Of a DNA stretch of 64,000 nucleotides, positions 1-64,000 are shown in pieces; the first letter of the stretch is position 1, and every line of letters starts with the position of its first letter. The notes below the pieces were generated by a model. It was not told the DNA's origin, did not search any database, and saw nothing but the letters and a program-made list of their open reading frames with translations. Source of the stretch: Actinomyces sp. oral taxon 170 str. F0386 (lineage in GTDB: Bacteria > Actinomycetota > Actinomycetes > Actinomycetales > Actinomycetaceae); the NCBI RefSeq assembly GCF_000195595.1, contig NZ_GL882530.1, positions 20,425-84,424 of the forward strand. Direction: 5' to 3'. The position numbers and the translations under genes were made by a program.

Positions 1-32
1 TTCGGCCCCGGGCGCCTGTGCCCGGGGCCGAA
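1..32. terminator. Perfect 12-bp GC-rich inverted repeat, probable terminator
   Basis: Bases 1-12 and 21-32 are exact reverse complements (TTCGGCCCCGGG) around an 8-base loop. It lies 64 bases past the stop codon of the minus-strand SufR-like gene and could also end a plus-strand gene outside the window. There is no clear T-tract, as is common in high-GC actinobacteria. Confidence 0.6.
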
Positions 33-96
33 GCCGTGCGATCTCGGAAGTGGTTGGTAGGTGGACGGATGATGGTGATTGATGGAGCTGCGCGAA

Positions 97-828
97 TCAG
101 GCGACGTCGGCGCGGACGATCTTCAGCTCCGGCTCCTCCTGGGCCGGTTCAGCCGGGCTGATCTGGCAGCCGTCGGGCCCGTTGGGCAGGAACTTGATGC
201 GTTCGTAGGCCCCCGGGCCGGGGCCGACGACAGCCCGCAGGAAGCCCTCGTGCATGGTGCACACCAGGTCGCGCGGCCGGTGGTTGCGCGTGACCAGCGG
301 GCAGGAGCGCAGGACGACGGTATCGCCGGAGACCTCCGGGGCGAAGCCCATGACCGCGAGGTAGGGGATGAGGGCAGTGACCCGGTCCACCTCCTCGCCG
401 TCGACCACGGGCTCGGCGACGGTGCCGGGGGTCAGCTCGGCCCAGCGGCGACCGATCTCCAGGGCGGTGGCCCGGGCGTCCTCGCCCTCGCCCAGGGTGT
501 CGGCGATCGCGTCGAGCAGCAGCAGGTAGGCGTCGACCATCTGCTGGGGGTCGGGTGCCGTCGAGGCGTAGCGCAGGGCCGGGCGGCCCCGCTTGCCCGT
601 CGGCTTGGTGGACACCGTGACGAACCCGGCGTCAACCAGGGCGTCGAGGTGCTCACGGACGGTGTTGTGGTGCAGGTTGAGTGCGCTGGCGACCTGAACG
701 GCCGTCATCGCGTCGTTTGAAGCCTCCACGACCTCCAGGACGCGCCGGCGCGCCGCTGAGAGGTTGGCGCGCGCGGACAAGTCGCCCAGGGCGGGACGTG
801 GGAGTGAAGGGGTCGGACGATTGTGCAT
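97..828 (-). CDS. SufR-like winged-helix regulator with conserved cysteines
   Basis: A 243-residue protein with an N-terminal winged helix at about residues 25-90 (HNTVREHLDALVDAGFV, then a basic KRGRPALRY wing). The C-terminal half has Cys176, Cys190 and Cys221 in the CPL..H..C...C arrangement of SufR/COG2345 regulators, where such cysteines bind an Fe-S cluster. The family represses suf (Fe-S assembly) genes in cyanobacteria and mycobacteria; here the regulatory target is inference, because the next gene downstream is outside the window. It lies on the same strand as icd-aroA-rsgA, 258 bases after rsgA, and ends just before the hairpin at 1-32. Alternatives are other ArsR/DeoR-like sensors of the same fold. 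Confidence 0.8.
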   Translation of the reverse strand: MHNRPTPSLPRPALGDLSARANLSAARRRVLEVVEASNDAMTAVQVASALNLHHNTVREHLDALVDAGFVTVSTKPTGKRGRPALRYASTAPDPQQMVDAYLLLLDAIADTLGEGEDARATALEIGRRWAELTPGTVAEPVVDGEEVDRVTALIPYLAVMGFAPEVSGDTVVLRSCPLVTRNHRPRDLVCTMHEGFLRAVVGPGPGAYERIKFLPNGPDGCQISPAEPAQEEPELKIVRADVA

Positions 829-1086
829 GTCATGAGACTAACGCGCTTTCGCTTGTGGGAACCGTCAAAATCGGCTTGTAGTTGAATCCTGCAACGGCTC
901 TGTGATGTGAGTTTTAGCACAGGATGTCCAATAATGGGGGCGTCGAGGCGTGAAAAAACTCAGTGCTGGCGCCGTTTTGCCGGGGCTTGGCCCAATAGCC
1001 GGGTAGGCGGCCCTCAGAGTTTAAGGATCGCGCTGTCGACGAAACCGTGACGCTCGTCGAAGGACCCCGCCTGCGGCCAGGAGCGC

Positions 1087-2190
1087 TCAGGGCCTGGTGG
1101 GGTCCTCGGCCTCCAGCGAGGGCGCCAGCAACCGGCGGAAGGACTCCACCCGTGCGCGCCGCCCGTTGGGTGCAGCCGGATCATTCACCCACTCATCCAG
1201 GGCGCAGTCGACGACGCCGTCCTCGTGGGTGCACCCGCGCGGGCAGTCCTCGGCCACGGCTGCCAGGTCCGGGAAGCCGCGCAGGACGTCGGCGCTGCCC
1301 ACGTGGGAGACCCCGAAGGAGCGCACGCCTGGAGTATCGATGACCCAGCCACCGCCGGGCAGGGCAAGGGCCTGGAGACTGGTGGAGGTGTGGCGGCCGC
1401 GACCGGTGACCTCGTTGACGTGACCGGTGGCGCGGTCCGCGCCGGGAACGATCGCGTTGATGAGCGTGGACTTGCCGACCCCAGAGTGGCCCACGAGGAC
1501 CGAGACGGTACCGGTCAGCGCCTTCCGGACCGCCTCGATGCCGTCGTCGGCCTGCTCCGGTGCCCCTGCGGTCTCGGTGGGGCCGGCCTCGTCGTCCGAG
1601 GCGCCCGGGTGCAGGCGCGTGGCCAGGCAGCGTACGCCCAGGGGGCTGTAAAGGCCCGTCAGCGGGGCGGCGTCGGCCAGGTCGGTCTTGGTGAGCACGA
1701 TGAGCGGCTCCATGCCAGCGTCATAGGCGGCCACGAGGTAACGGTCGATCATCCGCGGACGCGGCTCGGGATCGGCCACGGCGGTGACGATGACGAGCTG
1801 GCGGGCGTTGGCGACGATCGCCCGCTCGGTGCCGGCGGCGTCGCCGTCCTCGGCGCTGCGGCGCAGCAGGGTGGTGCGCTCCTCGATACGCACCATGCGG
1901 GCCAGGGTCCCGGAGCGCCCGCTGGTGTCCCCGACGACGGCGACCCGGTCGCCGACGACGACCTTGCCCCGGCCGAGCTCTCGGGCCTTCATGGCGGTGA
2001 TGTCGCCGCTGGAGCTCTCGGTGAGGCCGGGGTCGTCGAGGCGGATGCGGTAGTGGCCGCGGTCGATGCGGGTGACCATGCCCAGGACCGCGTCGGCGTG
2101 GCTGGGGCGCTGCTTGGTGCGGGGGCGCGAGCCCCGGCCGGGGCGGACCCTCACGCGCGGGTCGTCGGTGCCGGTGTCGCGGCGGGCCAT
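1087..2190 (-). CDS. rsgA: Ribosome small subunit-dependent GTPase RsgA
   Basis: A circularly permuted GTPase that assists late 30S maturation. The permuted motif order is visible: G4 LTKTDLAD (about 166-173), then G1 GHSGVGKST (234-242), then G3 DTPGVRSFG (285-293). The C-terminal zinc knuckle has Cys316, Cys320, His322 and Cys329. An N-terminal OB-like part precedes the GTPase domain. At 367 residues it is near the usual length, with a short basic N-terminal extension. The ATG overlaps the aroA stop by one base (TGATG), so the two are translationally coupled. The aroA-rsgA neighbourhood opposite sigH is also seen in mycobacteria, which supports the call. Confidence 0.96.
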   Translation of the reverse strand: MARRDTGTDDPRVRVRPGRGSRPRTKQRPSHADAVLGMVTRIDRGHYRIRLDDPGLTESSSGDITAMKARELGRGKVVVGDRVAVVGDTSGRSGTLARMVRIEERTTLLRRSAEDGDAAGTERAIVANARQLVIVTAVADPEPRPRMIDRYLVAAYDAGMEPLIVLTKTDLADAAPLTGLYSPLGVRCLATRLHPGASDDEAGPTETAGAPEQADDGIEAVRKALTGTVSVLVGHSGVGKSTLINAIVPGADRATGHVNEVTGRGRHTSTSLQALALPGGGWVIDTPGVRSFGVSHVGSADVLRGFPDLAAVAEDCPRGCTHEDGVVDCALDEWVNDPAAPNGRRARVESFRRLLAPSLEAEDPTRP

Positions 2191-3635
2191 CAGGCGCGAT
2201 CTCCCGGGACGCCCGGTTCAGGCTCCGGCTTGGCGCTATGAGTTCCGGCCGCGGTGGCGAGCATGGCGGCCCACAGGCCCGCGAAGCCGGGCAGCGTCTT
2301 GGAGGTGCACTCGACGTCGTCCAGGCTCACCCCGTCCACGCCCAGGCCGATGATGGCGGCGAAGGTGGCCATCCGGTGGTCGGCGTAGGAGTGCAGGGCG
2401 GCGCCGTGCAGCGGGGCGGGGCGGATAAGGAGGCCGTCAGCGGTCTCCTCGGCGTCCCCGCCCAGAAGACGGATCTCGGTGGCCAGGGCGGCCAGGCGGT
2501 CGGTCTCGTGCCCGCGCAGGTGCGCGATGCCGGTGAGGGTGCTGGCGTGGCCCTGCGCCCCGGCGAGGGTCGCCAGGGCCGCCACCGTGGGGACGAGCTC
2601 GCCGACGTCGGACAGGTCCGCCTCGATCCCGCTGAGCCGTCCGGTGCCGCGAGCGGTGAGCGCGCCGTCGGAGAGCGTCACCTCGCCGCTCAGGCGGGGC
2701 AGGAGCTCGCGCCAGGAGTCACCGGCCTGAGTCGTGACCGCCGGCCAGTGGGGGACGCTCACCCGGCCGCCGGCCACGAGGGCGGCCGCCAGGAAGGGGC
2801 CGGCGTTGGACAGGTCCGGCTCGATCGCCACCTGCCCGCCGCGGGGGCGGCCGGGGTGGACCCGCCAGGTGCGCTCGCCGTCGCCGCCCCCGGGGGCGGG
2901 CTCGTCGACGGCGATGCCCCGCTCGCGCAGCGTCGCCACCGTCATGGCCACATGCGTCAGCGAGGGCACCGGCCCGGTGGGGGTGAGCTCCAGGCCACCG
3001 GGCAGGAGGGCGCCCAGGAGCAGGAGGGCGGAGACGAACTGGGAGGAGGCCGAACCGTCGACCGCCACGCGGGCGTTCCGGGCTTTCAGGAGCGCACCGC
3101 CGCCGGGGCCGATGCGCACAGGCAGGAAGCCGGGCTCACCGAGGTGGGCCACCTCCGCGCCCAGGGCGGCCAGCGCGTCGAGCAGCGGCGCCATGGGGCG
3201 GCGCCGGGCGGCCTCGTCCCCGTCGAAGACGACCGGGGCATCGGCCAGGGCGGCCAGTGCGGGCACGAAGCGCATGACGGTCCCGGCCAGGCCGACGTCG
3301 ATACGCCCGACGCCGTCGGGACCTGCCTGCACGCGCAGCGGCAGGGGAGCCGGCGTGACACGCAGCCGTGTACCGGAGTCGTTGAGGTCCTCGAAACGGG
3401 TGCCGAGCGCGCTCAGGGCGGCGAGCATGAGCTCGGTGTCGCGCGAGCGCAGGAGCCCGGTGAGCGTGGTCGGCGTGTCAGCGACGGCGGCCAGCAGCAG
3501 GGCCCGGGCACTGAGCGACTTCGACCCCGGCAGCTCCACGACCGCCTCCAGTGCCCCCGCCGCCACCGGCGCCCGCCACGGCTCGGCCGAGTCAGCTGAG
3601 CTGGCCAAGCCGGCAGTGCCGGGGCTGTCGGTCAT
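2190..3635 (-). CDS. aroA: 3-phosphoshikimate 1-carboxyvinyltransferase (EPSP synthase)
   Basis: Catalyses transfer of the enolpyruvyl group from PEP to shikimate-3-phosphate, the sixth step of the shikimate pathway. Family landmarks are present: [15 protein letters not shown] near the N-terminus, GLAGTVMRF (the phosphate-binding GTxxR-type loop), [25 protein letters not shown] and [12 protein letters not shown]. At 481 residues it is slightly longer than bacterial homologues (about 430), mostly through an Ala/Glu-rich start and a hydrophilic tail. It is the middle gene of a three-gene overlap: its ATG overlaps the icd stop as ATGA and its stop overlaps the rsgA start. Confidence 0.96.
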
Positions 3636-5899
3636 GCCAGGGCCTCGATGACCGCGTTGAGGGTTGTCGAGGGGCGCATGACGGCGTCGGTCAGGGCCTC
3701 ATCGGGGCGGTAGTAGCCGCCGATGTCCGCCGGGGAGCCCTGGACGGCCAGCAGCTCGGCCTGGATCGTGTCGTTGAAGGCCTCGAGCTGCTGGGCGATC
3801 GAGGTGAAGACGGCGGCGAGCTCCGGACTGGTCTGCTGGGCCGCCAGCTCACGGGCCCAGTACAGAGCCAGCCAGGCGTGCGAGCCGCGGTTGTCGATCT
3901 GCCCCAGGCGGCGCGCCGGCGAGCGGTTCTCCTCCAGCAGCCGGGCCGTGGCGGCCTCCAAGGCGTCTGCCAGGACCTCGGCGCGCTCGTTGCCACTGAC
4001 CTGGGCCACGTGGTGGAAGGCCTCGGCCAGGGCCAGGAACTCGCCCAGGGAGTCCCAGCGCAGGTAGTCCTCCTCGAGCAGCTGGCGCACGTGCTTGGGG
4101 GCCGAGCCCCCGGCCCCGGTCTCATACAGGCCGCCGCCGTTCATCAGCGGCACCACCGAGAGCATCTTGGCGCTCGTGCCCAGCTCGAGGATGGGGAAGA
4201 GATCCGTGTTGTAGTCGCGCAGCACGTTGCCGGTCACCGAGATCGTGTCCTCACCGCGGCGGGCGCGCTCCAGGGACAGGCGTGTGGCCGCCACCGGGTC
4301 CAGGACGCGGATGTCCAGGCCCTCGGTGTCCTCCTCATCCAGGCAACGGCGCACCAGGTCGATGAGGACGGCGTCGTGGCCGCGCTCGGGGTCCAGCCAG
4401 AACACGGCCGGGGCACCGGTGGCCCGGGCCCGGGTGACCGCCAGGTGCACCCAGTCGCGGATGGGGGCGTCCTGAGTGGTGCAGGCCCGCCAGATGTCGC
4501 CGGTGGCCACCTCGTGGGACAACAGCACCGCGCCCGGCTCGGCGCCCGCTCCCTCGACCACGACGACCTCCATGGTGCCGTCGGCCGGGATGAGGAAGGT
4601 CTTGTCGTGGCTGCCGTACTCCTCGGCCTTGCGGGCCATGAGACCCACGTTGGGAACCGAGCCCATGGTGGCCGGGTCCAGGGCCCCGTGGGTGCGGCAG
4701 TCCTCGATGACGGCCTGGTAGACCCCGGCGTAGGAGGAGTCCGGGATGACGGCGAGCGTGTCCGCGGTCTGGCCGTCCGGCCCCCACAGGTGGCCGCCGG
4801 CCCGGATCATGGCGGGCATGGAGGCGTCGATGATGACATCGCTGGGCACGTGCAGGTTCGTGATCCCGCGGTCGGAGTCCACCATGGACAGGCGCGGCCC
4901 GGCGGCGAGCTCGGCCTCGATGGCGGCGCGGATCTCCTCGCCCTGGGGCAGCGACCCCAGGCCCGCCAGGACCGATGCCAGGCCGTCCTCGGCGCGCAGG
5001 CCGGCCTCGGCCAGCACCTGCCCGTAGGTGGAGAAGACGCCCGGCAGGGCGGCGCGCACCGCGTGGCCGAAGATGAGCGGGTCGGAGACCTTCATCATCG
5101 TGGCCTTGAGATGCACCGACAGCAGCAGGTCCTCATCCTTGGCGGCGGCCACCTGCCGGGTGAGGAACTCATCCAGGGCGACGGCGCTCATGAATGTGGC
5201 GTCCACGACCTCCCCGGCGCTCACCGGCAGCGACTCCCGCAGGATGACGGGTGCTCCGCCGTCGGCCGGGCGCAGCCAGATCTGCAGGGTGCCGGCCTCG
5301 GGGACGACGACGCTGCGCTCGTTGTGCCGGAAGTCGCCGGCCCTCATCGTGGCCACGCGCGTGCACGACTCGGACGACCAGGTCCCCATCGAGTGCGGGT
5401 GGGAGCGGGCGTAGGCCTTGACAGCCGCCGGGGCGCGCCGGTCCGAGTTGCCCTCGCGCAGGACGGGGTTGACGGCGCTGCCCTTGACGGCGTCGTAGGC
5501 GGTGCGCGCCTCCTGCTCTGCGGGCGTGCTGGGGGAGTCGGGGTAGTCGGGGACCTCGTAACCCAGGGCCTGCAGCTCGGCGATGGCGGCCTTGAGCTGG
5601 GGCAGGGAGGCCGAGATGTTGGGCAGCTTGATGATGGTGGCCGCAGGGGACTGGGTGAGCTCGCCCAGGCGGGCCAGGTCGTCGTCGGCCAGGGAGAAGG
5701 CCGCCAGGATGCGGCCCGCCAGCGAGATGTCCGCGGTTCCCACGCTCACGCCCGCCCGCTGGGCGAAGCCCCGCACGATCGGTAGGAAGGAGTGGGTCGC
5801 CAGCATCGGCGCCTCGTCGGTCCAGGTATAGATGACGTCGGGCTCAGTACTCTGGGCGGACTGTTCTGACTGGGCCGGCTGGGCGGACTGGACGGTCAT
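3632..5899 (-). CDS. icd: Monomeric NADP-dependent isocitrate dehydrogenase
   Basis: Oxidises isocitrate to 2-oxoglutarate in the TCA cycle, with NADP as cofactor. This is the monomeric IDH-II type common in actinobacteria, recognised from [56 protein letters not shown]-type segments, and GYYRPDEA near the end. I chose ATG at 5899 (755 residues) because GGGAG lies just upstream; an in-frame ATG at 5977 would add 26 residues without family character. The residues after the start are low complexity (Gln/Ser/Ala). It is coupled to aroA by an ATGA overlap. Its product feeds the OdhA reaction encoded at 10046-13900. Confidence 0.96.
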
Positions 5900-6008
5900 G
5901 AGTGCTCCCTGCGTGTCGATGACGTGTCTGCGCGTGGTGAGGTGGGCTGAAGTGGACGAGATGAGGCTAGCCGTCACCTATGACGCCCAGGTGACGGCGA
6001 TGACGGAG

Positions 6009-6034
6009 CCGGGGTGAGAACCGGCTGACCCCGG
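6009..6034. terminator. Hairpin after the DoxX-like gene
   Basis: CCGGGGT (6009-6015) pairs with ACCCCGG (6028-6034) around a 12-base loop. It lies just past the stop of the minus-strand DoxX-like gene and before icd. No T-tract is visible, so it may be a weak or Rho-assisted terminator. Confidence 0.4.
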
Positions 6035-6044
6035 AAGAAGCGGA

Positions 6045-6545
6045 TCAGGCGGTCACGTAGCGCTGGCGCACGGCCTCCTGAGCGGCCTGGATCGCCTCGC
6101 GCTGCTGGCGCGAGTTGCGCACCTGCCAGGCCAAGGACGGTCTGCCCTGACGGTCGACGGCGGCCAGGGCGAGCCCGGCGCCGACGGCGGCCCCCCGAAG
6201 CAGACCGGAGAGGGCCTCCTTGCGGGCTTTGGCTCCCCTGACCGCCCAGACGGGGTTGTTGACAACCGTGAGCGGGATGTTGAGGGCCGCCAGGATGGTG
6301 GCGTTCGTGCGGGGCGCCCGGCCGGCGGCCAGCCCCAGCCCGGCCACGAGGCTCACGGCGCCCGAGGCGCGGGTGAGCATCCGGGCGTCGGAGGTCAGCA
6401 CCGGCGGCAGGCCGGCGCGCTCGAGCGTGGGGGCGACCTTCTCGAACTTCTCCACGTGGCGCGACGGGCGCACGAGGGCGTCGAGCCCATCGACGATGAA
6501 GGGCGCAGCGAGCATCGGGCGGGCGAAGGAGCGCAGAATGTTCAT
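6045..6545 (-). CDS. DoxX-like membrane protein
   Basis: A 166-residue protein with a DoxX-type start ([21 protein letters not shown]) and hydrophobic segments around [31 protein letters not shown] and [14 protein letters not shown]. Members are small four-helix membrane proteins, some linked to thiol or oxidative stress; the specific role is unknown. ATG 6545 was chosen over an upstream in-frame start at 6725 because it has a G-rich ribosome site (GGATGGGGGC) and begins the family homology. It is divergent from sigH, whose promoter lies in the shared intergenic region, so a stress link is possible but not shown. Confidence 0.75.
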
Positions 6546-6628
6546 GCCCCCATCCTGACCTACACGGGCGGCTCGGGCCAGCGACGTCGCCGCTCGAGCG
6601 TGGTGCGCGCCTCGCTGAGTGCGGACGG

Positions 6629-6655
6629 GGAATGAATCCGGGGCGCCGTCCTGTT
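6629..6655 (+). promoter_or_regulatory. SigH/SigR-type autoregulatory promoter of sigH
   Basis: GGAAT at 6629-6633 and GTT at 6653-6655 are separated by 19 bases, matching the GGGAAT-N18/19-GTT consensus of Streptomyces SigR and mycobacterial SigH. It is oriented toward sigH. Transcription would begin about 7-10 bases past GTT, at or next to the in-frame ATG at 6665. Confidence 0.7.
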
Positions 6656-6893
6656 GGTCAGAGCATGAGCACTCAGCAGCCGACTGTGCCGCCGTCGAGC
6701 AGGACCGCCCGCCGGCGAGGCGCACTGCCGAGCGGGCCGAGGGGCGGTCAGAGCCGCCGCACCGACCGGCCCGGCAGACACATGGGACACAGCGGCCCGG
6801 GATCGGCCCGCCCCGTGGACCCTCCGGAGCGGCGACCCGCCACGGTGACCAGCCCGCTCGGCGTTGATGACACCTGGGTGTCCGGGCTCGGGC

Positions 6894-6899
6894 TAGGCT
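6894..6899 (+). promoter_or_regulatory. Candidate vegetative -10 element of sigH
   Basis: TAGGCT ends 8 bases before the sigH ATG at 6908. The same hexamer precedes pcrA (37635-37640) and sucC (56189-56194). The short distance would give a leaderless or near-leaderless transcript. No convincing -35 element is seen. Confidence 0.45.
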
Positions 6900-6907
6900 C
6901 GTGGGCG

Positions 6908-7576
6908 ATGACGGACATCGACGACCACACAGACGAGATCACCCTGGATGAGGTGATTGATCCGGATGACGGCGCAGACGGCTTCGACCGTGCCCCCGCC
7001 GACGAGGACGAGGCCGCCCGGGCCGCCCGTTTCGAGGCCGAGGCGCTGCCCTACCTGGACCAGCTCTACGGTGCCGCCCTGCGCATGACCCGCAACCGGG
7101 CCGACGCCGAGGACCTCGTTCAGGACGCCTACGCCAAGGCCTTCGGCTCCTTCCACCAGTACCGGCCCGGCACCAACCTCAAGGCCTGGCTCTACCGGAT
7201 CCTGACCAACACCTTCATCAACTCCTATCGCAAGAAGCAGCGCGAGCCCCTCCAGTCCGACGCGGACGCCGTCGAGGACTGGCAGTTGCACCGGGCCGCC
7301 TCCCACGACCCCGTGGGGCTGCCCAGCGCCGAGAACCTCGCCCTGGACGCCCTGCCGGACTCCGACATCAAGGAGGCCCTGGGTCAGCTCACCGAGGACC
7401 GGCGCCTGGCCGTCTACCTGGCCGACGTCGAGGGCTTCTCCTACAAGGAGATCGCCGAGATCATGGACACGCCGATCGGCACCGTCATGTCCCGGTTGCA
7501 CCGGGGGCGCCGCCAGCTGCGCGAGCTGCTGGCCGACTACGCTCGCGAGTACGGATACGGGGAGGAGGAGAAATGA
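6908..7576 (+). CDS. sigH: ECF sigma factor of the SigH/SigR type
   Basis: Directs RNA polymerase to thiol- and oxidative-stress genes. Region 2 is seen as [15 protein letters not shown] followed by [14 protein letters not shown] and [19 protein letters not shown]; region 4 as [20 protein letters not shown] then [14 protein letters not shown]. At 222 residues from ATG 6908 it has the usual length; an acidic stretch precedes region 2. It is followed by the zinc anti-sigma gene with an ATGA overlap, the standard arrangement for this system. The frame is open upstream to 6632, so a longer isoform starting at 6665 is possible. Regulation: likely autoactivation from 6629-6655 plus constitutive expression from the proximal site. 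Confidence 0.93.
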
Positions 7577-8010
7577 GAGACCGCATGGAACCGCAGGTGA
7601 ACACGGACAAGAGCACCGAGTCCGCCAAGGCCCCCAAGACGGCAGTCGGCTCCCAGGACTGCTCCTGCGCCGAGGCCCGCGCCCACCTGGAGGCCTTCCT
7701 CGACCGGGAGTGCACCGCCGATCTCACCGAGCGCCTGGCCCAGCACGTGGCCACCTGCCTGCATTGCTCGCGCATCGCCGACGCCGAGACCCACCTGCGT
7801 GAGATCCTGCGCTCGCGGTGTGCCGAGCAGGCTCCTCCCGAGCTGCGCGCCCGGGTCCTGGGGCGCCTGTCGACCCTGCGCGCCACCGCGGTGAGTGTGA
7901 CGTCGACGTCGACGACGACCCGGACTCAGGCCTCGGCTTCCGGGCGGGTCGTGCGCATCGTGGAGTCCCGGGTCGAGTCCTCGCGAACCATTCGCATGGA
8001 GGGCGACTGA
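7573..8010 (+). CDS. rsrA: RsrA/RshA-type zinc anti-sigma factor
   Basis: Binds and holds SigH until thiol oxidation releases it. The zinc-anti-sigma motif HxxxCxxC is present as His58, Cys62 and Cys65, with further cysteines at 30, 32 and 47 from which the redox partner may come. The N-terminal domain (about 28-100) matches mycothiol-system anti-sigma factors. The tail after residue 105 is a Ser/Thr-rich stretch that is longer than usual (145 residues in total). The ATG overlaps the sigH stop, so the two proteins are made in balance. A start at Met5 (7585) cannot be excluded. Confidence 0.9.
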
Positions 8011-8190
8011 GGCCTTCCGGTCGCTCGGTCCGTCAGGTTCGTTGCCGGCGCCGTGTTGGCTGCGGTGACATGTGGTCGCCTTCACCGGCCAGTTGGCGCC
8101 GCGAGACTGGCCGGGTCGAGTCGCCATATGCGACAATCATCGGCGTTCCGTGCCCCCTCGTGGGGCGAGTCCAGACACGAGGAGGCAGTG

Positions 8191-8265
8191 ATGAGCAAGC
8201 GCGGTCGTAAGCGTCGTGCACGCGCCAAGTCTAGCGCCAACCACGGCAAGCGTCCCAACGCCTGA
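8191..8265 (+). CDS. 50S ribosomal protein bL37 (24 residues)
   Basis: A 24-residue, very basic peptide starting MSKRGRKRRARAK and ending NHGKRPNA. This closely matches the small actinobacterial large-subunit protein bL37 described in mycobacterial ribosome structures. GGAGG at 8181-8185 sits five bases before ATG 8191. A very strong hairpin terminator follows at 8306-8344, so it is likely a single-gene transcript. It is easily missed because of its length; a longer in-frame ORF from 8053 lacks family character. Confidence 0.9.
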   Translation: MSKRGRKRRARAKSSANHGKRPNA

Positions 8266-8305
8266 GCCGGGTAACGTGCGGAGCGCAGCACCCTGAGACG
8301 CAACA

Positions 8306-8344
8306 GACGTCGGCCGGTCACCATCACGGTGACCGGCCGACGTC
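8306..8344. terminator. 17-bp perfect hairpin after bL37
   Basis: Bases 8306-8322 and 8328-8344 are exact reverse complements with a 5-base loop (ATCAC). This is the clear end of the bL37 transcript. The rest of the 303-base gap to the YczE-like gene holds a TAGAAT that could serve as a -10 element (8456-8461) and nothing else I can support. Confidence 0.85.
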
Positions 8345-8568
8345 GTTCATGAGCTGCCCCGGAACCGCCGCGTAAAAGCCTTGGTCGGGTGCTGACTCGA
8401 GTCGCCTCCTGGGTCCTACGGCCTTGACGGTGATGAGACGCTGAGGTGTGAGCCGTAGAATACCAGGGCGGTTCGTGGTGAGGAGGCACCGATCGGCTCC
8501 TTCCACGTCCCATGGCGCGTCCTGCGGCGCGGCCTTGCCGGTCTCCTCCTCAACGACGGTGGTGTGAC

Positions 8569-9300
8569 ATGACCCTGAGGAACCTGACAGCAAAAGACCA
8601 GTGGACACTTTCCGACAACTCGCTTCTGCGGCGCATCCTCGTGTGCTTTCTGGGGGAGGTGATCACGGCGGTCGGGATCGCGATCTGCCTGGAGGGCAAG
8701 AGCGGCGTCGACCCGTTCACCGCCTTCCTGCAGGGCATCTCCCACGTCTCAGGGATCTCCTTCTCGGCGATCGTCCCGATCGTCAACATCATCATGCTGA
8801 TCCTTGTCCTCCCCTTCGACCGGTCGATCTTCGGGTTGGGGACGGTCGTCAATTTCACGATCGTGGGCGTCCTCGTGGACTACTTCCGTCCGATTCACCG
8901 CAGCTTCTTCCACGTCGAGTACTCCGTGGGCAGCATGCTCCTCCACCTGGCGATCGGGCTGCCGCTGTTCTGCCTGGGAGTCTCCATGTACATCACCTGC
9001 GATCTGGGCCAGTGCCCCTATGACGGGATCGCGCCCTCGCTCAGGCGCCACTTCCCGCGCTGCAGCTACCGCGCCTACCGCGTGGTTCAGGACATCATCA
9101 CGATCTTGCTGGCCCTCATTCTCATCAGGTTCGACCTCTCACTGGGCATCATCGCCCTGGGCACGATCATCATGGGCTTCTTCATCGGCCCCATCGTCGG
9201 CTTCTTCAACAAACGCGTCTCCAACCGCCTGGTGGGGATCCGCGGCGACATCTTCGCCGCATCCGAGCCGTCCGCCGAGGGCTCTCCATCGCCGGCCTGA
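8569..9300 (+). CDS. YczE/YitT-type integral membrane protein
   Basis: A 243-residue protein with about five hydrophobic segments: RRILVCFLGEVITAVGIAI, AIVPIVNIIMLILVLPF, GLGTVVNFTIVGVLVDYF, LLHLAIGLPLFCLGVSMYI and the pair around IITILLALILI and GIIALGTIIMGFFIGPIVG. The pattern of a short polar N-terminus, GVDPF after helix 1 and a DLGQCPYDGI loop fits YczE/YyaS/YitT-like membrane proteins of unknown transport role. The start is ATG 8569; an in-frame start at 8512 would add 19 Arg/Pro-rich residues. It stands alone between a terminator and a gene on the other strand. Confidence 0.7.
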   Translation: MTLRNLTAKDQWTLSDNSLLRRILVCFLGEVITAVGIAICLEGKSGVDPFTAFLQGISHVSGISFSAIVPIVNIIMLILVLPFDRSIFGLGTVVNFTIVGVLVDYFRPIHRSFFHVEYSVGSMLLHLAIGLPLFCLGVSMYITCDLGQCPYDGIAPSLRRHFPRCSYRAYRVVQDIITILLALILIRFDLSLGIIALGTIIMGFFIGPIVGFFNKRVSNRLVGIRGDIFAASEPSAEGSPSPA

Positions 9301-9319
9301 CCGGCGGGCATCGATGCCT

Positions 9320-9913
9320 TCAGGACTCGGGGCGCTCGACGCCGAGCCACTCGTACCAGCCGCGGTGCAGCACCAGCCAGGCCAGCAGGCCGTAGCCGGC
9401 CTGGCCCGGGTGCGTGCCGCCGGCGGCGGCGACGTCGGCCGTCCACTGCTCGTGGTTGCGCAGCGGCTCGAAGGCGTCCACGTAGGGCACGTTGCGGCGC
9501 AGGCACACCTCCTCGGCGGCCTGGGAGAGCTGGGCGGTGGCGTCGGGGTCGGCCTCGGGCAGGGGAGGCGGCCCGACGACGAAGCACTCGCGGTGGTCGG
9601 AGGCGGCCGTATCGAGGATGTTGGCCAGGGCCAGGCGGGAGCGGGCGTAGGAGATGCCGGCAAGCACGTCGGCCACGCCCAGCCCCACCACGAGCCGGTT
9701 GATACCGGTGTGCGTGGAGCGCCGGGCCACCTCAGGCCCCCAGCGGTCGGACATCTGCGCGGTCGTCTCACCGGGGACCGCCAGCGAGGTCCACAGGATC
9801 TCGGCGTCCCGGGGCGTGCGGGCCATGACTCGGCCCGTCCAGCCCAGAGCACGTCCGTCGCCATGACCGGCCACCAGCTCGTCGCCGATGAAGCTCAGCC
9901 TCGTCTCACGCAT
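9320..9913 (-). CDS. GDSL/SGNH-fold protein lacking the usual catalytic residues
   Basis: A 197-residue protein with the SGNH-hydrolase layout: block I reads FIGDELVAGHGD, block III VVGLGVADVL, block V GGTHPGQAGY. In active enzymes these carry the GDS serine, the GxND asparagine and the DxxH pair. Here the serine is Glu12, the asparagine is Ala81 and the aspartate three before His168 is Gly165; only the histidine remains. It is therefore probably a non-hydrolytic binding protein or an enzyme with changed chemistry. There is no signal peptide, so it is cytoplasmic. GATAAT (complement of 9958-9963) may be its -10 element. Three CTCATG copies lie at about 9926-9946. Confidence 0.72.
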   Translation of the reverse strand: MRETRLSFIGDELVAGHGDGRALGWTGRVMARTPRDAEILWTSLAVPGETTAQMSDRWGPEVARRSTHTGINRLVVGLGVADVLAGISYARSRLALANILDTAASDHRECFVVGPPPLPEADPDATAQLSQAAEEVCLRRNVPYVDAFEPLRNHEQWTADVAAAGGTHPGQAGYGLLAWLVLHRGWYEWLGVERPES

Positions 9914-10045
9914 GGCAGCGCCTCCTCATGCCTCATGATCCCTCATGCTGTCTTGACATTATCGTGACCTTGCGCTGCGGCGCGGGAGGCTGGCGGCATT
10001 TCGGCGGGGTTGGCCGGAGACGAACCGGTGATGACCAGCCTGTTC

Positions 10046-13000
10046 TCAGTCTCGGGTGAAGGCCTGACCGATGATCTCCTCCTGCTGGGCGCGGTGGACA
10101 CCGGCGGTCCCCACGGCCGGCGCTGCGGCCTCGGGCCGGGAGACCAGCGTGGGCAGGACACCGCCGGTCAGGTCCGCGGGCAGGTGGAGCGCCAGGTAGG
10201 GCCACATGCCCTGGTTGGCCGGCTCGTCCTGCACCCACACGAGCTCGGCGCCGCTGAAGGGCGCCAGCGCCTCGGCGATGGCCTCGGTCTCAAGCGGGTA
10301 GAGCTGCTCGAGACGGACGATGGCGGTGCTCGTGTCCCCGGTCTTGGAACGGTGAGCCAGTAGGTCGTAGTAGATGCGCCCCGAGCACAGCAGCACCCGA
10401 TCCACTCCCTGCTCCTGCGCTGCGGCCAGGACGGCGTCGTCGATCTCCCCGATGACCGGTTGGAAGGTGCCGGAGGTGAAGTCCTCCACCGGCGAGCAGG
10501 CGGCCTTCAGACGCAGCAGTTGCTTGGGGGTGAAGACGATGAGCGGGCGGCGCGGGCGGCGGTAGGTGTGCTCGCGCAGCAGGTGGAAGTAGCTGGCGGG
10601 CGTGGAGGGCTGGGCCACCACCATGTTGTCCTGGGCGCACATCTGCAGGTAGCGCTCGATGCGCCCCGAGGAGTGGTCCGGTCCCTGCCCCTCCTGGCCG
10701 TGGGGGAGCAGCATGACCAGGCCGGAGCGCTGCCCCCACTTCTGAGCGGCGGAGGTGACGTACTCGTCGATGACGGACTGGGCGCCGTTGGCGAAGTCGC
10801 CGAACTGGGCCTCCCACATCGTCAGTCCCTCGGGCCGCTCCACCGAGTATCCGTACTCGAAGGCCAGAGCGGCGTACTCGCTGAGCAGCGAGTCGTAGAT
10901 CTCCAGAGGAGCCTGGTCCGGGGTGAGGAAGCTCAACGGCGTCCACTCCTGACCGGAGGCGTGGTCGTGCAGGACCGCGTGACGCTGGGCGAAGGTGGCA
11001 CGGCGGGCGTCCTCGCCGGCGATGCGGATCGGCACGCCCTCCATGAGCAGGCTCCCCAGGGCGATGAGCTCGCCCAGGCCCCAGTCGATACCGCCCTCGC
11101 GGGTGGCCTCACGTCGTTTGGCGAGCATGGTCTGGAGCTTGGGGTGGACGGTGAAGGAGCCCGGCCAGGCGACCTGGGCGTCCCCGATGCGCTCGACGAC
11201 GTCGCGTGGCACGGCCGAGGTCCAGCCGAGCATCATGCCGCTGCCCGCCTGCTGAGAGTGGGGGATCTCCAGAGAGGACAGGGGTACGCCCACCTTCGTG
11301 GGGTCGGACAGGTCCTGGGCGGAGGCGTCGGTTCCCGAGGCATCGGTGTCGCCGGAGCCCCTGGAGTTCTCCTCGCTCCCGGTGATCTGGACATGTGCCT
11401 CGGTGAAGACTCGCTCCAGCTCGCCCTGATAGCTCTCGGCGATCTCGTGGGCCTCCGCAGGGGTGATGTCGCCGCGCCCCACGAGGGCGGCGGTGTAGAC
11501 CCCGCGGGTGGAGTCCAAGGAGTCGATGAGCCGGTACATGAGCGGCTGGGTCATCGAGGGGTCGTCGCCCTCGTTGTGCCCGCGGCGCCGGTAGCAGATG
11601 AGGTCGATGATGACGTCCTTGTGGAAGGTGCGCCGGTACTCGTAGGCGTGGCGGGCGGTGCGGGCGACCGTCTCGGGATCGTCGGCGTTGACGTGGAAGA
11701 TCGGCACCTGCAGGCCCTTGGCCAGGTCGGTGGCGTAGATGGTGGAGCGGGCCGAGGCCGATCCGGTGGTGAAGCCGATCTGGTTGTTGACGATGACATG
11801 AACGGTGCCGCCGGTGCGGTAGGCGGGCAGCTGACTCATGTTGAGGGTCTCGTAGACCACGCCCTGGCCGGCGAAGGCGGCGTCGCCGTGGACGAGGACC
11901 GGCATGACCGTGTAGCCCTTCTCGCCCAGGCCGATGCGGTCCTGCTTGGCGCGCACGATCCCCTCGACGACGCCGTCGACCGTCTCCAGGTGGGAGGGGT
12001 TGGCCGCCAGGGAGACGCGCGTGGTCACGCCGTCGGTCCCGGAGAAGACACCCTCGGTGCCCAGATGGTACTTGACGTCCCCGGTGCTGGCGCCCTCGAT
12101 GACGCCATTGCCCTCGAACTCGTCGAAGACCTGGGCGTAGGACTTGCCGGCGATGTTGGTGAGCACGTTGAGGCGGCCGCGGTGGGCCATGCCGATGACG
12201 ACCTCATCGAGGCCGTCGTGGGCGGCGGCGTCGAGCAGACGGTCCAGGGCCACGATGAGGGACTCCCCGCCCTCGAGGCTGAAGCGCTTCTGACCCACGT
12301 ACTTGGTCTGCAGGAAGGTCTCGAAGGCCTCGGCCTGCTCCAGCTTGGTGAGGATCCGACGGCGCTCCTCGTCGGCGATGTCCTCCCAGTCTCGCTCGAG
12401 GCGCTCCTGCCACCAGGTGCGCTGGGCCGGGTCCTGGATGTGCATGTACTCCACGCCCACGGTGCGGCAGTAGGCGTCGCGCAGCATCTTGAGGATCTCG
12501 CGCAGGGTGGCCCGGTCTCGCCCGCCCAGGCCCCGGGTGGGGAAGGAACGGTCCAGGTCCCACAGGCTCAGCCCGTAGGAGGTGATGTCCAGGTCCGGGT
12601 GGCGGCGCAGGCGGTAGGTGAGCGGGTCGTTGTCGGCGGCCAGGTGCCCGCGCTGACGGTAGGCATGGATGAGCTCGGCCACGCGCGCCGGCTTGCCGGT
12701 CTCGAGCTCGGGGTCGTAGGTGGTGTCGCGCACCCACTCGACCGGCTCGAGGGGGATGCGCAGGGACTCGAAGGCCCGGCTCCAGAAACCGTCCAGCCCC
12801 AGGAGCTTGCGCTCCACCAGGCGCAGGAACTCCCCCGAGGCTGCGCCCTGGATGACACGGTGGTCGTAGGTGGAGGTCAGGGTGACGACCTTGCCGATGC
12901 CCTGGCGGGCCAGGGTGTCGGGGCTGGCGCCGGCGAAGGCCGCCGGGTAGTCCATGCTTCCGACCCCCACGATGAGCCCCTGGCCGGGCATGAGGCGCGG

Positions 13001-13900
13001 CACCGAGTGCAGGGTCCCGATCATGCCGGGGTTGGTCAGGGTCACGGTGGTGCCGCGGAAGTCGTCGAGGTCCAGCCTGTTGTCGCGGGCCTTGGCCACG
13101 AGGCCCTCATAGGCCTCCACGAACCGGGACAGGTCCATAAGATCGGCCTGCTTGATGGAGGGCACCAGCAGACGGCGCTGCCCATCGGAGGCGGGCACGT
13201 CGATGGCCAGGCCGAAGGCCACGTGGGCGGGCTCGCGCAGGACCGGCTTGCCGGCCTCGTCGACCCCGTAGGAGACGTTCATCGAGGGCATCTCGGAGAG
13301 GGACTCGACCACCGCCCAGCCGATGAGGTGGGTGAAGGAGACCTTGCCGCCGCGGGTGCGGGCCAGGTGGCTGTTGATGACGGCGCGGTTCTCGATGAGG
13401 ACCTTGGCGGGGATGGCCCGGGCGGAGGTGGCCGTGGGCATGGACAGGGAGTCGTCCATGTTCTTGGCGGTACGGGCGGCCGCGCCCTTGAGGCGGACGG
13501 AGCCGTCCTCGCAGCCGTCGCCCTCCAGGTCGTGGGCGGGGTGGGCGGCCAGGCGCTGGGCGTAGGGGGAGGTCGGGGGAGCGGTGTCCGACGGCGGGGC
13601 CGGGGGAAGATCGGAGCGGGTGACGTCCTGGATCGCGGAGGAACGGCGCTGGAGGACGGCGGCTTGTGGCGTGATGGTCGCCCGGCGCGGCCCTCCAGGG
13701 GCCGACGACGCAGAACCGTTGGCGAAGCCGTTCGAGGGGTTGGAGCTCGGCTTCCGCAAGCCGGCACTCGGGTCGGTCTCGAAGAGCTCTCGCCACTGGG
13801 GGCTCACGGAGGAGGGATCCGCCAACCAGGCGGCCCGCATCTCCTCCACCATCCACTCGTTGGCACCGAAGCCTGGGCTGGTCTGGTCCTGCGTAGGCAC
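10046..13900 (-). CDS. odhA: Multifunctional 2-oxoglutarate dehydrogenase E1/E2 (OdhA/Kgd)
   Basis: A 1284-residue actinobacterial fusion of an E2-like succinyltransferase domain (about 110-360) to a thiamine-dependent E1 domain (about 380-1284); it lacks a lipoyl domain and borrows E2p lipoate. The start GANEWMVEEM matches the conserved N-terminal helix. The E2 active site is DHRVIQGAASGEFL; E1 landmarks include MAHRGRLNVL, GDAAFAGQGVVYE, NNQIGFTT and GDDPSMTQPLMYR. It converts 2-oxoglutarate to succinyl-CoA, and with icd here and sucCD at 56 kb covers three linked TCA steps. An Ala/Pro linker at about 50-110 joins the N-terminal helix to E2. A 1152-residue ORF on the opposite strand is a GC-bias shadow. 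Confidence 0.97.
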   Translation of the reverse strand: MPTQDQTSPGFGANEWMVEEMRAAWLADPSSVSPQWRELFETDPSAGLRKPSSNPSNGFANGSASSAPGGPRRATITPQAAVLQRRSSAIQDVTRSDLPPAPPSDTAPPTSPYAQRLAAHPAHDLEGDGCEDGSVRLKGAAARTAKNMDDSLSMPTATSARAIPAKVLIENRAVINSHLARTRGGKVSFTHLIGWAVVESLSEMPSMNVSYGVDEAGKPVLREPAHVAFGLAIDVPASDGQRRLLVPSIKQADLMDLSRFVEAYEGLVAKARDNRLDLDDFRGTTVTLTNPGMIGTLHSVPRLMPGQGLIVGVGSMDYPAAFAGASPDTLARQGIGKVVTLTSTYDHRVIQGAASGEFLRLVERKLLGLDGFWSRAFESLRIPLEPVEWVRDTTYDPELETGKPARVAELIHAYRQRGHLAADNDPLTYRLRRHPDLDITSYGLSLWDLDRSFPTRGLGGRDRATLREILKMLRDAYCRTVGVEYMHIQDPAQRTWWQERLERDWEDIADEERRRILTKLEQAEAFETFLQTKYVGQKRFSLEGGESLIVALDRLLDAAAHDGLDEVVIGMAHRGRLNVLTNIAGKSYAQVFDEFEGNGVIEGASTGDVKYHLGTEGVFSGTDGVTTRVSLAANPSHLETVDGVVEGIVRAKQDRIGLGEKGYTVMPVLVHGDAAFAGQGVVYETLNMSQLPAYRTGGTVHVIVNNQIGFTTGSASARSTIYATDLAKGLQVPIFHVNADDPETVARTARHAYEYRRTFHKDVIIDLICYRRRGHNEGDDPSMTQPLMYRLIDSLDSTRGVYTAALVGRGDITPAEAHEIAESYQGELERVFTEAHVQITGSEENSRGSGDTDASGTDASAQDLSDPTKVGVPLSSLEIPHSQQAGSGMMLGWTSAVPRDVVERIGDAQVAWPGSFTVHPKLQTMLAKRREATREGGIDWGLGELIALGSLLMEGVPIRIAGEDARRATFAQRHAVLHDHASGQEWTPLSFLTPDQAPLEIYDSLLSEYAALAFEYGYSVERPEGLTMWEAQFGDFANGAQSVIDEYVTSAAQKWGQRSGLVMLLPHGQEGQGPDHSSGRIERYLQMCAQDNMVVAQPSTPASYFHLLREHTYRRPRRPLIVFTPKQLLRLKAACSPVEDFTSGTFQPVIGEIDDAVLAAAQEQGVDRVLLCSGRIYYDLLAHRSKTGDTSTAIVRLEQLYPLETEAIAEALAPFSGAELVWVQDEPANQGMWPYLALHLPADLTGGVLPTLVSRPEAAAPAVGTAGVHRAQQEEIIGQAFTRD

Positions 13901-14126
13901 GTCGGGTCTCCTCGGTGAATTCGTCAGTCTGCCGTCCCGGCGCTGGGAACCTCGGCGGGACCCGGGGAGGAACGGCGGTGTCCGTAGGACATCCTAGGAG
14001 GTGAAAGGCGTCTCAGGCGAGCAAATGCGGGACCAAGGACACAGGCGTGTCCCGGCTGTGACGCCGCTCGTGGCCCGGCCCCGTGACCGGCCCGGAGGAG
14101 CCCGGCGGTGGTACCGTTCGGTCACT

Positions 14127-14267
14127 ATGCGATCGGCTTTCCGCCGGGCCCGCAGGCGCCGCACCCGCACGCACCGCGCCTCCTCGCCCGCCTCTGACCA
14201 ACCCCACCCCGACTCGTCCGCCTCCGGCGCCCACGTCGAGCCCCACACGGGGGAGGGGCCCGCATGA
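14127..14267 (+). CDS. Candidate small Arg-rich ORF coupled to the CNNM pair
   Basis: A possible 46-residue ORF (start MRSAFRRARRRRTR) in the 363-base gap between odhA and the first CNNM gene. Its stop overlaps the CNNM ATG at 14264 as ATGA, an arrangement typical of translational coupling. There is no good ribosome site, and the frame stays open upstream to 14001, as often happens by chance in high-GC DNA. It may be an upstream coupling ORF or just noise; no function is proposed. Nothing else is visible in the gap. Confidence 0.2.
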   Translation: MRSAFRRARRRRTRTHRASSPASDQPHPDSSASGAHVEPHTGEGPA

Positions 14268-15607
14268 CCGACTGGCTCATGATCGTCGTCGGCGTGGTCC
14301 TCACCGCGGGCACCGCCCTGTTCGTGGCCGGCGAGTTCTCCCTGGTGGCCCTCGACCCCTCCACCGTCGAGACCCGCGCCGCCGCCGGGGACAAGCGCGC
14401 CACCGCCGTCCAGCGGGCCCTGGGGCGCCTGTCCACCCTCCTGTCCGGAGCCCAGGTCGGCATCACCCTGACCACGGTGCTCCTGGGCTACACGATGCAG
14501 GCCGCCCTGGCCAACCTCCTCACCGACCTCATGAGCCACTGGCTGGCTGCCTCGGTGGCCACAGGCGCCTCGGTCGTCATCGCGCTCATCGTCGTCAACG
14601 CCTTCTCCATGGTCATGGGCGAGCTCATCCCCAAGAACGCCACTCTGGCCGACCCCATGCGCGCCGCCGGCCTCGTGGCCCCCTTCCTCATGGGCTTCAC
14701 CACCCTGCTCAAGCCCCTCATCCTTGTGCTCAACAACGCGGCCAACGCCGTCCTGCACGCCATGGGCATCGAGCCGGCCGAGGAGCTCAGCGGCACCCGC
14801 AGTGCCGGCGAGCTGGCCTCCCTCGTGCGCCACAGCGCCGAGGAGGGCACCCTCGACGCCTCCACCGCCACCCTGCTCACTCGCTCCATCGGCCTGGGGG
14901 CGCTCACCGCCGTCGATGTCATGACCGACCGTGGCCGCCTCCACACCCTCGAGGCCGACGACTCCGCCGAGGACGTCGTGCACCTGGCCCGTGCCACCGG
15001 CCACTCCCGCTTCCCCGTCATCGGCCGCGACGTCGACGACGTCATGGGCATCGTCCACCTGCGCCGCGCCATCGGCGTCCCCTACGAGCGGCGCGCCGAC
15101 GTGCCGGTGGCCTCCACCTCCCTCATGACACCCGCGCCCCGCGTCCCCGAGACCATGCCGCTGGCCGACCTGCTCGTCGAGCTGCGCGCCCAGGGGTCCC
15201 AGATGGCGATCGTCGTCGACGAGTACGGCGGCACCGCCGGCGTCGTCACCCTCGAGGACGCCGTCGAGGAGGTCGTCGGGGACGTCGCCGACGAGCACGA
15301 CCGCCGCCGTGCCGGCGCCCACCTCGACCCCTCGGGGCACTGGGTCGTCCCGGGGTGGATGCGCCCCGACGAGCTCGCCACCCGCGCCGCCATTCAGGTG
15401 CCCGACGACGGCCCCTACGAGACCCTCGGCGGCCTGGTCATGACCGAGCTCGGCCGCATCCCCGTCGTCGGCGACGTCGTCGAGCTGACTCATGCGTCCC
15501 TGACCGTCGACGCCATGGACGGGCGCCGCGTCACCCGCCTCCACGTGCGCCCCAAGGACCCCGATGCCGCGCCCGGAGGCCGGGGGCCTGAGGGGGAGCG
15601 ACGATGA
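14264..15607 (+). CDS. CNNM/CBS-domain (CorC/HlyC-type) membrane protein 1
   Basis: A 447-residue protein of the family once called hemolysin-like. The N-terminal CNNM domain shows hydrophobic helices at [39 protein letters not shown] and [22 protein letters not shown]. Two CBS domains follow ([10 protein letters not shown] to [29 protein letters not shown]), then a CorC_HlyC domain near the end. Family members transport or sense Mg2+ or Co2+ and bind adenine nucleotides through CBS. The stop of this gene overlaps the start of the second CNNM gene as ATGA, so the pair likely acts as a hetero-oligomer, a common actinobacterial arrangement. Confidence 0.9.
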
Positions 15608-16710
15608 GCACGCCCCTGGCCCTTGTGGTCACCGTCATCCTCCTGGCCGGCAACGCCTTCTTCGTCGGCGCGGAGTTCGCCGTCACCTCCTCGCGCCGCA
15701 GCCAGCTCGAGCCGCTGGCCGAGGCCGGCGACACCCGCGCCGCCACCGCCCTGTGGGCCCTCCAGAACGTCTCGCGCATGCTGGCCACTGCCCAGCTCGG
15801 CGTCACGCTGTGCTCCACCGGCCTTGGCGTCGTCGCTGAGCCGGCCATCGCCCGCGCTCTCGCTCCCCTGCTCGCCGCCGTCGGCGTCGGCCACGCCGGC
15901 TCCCACGCGGTCGCCGTCCTCATCGCCCTGGTCATCGTCGTGGGACTGCACGTCGTCGCCGGGGAGATGGTGCCCAAGAACATCTCCATCTCCTCCCCCG
16001 AGAAGGCCGTGCGTTGGCTCGCCCCGCCCCTGGTGTGGTGCTCGCGCGTCTTCAGCCCCGTGGTCAACGGGCTCAACGGCTTCGCCAACGGGGTCCTGAG
16101 GGTCCTGGGCATCGAGGCCAAGGAGGAGATCGCCGCCGCCTTCAACGCCGAGGAGGTCGCCTCCATCGTCGAGCGCTCCACCGCCGAGGGCGTTCTGGAG
16201 GACTCCACCGGCCTGCTCAGCGGAGCCCTGGAGTTCTCCGAGGAGACCGCCGGCAGCGTCATGGTGCCCCTGAGCGAGCTCGTCACCCTGCCTCAGAGCT
16301 GCACCCCGGAGGACGTGGAGCGGGCCGTGGCCTCCACTGGCTTCTCCCGCTTCCCGCTCCTGGCCGATCAGGTCGCTGCGGATGAATCGGCGGCTGACGC
16401 AGCCACGGATGGGGGAGAGGGGCCCGTCATCACCGGCTACCTGCACCTCAAGGACGTCCTTTACGCCGACGGCACCGACCGCACCGAGCCGGTCCCCGCC
16501 TGGCGGGCCCGCGCACTCGTCCCCGTCGGCTACGACGACGAGGTCGAGGAGGCTCTGGCTGCCATGCAGCGCTCGGGGGCCCACCTCGGACACGTGCGCA
16601 ATGCGCAGGGGCGATTCGTCGGGGTCCTCTTCCTGGAGGATATCCTCGAAGAGCTTGTCGGTGAGGTGAATGACGCCATGCAGCGCGAGGAGCACCAGCG
16701 CCGTGATTAA
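15604..16710 (+). CDS. CNNM/CBS-domain (CorC/HlyC-type) membrane protein 2
   Basis: A 368-residue partner of the preceding gene. The CNNM domain has LALVVTVILLAGNAFFVGAEFAV, AVAVLIALVIVVGLHVVAGEMVPKN and related helices, with the GEMVPKN family signature. The CBS region runs from SVMVPLSELVTL to VLFLEDILEELVGEV, and there is no CorC_HlyC domain at the end, making it shorter than its neighbour. The second CBS has a drawn-out Asp/Ala-rich loop (about 260-275). It is coupled to the first gene by a 4-base overlap and is probably part of the same divalent-cation transport or sensing complex. Confidence 0.9.
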   Translation: MSTPLALVVTVILLAGNAFFVGAEFAVTSSRRSQLEPLAEAGDTRAATALWALQNVSRMLATAQLGVTLCSTGLGVVAEPAIARALAPLLAAVGVGHAGSHAVAVLIALVIVVGLHVVAGEMVPKNISISSPEKAVRWLAPPLVWCSRVFSPVVNGLNGFANGVLRVLGIEAKEEIAAAFNAEEVASIVERSTAEGVLEDSTGLLSGALEFSEETAGSVMVPLSELVTLPQSCTPEDVERAVASTGFSRFPLLADQVAADESAADAATDGGEGPVITGYLHLKDVLYADGTDRTEPVPAWRARALVPVGYDDEVEEALAAMQRSGAHLGHVRNAQGRFVGVLFLEDILEELVGEVNDAMQREEHQRRD

Positions 16711-17052
16711 ATCGTGACCTCACGGCGGTGGCCGGTGGATACCCACAACTCGGGCCGCGTCGGACGACGATCGTCGACTGCAGTCCACGCAGTGGTGATC
16801 TGGTGCCGATTCGTTCGTATGACACGTGTTTCTGTTTCAGGATCGGGGCCATAGGTGGAACTTTGCGACATGTCTGAGAAGTGCAGGTCACACAAAGGTG
16901 TGCTGGTTCTCCTGGCAAGACCTACATGAGACCGCTACTGTTTTAACCGAGCACAACACGAGACTGTCGCCCCGGCAGCCAGCATGTCGCCACCACCGGA
17001 TCGCCGGTAGCGACGACTTCCCCATGACAACAGCCACCTGGAGGCTTCCCGC
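16711..17052. other. 342-base intergenic region before the M23 peptidase
   Basis: It contains a perfect 12-bp palindrome (CGACGATCGTCG) near 16765 and a lower-GC stretch at about 16840-16960. I looked for a c-di-AMP (ydaO) riboswitch, expected upstream of some actinobacterial wall hydrolases, and did not find its conserved blocks. GGAGG at 17040-17044 sets the start of the next gene. Confidence 0.5.
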
Positions 17053-19422
17053 GTGACCCCGCAGCCCATGAGTCGACGCCAGCGTCGCGAGGCGGAACGT
17101 GCTGCCGAAGTCGCTCGCCAGCTCGCCGAGGCGGAGGCCGGAACCGTCCCGCCGTCACCGCCGACGACGCATACCACCCACGCCGCCCCCACTCACCGTT
17201 CGCGTCGTGACCTCCGCGCTCACCGATCCCAGCCCGGTGCTGTCCCCAGCACCGTCACCGCCCCGAGTCCCTCTGCCCTCCCCGACGTTCCGGTCGCCCC
17301 GCAGAAGCAGAACCACCCGCAAAGACCCGCGGCCCCAGCAACCCCTCCGGCCACGGCGTCGGCCACGCGATCAGGGGCGCACGCAGCCGCAGGGTCGGTG
17401 CATCCGGCTCCCACTGAGCAGACAGGGCAGAGCGGCCAGCCGCAGATCGCCCCGATGAGCCGGATGGCCCGCCGGCGTCAGAGCGCCGTCGAGCAGCCCG
17501 CCCAGCCCGCGGAACCGCGCCCTCATGCGCCCGTGGTGACTGAGCCCGCCACTCCCTCCGCACCCGCTGCGTTCCCCGAGATGGAGGGCGCGGTAGGCAC
17601 ATCGCAGCCCTCCCCGGCCACGCCCACCGTCTCCTCCGCCTCCCCGCAGGCACCAGGGGAGGCTCGCCCCACCCGGCGCTCCCGCAAGGACCTGCGCACC
17701 GCACAAGCCTCCGAGGACACTCAGCGGACGCGAGAGAACCCGGCTATCGCGAGTGCACCTCAGGGTCACTCACAGCCGCAGGTTCATCGGCAGGTCCCTC
17801 AGTCCGAGGCCCGGCCGGAGAACCGGCGCAGCCGCCACCGCTCCCACGCCGCTGAGCAGCCCAGTGTCTCGCAGACGCCGGCGGCGCCCTCAGCGCTGTC
17901 GCCTCTGGTCGCCGCCTCCCTGGCCGAGTCCACCTCCAGCCTTGAGTCGCCGGCCGGACGGGCCGCCGGCAACAAGCCCTGGTGGGCCGCCGGTGACACG
18001 GCCCCGACCTCGTCCCGCCCAGCACCTTTCGGCAGTCACGCCGCCGAGGCCAAGTCGGCGTCCGCCCCGGCCTCCCAGTCCGCCTCGCGGTCAGAGGGCC
18101 GCCGCAGAAGGCGCACCTCCGCGGCAACGCCGGCCAGCGCCTCGGTCAAGCCCGTCGTCGCCTCCACCACGCACCACACCACCTCCTTCAGCGTTCCTGA
18201 CACGTCGGCGGACGTCGTCCCCACCCCGATGCCGCACCCCGTGCCCGAGGTGAGTGTCGAGGCCGCCCCCGCGACGGCGTCGGCTCCCGAGGCCCCCCAT
18301 GAGATCCGTTTCTCACGTCGGATCACGGACTTCCGCGGCGCCGAGACCGTTGAGGTCCCCGAGGTCCGCAAGCTCATGGCCGCCCGCAAGGCCGGGGTGC
18401 CGCTTGCTGATGAGACGGCCATCCGTGCTGCCAAGGCCGCCCAGAAGACTCGGTCCGCGAGGACGTCTGCCGACTCTGCGGCGGCAGCCTCGTCGGATGA
18501 GGCGATCCCGTCGGCACCTTCGGCGCCGTCGACCCGCGTCTCCGCCGCCTCCAAGCCGGACACCCACCGCGACTCCTCGACCGGTCCCGCCTCCGCACGT
18601 CCCGCACGGCGTCGCACCGGGTCCGGAATCCTGGGACGCACCGCCGTGCTGTCGGCCCTGGCCGTGGCCACGGTGCTCGCCCCGTTGTCCAGCCATCTCG
18701 ACAACACCCCACTGGCCTCCGCCGCGATGAAGATGCACACCGGTGGTGCCGCTGCGCAGAGCCCGGCCGCCTCGGGGACGAGACCCTCGTCGGTGGCCAG
18801 CGCAGTGCTCGGCAGTGATGACCTGGATGAGGACTCCAATACCCAGCTGTCCAACGTCCCCGACGCCGCGACCCGGGCCAGGATCCGCGAGGCCTACCAG
18901 AACGCGGCCAAGACCTGCTCCTCGGCCACCGGCGCCTCTGGCGACACGAGCGCCTTCAGCTCCAAGCCACAGCTGTTCTACCCGATGCTCCCGGACACCT
19001 ACACGATCTCCTCGGAGTACGGCTACCGCACCCACCCCACCCTCGGCATCCAGAAGCTTCACGCCGGCCAGGACATGGCCGCGCCCGTGGGAACACCCAT
19101 CTACGCCGCCGCCGCCGGAACCGTCACCACCGCCGGCATGGTGGACGGCACCGGAACCGTCACCATCAAGCACGAGATCGACGGTCAGGTCTGGTACACC
19201 AGCTACCTTCACATGTATGAGGACGGCATCTACGTCAAGGCCGGTGACACCGTCACGGCCGGCCAGATGATCGCCGGCGTGGGCAACACCGGACGGTCCT
19301 CCGGTGCGCACCTGCACTTCGAGGTTCGCACCAAGGACGACTCCGCCGACGAGTCCACCGTGGAGCCGTGGGGCTGGCTCAAGGAGCACGGCGCCGTCGA
19401 GCTCACCACCAACTGCAGCTGA
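17053..19422 (+). CDS. Membrane-anchored M23 family metallopeptidase
   Basis: A 789-residue protein. Residues 1-520 are a low-complexity Ser/Ala/Pro/Arg region with recurring basic motifs (SRRQRREAERAAE, SRRDLRAHR, MARRRQ, RRSRKDLR, NRRSRHRSH), followed by a single membrane helix at about 524-545 (RTAVLSALAVATVLAPL). Outside the membrane, residues about 640-770 form the M23 domain with zinc ligands in LHAGQDMAAPVGTPIYAAA and HLHFEVRT. It is probably a peptidoglycan endopeptidase or an adaptor on the cell wall; the long basic N-terminus would be cytoplasmic. GTG 17053 is preferred over ATG 17068 because GGAGG lies eight bases before it. The GDPD gene follows closely, so they may be co-transcribed. 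Confidence 0.87.
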   Translation: MTPQPMSRRQRREAERAAEVARQLAEAEAGTVPPSPPTTHTTHAAPTHRSRRDLRAHRSQPGAVPSTVTAPSPSALPDVPVAPQKQNHPQRPAAPATPPATASATRSGAHAAAGSVHPAPTEQTGQSGQPQIAPMSRMARRRQSAVEQPAQPAEPRPHAPVVTEPATPSAPAAFPEMEGAVGTSQPSPATPTVSSASPQAPGEARPTRRSRKDLRTAQASEDTQRTRENPAIASAPQGHSQPQVHRQVPQSEARPENRRSRHRSHAAEQPSVSQTPAAPSALSPLVAASLAESTSSLESPAGRAAGNKPWWAAGDTAPTSSRPAPFGSHAAEAKSASAPASQSASRSEGRRRRRTSAATPASASVKPVVASTTHHTTSFSVPDTSADVVPTPMPHPVPEVSVEAAPATASAPEAPHEIRFSRRITDFRGAETVEVPEVRKLMAARKAGVPLADETAIRAAKAAQKTRSARTSADSAAAASSDEAIPSAPSAPSTRVSAASKPDTHRDSSTGPASARPARRRTGSGILGRTAVLSALAVATVLAPLSSHLDNTPLASAAMKMHTGGAAAQSPAASGTRPSSVASAVLGSDDLDEDSNTQLSNVPDAATRARIREAYQNAAKTCSSATGASGDTSAFSSKPQLFYPMLPDTYTISSEYGYRTHPTLGIQKLHAGQDMAAPVGTPIYAAAAGTVTTAGMVDGTGTVTIKHEIDGQVWYTSYLHMYEDGIYVKAGDTVTAGQMIAGVGNTGRSSGAHLHFEVRTKDDSADESTVEPWGWLKEHGAVELTTNCS

Positions 19423-19434
19423 GGGAGACCCACT

Positions 19435-20190
19435 GTGCCGCCTGCCGCGTCACGAACACGACGTCCTGCCGTCATCGCCCACCGTGGTGGCGGGCACGAG
19501 GTGCCCGAGAACACCTGGAGCGCCGTTGAGCACGTGGCCGCGCTCGGTCTGGAGTGGATGGAGACCGACCTGCGGCTGACCGCCGACGGCATCGTGGTCC
19601 TCAGCCACGATGAGGACCTGCGCCGCACCGCGAACGACCCTCGCACCGTGAGGGAGGTCATGTGGGCCGAGCTGGCTGACCTCGACTCCGGTGACGGGCG
19701 CGGCTTCGTCCGACTCGACGACGCCCTGAACGCCCACCCGACGATGAGGTTCAACATCGATCTCAAGGACTCGGGCGTCGTCCAGGCCGCCCTGCAGACG
19801 GTGCGCGACGCCGATGCCCTCGACCGGGTCCGTTTCGCGTCCTTCTCCGCCCGTCGGTTGGCCGTCCTGCGCCGCCAGGAGCCCAGGGCCACAACCTCCC
19901 TGGGAGTCGGTGACGTCCTCGGACTCATGCTGCGCAGTGAGGCGGCGGTCCCGCTGCCGCAGACCCGCTGGGGGTGGACGCGCGGGAGGGTGGACGCCGT
20001 CCAGGTCCCCGAGAGCTATCTCGGTGTCCCGGTGGTCACCCGGCGCTTCGTCGCCTCCGCGCACACCGCCGATCTGGAGGTTCACGTCTGGACGGTGGAT
20101 GATCCCGAGCGGATGTGCCAGCTGGCCGAGCTCAACGTCGACGCCATCATGACCGACGTCCCCACCCTCGCCCTCCAGACCCTCAGATGA
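19435..20190 (+). CDS. Glycerophosphodiester phosphodiesterase
   Basis: A 251-residue GDPD-family enzyme that hydrolyses glycerophosphodiesters to glycerol-3-phosphate and an alcohol. The motif [16 protein letters not shown] carries the HR and E..N active-site residues, [18 protein letters not shown] carries the metal and catalytic positions, and the final [11 protein letters not shown] fits the family end. There is no signal peptide, so it acts in the cytoplasm. The GTG start lies 12 bases after the M23 stop with GGGAGA between. It faces tRNA-Arg on the other strand. Confidence 0.9.
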
Positions 20191-20319
20191 AGAGCGCCTC
20201 AGGAACCCGGATCTGGGGAACTGTCTTGGAAGCCGTCCTGCTCCGGGGTCTGCCAGGAGACCTGTACCGCAGTGTGCACGAGCAAGCCCCCGCCGCGGGT
20301 GGCGACGGGGACCCTGGGG

Positions 20320-20395
20320 TGGTGCCCCGGACAGGATTCGAACCTGCGACTTCCTGCTCCGGAGGCAGACGCTCTATCCACTGAGCTACCGGGGC
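20320..20395 (-). tRNA. tRNA-Arg(CCG), CCA encoded
   Basis: A complete cloverleaf on the minus strand: acceptor GCCCCGG pairs with CCGGGGC, the D arm is GCTC...GAGC, the anticodon stem is TCTGC/GCAGG (one T-G pair), and the loop CTCCGGA gives anticodon CCG (reads CGG). The T arm is CAGG-TTCGAAT-CCTG, with discriminator A and encoded CCA. It lies next to argS, the gene for its own synthetase, transcribed away from it. Confidence 0.97.
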
Positions 20396-20527
20396 CCGAG
20401 GCGTGACTGTACCAGCGTCCCGGCCCCGGAGCGAAACCGGCGAGAGACTGCGACATGTCCCACGATGCCCCGAGGCCTCCGGCCTCCCTCGCGATCCGGT
20501 TTGGCCGATGACGGTACGCTGACGCAC

Positions 20528-22213
20528 GTGACTCCAGAAGAGCTTGCCGCAGCCATCCGCACCGTCCTGGAGGAGGCCTCTGCCGAGGGCTCCCTCGCCC
20601 TGCCCGCCGCAGAGATCCCCGACCCCCGCGTCGAGCGCCCTCGCAACCGTGACCACGGTGACTGGTCCACCAACGTCGCCATGCAGCTGGCCAAGAAGGC
20701 GGGTACACGGCCTCGCGATCTCGCTGAGCTCCTCGTCCCCCGGCTCGAGGCCCTCGACGGCGTCGCCTCCGTGGAGGTGGCCGGCCCCGGCTTCCTCAAC
20801 ATCCGCCTGGACGCCGCCAGTGCCGGCGAGCTCGCCCGCTCCATCGTCGAGGCCGGCGAGGCCTACGGGCGCAACGACTCCCTGAGCGGCCAGCACATCA
20901 ACCTCGAGTACGTCTCCGCCAATCCCACTGGTCCGGTACACCTGGGCGGTGCCCGCTGGGCCGCCGTCGGAGACTCCTTGGCCCGGATCCTGTCCGCCTG
21001 CGGCGCCAGAGTCACCCGCGAGTACTACTTCAATGACCACGGTACCCAGATCGACCGCTTCGCCAGCTCCCTGCTCGCCTCCGCCCGTGGCCAGGAGATC
21101 CCCGAGGACGGTTACGGCGGGGCCTACATCGGCGAGATCGCCCAGCAGGTGACCGCCGACGAGCTCGCCGCCGGCCGCCCTGACCCGGCCACCCTGCCCG
21201 ACGCCGAGGCCGCCGAGGTCTTCCGCGCCCGCGGCGTCGACCTCATGTTCGCCGCCGTCAAGGCCGAGCTGCACGCCTTCCGCTCCGACTTCGACGTCTT
21301 CTTCCACGAGGACTCCCTGCACACCTCCGGCGCCGTCGAGCGGGCCATCGCCCGTCTGCGCGAGCGCGGCGTCATCGAGGAGCGCGACGGCGCCACCTGG
21401 CTGCGCACCACCGACTTCGGTGACGACAAGGACCGGGTCCTTATCAAGTCCGACGGCAACGCCGCCTACTTCGCAGCCGACCTCGCCTACTACCTGGACA
21501 AGCGCGAGCGCGGCACCGACTGCGCTCTCTACCTGTTCGGGGCCGACCACCACGGCTACATCGGCCGGATGATGGCCATGTGCGCGGCTTTCGGGGACAC
21601 CCCCGGCACCAACATGCAGATCCTCATCGGTCAGCTCGTCAACCTCGTGCGCAACGGCGTCCCAGTGCGCATGTCCAAGCGTGCCGGCACGGTCGTCACC
21701 CTGGAGGACCTGGTCGACGCCGTCGGTGTGGACGCCGCCCGCTACGCCTTGGCCCGCTCCTCCATGGACTCCATGATCGACATCGACCTGGACCTGTTGG
21801 CCTCCTCCACCTCCGACAACCCCGTCTACTACGTCCAGTACGCCCACGCCCGTACCCGCAATGTGGCCCGCAATGCCGCAGAGCACGGCGTGAGCCGCGA
21901 CCCGAAAGTGGCTCCCTTCGAGCCCGCAGCCTTGGACGACCCGGCCGACACCGCCCTTCTGGGGGTCCTGGCCCAGTTCCCCGCCACCGTGGCCCAGGCC
22001 GCCTCCCTGCGCGAGCAGCACCGCGTGGCCCGCTACCTCGAGCAGCTGGCCGCCGCCTACCACACCTGGTACGGTGCCACCCGCGTCACTCCCCGCGGGG
22101 ACGACGCCGTCAGCTCCGGCCACGTGGCCCGCCTGTGGCTCAACGATGCCGTGGGGCAGGTCCTCGCCAACGGGCTCGGTCTGCTGGGCGTCACCGCCCC
22201 CGAGAGGATGTGA
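20528..22213 (+). CDS. argS: Arginyl-tRNA synthetase
   Basis: Charges tRNA-Arg in a class I reaction. The HIGH-equivalent is in [14 protein letters not shown] (about residue 130) and the KMSKS-equivalent in [10 protein letters not shown] (about 380). An N-terminal Arg-S additional domain and a C-terminal anticodon-binding domain flank the core, for 561 residues. GTG 20528 was chosen because it begins the family N-terminus ([15 protein letters not shown]); the frame is open upstream to 20465. It begins the argS-lysA cluster that in relatives continues hom-thrC-thrB-rho. Confidence 0.97.
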
Positions 22214-22217
22214 GAGC

Positions 22218-23678
22218 ATGACGAACCAGATTCCTTCCGGTGAGCCGCCCCTGGGAGTGCTGGCCTGCCCCGAGCCTGAGGACCGTCCAGACCTGTGGCC
22301 CACAACGGCGCGGCGCACGCCCGACGGCGAGCTCGCCCTGGGCGGGCTGACCGTCTCCGAGATCCTCGCCGACGCCCCCAGCCCCGTCTTTGTCCTGGAC
22401 GAGGCCGACCTGCGGGGGCGTGCCGCCTCCTGGAGCGCCGCTATGGCCGAGGAGTTCTGGTCCGGCTACGGACTGCGCGGCGGCGAGGCCTTCTACGCCG
22501 GAAAGGCGTTTCTGACCACGCAGGTCGCACGCATCGTCCTCCAGGAGGGTATGGGCATCGACACCGCCTCCCGCGTGGAGCTGGCCGTGGGACTGACCGG
22601 CTTGGAGAAGGTTGACGGCCCCGAGGCCACCACCCACGCCCGCCGCCTGGGTCTGCACGGCAATGGCAAGACCCCGGCAGAGGTGACCACCGCCGTGCGC
22701 CACCGGGTGGGCCATCTGGTCATCGACTCCCCGGAGGAGGTCGACCACGCCGTCGCCGCGGTGCACGAGCTCAGGCGCAGTGGCGACTTCGGAGCTGACG
22801 AACGCGCCCGCGTCATGGTGCGCCTGACCACCGGTATCCACGCCGGCGGGCACGAGTACATCTCCACCGCGCACGAGGACCAGAAGTTCGGCCTGTCGGT
22901 GTCCACCGGTGCGGCTCGCCGAACCATCGACGCCATCGTGGCGGCGGACGAGCTCGAGCTCGCCGGCCTGCACTCCCACATCGGCTCCCAGATCCTGGAC
23001 ATGGCCGGCTTCCGGGAGGCCGTCGGGGTGGTGCTCGGTCTGCGCCACGAGATCGCCGTCGACACCGGTCACCTGTGCCCGGAGGTCGACCTGGGTGGCG
23101 GCTACGGCATCGCCTATACCGGGGCCGACCCCGTGGCGCCCTCACCTGCGCAGGTAGCCCGCACCCTGGCCGAGGCCGTGCGCGAGACCTGTGAGCGCCT
23201 CGGCGATGAGGTCCCCACCGTCTCCATCGAGCCCGGTCGCGCGGTCGCCGGCCCGACGACGGTCACTCTCTACACCGTCACCGGACTCAAGCGCGTCGAG
23301 CTGGGGGAGGGGGCCTCACGTCTCTACGTGAGCATCGACGGCGGCATGAGTGACAACATCCGCCCCGCCCTCTACGAGGCCGCTTACACCGCCCTGGTCG
23401 CCAACCGTCGCCCCGACCCGTCCGCGGGCCTGACCCGCGCGCGCGTCGTCGGCAAGCACTGCGAGTCCGGCGACGTCGTCGTACGTGACGTGGACCTGCC
23501 CGCGGACCTGGCCGTCGGCGACGTGCTGGCCGTGCCCGCCACAGGTGCCTACGGGCGCTCCATGGCCTCCAGCTACAACCTCTTCACCCGCCCCGGCGTG
23601 CGCTGGGTCCGGGAGGGCGAGTCGGGCTGGATCCTGCGCCCGGAGACCATCGAGGACCTCCTACGCCTCGAGGACTGA
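22218..23678 (+). CDS. lysA: Diaminopimelate decarboxylase
   Basis: Converts meso-diaminopimelate to lysine using PLP. The PLP lysine is in GGEAFYAGKAFLT, the glycine-rich phosphate loop in EVDLGGGYGIAY, and the second-subunit active-site cysteine in GKHCESGDVV. At 486 residues it is near the usual size, with a longer N-terminus. ATG 22218 starts five bases after the argS stop, with GAGAG between. It ends at the strong hairpin at 23695-23745, which separates it from the surface-protein gene. Confidence 0.96.
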   Translation: MTNQIPSGEPPLGVLACPEPEDRPDLWPTTARRTPDGELALGGLTVSEILADAPSPVFVLDEADLRGRAASWSAAMAEEFWSGYGLRGGEAFYAGKAFLTTQVARIVLQEGMGIDTASRVELAVGLTGLEKVDGPEATTHARRLGLHGNGKTPAEVTTAVRHRVGHLVIDSPEEVDHAVAAVHELRRSGDFGADERARVMVRLTTGIHAGGHEYISTAHEDQKFGLSVSTGAARRTIDAIVAADELELAGLHSHIGSQILDMAGFREAVGVVLGLRHEIAVDTGHLCPEVDLGGGYGIAYTGADPVAPSPAQVARTLAEAVRETCERLGDEVPTVSIEPGRAVAGPTTVTLYTVTGLKRVELGEGASRLYVSIDGGMSDNIRPALYEAAYTALVANRRPDPSAGLTRARVVGKHCESGDVVVRDVDLPADLAVGDVLAVPATGAYGRSMASSYNLFTRPGVRWVREGESGWILRPETIEDLLRLED

Positions 23679-23694
23679 GTCCTCCGACGAATTG

Positions 23695-23745
23695 ACAGGA
23701 GCGCTGTCGAGGCAGGAACGATTCCTGCCTCGACAGCGCTCCTGT
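23695..23745. terminator. 24-bp perfect hairpin after lysA
   Basis: Bases 23695-23718 and 23722-23745 are perfect reverse complements with only a 3-base loop (CGA). It begins 17 bases after the lysA stop and is followed by a T-containing AT-rich stretch. It ends the argS-lysA transcript; its length is unusual. Confidence 0.85.
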
Positions 23746-24160
23746 ATGTTGTCTAGAAATTAAATGAATTTTTCCTGAAAGTCGATGTGTCCTCAAAGAA
23801 GCCTGAGTGGATTGTGTCGCAACAGAGATCAAGTCCGATTGTCTTGAAGGACCGACACAACGGAAGCACGGTTCGCCTGATAGGAGAGGCACAGTGTCGA
23901 CATAGTTCATCTCTTCGTTCTTGTGGGACGTCTACAATTTCAAACTGCTCGCGGTCGCATGAAACATAGATCACAATCGTGTTGAGGTTGTGAACTCGTG
24001 CGTCATTTGTGTGTTCACTACTCCCAAACAGTCGGTTTGTGACACAGTGGTCGTGGTCATCACGGGGCAGCCTTCCCGTCTCCTGAACGGTTGGTGGGAA
24101 TGTCCGGTGATGCTTCACAAGGCAGACCCTTGCCATCTATGCCAGGAATCCGGAGAACCC
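23746..24160. other. Lower-GC leader of the surface-protein gene
   Basis: About 415 bases with much lower GC than its neighbours. TACAAT at 23933-23938 could be a -10 element, and GGAG before ATG 24161 is the ribosome site. ORFs reading in from 23990 or on the minus strand from 24136 lack coding character. Together with the composition change this suggests that leader and surface gene were inserted into the lysA-hom interval. Confidence 0.5.
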
Positions 24161-26008
24161 ATGAACACATTGTCCACGGGCGCCGCCTCTCGGCCGGCCC
24201 TCTCACGAGGGGCGGTGAGGGGACACGTCGCCATCCTTGCGCTCTTCCTTGTCGCAATCATGTCTCAGCTCTCGCCTCAGACGAGTGCCGACGAGAACAA
24301 GAGCGTCAACGTTTCCAACCTGTCTCTGACACGAGTGGACGGCAACAACATTGAGCAGGACGGAAAGCTCAGCTACTACGACCTCGCTCGCCTGAGCTTC
24401 GACTGGAGCGGCGTCGACGCCAACCTCAAGTCGGGCGACTCTTTCACGATCGGTCTGGGTGAGTACTTCACCAACCTGCAGAACAGCGCGACCCACCCGA
24501 TGACCGTCGAGTACGGCGGCAAGGACGTCGAGGTCGGCAGCTGCACCCTCACCGTCAAGGACGTCACCTGCACCTTCAACTCCAAGGTCGACGAGCTCAA
24601 GGCCGCAGGCTTCCACAACTTCAAGGGCACCGGCTCCGCTCTGGTCGCGGTCGACAAGACCACCGACGCTCAGGCCGTCGACCTCACCGCCAACGGAGTG
24701 ACCACCTCTGTCACCCTGCCCGGTGGCGGCGGTATCGGTGGCCCCCAGGAGAGCAACTGGGAGCTGACCAAGTGGGCCTCCAGCTTCTACAACAACTACA
24801 AGGAGCTGACCTGGGGCGTGAACTTCGGGACCAACCAGACCACTGGTGACAAGCTCGGCAAGACCTTCGACGGCTCCCGGCAGACCATCGTCTTCACCGA
24901 CACTCTCGGTGGAGGCATGAGCTTCAACCAGACCGACGCCACCCGTACGGTCCTCAACCTCCGCCCCGCGGACGGCAAGTCCATCCCGGTGACAAATGCC
25001 GCCGGCCAGGACTCCACCACCCAGCACGGTGACTTCGACGTCAAGACCAGCTACTCCCAGGACGGCCGCACGGCCACCTACGAGGTGACCGGCCCGTTCC
25101 AGAACGGCACCAACTTCACCCTGGAGTACCCGGTCTCCTTCGTGGACGCCAACGGCAACGCCGTCGCCGCCACCCAGGGCGCCGCCTACGAGAACACCGT
25201 CAACCTCCAGGGCACGGACCTGACCAGCACTCAGCACCAGTCCTACGTCCAGTACTTCGACATCTCGGTCCAGATGGAGCCCGGTTTCGGTACCTTCGAC
25301 GTGACCAAGGTCGTCCAGGGTGGCGCCGCTGCTCAGGCCGCCGGCTCCTCCTTCGTCGTCGACGTCGCCTACGAGCTGCCGGCCGCTGCCAGCTCCTACC
25401 CGGACTGGAAGGCTCCCGAGGGACAGAAGGCCACCGGTGAGAGCCGCACCGGTACCTCCTCCGTCACGGTCAAGCCGGGTGAGCCGGTTGCCTTCGGCGG
25501 CACTTTCCCCGTGGGCACCAAGATCACGCTGAGCGAGGACACCTCCAAGGCCCAGCCCGCCGCCTCCGGCTACAGCTGGGGTGAGCCGGCCTTCACCGTG
25601 GATGGTCAGAACACCAACACCTTCACCATCCGCGACCAGCAGGTCGTCAGGGTCTCGCTGACCAACACGACCACCACCTCGGCTCCGCCGACCACCTACC
25701 AGCTGCCGCCCACGGCCTCCAACCCGCCCGGGTACCCGCCGGCCACCACTGCGCCTCCGACGACCACGCAGCAGCTGCCGCCGAGCGAGTCGAACCCGCC
25801 GGCCACCGTGGCTCCGCCGAGCACCCCGGGCGCTCCACAGACGACCCCGGCAGGCCCGGTTCCGCCCACCTCAACCCCGAAGACGCCGACCGGTGGTACC
25901 CCGCCGTTGGCGCACACCGGTGCCAACACCGTTGCGCTCCTGCTGCTCGCTGGTGCCGGTGTGGGTGGTGGAGCCCTGCTGATGGCTCGCCGCCGCAAGG
26001 CCTCCTGA
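24161..26008 (+). CDS. LAHTG-anchored cell-wall surface protein (adhesin-like)
   Basis: A 615-residue secreted protein. A signal peptide (residues 1 to about 43, hydrophobic core HVAILALFLVAIM, cleavage near QTSA) leads into Ig-like adhesin domains of the kind found in Gram-positive MSCRAMM-like proteins. A DUF5979-like domain (FDVTKVVQGGAAAQAAGSSF, about 370-480) and a Pro/Thr-rich wall-spanning stalk follow. The end is a sorting signal: LAHTG at 583-587, a hydrophobic helix and ARRRKAS. LAXTG is the recognition type of class E sortases in high-GC actinobacteria. Ligand unknown. ATG 24161 follows CGGAGAACCC; upstream in-frame starts lack signal-peptide form. It interrupts the lysA-hom gene order. 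Confidence 0.85.
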   Translation: MNTLSTGAASRPALSRGAVRGHVAILALFLVAIMSQLSPQTSADENKSVNVSNLSLTRVDGNNIEQDGKLSYYDLARLSFDWSGVDANLKSGDSFTIGLGEYFTNLQNSATHPMTVEYGGKDVEVGSCTLTVKDVTCTFNSKVDELKAAGFHNFKGTGSALVAVDKTTDAQAVDLTANGVTTSVTLPGGGGIGGPQESNWELTKWASSFYNNYKELTWGVNFGTNQTTGDKLGKTFDGSRQTIVFTDTLGGGMSFNQTDATRTVLNLRPADGKSIPVTNAAGQDSTTQHGDFDVKTSYSQDGRTATYEVTGPFQNGTNFTLEYPVSFVDANGNAVAATQGAAYENTVNLQGTDLTSTQHQSYVQYFDISVQMEPGFGTFDVTKVVQGGAAAQAAGSSFVVDVAYELPAAASSYPDWKAPEGQKATGESRTGTSSVTVKPGEPVAFGGTFPVGTKITLSEDTSKAQPAASGYSWGEPAFTVDGQNTNTFTIRDQQVVRVSLTNTTTTSAPPTTYQLPPTASNPPGYPPATTAPPTTTQQLPPSESNPPATVAPPSTPGAPQTTPAGPVPPTSTPKTPTGGTPPLAHTGANTVALLLLAGAGVGGGALLMARRRKAS

Positions 26009-26053
26009 ATGCGGGTCACCGCTTCTCAAGGCTGACCGCTTCATCGCGAGAGC

Positions 26054-26095
26054 CCAGTGGCCCCGCCCCGGTTCGTTCCGGGGCGGGGCTACTGG
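26054..26095. terminator. 18-bp hairpin after the surface-protein gene
   Basis: Bases 26054-26071 pair with 26078-26095 (one G-T pair, core GGCCCCGCCCC) around the loop TTCGTT. It starts 45 bases past the stop codon at 26008. Confidence 0.8.
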
Positions 26096-26098
26096 CGT

Positions 26099-26151
26099 GC
26101 CGCCCTCATCCTTCCTCGGGTGCTGGAACGGTACGGAAGCATGAGGGCGGC
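26099..26151. repeat. Second long hairpin directly after the terminator
   Basis: GCCGCCCTCAT (26099-26109) and CTTCC (26111-26115) pair with GGAAG (26135-26139) and ATGAGGGCGGC (26141-26151), with a single C-C mismatch and a 19-base loop. It begins three bases after the 26054-26095 terminator. It could be a back-up terminator or part of a leader of the next gene. Confidence 0.5.
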
Positions 26152-26234
26152 TCAGACCGGAGGAGGAGCCGGCCTCGCTGCCAATCGTTCTCACGACGGT
26201 CTCGGCTGTCTGAAGTCTTTTCTAGCCTGGAGGT

Positions 26235-26402
26235 ATGAGCGCAGCACCATCCTCCTCACCGTCCTCATTGACCTCCTTCGTCTCCTCCCTGGAGCAGCCA
26301 CCCCCGGCCTGGGGGTACTCCGACGGCGCAGTGGCGCCGATGTCCATGGGGTTGGGGCGGGTGCTCGGCCGCCTGCTCAAACAGATCATCTGGCGCCGTT
26401 GA
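26235..26402 (+). CDS. Small hypothetical protein (55 residues)
   Basis: An ORF starting MSAAPSSSPSSLTSF and ending GLGRVLGRLLKQIIWRR. The first 25 residues are Ser/Pro-rich; the last 18 could form a basic amphipathic helix that might bind membranes or nucleic acid. GGAGG at 26229-26233 is a good ribosome site but sits very close to the ATG. TAGCCT at 26223-26228 resembles the -10 elements used elsewhere here. It is too short for statistics and unrecognised. It fills part of the 655-base surface protein-hom interval; the remainder (26403-26663) shows nothing I can support. Confidence 0.35.
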   Translation: MSAAPSSSPSSLTSFVSSLEQPPPAWGYSDGAVAPMSMGLGRVLGRLLKQIIWRR

Positions 26403-26663
26403 GGGCCTGATCCGCCTGTGCTGCCTCGTCGGTGAGATGCCTGGAGCGGCCACACCGGAACCTCGCGGGCAGTGGGACGTGAGGGCTCACTGCGTGTCTG
26501 CAGTCGGACCCGCGAGCGCTCCGAGGCCGATGCCCCTTATGCTGGCCCGCAGCGGTGGCCGGGACGGTCGGACAACCGGTCGGATGTCTCCGCCTCCCCG
26601 GGCCCCGCATCACGCAGTCGGAGTGCCTGCACACGGCACGCAACACAGCAAGGTGGTCATCTC

Positions 26664-27992
26664 GTGGCTCAGGACTCTTCCCCCGCCCAGCGCACCCTCA
26701 CCGTCGGCGTCCTCGGCGCCGGGACCGTGGGCAGCCAGGTGATTCGTCTGCTGATCGAGCAGGCCGATGACTTCGCCGCCCGATCCGGTGCGCGCCTTGA
26801 GATCACGGGCGTCGCCGTGCGCGACGTCAACGCGCCGCGCGATGTTTCCGTCCCCCAAGATCTCCTCACTGATGATGTCACCGCAGTCGCTACCGGGAAC
26901 GACCTGGTCATTGAGCTCATCGGCGGCATCGAGCCGGCACGGACCCTCATTCTGGCGGCCTTCAAGGCCGGGGCCAGCGTCATCACCGGCAACAAGGCCC
27001 TCATCGCCGCTCATGGCCCCGAGCTCTACGCGGCTGCTGCCGCGGCCGGCACCGACTTCTACTACGAGGCCGCTGTCGCCGGTGCCATCCCGGTCGTCTA
27101 CGCGCTGCGCGAGTCGATGGCTGGCGACCGCGTCACCAGCGTGCTCGGCATCGTCAACGGCACCACCAACTACATCCTCGACGAGATGAGCACCAAGGGC
27201 CTGTCCTTCGAGACCGCCCTGGCCACCGCCCAGGAGCTCGGCTACGCCGAGGCCGACCCCACCGCGGACGTCGACGGTCTGGACGCCGCCGCCAAGGCCG
27301 CCATCATCGCCTCCCTCGCCTTCCACACCCGCGTGGGCCTCGACGACGTCTCCGTCGAGGGCATCCGTGCGATCACTGCCGACGACATCCGCGAGGCCCA
27401 CGCCTCGGGCTGCGAGCTCAAGCTGCTCGCCATCGCCCAGCGCCGCGAGGACGAGCACGCCCACGGCGTCTCCGTGCGGGTCCACCCCGCCCTCGTACCC
27501 AGCGACCACCCGCTGGCCAGCGTCCACGGCGCCTACAACGCCGTCCTCGTCGAGGCCGAAAGCGCTGGGCGCCTCATGTTCTACGGGCAGGGCGCCGGCG
27601 GGGCCCCGACCGCCTCCGCGGTCCTGTCCGACGTCGTCGCCGCCGCCGCGCACCGGGTCCACGGAGGTCAGGCACCCCGCGAGTCCTCCTACGCCCACCT
27701 GCCGGTCCTCGGCCCGGAGTCGGCCGTCACCCGCTACCAGATCCAGTTGCGCTCCGACGACTCCGTCGGCTCCCTGGCCGCTATGGCCTCCGTCTTCGCC
27801 GAGAACGGGGTCTCCATCAACTCGGTGCGCCAGAGCGCCTACGTCACCGCCGACGGCAGCGAGGACCAGGCCGTCGTCACCTTCGTGACCCACCCGGCGC
27901 CCGTCTCCCACCTCGACGCCGCCGTCGAGGGGCTGCGAGCCTCAGAGCGGGTCGCCGAGGTCGTCTCCATCCAACGCGTCGAGGGCGAGTGA
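26664..27992 (+). CDS. hom: Homoserine dehydrogenase
   Basis: Reduces aspartate semialdehyde to homoserine for threonine and methionine synthesis. The N-terminal Rossmann motif is GVLGAGTVGSQVIRLL; the catalytic region includes GIVNGTTNYILDEM and GYAEADPTADVDGLDAAAK. A C-terminal ACT domain (QLRSDDSVGSLAAMASVFAENGVSI-like, about 360-435) suggests threonine feedback control. GTG 26664 gives 442 residues, the family length; the frame is open upstream to 26472 without homology. thrB follows after a single base, although relatives have thrC in between. Confidence 0.96.
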   Translation: MAQDSSPAQRTLTVGVLGAGTVGSQVIRLLIEQADDFAARSGARLEITGVAVRDVNAPRDVSVPQDLLTDDVTAVATGNDLVIELIGGIEPARTLILAAFKAGASVITGNKALIAAHGPELYAAAAAAGTDFYYEAAVAGAIPVVYALRESMAGDRVTSVLGIVNGTTNYILDEMSTKGLSFETALATAQELGYAEADPTADVDGLDAAAKAAIIASLAFHTRVGLDDVSVEGIRAITADDIREAHASGCELKLLAIAQRREDEHAHGVSVRVHPALVPSDHPLASVHGAYNAVLVEAESAGRLMFYGQGAGGAPTASAVLSDVVAAAAHRVHGGQAPRESSYAHLPVLGPESAVTRYQIQLRSDDSVGSLAAMASVFAENGVSINSVRQSAYVTADGSEDQAVVTFVTHPAPVSHLDAAVEGLRASERVAEVVSIQRVEGE

Positions 27993-27993
27993 C

Positions 27994-28896
27994 ATGCGCA
28001 TCGTCTACGAGCGCGCCGCCGTCCGCGTCCCCGCCACGACGGCGAACATGGGGCCGGGCTTCGACTCCTTCGGAATGGCCTTCCGCTACTACGACGAGGT
28101 CTCGGTGCGCCCCATCACCGGCATCACCCGAGTCATCGTCGAGGGTGTCGGTGCTGAGACAGTCCCAGCCGACGACGACAACCTCGTCGTACAGGCCCTG
28201 CGGGCCGGCCTGGACGCCGTCGGCGCCCCGCAGGCCGGTTTCGAGATGCGTTGTGTCAACCGGATCCCCCATGGCGGGGGCATGGGATCGTCCGCCAGTG
28301 CCGCCGTGGCAGGGCTCATGCTGGCGCGCGGCCTCATCTCCGAGCCGGAGGCCCTCAGCGATGACCGGATCTTCTCCCTGGCCACCGAGTTCGAGGGTCA
28401 CCCCGACAATGTCGCCCCCGCCGTCTTCGGAGGGGCGACCGTCGCCTGGGTCGAGCGCGGGGGGCATCCGCGCATGGCGCCCATGCCCGTGGACGCCTCG
28501 CTCGGGGTGAGCCTGCTCATCCCTCCATCGACCACGCGCCTGTCCACCAAGGAGGCCCGTCAGGTCCTCCCCGTCTCCGTGCCGCGCGAGGACGCCCTGT
28601 TCAACACCTCCCGGGCGGCCGTGCTCATGCTGGCCCTCGCCGGACGTCCCGACCTGCTCATGGCCGGCACCGAGGACCGGCTCCACCAGGAGTACCGGCG
28701 CGGGGTCCTTCCCGCTTCCATGGCGGTCATGGACTCCCTGCGAGAGCAGGGATACCCGGCGGTCATCTCCGGAGCGGGGCCCACGGTGCTGGTCCTGTCC
28801 ACCCTGGCCGAGCAGATCCGCTTCACCCTGGAGAACCATGGCTGGAGCGTGCTCAGTCCAGGCATCGACACCCGTGGCGCGGTTCTGACCTCCTGA
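27994..28896 (+). CDS. thrB: Homoserine kinase
   Basis: A GHMP-family kinase that phosphorylates homoserine. The ATP loop PHGGGMGSSASAAVAGL is clear, preceded by VRVPATTANMGPGFDSFGMAF, and the C-terminal GHMP segment SGAGPTVLVLS is present. The length (300 residues) is normal. It begins one base after the hom stop, so it is co-transcribed and coupled. Its product needs threonine synthase, which is not encoded beside it here. Confidence 0.96.
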   Translation: MRIVYERAAVRVPATTANMGPGFDSFGMAFRYYDEVSVRPITGITRVIVEGVGAETVPADDDNLVVQALRAGLDAVGAPQAGFEMRCVNRIPHGGGMGSSASAAVAGLMLARGLISEPEALSDDRIFSLATEFEGHPDNVAPAVFGGATVAWVERGGHPRMAPMPVDASLGVSLLIPPSTTRLSTKEARQVLPVSVPREDALFNTSRAAVLMLALAGRPDLLMAGTEDRLHQEYRRGVLPASMAVMDSLREQGYPAVISGAGPTVLVLSTLAEQIRFTLENHGWSVLSPGIDTRGAVLTS

Positions 28897-28990
28897 GTCT
28901 GTCCTTCGTATGGGGACAGAGGCGGCGACGAGGTGGACTAACGGTGAGACTGCGCGCGTTGCTCCGTTATGCACTGCGTCAAGTGGCTGC

Positions 28991-28996
28991 TATGCT
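28991..28996 (+). promoter_or_regulatory. Candidate -10 element for rho
   Basis: TATGCT, with TTATGC 17 bases upstream (28968-28973) as a weak -35. It would give a leader of about 170 bases before the rho GTG at 29171, consistent with the long rho leaders known in other bacteria. The leader holds a 64-codon ORF (28910-29104) without a ribosome site, which I do not call. Confidence 0.3.
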
Positions 28997-29170
28997 GACG
29001 CCGTCGGCCGCGAGGATCGCACCACGCCGCTGACCGCACCAGCTCCGGACCTGAGGCTCAGGCCTCAGCAGGAACCGGCAGTGCATGACCCTCCCCGTGA
29101 ATGATTCCGGGGGAGTCTCCCCAGTTGAACGTCTCCTCCCGCGGAGCGTCATCACACCGTTAGGACACTC

Positions 29171-31246
29171 GTGACCGAGACCTCCAGCGCCCAGCCCTCG
29201 CTTTCCACCATGCGTCTGGCCGAGCTTCAGTCGCTTGCCGGCTCCATGGGCCTCAAGGGCATTTCCCGTATGCGAAAGAGCGAGCTCGTCGCCGCCATCC
29301 GTCAGGCGCGTGGCTCCTCAGCCTCCACTCCCGACTCTCCGAGCGCGTCGGACGGCGCAGCCGATGCAGGCAAGACCGACGCCACCGACTCCTCTTCTTC
29401 CTCCCGTACGTCCTCGGAGCCCACGGAGACGAGTGCTCCGGCGCGCTCGCGTCGTCGTCGGGTCACCGCGGCCTCCGGTGCTCCCGAGGAGCGCCAGTCC
29501 TCACCGGTTCTCGACCTCGGTATCGACCTTCCCGACCGGTCCGGCGGCGACACCGCCGGCGAGGAGCGGCCCGCTCGCGGCCGACGGCGCGAGCGCAGCG
29601 ATCGCTCTGAATCCGCCGAGGCCGGCGACGGTGACTCCTACGGCCGCTCCGAGCGCGGTGAGCGCTCCTCGCGCGACCAGGCTCGCCGTGGCCGCAGGCG
29701 CGCTCAGGCCTCCGCCGGGGCCCCCGAGAACCAGGAGCGTTCCTCGCGCGAGTCCCGCACCGACTCGCCCGAGGACCATGCCGACGCCAAGGCCGCCCTC
29801 ATGCGCGACCTGGCCGACGCCACCGGCACCTCCGTCGTCGAGTCCCAGGAACGCCCCCGCCGTGGACGCGACGGCAATGACGAGTCCGACGGCTACGACG
29901 ACGAGCGCGGGGGGCGCCGTCGTCGGGGTCGCAAGCGCGGACGCGACCGCTTCGACCGAGACGACCGCGACTCCGGCCGCGAGGGCAGAGACACCCGCGA
30001 CGGCAGTGGCGGACGCGGTGGCCGCAACCAGTCGCGTGAGGACGAGGTCCTCCTGCCGGTGGCCGGCATCCTGGATGTCACCGACAACCAGCACGCCTAC
30101 CTGCGCACCTCCGGCTACCTGCCCGGCCCCAAGGATGTTTACGTCTCCAACCAGCTCATCAAGGACAACGGGCTGCGTGCCGGCGACGCCGTGACCGGCT
30201 GGGTCCGTGAGGGCGCGGAGTCTTCCACGTCCCATCAGGGCGGACGCAACAACCGCCGACAGAATCGCGCCGGCCGGGTCAAGTACAACCCCATGGTCAA
30301 CGTCGAGACCGTCAACGGCATGGACGCCGAGCGTTCCAAGCGCCGGCCCGAGTTCGCCAAGCTCACCCCCCTCTACCCCCAGGAGCAGCTGCGGCTGGAG
30401 ACCACGCCCAAGGCCGTCACCCCGCGGATCATCGACCTGGTCTCGCCCATCGGCAAGGGACAGCGAGGGCTCATCGTCTCCCCGCCCAAGGCGGGCAAGA
30501 CGATCATCCTGCAGCAGATCGCCAACGCCATCAGCGTCAACAACCCCGAGGCCCACCTCATGGTCGTGCTCGTCGACGAGCGCCCCGAGGAGGTCACCGA
30601 CATGCAACGCACCGTGAAGGGAGAGGTCATCGCCTCCACCTTCGACCGGCCCGCCTCCGACCACACGATCGTGGCCGAGCTGGCCATCGAGCGCGCCAAG
30701 CGCCTCGTGGAGCTGGGACAGGACGTCGTCGTGCTGCTGGACTCCATCACCCGTCTCGGGCGCGCCTACAACCTGGCCGCCCCGGCCAGCGGCCGGATCC
30801 TCTCCGGCGGTGTGGACGCCTCCGCCCTCTACCCGCCCAAGCGCTTCTTCGGCGCCGCCCGCAACGTGGAGAACGGCGGGAGCCTGACCATCCTGGCCAC
30901 TGCCCTGGTGGAGACCGGATCCAAGATGGACGAGGTCATCTTCGAGGAGTTCAAGGGCACCGGGAACATGGAGCTGCGCCTGTCGCGCCAGCTCGCTGAC
31001 AAGCGCATCTTCCCGGCCGTGGACGTGGCCGCCTCCGGCACCCGCCGCGAGGAGCTGCTCATCGACCCCGCCCAGCTCAAGATCATGTGGCGTCTGCGTC
31101 GGCTCTTCGCGGGGCTCGAGCAGCAGCAGGCCCTCGAGCTGGTGCTGTCCAAGCTCAAGGACACCCAGTCCAACGCAGAGTTCCTCATGGTCCTGTCCAA
31201 GACCACCCCGGCCGGCACCTCTCTGGCCGACGGCGAGGACGAGTGA
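29171..31246 (+). CDS. rho: Transcription termination factor Rho
   Basis: A hexameric RNA-dependent ATPase that ends transcription. Residues about 10-45 are the Rho_N helical domain ([20 protein letters not shown]). A long Ser/Arg/Asp/Gly-rich insert (about 50-290), typical of high-GC actinobacteria, precedes the RNA-binding cold-shock-like domain ([19 protein letters not shown]). The ATPase has [12 protein letters not shown] as Walker A and [16 protein letters not shown] as Walker B/R-loop region. With 691 residues it is far longer than E. coli Rho (419) because of the insert. The start is GTG 29171. Confidence 0.97.
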
Positions 31247-31322
31247 CGCCTCCGGGATCGGCCCAGGGCCGTCGGGCCCCGGCCGGAGACAAGCAGGTGC
31301 CCGTTATCACGCGGTAAAACCG

Positions 31323-31351
31323 TTGCATGGGCCCTCGGCCGGTGGCATAGT
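31323..31351 (+). promoter_or_regulatory. Candidate promoter of rpmE
   Basis: TTGCAT (31323-31328) and CATAGT (31346-31351) are spaced by 17 bases, close to the vegetative consensus. The leader to ATG 31424 would be about 65 bases and includes an AAGGAG ribosome site. Confidence 0.5.
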
Positions 31352-31423
31352 CTGCTGCTGGCCTCCGGCTCACCCGCGCTCCCGCGTGGGACCCGGGACC
31401 CTCTGACGCTTAAGGAGAAACCT

Positions 31424-31636
31424 ATGAAGCAGGGCATCCACCCCGACTACGTGGCCACCACGGTCACGTGCACCTGTGGCAACACCTTCGAGACCCGTTC
31501 CACCGTCACCTCCGGTGAGATCCGCGTGGACGTGTGCTCGGCCTGCCACCCCTTCTACACCGGCAAGCAGAAGATCCTCGACACTGGTGGCCGCGTTGCC
31601 CGCTTCGAGGCCCGGTACGGCAAGCGCAGCAAGTAG
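31424..31636 (+). CDS. rpmE: 50S ribosomal protein bL31, zinc-binding form
   Basis: A 70-residue protein starting [10 protein letters not shown]. The zinc-binding cysteines of the C+ form are kept (TCTCGNTF and [11 protein letters not shown]), and the tail [12 protein letters not shown] is typical. It lies between rho and prfA as in most actinobacteria. A good AAGGAG site precedes the ATG, and a long hairpin follows. Confidence 0.97.
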
Positions 31637-31645
31637 CCGCGTCTC

Positions 31646-31687
31646 ACGACGCCGGCGGCCGGCTCCCAGAGCCGCCGTCGGCGTCGT
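31646..31687. terminator. Long hairpin after rpmE
   Basis: Bases 31646-31659 pair with 31674-31687 (14 pairs including one G-T), and a small inner stem GGCTC/GAGCC forms within the loop. The 3' arm runs into TTTG. It starts 10 bases past the rpmE stop. Confidence 0.8.
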
Positions 31688-31755
31688 TTGCATATCGCAC
31701 GAGTGTCGCAGCCGCCCGTCAGCACGACTCCTAGCCCGTGAAGGAACCCGCGTCC

Positions 31756-32850
31756 ATGAGTGAGGACTTCTCCGCCGCCGAGCCGCTCCTGGCCGAGTAC
31801 GCGGACATCGAGGCCGAGATGGCCGGGCCCGCGGCCGCCGATCCCGGCGCTATGCGTCGGCTGGGGCGCCGCTACGCCGAGCTGGGCAGGGTCGTGGCCG
31901 CCTACCGGGCCTGGCAGTCGGCCAGTACCGACCTCGCCGACGCCCGCGAACTGGCCGCGGAGGACGAGGACTTCGCCGCCGAGGTGCCGACCCTTGAGGC
32001 CGCCGAGGCCGCCGCCGGCGAGCACCTGCGCGAGGTGCTCGTGCCCCGCGACCCCGACGACGCCCGCGACGTCATCATCGAGGTCAAGGCCGGCGAGGGG
32101 GGAGAGGAGTCGGCGCTGTTCGCCTCCGACCTTGCCCGCATGTACTCCCGCTACGCCGAGCGCCAGGGGTGGGCCGTCGAGGTTCTCGATGCCACCGACT
32201 CCGACCTGGGCGGCTACAAGGACGTGCGCCTGGCCATCAAGACCCGCGGGCCCGTGGAGCCTCAGAACGGGGTGTGGGCGCACCTGAAGTACGAGGGCGG
32301 CGTCCACCGAGTCCAGCGCGTCCCGGTCACCGAGTCCCAAGGGCGCATCCACACCTCCGCCGCCGGCGTCCTGGTCATGCCGGAGGCCGACGACCCGGGC
32401 GAGCTCCAGATCGACGCCGCCGATCTGCGCATCGACGTCTTCCGTTCCTCAGGGCCGGGTGGCCAGAGCGTCAACACCACTGACTCTGCCGTGCGCATCA
32501 CCCATCTGCCCACGGGGATCGTCGTGTCCATGCAGAATGAGAAGTCCCAGCTGCAGAACAAGGAGGCGGCCATGCGGGTCCTGCGGGCCCGGCTCCTGGC
32601 CGAGCGTGCGGCGGCGGTGGCCGCTGAGGCCGCACAGGCCCGTCGTAGTCAGGTGCGCACTGTGGACCGCTCCGAGCGGATCCGCACCTACAATTTCCCT
32701 GAGAACCGGATCGCCGACCACCGTACCGGCTTCAAGGCCTACAACCTCGATGCCGTGCTTGACGGTGACCTCGGCCCGGTGATCGCCTCGGCCATCGCCA
32801 TGGACGAGGCCGAACGGTTATCCCAGGTGGGTGAGGGCAGTGGTTCCTGA
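31756..32850 (+). CDS. prfA: Peptide chain release factor 1
   Basis: Recognises UAA and UAG stop codons and triggers peptide release. The GGQ motif is in [20 protein letters not shown] and the PxT codon-reading motif is PVT in [17 protein letters not shown]. Three-domain architecture, 364 residues. ATG 31756 was chosen because GAAGGA lies upstream; an in-frame GTG at 31738 lacks a site. The end overlaps the prmC start by 20 bases, coupling RF1 to the enzyme that methylates its GGQ glutamine. Confidence 0.97.
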
Positions 32851-33736
32851 GTTGTGCGGCGGCGCGCCGGCGGGCGCGGTGGACCGCTACGGGCTGCGGG
32901 CGCTGGTGCGCCAGGCGGCCGGGCGGCTGGCGGCGGCCGGAGTGACCAGTCCCCAGGTCGATGCCCGGATCCTGGCTGAGCATCTTCTGGGCCGGGCCCT
33001 GCTGCTGGCCGACGGCGCCGACGGGGACTTCCCGGCCGCCTATGATGCGCTGGTGCTGCGCCGCGAGTGCCGCGAGCCCCTCCAGCACATCATCGGACGC
33101 ATGTGGTTGCGGGGCGCCGAGCTCATCAGCCGCCCCGGCGTGTTCATCGTGCGCCCGGAGACCGAGGTGGTGGCCGGAGCCGCCATCGAGGCCGCCCGCG
33201 AGGTGATGGCCGGCGGCGGGGGAGTGGTCCTCACCGCCGACCTGTGCACCGGCTCGGGCGCGATCGCCGCCTGCGTCGCCAAGGAGGTGCCCGGCGCCCG
33301 AGTGGTCGCCGTCGAGATCAGCGAGACCGCCGCGGCCCTGGCCCGCGAGAACTGCGAACGGCTGGTCCCCGGACGCGTCGAGGTGATCCACGCCGACGCC
33401 ACAGACCCACTGGTCCTCCACGACCTCAACGGTCAGGTCGACGTCGTCGTCTCCAACCCTCCCTACGTGCCGGCAGGCGCCGTGGAGGACACCGAGACGG
33501 CCCAGCACGAGCCCACCGTGGCCCTCTACGGCGGGGGACCTGACGGGCTGGACATCCCGGTCGACGTCCTTGTGCGCTCGGTGGCGCTGCTGCGCACCGG
33601 CGGGGTGCTCGTCATGGAGCACGACCACGAGCAGGGGGCGCTGCTGCGTGCGGCTGCGCTCGGGGCCGGGTTCAAGCAGGCCGAGACCGGCCAGGACCTC
33701 ACCGGCCGCGACCGTTACCTGCGCGCGGTGCGGTAA
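32831..33736 (+). CDS. prmC: Release factor glutamine methyltransferase
   Basis: Methylates the GGQ glutamine of RF1 and RF2. The catalytic NPPY motif is in [15 protein letters not shown]; the SAM-binding loop is [15 protein letters not shown] with the acidic ribose-binding residue in VAVEIS. The N-terminal helical bundle that binds release factors covers about residues 15-90. The length is 301 residues from GTG 32831 (GTG 32840 also possible). In relatives a tsaC/sua5-type gene usually follows; here accessory genes begin instead. Confidence 0.94.
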
Positions 33737-33953
33737 ACCCCGCCGTCGGGGCCGGCAGTGTTGAGAGTCCCAGTGGATCTGAAGGCCGGCCCGGGCCCGA
33801 CCGCGGCGGGTACTTGTTTCGGCAGCGTGATGCTCTCTCGCACTCGGTGAGCTGAGGTGTCACAGATTGAGCGGATACGGACTTGGCTGAGCCCCGTCGG
33901 GCCGTGGCCGTTCTGTTCAAGACACAGCGACGCCGACGGCATACGGTGTGGCT

Positions 33954-34346
33954 ATGGCACTACGACTCGGATTCATCGGCATCGTGACTCGCGATATGTC
34001 CGCCTCGCTCGCCTTCTACCGTCTGCTTGGAGCGCCTGTTCCTGAAAGGAGCGACGAGCCGCACGTCGATACCAGGCTCGAAGACGGCACCGTTCTGGCG
34101 TGGGACACCATCGACCTCATTCGCCGTCTTGATCCCGGTTATGAGTCGCCCTCGGGAGGTCATCGCATCGCCCTGGCCTTTGACCAGGGGACGGTGAACG
34201 CCGTGGACGCCACCTACGCCAAGCTCACCGGAGCAGGATACGAAGGTCGCACCGAGCCGTGGGATGCCCCCTGGGGGCAGCGCTACGCCACGGTGCTCGA
34301 CCCCGATGGCAATAGCGTCGACCTCTTCGCGGCCTTGGAGAACTGA
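33954..34346 (+). CDS. VOC-family (glyoxalase-like) protein
   Basis: A 130-residue single-module vicinal-oxygen-chelate protein. LRLGFIGIVTRDMSASLAFY is the usual first strand-helix and WGQRYATVLDPDGNSVDLF is the standard end. It could be a metal-dependent dioxygenase, glyoxalase or a resistance binding protein; the substrate is not predictable. ATG 33954 was chosen over GTG 33948. Its 3' end overlaps, on the other strand, the remains of an AraC-type regulator (34283-34497) that may once have controlled it. Confidence 0.82.
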   Translation: MALRLGFIGIVTRDMSASLAFYRLLGAPVPERSDEPHVDTRLEDGTVLAWDTIDLIRRLDPGYESPSGGHRIALAFDQGTVNAVDATYAKLTGAGYEGRTEPWDAPWGQRYATVLDPDGNSVDLFAALEN

Positions 34347-34497
34347 GCCGGTGTCACCCCGACCGTGCGCGCGAACTCACGGGTCAGATGCGACTGATCC
34401 GCATAACCCGAAGTCGCTGAGACATCGGCCGGCGAAAGTCCCCGCTGGAGAAGCGAGCGTGCTCGGAATACTTGCTCAATGCGTGCCAGAGGAGTAC
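34283..34497 (-). pseudogene. Relic of an AraC-family regulator (C-terminal HTH)
   Basis: Reading the minus strand in one frame gives ARIEQVFRARSLLQRG, then LSPADVSATSGYADQSHL and TREFARTVGVTPAQF, a textbook AraC double helix-turn-helix end (GYADQSHLTREF signature). The frame ends at a TAG (complement of 34283-34285). No start codon or N-terminal sensor domain is found upstream, and by about 34500 the similarity is lost; the frame then runs into the MarR gene. It is a 5'-truncated gene, convergent with and overlapping the VOC gene. Confidence 0.72.
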
Positions 34498-34611
34498 ACC
34501 TCTCTATCGTGGAGCCGAGAGCGATGCGAGTCCAGAGACCTGTCGAGGATGGACCGTCAGAGTGGATTTGGCGCTGTACGTATATGCGCCTGGGGGAATG
34601 TATGAACGAGG

Positions 34612-35076
34612 TCAGGAGTCGCGGCCGCTGGTGGACGATAGCTGTTCTGCCGACTCATGGATCACCTCGGTGGCGTCCTCCAGGAACTCAATGAGCTGAT
34701 CGACCTGGTTGTCCGGCCAGTGCTCGACCAGAGCGGTCAGCTTCCGGTTGGCGGGCAGGAACATCTTGGCAAGACGATCAGCACTTGTGGCGTGGATGGT
34801 GAAGGATCGCAGGTCCGTCTCGCTGGGGCGACGCTCAACCCAACCATCGCGGACGAGTCGCCGTAGCACGCTGGCCATTGTTGTGGTCCCCATCCGGGTG
34901 CGGCGGGCCAGAGTGGTAGGGGTCTGCGGACCGTCGCGGTGCAGGACGTCGAGCACAGCCAGATCGCTGTCGTTGAGTCCTGTTCGCGCCGCTACAGCAC
35001 GGTTGCTGGCGGCGAGCTCGCTGTTCATGGCACGCAGCGCCCGGATGAGACGCTGATCGTGAATCCCTCTGCTCAA
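34612..35076 (-). CDS. MarR-family regulator of the oxidoreductase operon
   Basis: A 154-residue winged-helix protein: LNDSDLAVLDVLHRDG, the recognition region TPTTLARRTRMGTTTMASVLRRLV and the wing RDGWVERRPSETDLRSFTI, with dimerisation helices at both ends. It lies 35 bases downstream of the oxidoreductase gene and is likely co-transcribed with it. The 25-bp palindrome at 36172-36196, upstream of that gene, is the natural candidate for its operator. The inducer is unknown. Confidence 0.82.
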   Translation of the reverse strand: MSRGIHDQRLIRALRAMNSELAASNRAVAARTGLNDSDLAVLDVLHRDGPQTPTTLARRTRMGTTTMASVLRRLVRDGWVERRPSETDLRSFTIHATSADRLAKMFLPANRKLTALVEHWPDNQVDQLIEFLEDATEVIHESAEQLSSTSGRDS

Positions 35077-35111
35077 GCGATCCTCCTGATCGGGGTGAAC
35101 ATGGATGAGTG

Positions 35112-36107
35112 TCAGGATAGGTCGACGACGAGCTTGCCGCGGACATGCCCCGTCGCCAGCTCGGTATAGGCGGCGCGAACCTGCTCCAGCGTGAAAGAGT
35201 AAGTGTGAGCGACCTCGACCTTGATGGCGTCGTCCGCCACCAGCTGTGCCACCTCCTCGAGGTCACCGCGTCCACTACTGTGTCGTGAGCCGGTGAACCG
35301 CGCGCCCCTGAGGATCGCTGCGGGTGAGGGAACCAGAGTGCCGATGGAACGGCCCGTTAGCCCGAGATCACGGCCAAGTTGTACGTAGCCGCTGCCATAG
35401 CAGTCAAGGAGCTTGGTGACGGGCGACGGAGCCGCATCGCGAACCCGGCTTGTCAGGTTCCCGCCGTAAGTGACTGGAATGGCTCCCAAGGAGCGGAGAT
35501 ATTCGGCATTTCGGGCGCCGGCGATTCCGATCACGGTGGCTCCTCGGCTCAAGGCGAGTTGAGCGGCAACCGAACCCACGCCGCCTGCAGCGGCACTGAT
35601 GACAATCACATCGTCGTCGTGCAGGTTCAGTTGCCTGAACGCGCCGCACGCGGTCTGCGAGGCAACACCCAGGCAGGCCGCCTGCGTGAAGGGCAGCGGA
35701 GCCGGCTTCTTGACGACGTCGTCGGCGGGTGCCACCAGCTCGGTGGTGAGTGCTCCGCGGGTGTCGGCCTGGCCGGGTGCGCTCCGCAAGGTACCCAGTA
35801 CGGCGTCGCCCACGGCGAGGTCCGTGACGCTGGCGCCGACTGCGTCGATGACGCCTGCGAAGTCTCGGGCCACGCTCCTGGGGAAGTGGGCGGATGAGCC
35901 TTCCAGCCAGCGTCGAGGATGAATGAGGCGCTGAACCCGCTCAACCGGTCGCAAGTTACCCTCGAAGGTCTTGAAGTCGAGAGGGTTGAGCCCGACGGCG
36001 CGCACCGCGATGCGTACCGTTCCATTGCCGGGTGTCTGCGCCGGACGCTCGACCTCCTCCAGGACCTCTGGTCCGCCGAATCTCCGGTACTCGATCGCTC
36101 GACTCAT
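35112..36107 (-). CDS. NADP-dependent zinc-independent oxidoreductase (quinone reductase-like)
   Basis: A 331-residue medium-chain dehydrogenase/reductase. GFGG-type start RRFGGPEVLEEVERP, GroES-like domain with LNPLDFKTFEGN, and cofactor motif VISAAAGGVGSVAAQLAL. The cysteine/histidine zinc ligands of true alcohol dehydrogenases are missing, so it is probably a quinone or enone reductase acting on electrophiles. ATG 36107 has a near-perfect GAGGAGGT site; the frame is open to 36203 upstream. It heads a two-gene operon with MarR, and a palindromic operator lies 65 bases before its start. Confidence 0.87.
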   Translation of the reverse strand: MSRAIEYRRFGGPEVLEEVERPAQTPGNGTVRIAVRAVGLNPLDFKTFEGNLRPVERVQRLIHPRRWLEGSSAHFPRSVARDFAGVIDAVGASVTDLAVGDAVLGTLRSAPGQADTRGALTTELVAPADDVVKKPAPLPFTQAACLGVASQTACGAFRQLNLHDDDVIVISAAAGGVGSVAAQLALSRGATVIGIAGARNAEYLRSLGAIPVTYGGNLTSRVRDAAPSPVTKLLDCYGSGYVQLGRDLGLTGRSIGTLVPSPAAILRGARFTGSRHSSGRGDLEEVAQLVADDAIKVEVAHTYSFTLEQVRAAYTELATGHVRGKLVVDLS

Positions 36108-36171
36108 GGAAACCTCCTCGGGCTCGCTCGACAGCGAGATGCTGCAACCGCCGTCAACTGCTGCGTGAAAC

Positions 36172-36196
36172 ATATAGTACGAAATTCGTACTATAT
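36172..36196. promoter_or_regulatory. 25-bp palindromic operator upstream of the oxidoreductase-MarR operon
   Basis: ATATAGTACGAA (36172-36183), a central A, then TTCGTACTATAT (36185-36196): 12-bp perfect arms. Size and symmetry fit a dimeric MarR-family binding site. It lies 65 bases upstream of ATG 36107 in an AT-rich patch that probably includes the promoter. Confidence 0.75.
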
Positions 36197-36430
36197 TGGG
36201 CAAGGGCTGCTTTTGGGTAGGTTCTGATGAGGCCTTCGGAGGAGAGAGGTTCTCAGTCGCGCAGTCGCGGCTTTGCTGTTGATGCCTGGAGGCGTGATGC
36301 GACTGCTCCGGGTGCTCGCTATCTGACGGCGTCCTCGACGCTAACTATGTGGCGCAGGCTGACGAGTGCGAGTGCGTCGAGGTCGACGTTGCCCGCTCGG
36401 GGGCAGGTGCGACTGGGAGTCGGTTGCTGC

Positions 36431-36904
36431 TTAAGGCGAGGGCTCCTCTCCGGCGGTTTGTCGGTAGCGGCGTGACGCCTCGGTGACCCGGCTGATCAGC
36501 GTTGCCAGGGTCTTCAGGTCCCTCTCTCCGATCTCCTGGCCGACGGCATCGGCCCAGGCGTGCTGCTCCGCGGTGAGCGCCGCGATCGCGCGCCGTCCCC
36601 TGTCGGTCAGGACGAGCAGGTTCTGACCGCGCCGCCCGGGATTGGGCTCCCAGCGCGCCCATCCCTGGATGACGACATCATTGGCCACCCGTTGCACGCT
36701 CTGCCGCGCCAGTCCGACCCGACGCGCGATCTCGGCAACCGGCAGCGATTCCTCCAGGACGGCGCCCAGCACCTGCCACCGGGCCGGGGTCAGCTCATGC
36801 GGGGCCGTGAACACCGCAGCCGCCTCCAGGAGCTCCCCGTTGAGGGCGAAGACGGGAAGGACCAAGGCGGTGAGGGCGTCCCCCTCAGGCGTTCTGCCAG
36901 GCAA
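36431..36904 (-). CDS. MarR-family regulator of the PfpI-like operon
   Basis: A 157-residue winged-helix protein: LTPARWQVLGAVLEESLPVAE, recognition helix IARRVGLARQSVQRVANDVV, wing IQGWARWEPNPGRRGQNLLVL. It overlaps the upstream DJ-1/PfpI gene by 20 bases, so the two are translationally linked. The CTGTCAAT repeats upstream of the operon (37551-37590) are likely its binding sites. The 227-base gap between this gene and the oxidoreductase operon has no gene I can support. Confidence 0.83.
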   Translation of the reverse strand: MPGRTPEGDALTALVLPVFALNGELLEAAAVFTAPHELTPARWQVLGAVLEESLPVAEIARRVGLARQSVQRVANDVVIQGWARWEPNPGRRGQNLLVLTDRGRRAIAALTAEQHAWADAVGQEIGERDLKTLATLISRVTEASRRYRQTAGEEPSP

Positions 36905-37520
36905 CGGTCGCCTCCATCAGGGCCATGTAGTCCTTCTCCTTGCCGTTGAGGAAGACCTGTTCCCAGGAGTCGACCATCGCATCGGGCACAAGGTTGGTGA
37001 TCCGCATGACCTCCGCAGTGAAGGGGATCGCGTGGATGCTCGAGGCTGTTGTGACGCCCCGGTCGGTGACCAACGGGGCCTCCACGTAGTGCGCACCGCC
37101 TCGGTATCCACTGGCCTCAAGGTACGAGGCGGCATTCGAGGTGTGACGGCGCTCGTCCAGGAAGCCGGCGCGGGCAAGCAGGAGCGTGGCACCGCAGATC
37201 GCCGCCACCGGAATCTCCTTGTCCACGAGATGGCCGACCGCCTTGATGAGCCGCTCGTGCCCGGCCGCGTAGTGATTCCCTCCCGGAATGACCAGGGCCG
37301 CGAGTGAGCCGTCGGCGGCCACCGCATCCAGGGCGCCGAGGTCGACCTCCGGAGCAAGAGGGAGATTCCCCAGTGTGTGCACCGGCTCCAGTCCATCACC
37401 CACGAGCAGCAGTCGGAAGCGTCCGGGCTTGAGTCCTTCTGCATCGGCGATCTGAGTGGTGAGGTAGGCATACTCCCAATCCGCCATGGTCTCGGTCGTG
37501 TACAGGGCGATCGTGCGCAT
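36885..37520 (-). CDS. DJ-1/PfpI-family protein
   Basis: A 211-residue protein with a DJ-1/PfpI fold: RTIALYTTETMADWEYAYL, LVIPGGNHYAAG, and the nucleophile elbow AAICGATLLLARAG with its cysteine. These proteins act as glyoxalases, chaperones or amidotransferase-like enzymes; this one resembles the YdeA-like group next to regulators. ATG 37520 follows GGAGAGGAG; the longer frame starts at 37547 without a site. It is the first gene of the operon with MarR and is controlled by the repeats at 37551-37590. Confidence 0.85.
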   Translation of the reverse strand: MRTIALYTTETMADWEYAYLTTQIADAEGLKPGRFRLLLVGDGLEPVHTLGNLPLAPEVDLGALDAVAADGSLAALVIPGGNHYAAGHERLIKAVGHLVDKEIPVAAICGATLLLARAGFLDERRHTSNAASYLEASGYRGGAHYVEAPLVTDRGVTTASSIHAIPFTAEVMRITNLVPDAMVDSWEQVFLNGKEKDYMALMEATVAWQNA

Positions 37521-37550
37521 CTCGGCTCCTCTCCGGGTGATCTGCAACCT

Positions 37551-37590
37551 ATTGACAGCACACTGTCAATGTCGACGGTGTGCTGTCAAT
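37551..37590. promoter_or_regulatory. Operator repeats upstream of the PfpI-MarR operon
   Basis: ATTGACAG (37551-37558) and CTGTCAAT (37563-37570) form a palindrome with a 4-base spacer. A second inverted partner, GTGTGCTGTCAAT (37578-37590), pairs over 13 bases with the 37551-37563 arm, giving three half-sites. The TTGACA in these repeats, read on the minus strand, also looks like a -35 element, so a bound repressor would block the promoter directly. Confidence 0.72.
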
Positions 37591-37634
37591 GTTGAGGTGG
37601 GGTAAGAAAGGCGGAACGTGTCGGCGCCCTGGCC

Positions 37635-37640
37635 TAGGCT
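37635..37640 (+). promoter_or_regulatory. Candidate -10 element of pcrA
   Basis: TAGGCT lies 10 bases before ATG 37651, implying a near-leaderless transcript, as for sigH. Confidence 0.4.
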
Positions 37641-37650
37641 TGGCCTCACG

Positions 37651-40575
37651 ATGAACGCGATGAACTCCCTCTTCGGTGCCCTGCCCATGCCCGGCTCCAG
37701 CGGTGCGGCCACGCCGCCGCCCGAGGCCGCGCTGCCCGCCCTCATTCCCGCCGGTGGCTCCTTCGACGACGACTCCTGGGCCGACGTCGAGGCGCCCGAG
37801 GAGGACTGGGGCCCCGAGGACGCCCCGCCCCCCGAGGACGAGGCCGCCGCGGCCCCCACCTGGGAGGAGCGTCAGGACGAGGTCTCCGCCCTGGTCGCCC
37901 GGGCCCAAGCCAATGCCGCCGCGGCCCGGGCCCGAGCCGACGGCGCCGCGCCGTCGGGCCACGTCTCCGGCCCGGCCTGGGGCGTCACAGTCTCAGACCC
38001 GGCCGAGCTGCTCTCCGGCCTCAACCCCGCCCAGGAGGCCGCCGTCACCCACGTCGGCGCGCCGCTGCTCATCATCGCCGGTGCGGGTTCGGGCAAGACC
38101 CGGGTCCTCACCCACCGCATCGCCCACCTCATCGCCACCGGCCGCGCCCGCCCCGGCGAGATCCTGGCCATCACCTTCACCAACAAGGCCGCCGCCGAGA
38201 TGCGCGAACGCGTCACCGCCCTGGTGGGCCCCGCCGGCGAGCGCATGTGGGTCTCCACCTTCCACTCCGCCTGCGTGCGCATCCTGCGCCGCGAGCACGA
38301 GGCCGCCGGCCTGCGCTCCACCTTCTCCATCTACGACGCCGCCGACTCCACCCGCCTCATCACCCTCATCGTGCGCGAGCTGGGCATCGACCCCAAGCGC
38401 TTCACCCCCAAGACCTTCGCCAACCGCATTTCCGACCTCAAGAACGAGCTCATCACCCCGGCCCAGTTCGCCGAGCGCGCCGTCACCTCCAACCCCCTCG
38501 AGCGCCACCTCGCCGAGGTCTACCGCGCCTACGCCGAGCGCCTGAGCGCCGCCAACGCCCTGGACTTCGACGACATCATCATGCGCACCGTCACCCTGCT
38601 CCAGACCCGCCCGGCCGTGGCCGAGATGTACCGGCGCCGCTTCCGCCACATCCTGGTCGACGAGTACCAGGACACCAACCACGCCCAATACGTTCTCGTG
38701 CGCGAGCTCGTCGGCGGCCCCGGCACCTCCGGGGCGGGCTCGGCCCTGCCCCCGGGCGAGCTCACCGTCGTCGGCGACTCCGACCAGTCCATCTACGCCT
38801 TCCGCGGCGCCACCATCCGCAACATCGAGGAGTTCGAGGAGGACTACCCGGCGGCGCGCACCATCCTGCTGGAGCAGAACTACCGCTCCACCCAGAACAT
38901 CCTCTCGGCCGCCAACGCCGTCATCTCCCGCAACAGCGGCCGACGCGAGAAGAACCTGTGGACCGCCGCCGGCGACGGCGCCCCCATCACCGGCTACGTC
39001 GCCGACTCCGAGCACGACGAGGCCCGCTGGATCAGCCAGGAGATCGACCGCCTGTCCGATGAGCACGGCGTGCACCCCCGCGACATCGCCGTCTTCTACC
39101 GCACCAATGCTCAGTCCCGGGCCCTCGAAGAGGCCTTCATGCGCGCCGGCCAGCCCTATAAGGTCATCGGCGGCACACGCTTCTACGACCGCCGCGAGAT
39201 CAAGGACGCCATCGCCTACCTGCGCGCCGTCGACAATCCCGACGACGACGTCAACCTGCGCCGCATCCTCAACGTCCCCAAGCGCGGCCTGGGTGACAAG
39301 GCCGAGGGCGCTCTGGCCGAGCACGCCGCCCGCTACTCCGTCTCCTTCGGGCAGGCCGTCGCCGACGCCGCCGGAGCACCCCGCGAGGCGCAGGCCGACG
39401 AGACGGGTGTGGCCGGCGAACCCGACGGGCTGGCCCCGTCCGTCACCGAGGCCGGCGAGCCGCCCGAGGTCGAGGGCCTGACCACCCGGGCACGCAACCA
39501 GGTGCGCGGCTTCCACGAGCTGCTCACCACCCTGCGCCACATGGTCACTGCCGGCGACGGCGTCGCCGACATCCTCGACTCCGCCCTGGACGCCTCGGGT
39601 TACCTCGCCGAGCTGCGCGCCAGCGACGACCCCCAGGACGCCACCCGCGTGGAGAACCTCGCCGAGCTCCACTCCGTGGCCAGCGACTTCCAGGCCGCCA
39701 ACCCCGACGGAACCCTGGCCGACTTCCTCGAACGCGTCTCGCTCGTGGCCGACTCCGACCAGCTCCCGCCCAGCGCCGACCTCGAGGACGAGGACGCCCG
39801 GCGGGCCGAGGAGCAGGGCCAGATCACCCTCATGACCGTCCACACCGCCAAGGGGCTGGAGTTCCCGATCGTCTTCGTCACCGGCATGGAGGACGGCACC
39901 TTTCCCCACACCCGCTCCCTGGCCGAGGAGACCGAGCTCGCCGAGGAGCGGCGCCTGGCCTACGTGGCCCTCACCCGAGCCCGCGAGCGCCTCTACCTCA
40001 CCCGCGCCGCCGTGCGCTCGGCCTGGGGCGCCGCCAACGCCATGCCCGCCTCCCGCTTCCTCGACGACGTGCCCGCAGAGACCATCGACTGGAAGCGCCT
40101 GGCCTCCTCCATGGAGGCGCTGCGCGGCGGCGGCACCGGTTGGGGGAGCAGCTGGGGCGAGGGCGGATTCGGCTCGGGCGGGCGGCGCTCGGGCGGCTCC
40201 CGGCAGGACTCCTACTCCGACGACGATGACTTCGCCCCACCTGTGGGGGGAGGCGCCAAGCGCTCGGGCAAGCTGGGGCGCGTGGAGACCGCCCAGGACC
40301 GGGCCGCCAAACGCGCCTCCGCCCGCCTCGAGGCCCGCGGCAAGCAGGGCACCGCCTCACCGACCGGGGAGGCCGCGGTCTCGGAGGACCTGCCCGCGGC
40401 CGTGGCCGGGCTTCGGATCAGTGACCAGGTGCGCCACGACTCCTACGGGGTGGGCACCGTCGTCGGCCTGGAGGGCAAGGGACGGTCCCTGACCGCCCGC
40501 GTCGAGTTCGTCATCGACGGCGCCCCCGCCACCAAGCGCCTCATCCTGCGCTACGCCCCCGTGGCCAAGATCTGA
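37651..40575 (+). CDS. pcrA: ATP-dependent DNA helicase PcrA/UvrD1
   Basis: A superfamily 1A helicase in DNA repair and replication restart. Motifs run in order: GAGSGKTRVLTHRI (I), FTNKAAAEMRERV (Ia), LVDEYQDTNHAQY (II), VVGDSDQSIYAFRGA (III), VMTVHTAKGLEFP-type segment (V) and YVALTRARERLYLTR (VI). A C-terminal Tudor-like RNA polymerase contact domain is seen as ISDQVRHDSYGVGTVVGLEG. The length is 974 residues, including a 110-residue Pro/Ala/acidic N-terminal extension before the helicase core. ATG 37651 is favoured by the TAGGCT box; GTG 37618 and ATG 37660 remain possible. Confidence 0.95.
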   Translation: MNAMNSLFGALPMPGSSGAATPPPEAALPALIPAGGSFDDDSWADVEAPEEDWGPEDAPPPEDEAAAAPTWEERQDEVSALVARAQANAAAARARADGAAPSGHVSGPAWGVTVSDPAELLSGLNPAQEAAVTHVGAPLLIIAGAGSGKTRVLTHRIAHLIATGRARPGEILAITFTNKAAAEMRERVTALVGPAGERMWVSTFHSACVRILRREHEAAGLRSTFSIYDAADSTRLITLIVRELGIDPKRFTPKTFANRISDLKNELITPAQFAERAVTSNPLERHLAEVYRAYAERLSAANALDFDDIIMRTVTLLQTRPAVAEMYRRRFRHILVDEYQDTNHAQYVLVRELVGGPGTSGAGSALPPGELTVVGDSDQSIYAFRGATIRNIEEFEEDYPAARTILLEQNYRSTQNILSAANAVISRNSGRREKNLWTAAGDGAPITGYVADSEHDEARWISQEIDRLSDEHGVHPRDIAVFYRTNAQSRALEEAFMRAGQPYKVIGGTRFYDRREIKDAIAYLRAVDNPDDDVNLRRILNVPKRGLGDKAEGALAEHAARYSVSFGQAVADAAGAPREAQADETGVAGEPDGLAPSVTEAGEPPEVEGLTTRARNQVRGFHELLTTLRHMVTAGDGVADILDSALDASGYLAELRASDDPQDATRVENLAELHSVASDFQAANPDGTLADFLERVSLVADSDQLPPSADLEDEDARRAEEQGQITLMTVHTAKGLEFPIVFVTGMEDGTFPHTRSLAEETELAEERRLAYVALTRARERLYLTRAAVRSAWGAANAMPASRFLDDVPAETIDWKRLASSMEALRGGGTGWGSSWGEGGFGSGGRRSGGSRQDSYSDDDDFAPPVGGGAKRSGKLGRVETAQDRAAKRASARLEARGKQGTASPTGEAAVSEDLPAAVAGLRISDQVRHDSYGVGTVVGLEGKGRSLTARVEFVIDGAPATKRLILRYAPVAKI

Positions 40576-40656
40576 CGGTCCAGGCTCTCGCAGCAGCAGG
40601 TACTCTTCCTCGCGGCGCATGAGGCGTGACGCGCGTCGGGAAGGAAACGCTGGTTT

Positions 40657-41652
40657 ATGAGCACTTCCATGAATTCTCCCGCCCCGGTGTCAGAGCCCCA
40701 TTCCGGCAGTTTCCTGGACCGGCTCATTCCGGTCAGTCCCCGGTGGCGTATCCCTCCGCGAAAGGCGGATCGCTCTGGACGGCTTCAGCTCGTGATCGGC
40801 CTTGCGCTCTTTCTTGGTTCTCTGGCGATCCCCGCGCTTCTGCTATGGATCGCTGGTTTTGCGCCGTTTAATGCAGGTGGTGACCTTGTGTCCCTCAGTT
40901 CGTGCGCCACCATGATCATGGATGTTGTGGACGCTGTCGTCTCCGTAGTTGGGTACTGGCTGCTGGTGCACTTCGTCGGTGGGAGACCCGTCATTGAACT
41001 CGGCGGGCGCGGGGCAGCGCTGCGCGAGTTCTCGGTCGGCCTCGCTATCGGAGCGCTGCTCATGTCCGCCGTCATTGCGATTCTGGCCCTGATCGGCTTC
41101 TACCATGTGGTGGACGTCGGCTGGAGCATGGGAGTCGTCACCGATCTGGGAGCCGGAGTTTCTGTCGGAGTCGCCGAGGAGATCTTCTTCCGGGGTATCC
41201 TGCTGCGACTCCGACTCATCGAGGGCAGGTTGGGGACGTGGTGGGCGCTGGCCATCACCTCGACCCTCTTCGGTGCCGCGCACTTGGGCAACTCTCACGC
41301 CACAGTCTTCGGCGCAGTGGCGATCGCGTTGGAGGCGGGCATCCTGCTGGGTGCGTGCTACCTGCTCACCCGGCGCCTGTGGATGGCGATCGGGGTGCAC
41401 ATCGCCTGGAACTTCGTTCAGGGCGGCATCTTCGGCATCGGAGCGGGGCGTGGACTCATCAAGGCCCGTCTCACTGGTCCCGACCTGCTCACCGGTGGTG
41501 CCATGGGGATCGAGGGGTCCGTTGTCGCGGTCGTGTTGTGTGCGGCGTCCGGACTGGCCGTGCTGGTCGCGGTCCGCCGGCGCGGACTCATCGTCCCGCC
41601 CTGCTGGCGCCGCCCGGTTCAGGCCGCACTGGACAGCACGCAGCCGGCCTAG
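40657..41652 (+). CDS. CPBP-family intramembrane metalloprotease 1
   Basis: A 331-residue polytopic protein with the CPBP/Abi motifs: EEIFFRGILLRLR (motif 1), FGAAHLGNSHA (motif 2) and GVHIAWNFVQGG (motif 3). About eight hydrophobic helices surround these. Family members are Rce1-like proteases; in bacteria some are immunity proteins for bacteriocins. No bacteriocin gene is visible nearby. ATG 40657 is the first clear start. It lies behind pcrA but is separated by 81 bases. Confidence 0.85.
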   Translation: MSTSMNSPAPVSEPHSGSFLDRLIPVSPRWRIPPRKADRSGRLQLVIGLALFLGSLAIPALLLWIAGFAPFNAGGDLVSLSSCATMIMDVVDAVVSVVGYWLLVHFVGGRPVIELGGRGAALREFSVGLAIGALLMSAVIAILALIGFYHVVDVGWSMGVVTDLGAGVSVGVAEEIFFRGILLRLRLIEGRLGTWWALAITSTLFGAAHLGNSHATVFGAVAIALEAGILLGACYLLTRRLWMAIGVHIAWNFVQGGIFGIGAGRGLIKARLTGPDLLTGGAMGIEGSVVAVVLCAASGLAVLVAVRRRGLIVPPCWRRPVQAALDSTQPA

Positions 41653-41687
41653 GGTCTGTTGTGAAAATAGGATGGAGCACCTTGTGT

Positions 41688-41747
41688 TCGTACCTTAGGG
41701 CGCGCGTTCGTACCCTTTACCCTTCGAACGCGAGGCATAAGGTACGA
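41688..41747. repeat. Nested inverted repeats between convergent genes
   Basis: TCGTACCTTA (41688-41697) pairs with TAAGGTACGA (41738-41747); inside it CGCGTTCG (41703-41710) pairs with CGAACGCG (41725-41732). GTTCGTACC also occurs twice as a direct repeat, exactly 20 bases apart (41686 and 41706). It lies between convergent genes, so it may be a two-way terminator; the even spacing is also compatible with a protein-binding array. Confidence 0.5.
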
Positions 41748-41799
41748 CCGCGACGTCGAGCACCACGGACGGTGACGGCTCGAGCGGGCCGCGACCGGA

Positions 41800-42519
41800 T
41801 CAGCTGCGAGCAGGCACCAGGCGCACGGCCCGCCGCTCGGCCCGGAAGTCGTTGACCGGGGCGTCGGAGGCGTAGCCCAGGGCGAAGCCGGTGATGAGAC
41901 GGTAGTCGGCCGGCGCCTCGAACTCGGCGTCGAAGGGGCGGCGCCAGGTGGCCAGGACTCCCAGGGGGCAGGAGTCGACACCGTGGGCCTTGGCCGACAG
42001 GAACAGGGTCTGGAGCATGATTCCGGCGTCGAGCGCGGCGAAGGGCATGAGGCCCTTGTGGACCAGGACGAAACCGATGACCGGTGCGCCGAAGGCCTCG
42101 CAGTTGCGGCGGACGGCCGCGTCGCGGGCCTTGCGGTCGTCTCTCGCGATGCCCATGTGCGCGTACAGCTGACTGCCGACGGCCTGGGAGTGGGGCAGCA
42201 GGTCCGCTGGGTGGGGCGCCCAGGTCCGGTAGTCGCCGTCGGGTGCCTTACCGCTCAGGGCCAGGCGGACCATGGCGCCGCGCTTCTTGTGCTGGACCGG
42301 GAGGGTCACGTCGAACTCGGCGATGTAGGCGGCGCGCAGTCGGTCTGCCCGCTCCCCGGTGGCCAGCGCCAGCATGAAGGGCCGAGTGTTCGACCAGCTC
42401 GGGGCCTGACGGGTATCCTCCAGGATCTCCTCGACGATCTCAGTCGCTACGGGATCCGGTCGGAAGTCCCGCACGGAGTACCGGGCGGCGGCCAGCTCGG
42501 AGAAGGCATCGGGATTCAT
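41800..42519 (-). CDS. Nitroreductase-family flavoprotein 1
   Basis: A 239-residue FMN-dependent reductase. The family start RYSVRDFRPDPV with SVRDF, then APSWSNTRPFMLAL, a helix around LDAGIMLQTLFLSAKAHGVDSCPLG (split across the dimer interface) and the end GFALGYASD. It may reduce nitroaromatics or quinones; the substrate is unknown. ATG at 42519. It stands alone, convergent with the CPBP gene across the nested repeats. Confidence 0.87.
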   Translation of the reverse strand: MNPDAFSELAAARYSVRDFRPDPVATEIVEEILEDTRQAPSWSNTRPFMLALATGERADRLRAAYIAEFDVTLPVQHKKRGAMVRLALSGKAPDGDYRTWAPHPADLLPHSQAVGSQLYAHMGIARDDRKARDAAVRRNCEAFGAPVIGFVLVHKGLMPFAALDAGIMLQTLFLSAKAHGVDSCPLGVLATWRRPFDAEFEAPADYRLITGFALGYASDAPVNDFRAERRAVRLVPARS

Positions 42520-42614
42520 GGTGGCGGCTCCCTGAAAAGGTGACGGTACTGGTGCTCGGGGCCGTTTGCGGCGCAGCCTCAGTCTTGGGTGTGACGCGGC
42601 GTCGTACGCAAGCG

Positions 42615-43259
42615 TTACGACTGATGTCGGGGCCCGAAGGTGGAGTCGTTCAGCTGGCGCAGGACCCGGGCCGGGTTACCCACCGCGAGGCTGCCGGCGG
42701 GAACGTCCTTGGTGACCACCGAGCCCGCGCCGATGACGCAGTTGTCCCCGATGGTCACGCCGGGGCAGACGATGACCCCGCCGCCCAGCCACACGTTGTC
42801 GCCGATCGTGATGGGGTCGGCCGCCTCCAGGGAGCAGGCGCGCGGCGTCGGCTCCAGGGGGTGGACCGAGGTGAGCAGCTGGACGTTGGGGCCGATCTGG
42901 CAGTGGGCACCGATACGGATCTCCACGACGTCGAGCGCCACGAGCCCGTAGTTGGCGAAGGTCCCCTCGCCCACGGTGATGTTGTCCCCGTAGTCCACGC
43001 GCACCGGCGGCAGGAGACGCACCTTGTCACCCAGGCCCGGGATCGCCGAGCGCAGCAGGTCCCAGCAGTCCTCCTCACCCTCGGCGAAGGCCCGCTCGAA
43101 GCGGTAGAGCATTTTGCGGGCGTGCGCTGCGATCCTGGCGCTGTCCGGGTCGTCGGAGACGTACCAGTCGCCGGCGAGCATGCGCTCGCGGTTGGTGCGA
43201 TTGTCACCGACGAAGTAGGGCTCGGCCTCGGGGAAACGGGGGGAGGGATTCTCGCTCAT
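42615..43259 (-). CDS. Maltose/galactoside O-acetyltransferase-like protein
   Basis: A 214-residue left-handed beta-helix acetyltransferase. The N-terminal Mac domain includes RERMLAGDWYVSDDPD; the hexapeptide repeats include VDYGDNITVGEGTFANYGL, IGAHCQIGPNV and IGDNVWLGGGVIVCPG, with the catalytic His in TSVHPLEP. It transfers acetyl from acetyl-CoA to a sugar such as maltose, probably to remove unusable sugars. It lies next to the alpha-glucosidase genes, which fits a carbohydrate role. Confidence 0.9.
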   Translation of the reverse strand: MSENPSPRFPEAEPYFVGDNRTNRERMLAGDWYVSDDPDSARIAAHARKMLYRFERAFAEGEEDCWDLLRSAIPGLGDKVRLLPPVRVDYGDNITVGEGTFANYGLVALDVVEIRIGAHCQIGPNVQLLTSVHPLEPTPRACSLEAADPITIGDNVWLGGGVIVCPGVTIGDNCVIGAGSVVTKDVPAGSLAVGNPARVLRQLNDSTFGPRHQS

Positions 43260-43335
43260 GACCGACAGCCTAGCCGCGGCCTGTGGCGCCGCCGGTCAGT
43301 GTGAGCTCATCCGCCAGAGTCGGTCCTTGCTCCGC

Positions 43336-45870
43336 TCAGGAGTGGGGGAGCACCTCGGCTACGGCGGCCCGCAGCGTCTCAGGCAGACCGAGGGATTCCA
43401 GCTCACCCAGGAGAGCAGTTCCGGGCAGCCCCCGCTGCAACGCGCCCCAGGCCAGGTCCTTGGCCAGGTACTCCACGCGCGCAGCATCCAGGATCTCGTG
43501 AACCTCCCTGCGCCAGTCGGCCGGTGACTGCGTCGCGCCGCGCAGCACCAGCTGGACGCCGTCGACCAGATCCTGGCGGCTCAACTCACCTAGGCGCACC
43601 AGTGTTCCGGCCCCCAAGGTGAAGCCGTCGCCGTCGACCTCCTCAACAATGAGTCGGCGTGCCTGATCGCCCACCCCCAGCCAGGCGCCCGTGGCTCGGC
43701 CGGCCAGAAGCCGTACCGTCACCATCCGTGAGTCCGGGACGACGTCGGCGGCTCCCTCCAGACGGATACGCAGCACAGCGTCCCCGCCGTCCTCGTTCTC
43801 GGTATCCGGCCAGGTCAGTGCCATGTGGGTGCGGGCGACCCGGTTCGGTCCGGGCTGGGCCGAGCCGTCGTCCTCCTCCAGGGTGAAGCTTCCCGAGCCT
43901 CCGGGCACGACGACGATCTCCAGCTCGCGCGGATTGTCCCCGGCCGCCTCCGCAAGGCTCCCGGCCAGCGGGATGACCGAGCCGGCCCGGGCCAGGACAC
44001 CGATGCGGTCCAGCGGGCGCGACAGGCTCAGCATGCGCCCGTGCCCGCCGGTGATGGCGTCATAACGGCGCCCCGTGGGCAGGTCGTACCAGATGCCGTC
44101 GGGCAGCCAGGTCAGCTCCCGTCCCAGGCCGGTGGCCTCGTCCAGGGGGGAGGTGAAGGGCACCACCAGCAGGTCCCCGAAGCAGAAGCTGCCCCGGTGC
44201 TCGTAGGCGGCCATCTCCCACGGGTGGTCGTGATAGATCGGGCGCACCGGTCCCACGCCCTCGCTCACCGATCGGCGTGCCCACGTGTACAGGTAGGGCA
44301 CGAGCCGGTGGCGCAGCCGCAGGTGCGCCTCCATCGTGGCGCGTGCATCACGCGAGTAGCGCCATGGCTCCTTGGAGGTGAAGCCCGAGTTCGACGAGTG
44401 CAGGCGGTTGATGGGGGAGAAGCAGCCCAGCTGGAACCATCGCGCCGCCATTGCGTCATCGCTGTGACCCAGCATGTGCCCGCCGATGTCGTTGGACCAC
44501 CAGAAGTAGCCGATATTGGCGGCCGTGGCCGTGAACCGCGGCTGGAAGCGCAGGGAGTCCCAGCTGATGATCGTGTCGCCGGAGAAGCCCACCGGGGTGC
44601 GGTGGCTCGAGGCATCGGCGAAGCGGGAGAAGGTCACCGGCCGACGCCGCTCCACACCGCCCGCCTCCGTCGGGCGCTCGCGGCCCGAGTCGAGGTAGTG
44701 GACGTGGTTGAGCATCCACAACGGATCCAGGTCGGGAACCGTCGTGGAGCCGCCCTGCTGCCAGTCCAGCCACCAGAAGTCGACGCCCTGGCCCTCCAGC
44801 CGGTGGTGGAGGCGCGAGAGGTAGGAGCCCATGAAGTCCCGGTCGGCGACGTTGAAGGGCACGTCCTCCCCACTGTCGGCGTCCAGGCCCAGGTCGGCGC
44901 AGACCTCCTTGTAGGCCTCCTCGTGGCGCCGCACCCCCTGGGCGGGGTGGACGTTGAGCGTGGTGAGCATGCCCCGCTCGTGCAGGTCCGCCAAGAAGGC
45001 GGCGGGGTCCGGGAAGAGCTCCCGGTTCCAGGTGTAGCCGGTCCAGCCCGTGCCGATCGCCGGGTCGATGTCGGTGAGGTGCCAGTCCATGTCGATGACG
45101 GCCACGGAGAAGGGCAGTTCCTCGGCGACGAAGCGGTCCATGAGCGCCAGGTACTCCCGACCGCTGTAGGGGTAGTAGCGGCTCCACCAGTTGCCCAGCA
45201 GCGCGCGCGGGATGAGGGGGCTCGGGCCGGTGAGGCGGAAGAAGTCTCGCAACGCCTCCCGGTAGTCCTGGCCGTATCCGAAGACGTAGAGGTCCTGTGC
45301 TCCGTCGCTCGGACGGTTGCCGGGTTCACGGCGCCGGACCCACTCGTCCTCGGTGAGCAGTAGTGAGGCTGAGTCGTCCAGGGCTGTGATGCCGCTCAGG
45401 CTCAGCAGTCCCGGGCTGAGGGTGACGGCGCCGTCGGCCTCATCAAGAGTGCGGGTAGTGCCGCCCAGGTTCGTCGGGAAGGTCTCGTCGGGGTCCCAGA
45501 CGTCGCCGTGGTGCCAGGTGCCGCCGTGGGCGTGGAGCGCCGTCGAGCGCAGCCTGACGCTGAGCCCGGACGGGGAGAAGCCCAGCGAGGGGACATGGAT
45601 CAGGTGCAGGTGTTCGGTGATGATCTCCAGGCGGTCCTCGCCCCGCACCACCCGGAACGATGGCGGCTCTCCGAGGTCGCGACTCACGACCAGCTGGGTG
45701 GCGGCGTCGGTGAACACGCCCGTGGGGGAGAGCTCCATGCGGATGAGTCGGGAGGTGAGCACTGTGAACCGGTAGTGGGACCCGACCGGCGACGACCCGA
45801 CGACGATCGCCTCCGGGCGAGCAGTGGCCGGACGTGGCGTGTCGGGAGCATCGGAGAGAGGAGAAACCAA
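43336..45870 (-). CDS. Glycoside hydrolase family 31 alpha-glucosidase
   Basis: An 844-residue enzyme. The catalytic domain contains WWSRYYPYSGREY, the nucleophile region DFWWLDWQQGG and the acid/base region VGFSGDTIISWDSLRF, with further landmarks WSNDIGGHM and RHRLVPYLYTWAR. Beta domains flank it. GH31 enzymes release glucose or xylose from alpha-linked ends. There is no signal peptide, so substrates must be imported. The start codon is a TTG at 45870 with GAAAGG upstream. It is divergent from a GH13 glucosidase, with a 256-base shared promoter region. Confidence 0.9.
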   Translation of the reverse strand: MVSPLSDAPDTPRPATARPEAIVVGSSPVGSHYRFTVLTSRLIRMELSPTGVFTDAATQLVVSRDLGEPPSFRVVRGEDRLEIITEHLHLIHVPSLGFSPSGLSVRLRSTALHAHGGTWHHGDVWDPDETFPTNLGGTTRTLDEADGAVTLSPGLLSLSGITALDDSASLLLTEDEWVRRREPGNRPSDGAQDLYVFGYGQDYREALRDFFRLTGPSPLIPRALLGNWWSRYYPYSGREYLALMDRFVAEELPFSVAVIDMDWHLTDIDPAIGTGWTGYTWNRELFPDPAAFLADLHERGMLTTLNVHPAQGVRRHEEAYKEVCADLGLDADSGEDVPFNVADRDFMGSYLSRLHHRLEGQGVDFWWLDWQQGGSTTVPDLDPLWMLNHVHYLDSGRERPTEAGGVERRRPVTFSRFADASSHRTPVGFSGDTIISWDSLRFQPRFTATAANIGYFWWSNDIGGHMLGHSDDAMAARWFQLGCFSPINRLHSSNSGFTSKEPWRYSRDARATMEAHLRLRHRLVPYLYTWARRSVSEGVGPVRPIYHDHPWEMAAYEHRGSFCFGDLLVVPFTSPLDEATGLGRELTWLPDGIWYDLPTGRRYDAITGGHGRMLSLSRPLDRIGVLARAGSVIPLAGSLAEAAGDNPRELEIVVVPGGSGSFTLEEDDGSAQPGPNRVARTHMALTWPDTENEDGGDAVLRIRLEGAADVVPDSRMVTVRLLAGRATGAWLGVGDQARRLIVEEVDGDGFTLGAGTLVRLGELSRQDLVDGVQLVLRGATQSPADWRREVHEILDAARVEYLAKDLAWGALQRGLPGTALLGELESLGLPETLRAAVAEVLPHS

Positions 45871-46126
45871 CGGTTAGCCTTTCGCAACAGGGTCATCACA
45901 GTGGCTATGACAGGGGTGGGGGGAGGCGGCGCCCGGGCCCAGGAGCGGGATCATCATAAACGGCCATGGTTCGCTGTGCGTTCTGACACAATCAGTGCTG
46001 GCAGGGTCGCTGCGTCGACTCCGACGGCGCAGCCGGGACAGACCCGGCGAGTCCCTGTCCGTAAGTCCGTCTCCATTCGCGATCGTCCCCTGTTCCCCTC
46101 TTCAAGCCGGTTGGAAGGAACCCACT

Positions 46127-48004
46127 GTGACCTGCCCCGCACCCCTGGTTGTCTCTCCCCACCACGTCGACGACGAACCGGAATGGTGGCGCCGCGCCGT
46201 CGTCTACCAGGTCTACCCCCGTTCGTTCCAGGACTCCGACGGAGACGGGACCGGTGACATCCCTGGCCTGACCAGTCGCCTGGACCACCTCGACGAGTTG
46301 GGCGTCGACGTCGTGTGGCTCAGCCCCGTCTACCGCTCCCCGCAGGACGACAACGGCTACGACATCTCCGACTACCAGGACATCGACCCCCTCTTCGGCA
46401 CCCTGGACGACCTCGATGCCCTCATTGATGGGCTCCACGCCCGAGGCATGCGCCTGGTCATGGACCTCGTCGCCAACCACACCAGCGACGAGCACCCCTG
46501 GTTCACCGCCAGCCGCTCCTCGACGCAGGACCCCAAGCGCGACTGGTACATATGGCGTCCCGCACGGCAGGTCGATGGGCTGGCCCCCGGGCAGCCGGGC
46601 ACCGAGCCCACCAACTGGGGCTCGGCCTTCTCCGGGTCGGCCTGGGCCTGGGACGAGGGCACCCAGGAGTTCTACCTGCACCTCTTCTCACCCAAGCAGC
46701 CCGACCTCAACTGGGAGAACCCCGAGGTGCGCCGCGCCGTCCACGAGATGATGACCTGGTGGCTGGACCGCGGTGTTGACGGCTTCCGTATGGATGTCAT
46801 CAACTTCATCTCCAAGACCTACCCGCTCACCGACGCGCCCCAGGGCGAGGACGATCTCTACGGCAACTCCTTCGCCGCGGTGGCCAATGGGCCGCGCATC
46901 CACGAGTTCCTCCACGAGATGAACCAGCAGGTCCTCGCACCCCGGCCCGGGCACGTCATCACCGTCGGAGAGATGCCCGGGGCCACGCGCAGCGAGGCCG
47001 CCCTCTACACCGACCCCGCCCGAGGCGAGCTCGACATGGTCTTCCAGTTCGAGCACGTCAGCCTCACCGACGGGCCCGGAGGCAAGTTCGACCCGCAGCC
47101 CCTCGACCTCCTCACCCTCAAGAAGAACCTCGCCGACTGGCAGGCGGCCCTCGCCCCCGTCACGGACTCCTCCGGCGTCGTCACGGTGGAAAAGGGTTGG
47201 AACTCCGCCTACTGGGACAACCACGACCAGCCCCGCGCCGTCTCCCGCTTCGGCGACGACGACCCGGCCTGGCGCGTCCGCTCGGCCAAGACCCTCGCCA
47301 CGATCCTCCACAGCCACCGCGGCACCCCCTACGTCTATCAGGGTGAGGAGCTCGGCATGGCCAATACGGTCTTCCGCTCCATCGAGGACTACCGTGACCT
47401 GGAGTCCGTCAACCACTTCCACGAGCGCGTGCGCGCCGGCGACGACCCGGCCGCCGTCCTGACCCGTCTGGCCCCCATCTCCCGGGACAACGCCCGCACC
47501 CCCGTTCACTGGGACGGTAGCGAGAAGGCCGGGTTCACCACCGGCGAGCCCTGGATCGCCCTGGCCCCCGACCACGGCACCGTCCACGCCGCAGCCCAGG
47601 CGGGAGTGCCCGGCAGCGTCTTCGAGCACTACCGCTCCCTCATCACGCTGCGGCACGACGACGACGCCCTCGCCCTGGGCACCTTCCGGCTGCTGGCGGC
47701 CGACCACCCCACCGCCTGGGTCATCCTGCGCCAGTGGTTGTCCCCGGAGCCGGATGAGACGGGCGAGAACCGCGTCGAGCAGCTTCTGCTCATCGCCCAG
47801 TGCACCCGCGAGGACCTGCCCCTGACCGGTGAGGGCGGCCTGCTGGCCGCGCTCGCGGTCGAGGGGCTGCAGGCGGGGCAGTGGGCCGAGGCCGAGCAGG
47901 TTCTGCGCGCCGGCGACCCGGATGTCCAACCCGGCTCCGGGCACACGGGTGTGCCAGAGGTCATGGCCGGCTGGGACTCGGTGCTGCTGCGCCGTCGGGC
48001 CTGA
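46127..48004 (+). CDS. GH13 alpha-glucosidase / oligo-1,6-glucosidase
   Basis: A 625-residue cytoplasmic enzyme. Conserved regions: VWLSPVYRSPQDDNGYDI, VMDLVANHTSDEHPWF (region I), DGFRMDVINFISK (nucleophile Asp), TVGEMPGA (acid/base Glu) and YWDNHDQPRAVSRFG (third Asp). It cleaves alpha-glucosides such as isomaltose, maltose or sucrose-like substrates; exact specificity is not clear. GTG 46127 follows GGAAGGA and starts the homology; the frame is open to 45995. A hydrophilic insert with repeated Glu/Asp lies near residue 540. It pairs with the divergent GH31 enzyme. Confidence 0.92.
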   Translation: MTCPAPLVVSPHHVDDEPEWWRRAVVYQVYPRSFQDSDGDGTGDIPGLTSRLDHLDELGVDVVWLSPVYRSPQDDNGYDISDYQDIDPLFGTLDDLDALIDGLHARGMRLVMDLVANHTSDEHPWFTASRSSTQDPKRDWYIWRPARQVDGLAPGQPGTEPTNWGSAFSGSAWAWDEGTQEFYLHLFSPKQPDLNWENPEVRRAVHEMMTWWLDRGVDGFRMDVINFISKTYPLTDAPQGEDDLYGNSFAAVANGPRIHEFLHEMNQQVLAPRPGHVITVGEMPGATRSEAALYTDPARGELDMVFQFEHVSLTDGPGGKFDPQPLDLLTLKKNLADWQAALAPVTDSSGVVTVEKGWNSAYWDNHDQPRAVSRFGDDDPAWRVRSAKTLATILHSHRGTPYVYQGEELGMANTVFRSIEDYRDLESVNHFHERVRAGDDPAAVLTRLAPISRDNARTPVHWDGSEKAGFTTGEPWIALAPDHGTVHAAAQAGVPGSVFEHYRSLITLRHDDDALALGTFRLLAADHPTAWVILRQWLSPEPDETGENRVEQLLLIAQCTREDLPLTGEGGLLAALAVEGLQAGQWAEAEQVLRAGDPDVQPGSGHTGVPEVMAGWDSVLLRRRA

Positions 48005-48043
48005 GGAACCGAAGAACACCGGGACCGCTCTTGACGGAATTGC

Positions 48044-48069
48044 GGAATAGCCCGGGCCGGCTGACTGTT
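48044..48069 (+). promoter_or_regulatory. SigH-type promoter upstream of nitroreductase 2
   Basis: GGAAT at 48044-48048 and GTT at 48067-48069 are spaced by 18 bases, the SigR/SigH spacing. It is oriented toward the nitroreductase ATG at 48115. This is the only other such match I found in the promoter regions searched, apart from the sigH site itself. Confidence 0.6.
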
Positions 48070-48114
48070 GGTCTCACCGGGCAAACCCGTGAACACCGAA
48101 AATAGGAGAGCACT

Positions 48115-48762
48115 ATGGAGTTCAGCCAGGTCGTCGCCAATCGTCACTCGGTGAGAGACTTCACCGACCAGCCCGTCTCCCGGGAGGACCTGGTCGATAT
48201 CGTCCGCACCGCCCAGAAGGCGCCGTCGTGGGTGAACTCCCAGCCCTGGCGGGTCTACGCCGCCACCGGCCGGACGCTGGAGGAGATCAAGAAGCGCCAC
48301 GCCGCAGACGTCGCCGCTGGCAGGAAGGGAGGCTCCGACCTTCCGGTGAAGCCTCGTGCCGAGTGGTCTCCGACCACCCAGGAGAACATGGCCGCGCTCG
48401 GCGAGCAGATCGGTGCCCGGCTGGGTGAGGGCGTCCAGGAGTTCCAGGCATCGCAGGGACGGTTGTTCAATGCTCAGGCGGTCTTGTACGTGACGATCCC
48501 GGTCGAGTCCACTCCGTGGTCCTTCCATGACCTCGGGGCCTTCTCCGCCATGCTCGTCCTGGCGGCTGCCGACAAGGGCCTTGGCGCCATCAACGCCTAC
48601 GCCCTGGTCATGTACCCGGACGAGGTGCGCGAGGCCATGGGGATCGGAGCCGATGAGACCGTGGCAGTCGGGATCGCGCTGGGCCACCCCGCGGACTCGG
48701 AGCTGGCGGCCTTCGCCCCCGACCGCGTCGACGTCGACGAGATCCTCACGATCAAGGACTGA
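48115..48762 (+). CDS. Nitroreductase-family flavoprotein 2
   Basis: A 215-residue FMN-dependent reductase, divergent from the first one (41800-42519). It has NRHSVRDFTDQPV, KAPSWVNSQPWRVYA, DLGAFSAMLVLAAADKGLGAIN and the end GIALGHPADSEL. AGGAGAG precedes ATG 48115. A SigH-type promoter lies upstream, so it may be part of the thiol-stress response, where such reductases detoxify quinones. The last 11 bases overlap the convergent CPBP gene. Confidence 0.88.
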   Translation: MEFSQVVANRHSVRDFTDQPVSREDLVDIVRTAQKAPSWVNSQPWRVYAATGRTLEEIKKRHAADVAAGRKGGSDLPVKPRAEWSPTTQENMAALGEQIGARLGEGVQEFQASQGRLFNAQAVLYVTIPVESTPWSFHDLGAFSAMLVLAAADKGLGAINAYALVMYPDEVREAMGIGADETVAVGIALGHPADSELAAFAPDRVDVDEILTIKD

Positions 48763-49618
48763 GCGCAGAAGGTTGCTTCCGCCGTCGGCCCAGGAGATGG
48801 ATGAGGCCGGCGGCGACGGCTGCGCCGGTGAGCAGGATCGCCGCGTTGAGCCACGAGATCTCGAAGTCGGGCAGGTTCTCGCTCTGAAGCTGGCCGATGA
48901 ACAGGCCCAGCGCGTTTCCGCTGACGTGCAGGCCCAGCGCGAAGAACACCGACCGCAGCCGCACCACCGACCAGCCGGCGAGCAGCCCGAAGAGCACCTT
49001 GTGGAGGATCTGCCATGCGTAGCCCTTGAGGCTGGTGTCGGAAGTCAGCCAGGTCGGAAGATGGAGAGCGGTGAAGGAGGCCGTCGTCACAAGTACGGCA
49101 GCCGTCGCTCCGAGGCGCTCCCGCACCGGTGCGAACAGGGTGCGTCTGAGCGTGATCTCCTCAGGGATCGCGTTGTAGGCGATGCCGACCGAGACGGCGA
49201 AGACCAGTGCGTGAAGCACCGTGGATGCAGTGATATCCGGCTTCCACAGGGGGCCGGTGCCTGTTGGCCCCATCCAGGCGTGCAGCCCGCCGAAAGTGAT
49301 CCCGGCTAGGGCCCCGGTCGTGAAGAGCAGCGTCCTGCTGTGGATGCCGCCACCGGCCAGCAGGTCACGCCAGCCGCGGTGGGCCAGCCCGAACCAGAGA
49401 ACGAGCCCGCCGAGGTGAAGGAGGGCGAGCATGATGATCCACGGCCCTCGGACGAGCGCCAGGGCGGTTCCCAGTGCCGGGGCGCCGACCAGCAGGGCGA
49501 CGGCCGTAAGGGTGACCCCTTCGGAGACAGCAGGCTGACCGGTCTCGAAGGCGTAGGCGTCGGCCGTGGTGGGGCGTAACGTGTGGCGGGGCGGGGCGAC
49601 GCCCCTGTGACGATCCAT
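48752..49618 (-). CDS. CPBP-family intramembrane metalloprotease 2
   Basis: A 288-residue membrane protein with about eight helices. CPBP motifs: IPEEITLRRTLF (the EE pair), FTALHLPTW and GLHVSGNALGLF. It differs from the first CPBP protein in length and in EEITLRR instead of EEIFFRG. Function unknown; candidates are prenyl-protein-type proteolysis or bacteriocin self-immunity. ATG at 49618. It is convergent with nitroreductase 2. Confidence 0.8.
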   Translation of the reverse strand: MDRHRGVAPPRHTLRPTTADAYAFETGQPAVSEGVTLTAVALLVGAPALGTALALVRGPWIIMLALLHLGGLVLWFGLAHRGWRDLLAGGGIHSRTLLFTTGALAGITFGGLHAWMGPTGTGPLWKPDITASTVLHALVFAVSVGIAYNAIPEEITLRRTLFAPVRERLGATAAVLVTTASFTALHLPTWLTSDTSLKGYAWQILHKVLFGLLAGWSVVRLRSVFFALGLHVSGNALGLFIGQLQSENLPDFEISWLNAAILLTGAAVAAGLIHLLGRRRKQPSALSP

Positions 49619-49714
49619 AGTGATTCCGATGACGTGGCTGCTGGCTACGATCCGCGAGGAGTATACGGTCGATCGGAAGAATTAATGACCCTGACACGTG
49701 GCAGGAGGCATCGG

Positions 49715-51037
49715 CTATCGCTTCCGTGAGTGCTGTAGCCGGTCGATGAGGGTTCGTTGCCAGGCGGGGGAGACCAGCAGCATGACCACCAGGACGACGG
49801 CGATCAGAGACGTCAGCGTCCAGGCTCCGGCTCGGGCCAGCTCCCAGGTGAAGACGATCCCGAAGACGGGGGCCTTCTGGGTGGTGGCGAGCACCGCGCC
49901 CGCGCCCGCCAGTGCCAGGACCGGCACGCTCGCCTCCACCCCGCAGGCGTGGAGCGCGACTGCCAGGGCTGCCCCCGCGCTCGAACCAGCCGCCAGGGAG
50001 GGGGCCAGGCGTCCGCCGGTGGCTCCGGCCCCGAGCGTCAGACCGGTGAGGACCGGCTTGAGGACGACGACACCCAGCAGCATGAGTACGGCAGCACCCG
50101 GAGTGCCGAGCGAGGCGTCCGAGGCGGCCGGATCCGTGGTGGTGCCCAGCGCCACTTCCATTGCGTCGCGTCCGTTGCCGACGATAGCCGGGACCCACAG
50201 GCTCACCAGCCCGGTGATCAGCCCCGCCGCCCCGATCGCCGCCGGCAGCCACCGTACGGTGCGCACTCGGCCTGCCAGCATCCACGACCACAGTCGCCGG
50301 GCGCCCACCCCCAGCGCAGCGGCGACGGGCACCAACAGGACCAGCCCGAGGACGGTCCCCGACGACGGCCCCTGGGGGGCGACCTCGAAGGCGGGTCGTC
50401 CGTGGGAGTGCAGCCAGGAGACGAGTGCGGCGAGGACGCACACCGGGACCGCCACGACGGCTCCGCGTCGCCGCATCCCGGTGACCATGACGAGCTCGAC
50501 GGCGTAGGCCGCTCCGCCCAGCGGCGCGTTGTACATGGCGGCCAGGCCCGCCCCGGCGGCCGAGGCGATGAGGATCGCGCCCTCGGTCCGGCCGATTCCC
50601 AACCACATGGTGAGCTTGGCCGCCACGGCACCGGCGGCCAGACGCGGGGCGCCCTCGCGGCCCACCGAGTTGCCCGAGCCGACGGTGAGGACCTGGTTGA
50701 CGGCGTCGACGAACGGACGTGCCAGTCCCATCCGGGTGGCGGCCCTGCCGGAGTGGTCCGCCACGGCGGCCTCCACGCCGGTGATCCCGCCGGTCGTGCG
50801 CAGCCACCACCACACGCCACCGGCGGCGACGCCTCCCATGGCCGGGGCGAGCACGCGCCGCCAGGGCGGGGCAGTGGCCAGACGCTCCAGGAGCCCGTCG
50901 TGGGCGACGCCGTAGAACAGCGACTCGAAGATCTCCAGGAGCAGTGCCATCGCTATCCCGATGAGACCCGCGGCCACTCCCGCCAGGACAGCGGCCACCA
51001 GGAACCGGGGTCGGGTCAGCGCGCGCACGCCAGGCAC
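49715..51037 (-). CDS. ClC-type chloride channel or H+/Cl- exchanger
   Basis: A 440-residue polytopic protein. Selectivity-filter motifs are visible: GSGNSVGREGAPRLAAG (GSGxS-type and GREG, with the gating Glu) and GATGGRLAPSLAAG (GGxxAP-type). The C-terminal QKAPVFGIVFTWELA also fits the family. There are no CBS domains. It may regulate ion balance or acid resistance, which would make sense for an oral organism, but this is inference. Ten to twelve helices are predicted by eye. Confidence 0.88.
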   Translation of the reverse strand: MPGVRALTRPRFLVAAVLAGVAAGLIGIAMALLLEIFESLFYGVAHDGLLERLATAPPWRRVLAPAMGGVAAGGVWWWLRTTGGITGVEAAVADHSGRAATRMGLARPFVDAVNQVLTVGSGNSVGREGAPRLAAGAVAAKLTMWLGIGRTEGAILIASAAGAGLAAMYNAPLGGAAYAVELVMVTGMRRRGAVVAVPVCVLAALVSWLHSHGRPAFEVAPQGPSSGTVLGLVLLVPVAAALGVGARRLWSWMLAGRVRTVRWLPAAIGAAGLITGLVSLWVPAIVGNGRDAMEVALGTTTDPAASDASLGTPGAAVLMLLGVVVLKPVLTGLTLGAGATGGRLAPSLAAGSSAGAALAVALHACGVEASVPVLALAGAGAVLATTQKAPVFGIVFTWELARAGAWTLTSLIAVVLVVMLLVSPAWQRTLIDRLQHSRKR

Positions 51038-51071
51038 GATACCCGGCCCCGGGGCTCCTGGGCCGGGCGGG

Positions 51072-53438
51072 TCAGCTGGCGGCGTCGTCGACCGCCTCGC
51101 CGAAGTCGGGGACGTCCTCGAGCTTCAGGGTTCCGCTGTTCTGGCTGACTAGTCCGACGGCGGGGCGTAGGCCCAGCCACCACTGGTGACGTGGGCGGCG
51201 GTGCTCGCGGTCGAGCTCGTCGTTCATGCGGTCCAGCGGATGGAGGGAGACCTTGCCCTCCACCAGGCCCACGTAGGAGGCCGTCGGCTCACCGCGCTTG
51301 AAGGCACCGGCCAGCAGATCCAGGGAGTAGGCGACGAGCTTGGTCGCCATGATCCGGTCGAAGGCCGTGGGGCTGCCGCCCTGCTGCTGGTGGCCCAGGA
51401 TCGCCTCGCGCACGTCGTAGAGGTCCTTGCCCTCCTCGGCGAAGATGTGGGCCAGGACATCAGTGGTGTAGTTGACGCTGGCCCGCTCGTTGCGGATGAC
51501 CAGGTAGAGGCTGCGGCCCGAGCGGAAGGACTCCACCATCCGCTCGGAGTCGACGGCCAGACCCTTGAGGGTGATGCCCTCCTCGTTGAGGTAGACCTTC
51601 TCCGCGCCGGTGGCCAGACCGGACATCAGGGACAGGTAGCCGCACTTGCGGCCCATGACCTCGGCGACGAAGCAGCGGTGGGAGGCCGCCGCGGAGAGCT
51701 TGATGGAGTCCAGCGCCGCCACCGCGTTGTTGAGGGCCGTGTCGGTGCCGATGCTCAGTTCCGAGCCGGGCAGGTTGTTGTCGATGGAGGCCGGCACGCA
51801 CACGATCGGGATCTGGAAGGCTGGGTAGCGGTCCCGCTCGGTGACCAGGCGATAGGCACTCAGGTAGGCGTTGTAGCCGCCGATGACCAGCAGGGCGTCG
51901 ATCTCATGGAGCTCGATGGCCCGCCCCAGGGCGTAGAGCTGCTCGATGGTGGGCACCTCGCGACGCGTGCCCAGCTGGGCGCCGCCGTCGCCGACCCAGC
52001 CCTCGACGTCGGCCCAGGTCAGCTCGTGCACGTCGCCGTCGAGCAGGCCGGGGAAGCCGCCATAGACGCCCAGCATCGTGAAGTCGTGGTCGAGGCCAAG
52101 GCGCACGGCCGCGCGCGCCGCCGTGTTCATCCCCGGGGCCAGGCCGCCGGCGTGGATGATGGCAACCCGCTTGGGGCGAGCGGCGGACGACGGCGTCGAG
52201 TCCGCATTGGTGGCCGGCTCGGCGGGGGGTGTGGACATGGTCTCGAACAGCTCGAGCATGTTGCCGAAGCTGGCCCCGCGGGCCTGGATCGCCCCGAGGT
52301 AGTCGTGGGCGGCCACGAGGTCCTTGACGGCGCGGGTGGATGCGATCTGCTCCATCATCGGCAGGCGGCGGATGCGGTTGTGGCGCTCGGCGATGATGAC
52401 TGGCTCGCTGCCCGGCTCCATGGCCACCACCTCGCGGGCGGCGGCGCAGCCCAGCAGTGTGGACATCCAGCGGTCGTAGGCGCTGGGGCGGCCACCGCGC
52501 TGGACGTGACCCAGGATGGTGACACGGGCGGCCTCGCCCAGCTTGTCGGCGATGACCTGGCGGACGTCGTCGGCGGTGATGCGGTTGCCCTCGCGGTCGG
52601 TGGCGCCCTCGGCGACGATCACCATGGACTCGCGGCGCCCGGCCTCCCGGCCCGCCTTGAGCTTGGAGCACATGTCTTCCTCCCAGTCCTTGCCCGGGGG
52701 GAGCTCGGGGACCAGGACATAGTCACAGCCCCCGGCCACCGCCGCCATGAGGGCCAGGTAGCCGCAGTGCCGGCCCATGACCTCCACGACGAAGGTGCGC
52801 TGGTGGGAGGCGGCGGTGGAGGATATGTCGTCGATGGCCTCCAGGATGCGGTGGAGGGCCGAGTCGGTGCCGATGGTCATATCGGCGCCCACCAGGTCGT
52901 TGTCGATGCTGCCCACCAGGCCGGTCACCATAAGGACGGGGTGGGCGGCGGCCGTCTCCGCGCTGATGTCGCCGGCCGCGACGAGCTCCTCGAGCAGGGA
53001 GGGCCAGTTCTTGCGGAACTCGTTGGTGCCGGTCAGGGATCCGTCGCCGCCGATGACCACGAGCCGGTCGATGCCGTGCTCCAGGAGGTTGCGGGCGGCT
53101 GCCAGCTGGCCGGCGCGCTCGCGGAACTCGGCCGAGCGGGCGGTGCCGATGATGGTGCCGCCGCGCTGGAGGATGGAGCCCACCGAGTCCCACTCCAGGG
53201 GGCGGATGCCATCGCCGCCGGCCACGGCTCCGGCCCAGCCCTCCATGACCGCGTAAGGCCTGGCCCCCAGGCGGATGGCGGTGCGCACCACGGCCCGCAC
53301 GGCCGCGTTCATGCCCTGGGCGTCACCGCCGGAGGTGAGGACCCCGATGCGCAGGGGCTCACCGTCCAGGCCGAGGAGAGGGCCGGCCGACGAGCCGGTG
53401 GGGGAGAGGGCGGTGTCTGAGGACGTGGCGGCTGGCAT
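51072..53438 (-). CDS. Tandem-domain (eukaryote-like) 6-phosphofructokinase
   Basis: A 788-residue protein of two fused PFK domains. The N-terminal half has RIGVLTSGGDAQGMNAAVRA, the ATP loop VVIGGDGSLTG (GGDGS, ATP type rather than the GGDD of pyrophosphate enzymes) and catalytic GSIDNDLVGADMTIG. The C-terminal half has VAIIHAGGLAPGMN, GGYNAYLSAYR and SIDNNLPGSELSIG: the catalytic Asp is Asn and the ATP loop is changed, as in the regulatory half of eukaryotic PFK. It catalyses ATP-dependent fructose-6-phosphate phosphorylation, probably with allosteric control. ATG 53438 follows GGGAAGGA; upstream starts add 20 residues. Confidence 0.93.
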   Translation of the reverse strand: MPAATSSDTALSPTGSSAGPLLGLDGEPLRIGVLTSGGDAQGMNAAVRAVVRTAIRLGARPYAVMEGWAGAVAGGDGIRPLEWDSVGSILQRGGTIIGTARSAEFRERAGQLAAARNLLEHGIDRLVVIGGDGSLTGTNEFRKNWPSLLEELVAAGDISAETAAAHPVLMVTGLVGSIDNDLVGADMTIGTDSALHRILEAIDDISSTAASHQRTFVVEVMGRHCGYLALMAAVAGGCDYVLVPELPPGKDWEEDMCSKLKAGREAGRRESMVIVAEGATDREGNRITADDVRQVIADKLGEAARVTILGHVQRGGRPSAYDRWMSTLLGCAAAREVVAMEPGSEPVIIAERHNRIRRLPMMEQIASTRAVKDLVAAHDYLGAIQARGASFGNMLELFETMSTPPAEPATNADSTPSSAARPKRVAIIHAGGLAPGMNTAARAAVRLGLDHDFTMLGVYGGFPGLLDGDVHELTWADVEGWVGDGGAQLGTRREVPTIEQLYALGRAIELHEIDALLVIGGYNAYLSAYRLVTERDRYPAFQIPIVCVPASIDNNLPGSELSIGTDTALNNAVAALDSIKLSAAASHRCFVAEVMGRKCGYLSLMSGLATGAEKVYLNEEGITLKGLAVDSERMVESFRSGRSLYLVIRNERASVNYTTDVLAHIFAEEGKDLYDVREAILGHQQQGGSPTAFDRIMATKLVAYSLDLLAGAFKRGEPTASYVGLVEGKVSLHPLDRMNDELDREHRRPRHQWWLGLRPAVGLVSQNSGTLKLEDVPDFGEAVDDAAS

Positions 53439-53671
53439 GTGGGGTCCTTCCCTGAGGTCGCCGGTGGGCCTGGCTCCCGGCGTCGGCCGGGAGGACATCA
53501 GCCCTTATTGTTGCTGGTGAGCGCCGCCACGTCATCCTCCCCAGGTCCCAAGGGCGTTGTTCCGCTATCTGTGATTCTGATTATGCCGGGGGTTAGGTGA
53601 CCTCTGCCCATGCCTACCTATATGTGTCGGTGACCGTTGGCATACTGGTTCCTGAGCGAAAGGAGATCTCG

Positions 53672-54475
53672 ATGAAGGTTGCATTGTCGCTACTTGAAAA
53701 GATGCTCAATTTTTGGAAGCAGGATGGTGATGGCCTCTATGAGTGGTTTGGTGCTATGGCGGCGATGTCGGCTTTGGCTTCGGTCGCATCGAAAACACAT
53801 CCCACTGAGGTTGGTGCGATGGTGTCTAGTTTTGTAGGGTTGGAGGCTGTGTCGCGATGGCTTACGGTAGATGCTCCTCCGATACTTAAGTTTCGCAGTA
53901 TATTTTGGCAGAATGTCTTTATGGCTGTGGTGGTGGTTGTCGTTGTGGCGATGGTGGTTCTGCCGGTTTTGAGGGAGGAAAGAAACGAAGAGAGAGGTGT
54001 GCGCGGGCTTGGTGTTGAATACGAGATGAAGGGGCTGTTATGGTCCAGGGTTGCAAGAACTTTGTGGGTTGTGTTTGCGATCTGCTGTCAAGTGGGTCCT
54101 CCTGAACGGCTTGTGGGTGCACTGTGTGCCCTTGCGGTGCTTGCTGTTGTCTTGTTGGTGACGGCTCTTGTGTGGCGCGTTGTATTGGAGCGATTTCCCG
54201 ATATAGTTTTGGCGCCTATGAGTGTGTGCTTAAGTGTAGTGTGGACGTCAGCGGCATTCCTATTTCTTGCCGTTCTCAACGCCGCGTTTTCTCCGTTGAT
54301 TCGAATTGTTTCGTGGCTGTTCTCTAGTGAGTCGGATTCTCATCGTGAAGTCAGAGAGCAAATTATTGAAAATCGATCCGAGGTTGAATTACCTTCTGGG
54401 GCGGTGTCTTTAGTTGAGGAGGTTGCAAGTAGGCCCACTGAGGGCTATTCGCAGACTCGGATGCCTCGCTTCTGA
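53672..54475 (+). CDS. Hypothetical membrane protein of lower GC content
   Basis: A 267-residue protein with about five hydrophobic segments (VFMAVVVVVVVAMVVLPVL, ARTLWVVFAICCQVG, LCALAVLAVVLLVTALVW, VCLSVVWTSAAFLFLAVLN, LIRIVSWLF) and a hydrophilic end (SESDSHREVREQIIENR). It is unrecognised. Codon use is clearly less GC-rich than its neighbours, including A/T at many third positions, suggesting transfer from another source. AAGGAG precedes ATG 53672. It ends in a 66-base convergent overlap with the small gene at 54410-54757. Confidence 0.65.
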   Translation: MKVALSLLEKMLNFWKQDGDGLYEWFGAMAAMSALASVASKTHPTEVGAMVSSFVGLEAVSRWLTVDAPPILKFRSIFWQNVFMAVVVVVVVAMVVLPVLREERNEERGVRGLGVEYEMKGLLWSRVARTLWVVFAICCQVGPPERLVGALCALAVLAVVLLVTALVWRVVLERFPDIVLAPMSVCLSVVWTSAAFLFLAVLNAAFSPLIRIVSWLFSSESDSHREVREQIIENRSEVELPSGAVSLVEEVASRPTEGYSQTRMPRF

Positions 54476-54757
54476 CCAGTAGAAACATGGGCGGTTCTCT
54501 GGTTCATGAATAAGTTTCACTGAATTGGATGTTGATTCTAGGTGCTTGGAAGTCCTGGTCAATGACGGTGGTTGCTGTACGTCGAGGGCGGCTTTGATGT
54601 CTTCAATTTCGACTGGCTTGTGGATTGGTGTGCATGGGAGCTTTCGGGCCTCAGTGTTGAGGACGTGCTTGCGTCGTCGGCCCCACCGCTTGCCGCTCCA
54701 GAGGCCGAGCAGCACTATGGCACCCACCAGCGCGCTCGTCGCCGTCAGTGCGGGCAT
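54410..54757 (-). CDS. Small single-pass membrane protein, hypothetical
   Basis: A 115-residue ORF. Its start is one membrane helix (LTATSALVGAIVLLGLW) followed by a strongly basic stretch (SGKRWGRRRKHVL), so the remaining 80 residues should be cytoplasmic. AAGGGAG lies seven bases before the ATG, a better site than most neighbours have. The C-terminal third overlaps the convergent gene by 66 bases. A copy of the 154-bp repeat lies 76 bases upstream of its start. It is unrecognised; it could be a false ORF, but site and helix favour a gene. Confidence 0.45.
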   Translation of the reverse strand: MPALTATSALVGAIVLLGLWSGKRWGRRRKHVLNTEARKLPCTPIHKPVEIEDIKAALDVQQPPSLTRTSKHLESTSNSVKLIHEPENRPCFYWSEARHPSLRIALSGPTCNLLN

Positions 54758-54833
54758 GACCGTCTCCCTTCTCGAGCCCTCCTCGTGTCAACCAACGATA
54801 ATTCGTGTGGTGATGCGCAGCGCAGGATTGGGG

Positions 54834-54987
54834 ACGTACTTCGTGATCGGGGACTGCGTTTCGTGTCGGGGACGTACTTTTCCCCAAGATGACTGCGTTC
54901 TGGTCCCAGTCGTCTGCGACAGAACGCAGTCCTCGTGCCGAAAGTACGTTCTCGACGGCGCTCACGGCCGAAGGCCTTGTGCCGCGA
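54834..54987. repeat. 154-bp repeat, copy 1
   Basis: Matches 55865-56018 at 153 of 154 positions (mismatch at 54842). It contains ACGTACTT and ACTGCGTT alternating at 54834, 54853, 54872 and 54892 (19-20-base steps), then the inverted forms at 54923-54930 and 54942-54949. Hairpin arms: 54872-54880 with 54941-54949 and 54892-54901 with 54921-54930. A GGCC-GAA-GGCC hairpin lies near the end. The flank before it shows about 10 more partly matching bases. Confidence 0.93.
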
Positions 54988-55013
54988 TCCTGGGGTGGTT
55001 CCGTCAGGGCCTC

Positions 55014-55784
55014 TTATATGAGCGCTCTGGTGAGTGCCGCCGCGTTGGTCCTCAGATAGTGGATGTCACGCAGATAGGTGGTGTCGTGGCCGTCGTCGAG
55101 GTGGGACTGGAAAGCCGCGTCGCCCTGTGCCGCCTGAGACCGCATGTAGCTGACTAGATCGAGCAGCCGTTGGCACATGGCCTCGATGACCTGTGTCCGG
55201 TCCACCTCGCCGTACTCGTCGCAGAACAGCCGGGCCCGCCGAGCCTGCTCGGCCAGAGAGCCGAAGCCGACCGCATTTTCTGGTGCGGTGAGTGGGGCGA
55301 ACCGATAGATCGCGTAGGCGACGTCGCGGATGCGAGGGCCTGGGTGCGCGGTGTCGAAGTCGATGATGCAGACCATCCTGCTTCCATCGAAGACGCAGTT
55401 GTACGGCGCGAAGTCCCCGTGGCAGACGACCTCATAGGGCTCAACCGCAGTCAGCATCCAGCCGTCCACCACTTTGGTCGCCAAGTCGCTGGTCGCCTCG
55501 TGCAGTGAGTGCAGCGCTCGTGCCGCCGAGACGAGCACCTCGTCGCTGCGCAGTTCCTCAGACAGCGGGTAGGAGCCGGTCTGGCCCTCAATGAACCCGA
55601 GGACCTGCCGGTCGTCGTCGGACAGACCAAGAAATCTCGGTGAGTACCTGAACCCCCGGCACTCCAGCACGGTGAGCAGCCACTCGACATTGGCGCTGCC
55701 CTGGCGCCGACTACGAAGTACTCTGCCGCCCACCTTGGTGACCTCGGTCGACCCGCCCCGAAGGTCCTCGGGAACCTCGCTCAT
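55014..55784 (-). CDS. Aminoglycoside phosphotransferase-like kinase
   Basis: A 256-residue protein with an APH/choline-kinase-type catalytic core: VVCHGDFAPYNCVFDG (HGD with the N six residues on, 122-129), followed by CIIDFDTAHPGPRIRDVAYA (metal-binding DFD at 142-144). The N-terminal lobe is short, with EGQTGSYP-type hinge and VLRSRR near the start. The family includes antibiotic kinases (aminoglycosides, macrolides) and small-molecule kinases; the substrate cannot be said. ATG 55784 is preferred over 55808. It lies between the two 154-bp repeats, with copy 2 80 bases upstream of its start, so it looks like a movable cassette. Confidence 0.8.
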   Translation of the reverse strand: MSEVPEDLRGGSTEVTKVGGRVLRSRRQGSANVEWLLTVLECRGFRYSPRFLGLSDDDRQVLGFIEGQTGSYPLSEELRSDEVLVSAARALHSLHEATSDLATKVVDGWMLTAVEPYEVVCHGDFAPYNCVFDGSRMVCIIDFDTAHPGPRIRDVAYAIYRFAPLTAPENAVGFGSLAEQARRARLFCDEYGEVDRTQVIEAMCQRLLDLVSYMRSQAAQGDAAFQSHLDDGHDTTYLRDIHYLRTNAAALTRALI

Positions 55785-55864
55785 GCCACCTGCTCCATGC
55801 CTTGTCATCCTACGCTGTGGACGACGTCGGGCTCGAAGCGTAGAGGTTGGAGCAGGTGCCGGGA

Positions 55865-56018
55865 ACGTACTTTGTGATCGGGGACTGCGTTTCGTGTCGG
55901 GGACGTACTTTTCCCCAAGATGACTGCGTTCTGGTCCCAGTCGTCTGCGACAGAACGCAGTCCTCGTGCCGAAAGTACGTTCTCGACGGCGCTCACGGCC
56001 GAAGGCCTTGTGCCGCGA
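55865..56018. repeat. 154-bp repeat, copy 2
   Basis: Direct repeat of 54834-54987, offset by exactly 1031 bases. It has the same motif ladder: A at 55865, B at 55884, A at 55903, B at 55923 and inverted b' and a' at 55954-55961 and 55973-55980. The rest of the 484-base gap to sucC (56019-56268) holds only the candidate -10 element at 56189-56194. Confidence 0.93.
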
Positions 56019-56188
56019 GATGAGCCCGACCGGGCGGCCGACCAGCAGCACATCGGTCAGTCGTCAGGTCCGCCGGGCCACAGCGGATGCCCCCGTTCGC
56101 ACGCCCCGCCGTGAGACGCCGCGCCCGCCCTACGTGAGACGCCCGAAGTCAGCCTCGTGTCCAGCCCGTGTGGAGCGTCCTGGGACGT

Positions 56189-56194
56189 TAGGCT
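56189..56194 (+). promoter_or_regulatory. Candidate -10 element of sucC
   Basis: TAGGCT, the same hexamer as before sigH and pcrA, about 75 bases upstream of ATG 56269. No clear -35 element. Confidence 0.35.
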
Positions 56195-56268
56195 CAATAC
56201 CGGTGCCCGCCCGGCCGACGTCGGCCCGCGCCCTCAAGCCATCCACATGCCCCGAGAGGATCAGCTGC

Positions 56269-57474
56269 ATGGATCTCTACGAGTACCAGGCCAGGGACCT
56301 GTTCCGCCAGCACGGCGTCCCCGTGCTCAACGGCGCCGTGGCCACGACCCCCGAGGAGGCGCGCAGCGCCGCGCAGTCCCTCCTCGACGCGGGTAGCGAC
56401 CTGGTGGTCGTCAAGGCCCAGGTCAAGACCGGCGGCCGCGGCAAGGCCGGCGGCGTCAAGCTCGCCCGCACCGTTGAGGAGGCCGAGGCCCGCGCCCGCG
56501 ACATCCTGGGCATGGACATCAAGGGCCACACGGTGCGCGCCGTCCTCATCTCCGACGGCGTCGACCTCGACGCCGAGTACTACTTCTCCATCCTCCTGGA
56601 CCGCACCGAGCGCCAGTACCTGGCGATGTGCTCGCGCGAGGGCGGCATGGACATCGAGACCCTCGCGGCCGAGCGCCCCGAGGCCCTGGCCCGCGTCGGC
56701 ATCGACCCGCTCGAGGGCGTCACCCCCGCCGTCGCCCACCGGATCGTCGAGGCCGCAGGCTTCGAGGCCGGGGCCCTGGCCGACGAGGTCGCCGCCGTCA
56801 TCGAGCGCCTCTGGGAGGTCTTCACCGCTGAGGACGCCACCCTCGTGGAGGTCAACCCCCTGGTCAAGGCCACCGACGGCCGCATCATCGCCCTGGACGG
56901 CAAGGTCACTCTCGACGACAATTCCCGCTTCCGTCACCCCGCCCACGCCGAGCTCGTCGACAACGCCGCCACCGACCCCCTGGAGGCCCGCGCCCGCGAG
57001 GCCGGCCTCAACTACGTGCGCCTCGAGGGCGAGGTCGGGGTCCTGGGCAACGGCGCCGGCCTGGTCATGTCCACCCTCGACGTCGTCGCCGGCGCCGGCG
57101 AGCGCCACGGCGGCATGAAGCCCGCCAACTTCCTCGACCTGGGAGGCGGGTCATCGGCCGAGGTCATGGCCACCGGCCTGGAGGTCGTCGCCTCCGACCC
57201 CCAGGTGCGCGCCATCCTCGTCAACGTCTTCGGCGGCATCACCTCCTGCGACACCGTCGCCCAGGGCATCGTGACCGCCGTCGAGTCCCTGGGTGGGCTG
57301 CCCAAGCCCGTCGTCGTGCGCCTGGACGGCAACAACGCCGAGACCGGTCGCGCCATCCTGGCCGACGCCGCCATCGAGGGCGTCACCGTCGTCGACACCA
57401 TGGACGGGGCCGCCGACGTCGTCACCGCCATCGCCGAGCAGATCAGCGGGCAGACCGCTTCCAAGGAGGCCTGA
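56269..57474 (+). CDS. sucC: Succinate-CoA ligase, ADP-forming, beta subunit
   Basis: With SucD it makes succinate and ATP from succinyl-CoA. The ATP-grasp domain starts MDLYEYQARDLFRQHGVPV and includes KAQVKTGGRGKAGGVKLA, EVNPLVKATDGRIIALD and the C-terminal GNGAGLVMSTLDVV and NVFGGITSCD segments. 401 residues. ATG 56269 follows GAGAGGA; the frame is open to 55966, running back through the repeat. It takes the product of OdhA (10 kb region). sucD follows after three bases. Confidence 0.96.
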   Translation: MDLYEYQARDLFRQHGVPVLNGAVATTPEEARSAAQSLLDAGSDLVVVKAQVKTGGRGKAGGVKLARTVEEAEARARDILGMDIKGHTVRAVLISDGVDLDAEYYFSILLDRTERQYLAMCSREGGMDIETLAAERPEALARVGIDPLEGVTPAVAHRIVEAAGFEAGALADEVAAVIERLWEVFTAEDATLVEVNPLVKATDGRIIALDGKVTLDDNSRFRHPAHAELVDNAATDPLEARAREAGLNYVRLEGEVGVLGNGAGLVMSTLDVVAGAGERHGGMKPANFLDLGGGSSAEVMATGLEVVASDPQVRAILVNVFGGITSCDTVAQGIVTAVESLGGLPKPVVVRLDGNNAETGRAILADAAIEGVTVVDTMDGAADVVTAIAEQISGQTASKEA

Positions 57475-57477
57475 GAC

Positions 57478-58419
57478 ATGAGCATCTTCTTGACCGAGAC
57501 CGACAGTGTCATCGTCCAGGGCATGACCGGCTCCGAGGGCCGCAAGCACACCACCCGCATGCTCTCGGCCGGCACGAAGGTCGTCGCCGGCGTCAACCCC
57601 CGCAAGGCCGGCACCGCCGTCGCCTTCGACATCGCCCCCATCGGCCCCGGCGCCGGCGAGGTGCAGTCCGGCACCGTCGAGGTCCCCGTCTACGGCACCG
57701 TCGCCGAGGCCAAGGAGGCCACAGGCGCCGAGGTGAGCGTCGTCTTCGTCCCGCCCGCCTTCGCCAAGGGCGCCGTCGTCGAGGCCGTCGACGCCGGGGT
57801 GCGCCTCGTCGTCGTCATCACCGAGGGGATCCCGGTCGCCGACGCCACCTGGATGCGTGCCTACGCCGCAGAGCGCGGCGTCCAGATCATCGGCCCCAAC
57901 TGCCCGGGCATCATCTCCCCGGCCCGCTCCAACGTGGGCATCACCCCGCCCGACATCACCGGCCCCGGCCCCCTGGGACTGGTCTCCAAGTCCGGAACCC
58001 TCACGTACCAGCTCATGCACGAGCTGTCCGACCTGGGCTTCACCACCTGCATCGGCATCGGCGGGGACCCGGTGGTCGGCACCACCCACATCGATGCCCT
58101 GACCGCCTTCGAGGCCGACCCCGACACCCGCCTGGTCGTCATGATCGGTGAGATTGGGGGCGACGCCGAGGAGCGTGCCGCCGCTTACATCCGCGAGCAC
58201 ATGACCAAGCCGGTGGTCGCCTACGTCGCCGGCTTCACCGCCCCCGAGGGGCGCACCATGGGTCACGCCGGCGCGATCGTCTCCGGTTCCTCGGGCACCG
58301 CCGAGGCCAAGAAGACCGCTCTGGAGGCCGCCGGCGTCCGGGTGGGGCGCACTCCCAGCCAGACCGCCGAGATCGCCCGCGAGCTCTACCGCGCCCTGGC
58401 CGATGAGGTGAGCGCTTGA
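57478..58419 (+). CDS. sucD: Succinate-CoA ligase, alpha subunit
   Basis: The alpha subunit carries the phosphorylated histidine in [12 protein letters not shown] and the CoA-binding region [25 protein letters not shown] is also typical. At 313 residues it is slightly longer than usual. ATG 57478 is three bases after sucC. Its stop overlaps the TTG start of the next gene (TTGA), so perM is coupled. Confidence 0.96.
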
Positions 58420-59663
58420 GCCTGGCGCGGTCGCGAGCCACCAGCCTGATGTCCTGGGGCCTGTGGTCCCTGCGCGTGGGAATCGAGTCAGTCGGCCTGA
58501 TCTGGCTGGTGGTGGTTCTGCTGACGGTCGCCGTGTCGATGGCGGCCTCCAGCTTCAACGCCGCGGCCGCTCTGAGCGCCGGCGAGGCCCTGCGCGCCGG
58601 AACCGCCCTGTGGGGCCTCGGCTTCGGGGGAATGGTGACCTCGTCCTACGCTGACCAGGGCACTCTCAGCCTGCCGTTGCTGGGACTGACCCTGGCGCAG
58701 GTGGGCTGGACCTGGAACTGCGTGCGGCGCGCCCGTCCCTCCCGCCCGGCGGCCGGGGCGGCCATCGTCGTCGCCGCCATCGTCGTTGCCGTCCTGGCCT
58801 GCCTGACCGGCCCCAAGGGACTGGAGACGTGGCCGGCGGTGGGCGGCATCGCCGTGATCACGGGGGGCGTCGTCGGCATCCGGCTTCAGCGCGCCGGCAA
58901 CGGCTGGCCGGCCCTGACCGGGTGGTGGGACGCACGCCCCCACTGGGTGGGGCCGGCACTGTCACTGGCCTACGGCGCTGCCAGAGCCCTGGCGCTGCTG
59001 AGCGTCCTGGTGGTGGCCGCGGCCGTCTTCACCGGAGCCGGACGGGTCTCGGTCCTGCACGACTCCCTGGCCGGGGGCGGCATCATCGCGATGTCGGGCC
59101 TGGTCCTGCTTCAGACCGGCTGGGTGCCCACCCTGCTCGTCTGGGCCTGCTCCTGGCTCATCGGCGCCGGCTTTTCCGTGGGCACGGGAACCGTCTTCGC
59201 CCCTGACCGCGTGGTGGCCGGCCCCGTCCCCACCCTGCCGCTGCTGGGGCTGCTGCCGACGGCGCCGCTGAGCACCGTGGGCCTGTGGCTCCCGCTCGTG
59301 GTGACGGCCGGCGCCATGGTGGCCGCCTGGCGGCGTCGAGCGGTCCTCAACTCCCTGCGGGTGCGCTACGCCGTCAGCGCCGCTGGTCTGGCCGCCCTCC
59401 TCGTGGCAGGGGGCGTGGGACTGCTGTGCGTGGCGGCCTCCGGCTCCGTGGGACCAGGTCGGATGACCGACGTCGGTCCACAGTTCCTCTACACCGTCAT
59501 CCTCGTCTTCGTCGAGGTCGGTGTGGGACTGGCCGCCATGGCGGTCCTCGCCCACCCTTACACCCGGACCTGGGCCCGGGGCGCCCTGCCCGAGTCGGTC
59601 CTGCCGGCGTCCTACCGCCGCCACGAATCCAGCGATGTCGACGAGCCGGACGACGAGGCGTAG
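58416..59663 (+). CDS. perM: PerM/DUF6350-type cell-division membrane protein
   Basis: A 415-residue polytopic protein with about nine hydrophobic helices ([52 protein letters not shown] and others) and a charged tail. Position and form match mycobacterial PerM (Rv0955), which lies after sucCD and before purN-purH and affects septum formation. The TTG start overlaps the sucD stop; an ATG at 58449 is the alternative. purN does not follow here; purH does, on the same strand, beyond a minus-strand gene. Confidence 0.75.
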
Positions 59664-59718
59664 CGCCGTCCCGGGCGTGGAGCGACGGTGCTTGCTGGGC
59701 GCAGATCCCGCTCAGGCT

Positions 59719-62214
59719 TCAGCGCGCCGGAGCGTCCGCGCCGCTCAGAGTCCTGATCGCCGCGTCCACGCCGTCGATGAGCTCGGGCGTCACCGCGAGG
59801 GCCGCCGACCCGGCCCGGTAGGTCATCCCGGGAATGGGCGTGTAGAGGACACTGGCCTCCAGGGACGTCCGCCCCTCCTTGACGGCCTGCCACAGCTCGG
59901 GATCCTCGTGGAGGAACCGTGTGACGCGCTCATCGGTGGCCAGGTGCTCCAGGACGTTGTCGGCCGACTTGTGCGCCGCCCTGCCCGGTAGCCTGCGAGG
60001 AGGAATATCGGTCTCGTCGTCATCATCGATCGTGGGAGCCGCCCCCTGGTACTCGACGACGACCAGTTGGGCCCCGCTGGGTGAGAGGGCCAGCGCATGG
60101 ACCGGGCTGTTGACCGGCCGCTGATCGATCGCGCTGCCACGGAAGGCGTCGGTGATCCGGAAGCCCTCCAGGACGGCGAACTGCTCACCGTTGGAGGTAT
60201 TGAGCCGACGTGAGACGTCCAGGATCTCGGCCTGCTGCTCCGCCACCGAGGCGGCCAGGTCACGCATCTCGCCGACCACCTGGGAATCGGCACCGGAGTC
60301 GGCCAGATCGGCGACGGTCTCATCGAGACGGCTGGGCTCCAGGGCATCGACACCGACGACGCCCAGAGACTCGGCGAGCTTCTGAAGACGCGCGATGTCG
60401 GCCTCAACCGCCACCTGACGCTTGGTGCGCGCCGTGAACAGCTCCTGGCTCTCGGAGAAGCTCTCGGCGGCCCGGATCCGCCGGTTGACGGAGAGCTCAG
60501 CGGCCAGATCGGTGCCGCCGCCCGCCGGACTCGCGCTCAGGGCCGAGCGCGGCATGTAGGTCGTGGCGAAGTCCAGCAGGCTCAGGGCCGCCTGCCCAGG
60601 AGTGAGCGTGATCAGGTAGCCCACGAGGCTGGTGGACGACGACGCCGTGCTGATGCGACGCCCCGGCGCCCCCAAAGCCAGGACGAGTGCGAGGCTCATG
60701 GCCACCGCGGCCAGCGCACCGATCGTGTAGAGGAGCCCCTGGGCACCGCTCAACCCGCCCCACCACTGGGAGAGCAGGCGAGGCAGAGCCGACAGGAACA
60801 GGTCGTCCTCGGTCTCCTTGAGCTCAGGGGCGAGCTGCCAGACAGTGCGCACCTCGTACATGCAGCACAGCAGGAACAGCACGACGCTCACCACCAGGAT
60901 CCCCAACCGGAAGCCCTGGCGAGCGTTCGGCTCGGCGCCCGGCGTCGTGGCCTCCATGGCATCGGCCCTCACACCGCGCACCTGCTCGGCGGTGGCCCGC
61001 CCGGCCCGCATGGCGTAGAGGCGCCCCTGGCGAAGGTCCCCGTAGGCGCCCCAGGTGACGGCCAGGTCGCCCCAGGTGAAATTCGCCAGCGCCACCACGG
61101 AGACGATGAGAGCGCGCACGAACGGTGGTGCCTCGGTGAGATTGGGGTAGCGGGGAGCCGGCGCCCCGGCCACGGTCCAGCCGTGCACGCCCGCGTAGGC
61201 CCGGCGGTGGGCGTCCAGGAGCAGGCAGGCGGCCATGAGGATGACGGACAGGGGGATGGCGCTCAGGCCCCCGCCGTTGACCCGCCACAGGAACATGAGC
61301 AGGGCCGGGAAGCCGCCGCCGGAGTCGCTCTGGCCGAGCTGCTGAGCGATTCTGGCGATATAGGTGGCGTGGTCGCTCACCGACTGCAGGATGACCACCG
61401 CCGGCAGGATCCAGGCCACGACCCGCAACCATATGAGGTTCCTGGCCCCCTCGAAGGCCGGCGAGTCCTTGAGGCGCCACAGCGTGATCGCCAGGGCCAC
61501 CGCCATCGTGATGTTCGCGGTGCTTACCTGGTTGCTGACCGCCAGGACGTTGCTGTTCTCCTGGGTCATCGACCCCGAGGTCCATGGGTTGAAGGAGAAG
61601 GGCAGGCGCCCGTTGCCCAGGACCGAGGAGAGCATGCTGTTCTCCTCAAGCGCACGGATGCCGTCATTGACGGCCGTCAGGCCGGCGCCTGCGGCGAAGC
61701 CGAGCAGGGCCCAGTCGGAGGCCGCCAGCCGGCGCATCCGGCCCGGTGCCAGGAACACGACGAGCACCAGGGGAACCAGTGGGCTGAGCACCTCCAGGGC
61801 GATGGTCAGGGCGATACTCATCCCGTTGCCCATGGCGGACAGTCCCGCTCGGGTGCGTACGGAGCTCATGATGACGGCCACGACGAATGACCACACGGCG
61901 CCGACGCCGTACATGAGGAGCACCGAGCGCCAGCTGATGGTGCGCGTCCGTGCCAGCAGAGCCACCACCATGAGGCACACAGCCATGAACACCGCCGGGA
62001 CGGCGGCGTAGGCCAACCGCGGCACCACCACCAGGGCGGCGATGAGCAGCGGGATCATGATGGCGTAGGCTCCGCGCACCACCAGGCTCAGGGCGCTGGA
62101 TAAGCCCGGGTGGCGGCTCCACCAGCGCCGGTAGGCGGAGGCGGCCTCCTGCCACCGTTCGGGAGGAACCGCACGGTATACCGGTGTTGCTGCGATGTTG
62201 ATGGGCGCAGTCAT
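59719..62214 (-). CDS. Large multispanning membrane protein with a hydrophilic C-terminal domain
   Basis: An 831-residue protein. Residues about 40-560 contain 11-12 hydrophobic segments, including LEVLSPLVPLVLVVFLAPG and WALLGFAAGAGLTAVNDGI, which weakly recall the PrsW intramembrane protease layout but without its paired glutamates. After a helical, probably coiled-coil stretch (about 600-680), the last 150 residues read GAQLVVVEYQG, then RAAHKSADNVLEHL and ERVTRFL, ending in a helix-rich fold. The VVVEYQG pattern resembles the core of restriction-nuclease-fold domains. Unrecognised as a whole; these parallels are inference. It is opposite perM and divergent from purH. Confidence 0.7.
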   Translation of the reverse strand: MTAPINIAATPVYRAVPPERWQEAASAYRRWWSRHPGLSSALSLVVRGAYAIMIPLLIAALVVVPRLAYAAVPAVFMAVCLMVVALLARTRTISWRSVLLMYGVGAVWSFVVAVIMSSVRTRAGLSAMGNGMSIALTIALEVLSPLVPLVLVVFLAPGRMRRLAASDWALLGFAAGAGLTAVNDGIRALEENSMLSSVLGNGRLPFSFNPWTSGSMTQENSNVLAVSNQVSTANITMAVALAITLWRLKDSPAFEGARNLIWLRVVAWILPAVVILQSVSDHATYIARIAQQLGQSDSGGGFPALLMFLWRVNGGGLSAIPLSVILMAACLLLDAHRRAYAGVHGWTVAGAPAPRYPNLTEAPPFVRALIVSVVALANFTWGDLAVTWGAYGDLRQGRLYAMRAGRATAEQVRGVRADAMEATTPGAEPNARQGFRLGILVVSVVLFLLCCMYEVRTVWQLAPELKETEDDLFLSALPRLLSQWWGGLSGAQGLLYTIGALAAVAMSLALVLALGAPGRRISTASSSTSLVGYLITLTPGQAALSLLDFATTYMPRSALSASPAGGGTDLAAELSVNRRIRAAESFSESQELFTARTKRQVAVEADIARLQKLAESLGVVGVDALEPSRLDETVADLADSGADSQVVGEMRDLAASVAEQQAEILDVSRRLNTSNGEQFAVLEGFRITDAFRGSAIDQRPVNSPVHALALSPSGAQLVVVEYQGAAPTIDDDDETDIPPRRLPGRAAHKSADNVLEHLATDERVTRFLHEDPELWQAVKEGRTSLEASVLYTPIPGMTYRAGSAALAVTPELIDGVDAAIRTLSGADAPAR

Positions 62215-62629
62215 GTTGTGGACTGTATGCCGTATCTAAAGCCGCCCGCAAGGAAACAGGCCGTTCGGTCGACCGGTTCACCAGCAGCGACATCGCCGAT
62301 GACGACCGGCCCACCGAACGGCAGATGAAATCGTCAGGCGCTGTAGGTCCTGCCGGTGAGGGGCCCTACCGTCCTGACCGCTCTGGTCCGGCTCGGTCGC
62401 AACGACGTCGGCCATGCACCCAGGTACCCAGGGGCTTCAGGGCGCTCAGCAGACCGGTGGCGTCGTCCCGTCGGATTCTGCGAGAGCGGTCGGCAGGGCC
62501 CACCCGATAGGATGGTCCCGGCCGCAACTGGCGAGGGTGGGGAACCACCGGGGAGTGGCCGAGGCCGTCCACGTGCGGGACGTCGCCCGCCTGGGCGTCC
62601 CGTGCCCCTCACGCCGTACCAGGAGCGCC
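62215..62629. other. 415-base intergenic region before purH
   Basis: The 3' part is the ZTP riboswitch (62514-62597). The 5' part (62215-62513) must hold the divergent promoters for the membrane protein and purH; I see no convincing hexamer pair, and ORFs in it are GC-bias shadows. Confidence 0.6.
62514..62597 (+). ncRNA. ZTP (pfl) riboswitch upstream of purH
   Basis: All conserved blocks are present in order: AACTGGCG (62526-62533), a GGTGG/CCACC stem closed by GGAA (62536-62549), GGGGAG (62550-62555), and the 3' pseudoknot hairpin CCCGCCTGGGC (62586-62596). The P1 helix can form between GGCC at 62520-62523 and 62557-62560. The RNA senses ZTP/ZMP, the substrate of PurH, and sits 33 bases before ATG 62630. 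GGCGT (62594-62598) may pair with ACGCC (62611-62615) just before the AGGAG site, so control may be at translation. Confidence 0.92.
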
Positions 62630-64000
62630 ATGTCCCCGTCGTCCCAGTCCTCGCAGTCCGTAAATCAGACAGTCCCCACCGCTCACGTCCCCACTGAGGG
62701 CCTCGTCAGTCCCGATCGCTTCCCTGTGCGCCGCGCCCTCGTATCCGTCTACGACAAGACCGGCCTCGTCCCGCTCGCCCGGGCCCTGGCCGACGCCGGC
62801 GTCGAGATCGTCTCCACCGGCTCCACCGCCGCCACCATCGCCGCAGCGGGCCTGGCCGTCACCCCGGTGGAGGAGGTCACCGGCTTCCCCGAGTGTCTCG
62901 AGGGCCGGGTCAAGACCCTCCATCCGGCTGTCCACGCCGGTATCCTCGCCGACCGCCGTAAGCCCGACCACCTCGACCAGCTGGGCACCCTGGGCGTGAC
63001 CCCCATCGACCTCGTCATCGTCAACCTCTACCCCTTCACCGACACCGTCGCCTCCGGCGCCCCCTTCGACGCCTGCGTCGAGCAGATCGATATCGGTGGC
63101 CCCACCATGTTGCGCGCCGCCGCCAAGAACCACCCGGCCGTCGCCGTGGTCACCAGCCCCGAGCGCTACGACGACGTCGCCGCCGCCGTGCGCGAGGGCG
63201 GCTTCACCCTGGCCGCCCGCCGCCGCCTGGCCGCCGAGGCCTTCGCCCACACCGCCGCCTACGACGCCGCCGTGTCCACGTGGCTGGCGGGCCAGGTCGA
63301 GACCGACGCCACCGACGCCGCGGACGAGACCGGCTCCGATGAACCGACCGCCCTGCCCGCCTACGTCGGCGTCGGCTACGAGCGCCTGGCGAGTCTGCGC
63401 TACGGGGAGAACCCCCACCAGCGGGCCGCCGTCTACCGCACCGCCGGGGCGAGCGGGGGAGTGGCCGGCGCCCGCCAGCTCCACGGCAAGGCCATGAGCT
63501 ACAACAACTACACCGACACCGACGCCGCCGTGCGCGCCGCCTACGACCACGGCGAAGCCGTCACGGTGGCGGTCGTCAAGCACGCCAACCCCTGCGGCAT
63601 CGCCGTCTCCGCCGACGGGGACGTCGCCGAGGCCCACCGCAAGGCCCACGCCTGCGACCCGGTCTCCGCCTACGGGGGCGTCATCGCCACCAACGCCACC
63701 GTCACCGCGGAGATGGCCCGGCAGATCAAGCCGATCTTCACCGAGGTCGTGGCCGCCCCCGCCTTCGACGATGAGGCCGTGGGGATCCTGTCGACCAAGA
63801 AGAACCTGCGCCTGCTGGTCGTCGAGGCCCCTCAGCGCGAGGGCTACGAGATCAAGCAGGTCTCCGGCGGAGCCGTTATCCAGGAGCGCGACGTGCTCAG
63901 TGCCGACGGTGACGACCCGGCGACCTGGACACTGGCCGCCGGGCCCGCCGCCGACGACGCCCTCCTGGCCGAGCTGGCCTTCGCCTGGCGCTCGGTGCGC
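62630..64000 (+). CDS. purH: Bifunctional AICAR formyltransferase/IMP cyclohydrolase (3' end cut by window)
   Basis: Carries out the last two steps of IMP synthesis. The N-terminal cyclohydrolase (MGS-like) domain has [48 protein letters not shown] and VNLYPF; the formyltransferase part begins with [29 protein letters not shown] and [15 protein letters not shown] 62630 follows AGGAG at four bases. 457 codons lie inside the window; the usual total is about 520-540. Expression is likely controlled by the ZTP riboswitch directly upstream. Confidence 0.96.

Follow-up and report, generated by a model that had tools for sequence, protein, structure and literature searches.

A dispersed 112-bp dyad element between genes on the origin side of Actinomyces chromosomes, and the accessory gene modules flanked by its copies

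The window, a stretch of 64,000 nucleotides from Actinomyces sp. oral taxon 170 str. F0386, contains a kinase gene between a phosphofructokinase gene and a sucC-like gene (the pfk-sucC locus). The kinase gene is bracketed by two direct repeats (Table 1). An earlier note had described these as two 154-bp copies differing at one base and spaced by 1031 bp, with two 8-bp motifs, A and B, running A-B-A-B and then, in reverse complement, b'-a'. The spacing, the single difference within 154 bp and the ladder positions were all recovered, with the second copy offset by 1031. The repeat extends to 158 nt, over which the copies are 99% identical with two differences. The steps of the A-B-A-B ladder stood, but its fourth rung is not a separate B module. 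This rung is an arm of the central palindrome, for which the family consensus is GACGACTGnGG, and is an exact B here by resemblance. With A-B-A, the left arm of the window copies exceeds that of the core of their family by one module. Single-copy orthologues at the pfk-sucC locus have the left arm A-B, one module fewer than the window copies.

Table 1. Positions of the repeat units, their parts and the neighbouring genes in the window.
Feature	Position	Strand	Remark
Phosphofructokinase gene	51072..53498	-	other end of the locus
158-bp repeat unit, copy a	54830..54987	+	16 bp with extra module, 112-bp core and 30-bp tail
Left-most A module ACGTACTT	54834..54841	+	outside the core in the family alignment
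112-bp family core, copy a	54846..54957	+	model positions 1-112
Core module B ACTGCGTT, left outer	54853..54860	+
Core module A ACGTACTT, left inner	54872..54879	+
Central palindrome, core columns 36-76	54881..54921	+	includes the fourth rung, 54892-54899
Right inner module b'	54923..54930	-
Right outer module a'	54942..54949	-
Accessory phosphotransferase gene (APH, PF01636)	55014..55784	-	bracketed module; start by gene finder
158-bp repeat unit, copy b	55861..56018	+
112-bp family core, copy b	55877..55988	+
sucC-like gene (ATP-grasp_2, Ligase_CoA)	56269..57474	+	anchor of the orthologous locus

An assembly artefact was ruled out, since genome G010, a different species from a set with one genome per species, has the repeat pair with the identical spacing of 1031. 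When the whole source genome was searched with the repeat, 14 matches were obtained, with both strands of the window pair counted, and divergent copies were present elsewhere. Duplication at one locus was ruled out by these divergent copies and by those in other genomes. In an alignment of 11 copies, the ends of which were set by hand, the core was 112 bp long in ten and 113 bp in one. With a model built on sequence alone, the source genome yielded 12 strong copies and some weaker ones.

Nine of 39 genomes in a first set had matches at E <= 0.001: the source genome, seven others of the genus (G024 weakly) and one, weakly, elsewhere in the order. G033, from another genus, gave one weak match pair (E 9e-4). 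A search of the genus gave matches at E <= 1e-6 in 17 of 49 genomes. The source genome and eleven others each have about 7 to 30 places, and G059, also among the 17, has one. Matches in G042, G044, G047 and G054 were weak and divergent, and G024 gave five matches with model R1 and none with model R2 at 1e-6. Two weak copies with identical scores lie near both ends of the single contig of G061 (G061:C1:27332 and 3484855), which may reflect duplication of an assembly end. In a collection of named species, the exact right-arm pattern occurred in 85 stretches. Among the 80 listed, 77 were from Actinomyces (oris, johnsonii, naeslundii, timonensis and sp. ZJ308 among the matches listed). The three others were unrelated metagenome genomes in which only about 30 bp of the model matched, where by our own arithmetic about two such exact matches are expected by chance. 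Carriage by phages was not indicated, as neither an exact pattern match in viral_contigs nor a blastn match in phages was found. One record of a plasmid collection contained a copy (NZ_CP116225.1:212427-212541, 415 kb, Actinomyces oris). Filed as a plasmid, this record may represent either a large plasmid or part of the chromosome.

The length of the element is nearly fixed. We collected 126 distinct copies from eight genomes out of the matches listed in the first searches and one G057 locus, a sample in which weaker copies are missing. Extrapolated to the model ends, 120 were exactly 112 bp, four were 111 bp, one was 113 bp and one 114 bp. The core is a dyad whose columns pair by i + j = 112. 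Modules with the tetrad TGCG or GTAC flank a central palindrome at 19-bp steps: the left arm has GRGRAC-tetrad-TT at columns 4 and 23, the palindrome spans columns 36-76 and the right arm is a mirror of the left. The consensus ends are ATCGRGRAC and GTYCYCGAT. The right arm is nearly always b' then a' (inner tetrad TGCG, outer tetrad GTAC on its own strand). For the left arm, B-A prevails, with A-B, A-A or B-B in some copies, the usual order of the whole core being B-A-centre-b'-a'. Because of these prevailing orders, the tetrads in their common state are unpaired in a hairpin. A divergent lineage (G042, G044 and G047) keeps the 112-bp plan with coherently changed modules, GTGAAC-GTAC-YTT. Its central arm is unlike a module, so that a reading of the core as six modules is not general. 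Near position 1256100 of G054:C1 (L304), several copies lie close together and represent a divergent version whose tetrads are of the GAGC type.

The palindrome could act as a bidirectional transcription-end or mRNA-stabilising hairpin, as proposed for REP/BIME elements, by folding and thereby protecting or ending the flanking mRNAs. In line with this, the central stem covaried across 118 distinct 112-bp copies of the main family (Watson-Crick 1387 versus 1275 expected), as did the linker slightly (284 versus 256 expected). Compensatory changes were clearest in the divergent lineage, in which the inner module and the stem form a near-perfect inverted repeat (15 copies; 379 Watson-Crick cells versus 331 expected). 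The named full-length hairpin paired 70% of cells, versus 35-49% in slid versions, but two of five covariation measures did not exceed shuffles. The inner and outer modules of the 118 copies showed no covariation beyond column composition, G-U pairs were not favoured over A-C pairs, and RNAalifold gave no consensus structure for 84 copies. Neither window copy contains a T-tract terminator; two terminator-like sites in 54400-56400 both lie outside the copies. Template switching in replication can repair palindromes and gives a matching compensatory pattern, so the compensatory changes are not proof of a functional hairpin. An RNA gene or riboswitch was ruled out by the lack of a consensus fold, of a G-U preference and of any Rfam match up to E = 1 (window 53000-57000).

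All 126 collected copies were intergenic, according to a home-made codon-usage gene finder that misses some short or foreign genes. The orientation of the neighbours could be scored for 114 copies (52 convergent, 42 tandem, 20 divergent) and for 52 loci (24, 22 and 6, respectively; five loci unscored), counts that stand without a genome-wide baseline. Elements are often 14-60 bp from a gene end. Hairpins acting on flanking mRNAs would suit the common placement between convergent genes close to their ends. They leave unexplained why module sequences are conserved, why some copies sit between divergent genes and why there is a gap around the terminus, and we regard them as an unlikely explanation. 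No neighbour gene family was shared, as the 95 of 106 neighbours scanned belonged to 107 families with at most three members each.

Homology of the flanks grouped the copies into 57 loci, of which 26 are common to more than one genome and 31 occur in one only, the latter count being limited by the sequence fetched. Changes per column within loci were 0.055 at IC > 1.6 versus 0.494 at IC < 0.4. A constraint test drew on the 30 pairs in which both immediate flanks aligned, and from these the closest pair at each locus was kept; flank quality admitted 14 of the 26 shared loci. At these 14 loci, the differing sites were 6/387 at IC > 1.6, 12/310 at IC 1.2-1.6, 36/454 at IC 0.8-1.2 and 41/417 at IC < 0.8, and the flanks differed at 135/1628 sites. 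The most conserved columns thus had about five-fold fewer changes than the flanks (Fisher P 2e-7), whereas the variable columns changed at the flank rate (P 0.33). Since only the conserved columns change less, the motif bases appear to be kept by purifying selection in place rather than to be passing through uniform decay. Gene conversion from paralogues as the source of the constraint is disfavoured by the flank-rate changes of the variable columns, and detection bias, in which decayed copies are missed, was judged small. A free pairwise aligner placed gaps in 61 of 162 orthologous element pairs, with 145 and 135 for the flanks. The earlier note had also considered a unit confined to a single locus with a freely varying ladder. 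The family instead occupies many loci, and its ladder is constrained.

Selfish miniature elements of the MITE or ERIC-like kind, mobilised by some enzyme, would likewise be dispersed, palindromic and intergenic, with lineage-specific subfamilies. Their conservation would then reflect recent spread, and the gap around the terminus genome turnover. The 31 loci seen in a single genome and the lone place in the otherwise free genome G059 point in this direction. However, 26 loci are common to several genomes, and the conserved columns are constrained after fixation while the variable ones drift like the flanks. By eye, the left flank of the G059 copy is that of a locus also occupied in other genomes. 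Neither a transposase nor an integron integrase was among the 25 commonest of the 107 neighbour families (95 proteins). At G050, the one comparable empty site, no target-site duplication was readable across junctions that were too diverged. The non-autonomous mobile element suggested in the earlier note was not borne out, as the copies persist at orthologous places under constraint, and we consider selfish spread improbable.

In four chromosomes, copies keep away from about one third of the sequence, around the terminus. In G006, G010 and G050, position lists and the location of dnaA placed all listed copies in the origin-side part of the chromosome. The largest empty arc took up a fraction of 0.39 of the genome in G006 (22 copies), 0.40 in G010 (27 copies) and 0.54 in G050 (8 copies). 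The arc centres were offset by 67, 68 and 128 kb from the position opposite dnaA, and simulation P values were 0.0008, 0.0001 and 0.036, respectively. KS tests gave P values of 0.008, 0.0005 and 0.048, which weakened to 0.027, 0.001 and 0.074 when copies less than 5 kb apart were merged. The genomes share loci, so these tests are not independent, and their uniform null ignores a possibly faster gene turnover near the terminus. A weak G006 match at 2,068,917 (E 0.007) was dropped from the test and falls inside the occupied arc. The bias was not significant in G061 for this family alone (8 copies, KS P 0.19). A blind forecast of dnaA in G061 at 2.45 +- 0.2 Mb missed its actual location at 2,683,618-2,685,348; a second, synteny-informed guess of 2.66-2.70 Mb was correct. 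No strand polarity relative to replication was seen in the position list, as judged by eye.

Matches of flanking sequences to one another led to a further dispersed element, about 115 bp long (family 2), the sequence of which is unlike that of the first (family 1). Its modules are TACT-headed, with TACTSCACGAG as the clearest consensus, and lie at columns 2, 23 and 43 and in mirror positions, in the order X-Y-x'-y'. Places of family 2 include G010:C8 (104183, 217861 and others) and G006:C1 (1107250 and others); it was not found in the window. Family 2 occurred in 14 of the 49 genus genomes, all among the 17 with family 1. It also avoids the terminus region in G006, G010 and G050 (KS P 4e-5, 0.002 and 1e-5), based on the best listed matches at at least 28, at least 28 and at least 12 places, respectively. 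In G061, the origin-side bias of family 2 had a KS P of 0.003 for 16 listed places, about half of its copies. Places of family 2 less than 600 bp from family 1 numbered 4 in G010, 2 in G006 and 0 in G050, versus 0.42, 0.34 and 0.04 when jittered.

The layout of repeat, gene and repeat, which the earlier note had likened to a cassette array, was found at four loci in several genomes. At pfk-sucC, the source genome and G010 have element, kinase and element; a single element without a kinase is present in G057, G002, G005 and G006, and G009 has one element with a kinase remnant. The remnant, upstream of sucC (L149), has a large internal deletion and is still joined to the tail sequence following the element. 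G050 has the kinase without an element, and G022 and seven more distant genomes had no element in the fetched pfk-sucC locus. At a second locus, G006 and G009 have two copies with a low-GC, weakly DUF2510-like gene between them. A single copy is present there in G002 and G005, together with a different segment that also occurs in G009. Two copies enclose a weakly REase-like gene in G002 and G005, and likewise in G009 as judged from an alignment of the segment; G022 has one copy without the segment. The fourth locus has one element in G009 (L178). In G005 (L140 1592-14501) it reads element, lac operon, element, Cas9, element, and in G002 (L126 1597-12565), as read up to its far flank, element, lac operon, element, iron uptake (Efe-type), element. 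Modules of lacI-lacZ-MFS, Cas9 and FTR1/imelysin/DyP-peroxidase, each bounded by elements, alternate between strains at this locus. The modules are up to 6 kb long and have genes in both orientations.

Such states might be produced by an integron-like, site-specific recombination of the genomes' own, with the elements as attachment sites and the modules moving as circles via a dedicated recombinase. The alternation of element-module-element with a single element at four loci would be expected from it. For 42 of 87 variable segments, an element lay no more than 60 bp from a boundary; many of the 87 are correlated comparisons, and edges near elements are partly expected, both being between genes. 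The kinship of the copies around modules speaks against it, unlike that of the diverse attC sites. Closely spaced copies were closest relatives in 9 of 11 groups and in 13 of 15 comparisons at the four loci, with further close pairs in G006 and G050 outside this comparison. Mutual similarity in the nine groups was 0.82-1.00, versus a maximum of 0.77-0.83 to other collected copies of the genome. The two remaining groups, 3.5 and 7 kb apart, had similarities of 0.62 and 0.71 and were not closest relatives. The kinase duplication also extends past the core by the extra module and the 30-bp tail, and the length and mixed gene orientations of the modules likewise count against attachment sites. To judge from these sequence relationships, local duplication or a recombination that needs homology fits better than a promiscuous integrase. 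A recombination site with a dedicated integrase, as raised in the earlier note, was not supported, and we consider it very unlikely. The repeat pair of the window is a local duplicate of an element that is dispersed over the origin side in a group of Actinomyces.

The rigid length, the modules constrained in place and the outer arms without pairing beyond column composition lend good support to a protein-binding array, as the earlier note had proposed from the ladder. We hypothesize that the 112-bp dyad array, in which short modules flank a central palindrome at intervals of about two helical turns, is a platform on which a putative DNA-binding protein would assemble. Its function may lie at the scale of the chromosome, in nucleoid organisation, segregation or division-site control, since the sites are constrained in place, intergenic and on the origin side. 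The coherent modules of individual lineages, the twin family and the near-fixed length also argue for an array. Modules such as the kinase would be gained and lost when similar copies of the element at one locus recombine through their homology or are duplicated locally, and module exchange would be a by-product of like sequences lying between genes. To this reading, a dispersed protein-binding array of chromosome-scale function with modules exchanged via homology, we assign a probability of roughly 0.45. A more specific version is possible but doubtful: both families might supply the DNA component of an as yet unrecognised system for chromosome organisation or nucleoid occlusion, with the arrays doubling as landing edges for swaps of the lac operon, CRISPR-Cas9, iron uptake and kinase modules between strains. 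The arrays point to shared edges at which whole metabolic and defence modules are exchanged among Actinomyces strains, and the roughly 8 to 30 constrained, length-rigid, origin-side arrays per genome could serve as bait for the binding protein.

The 112-bp family was not found described in the titles or the beginnings of abstracts of the open-licence papers listed, and it was compared with known systems of repeats and sites. Integron attC sites have the terminal core sites RYYYAAC and GTTRRRY, which by eye are absent at the consensus ends. The elements resemble attC sites as imperfect palindromes at module edges in arrays whose states differ between strains. In attC arrays, however, the sites are diverse and each travels with its cassette, whereas here the bracketing copies are mostly local duplicates and the elements are scattered over more than half the chromosome. 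ERIC, RUP, BOX and Correia elements are intergenic repeats of roughly 100-155 bp, similar in size, in intergenic dispersal and, for some, in palindromy; to our knowledge they have neither a 19-bp module ladder nor an origin-side bias, a distinction made by description. A passage in PMC3733652 gives REPs as 20-40 bp long with a GTAG or CGTC tag. The present elements share with REP/BIME that they are dispersed, palindromic, extragenic and present in many copies, but differ in the 112-bp unit, the ends without a REP tag, the module ladder and the gap around the terminus. On the features tested, membership in REP elements, attC sites or intrinsic terminators was rejected.

The SlmA and Noc systems use tens of palindromic sites per chromosome, each single and short. 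Their specific sites are described in part of PMC4117426 as commoner on the origin side. Origin enrichment and terminus depletion were likewise found here, with significance in the fourth genome, G061, for family 2 only; the difference is that multi-module arrays take the place of single short sites. Actinobacteria are stated in a passage of PMC3989709 to be without recognisable Min and Noc homologues. The arrays may therefore bear on the way these bacteria place division clear of the nucleoid and on the organisation of the origin side in their chromosomes. By analogy, the SlmA and Noc site sets are the nearest functional counterpart of the arrays, which might hypothetically act on division in a similar way.
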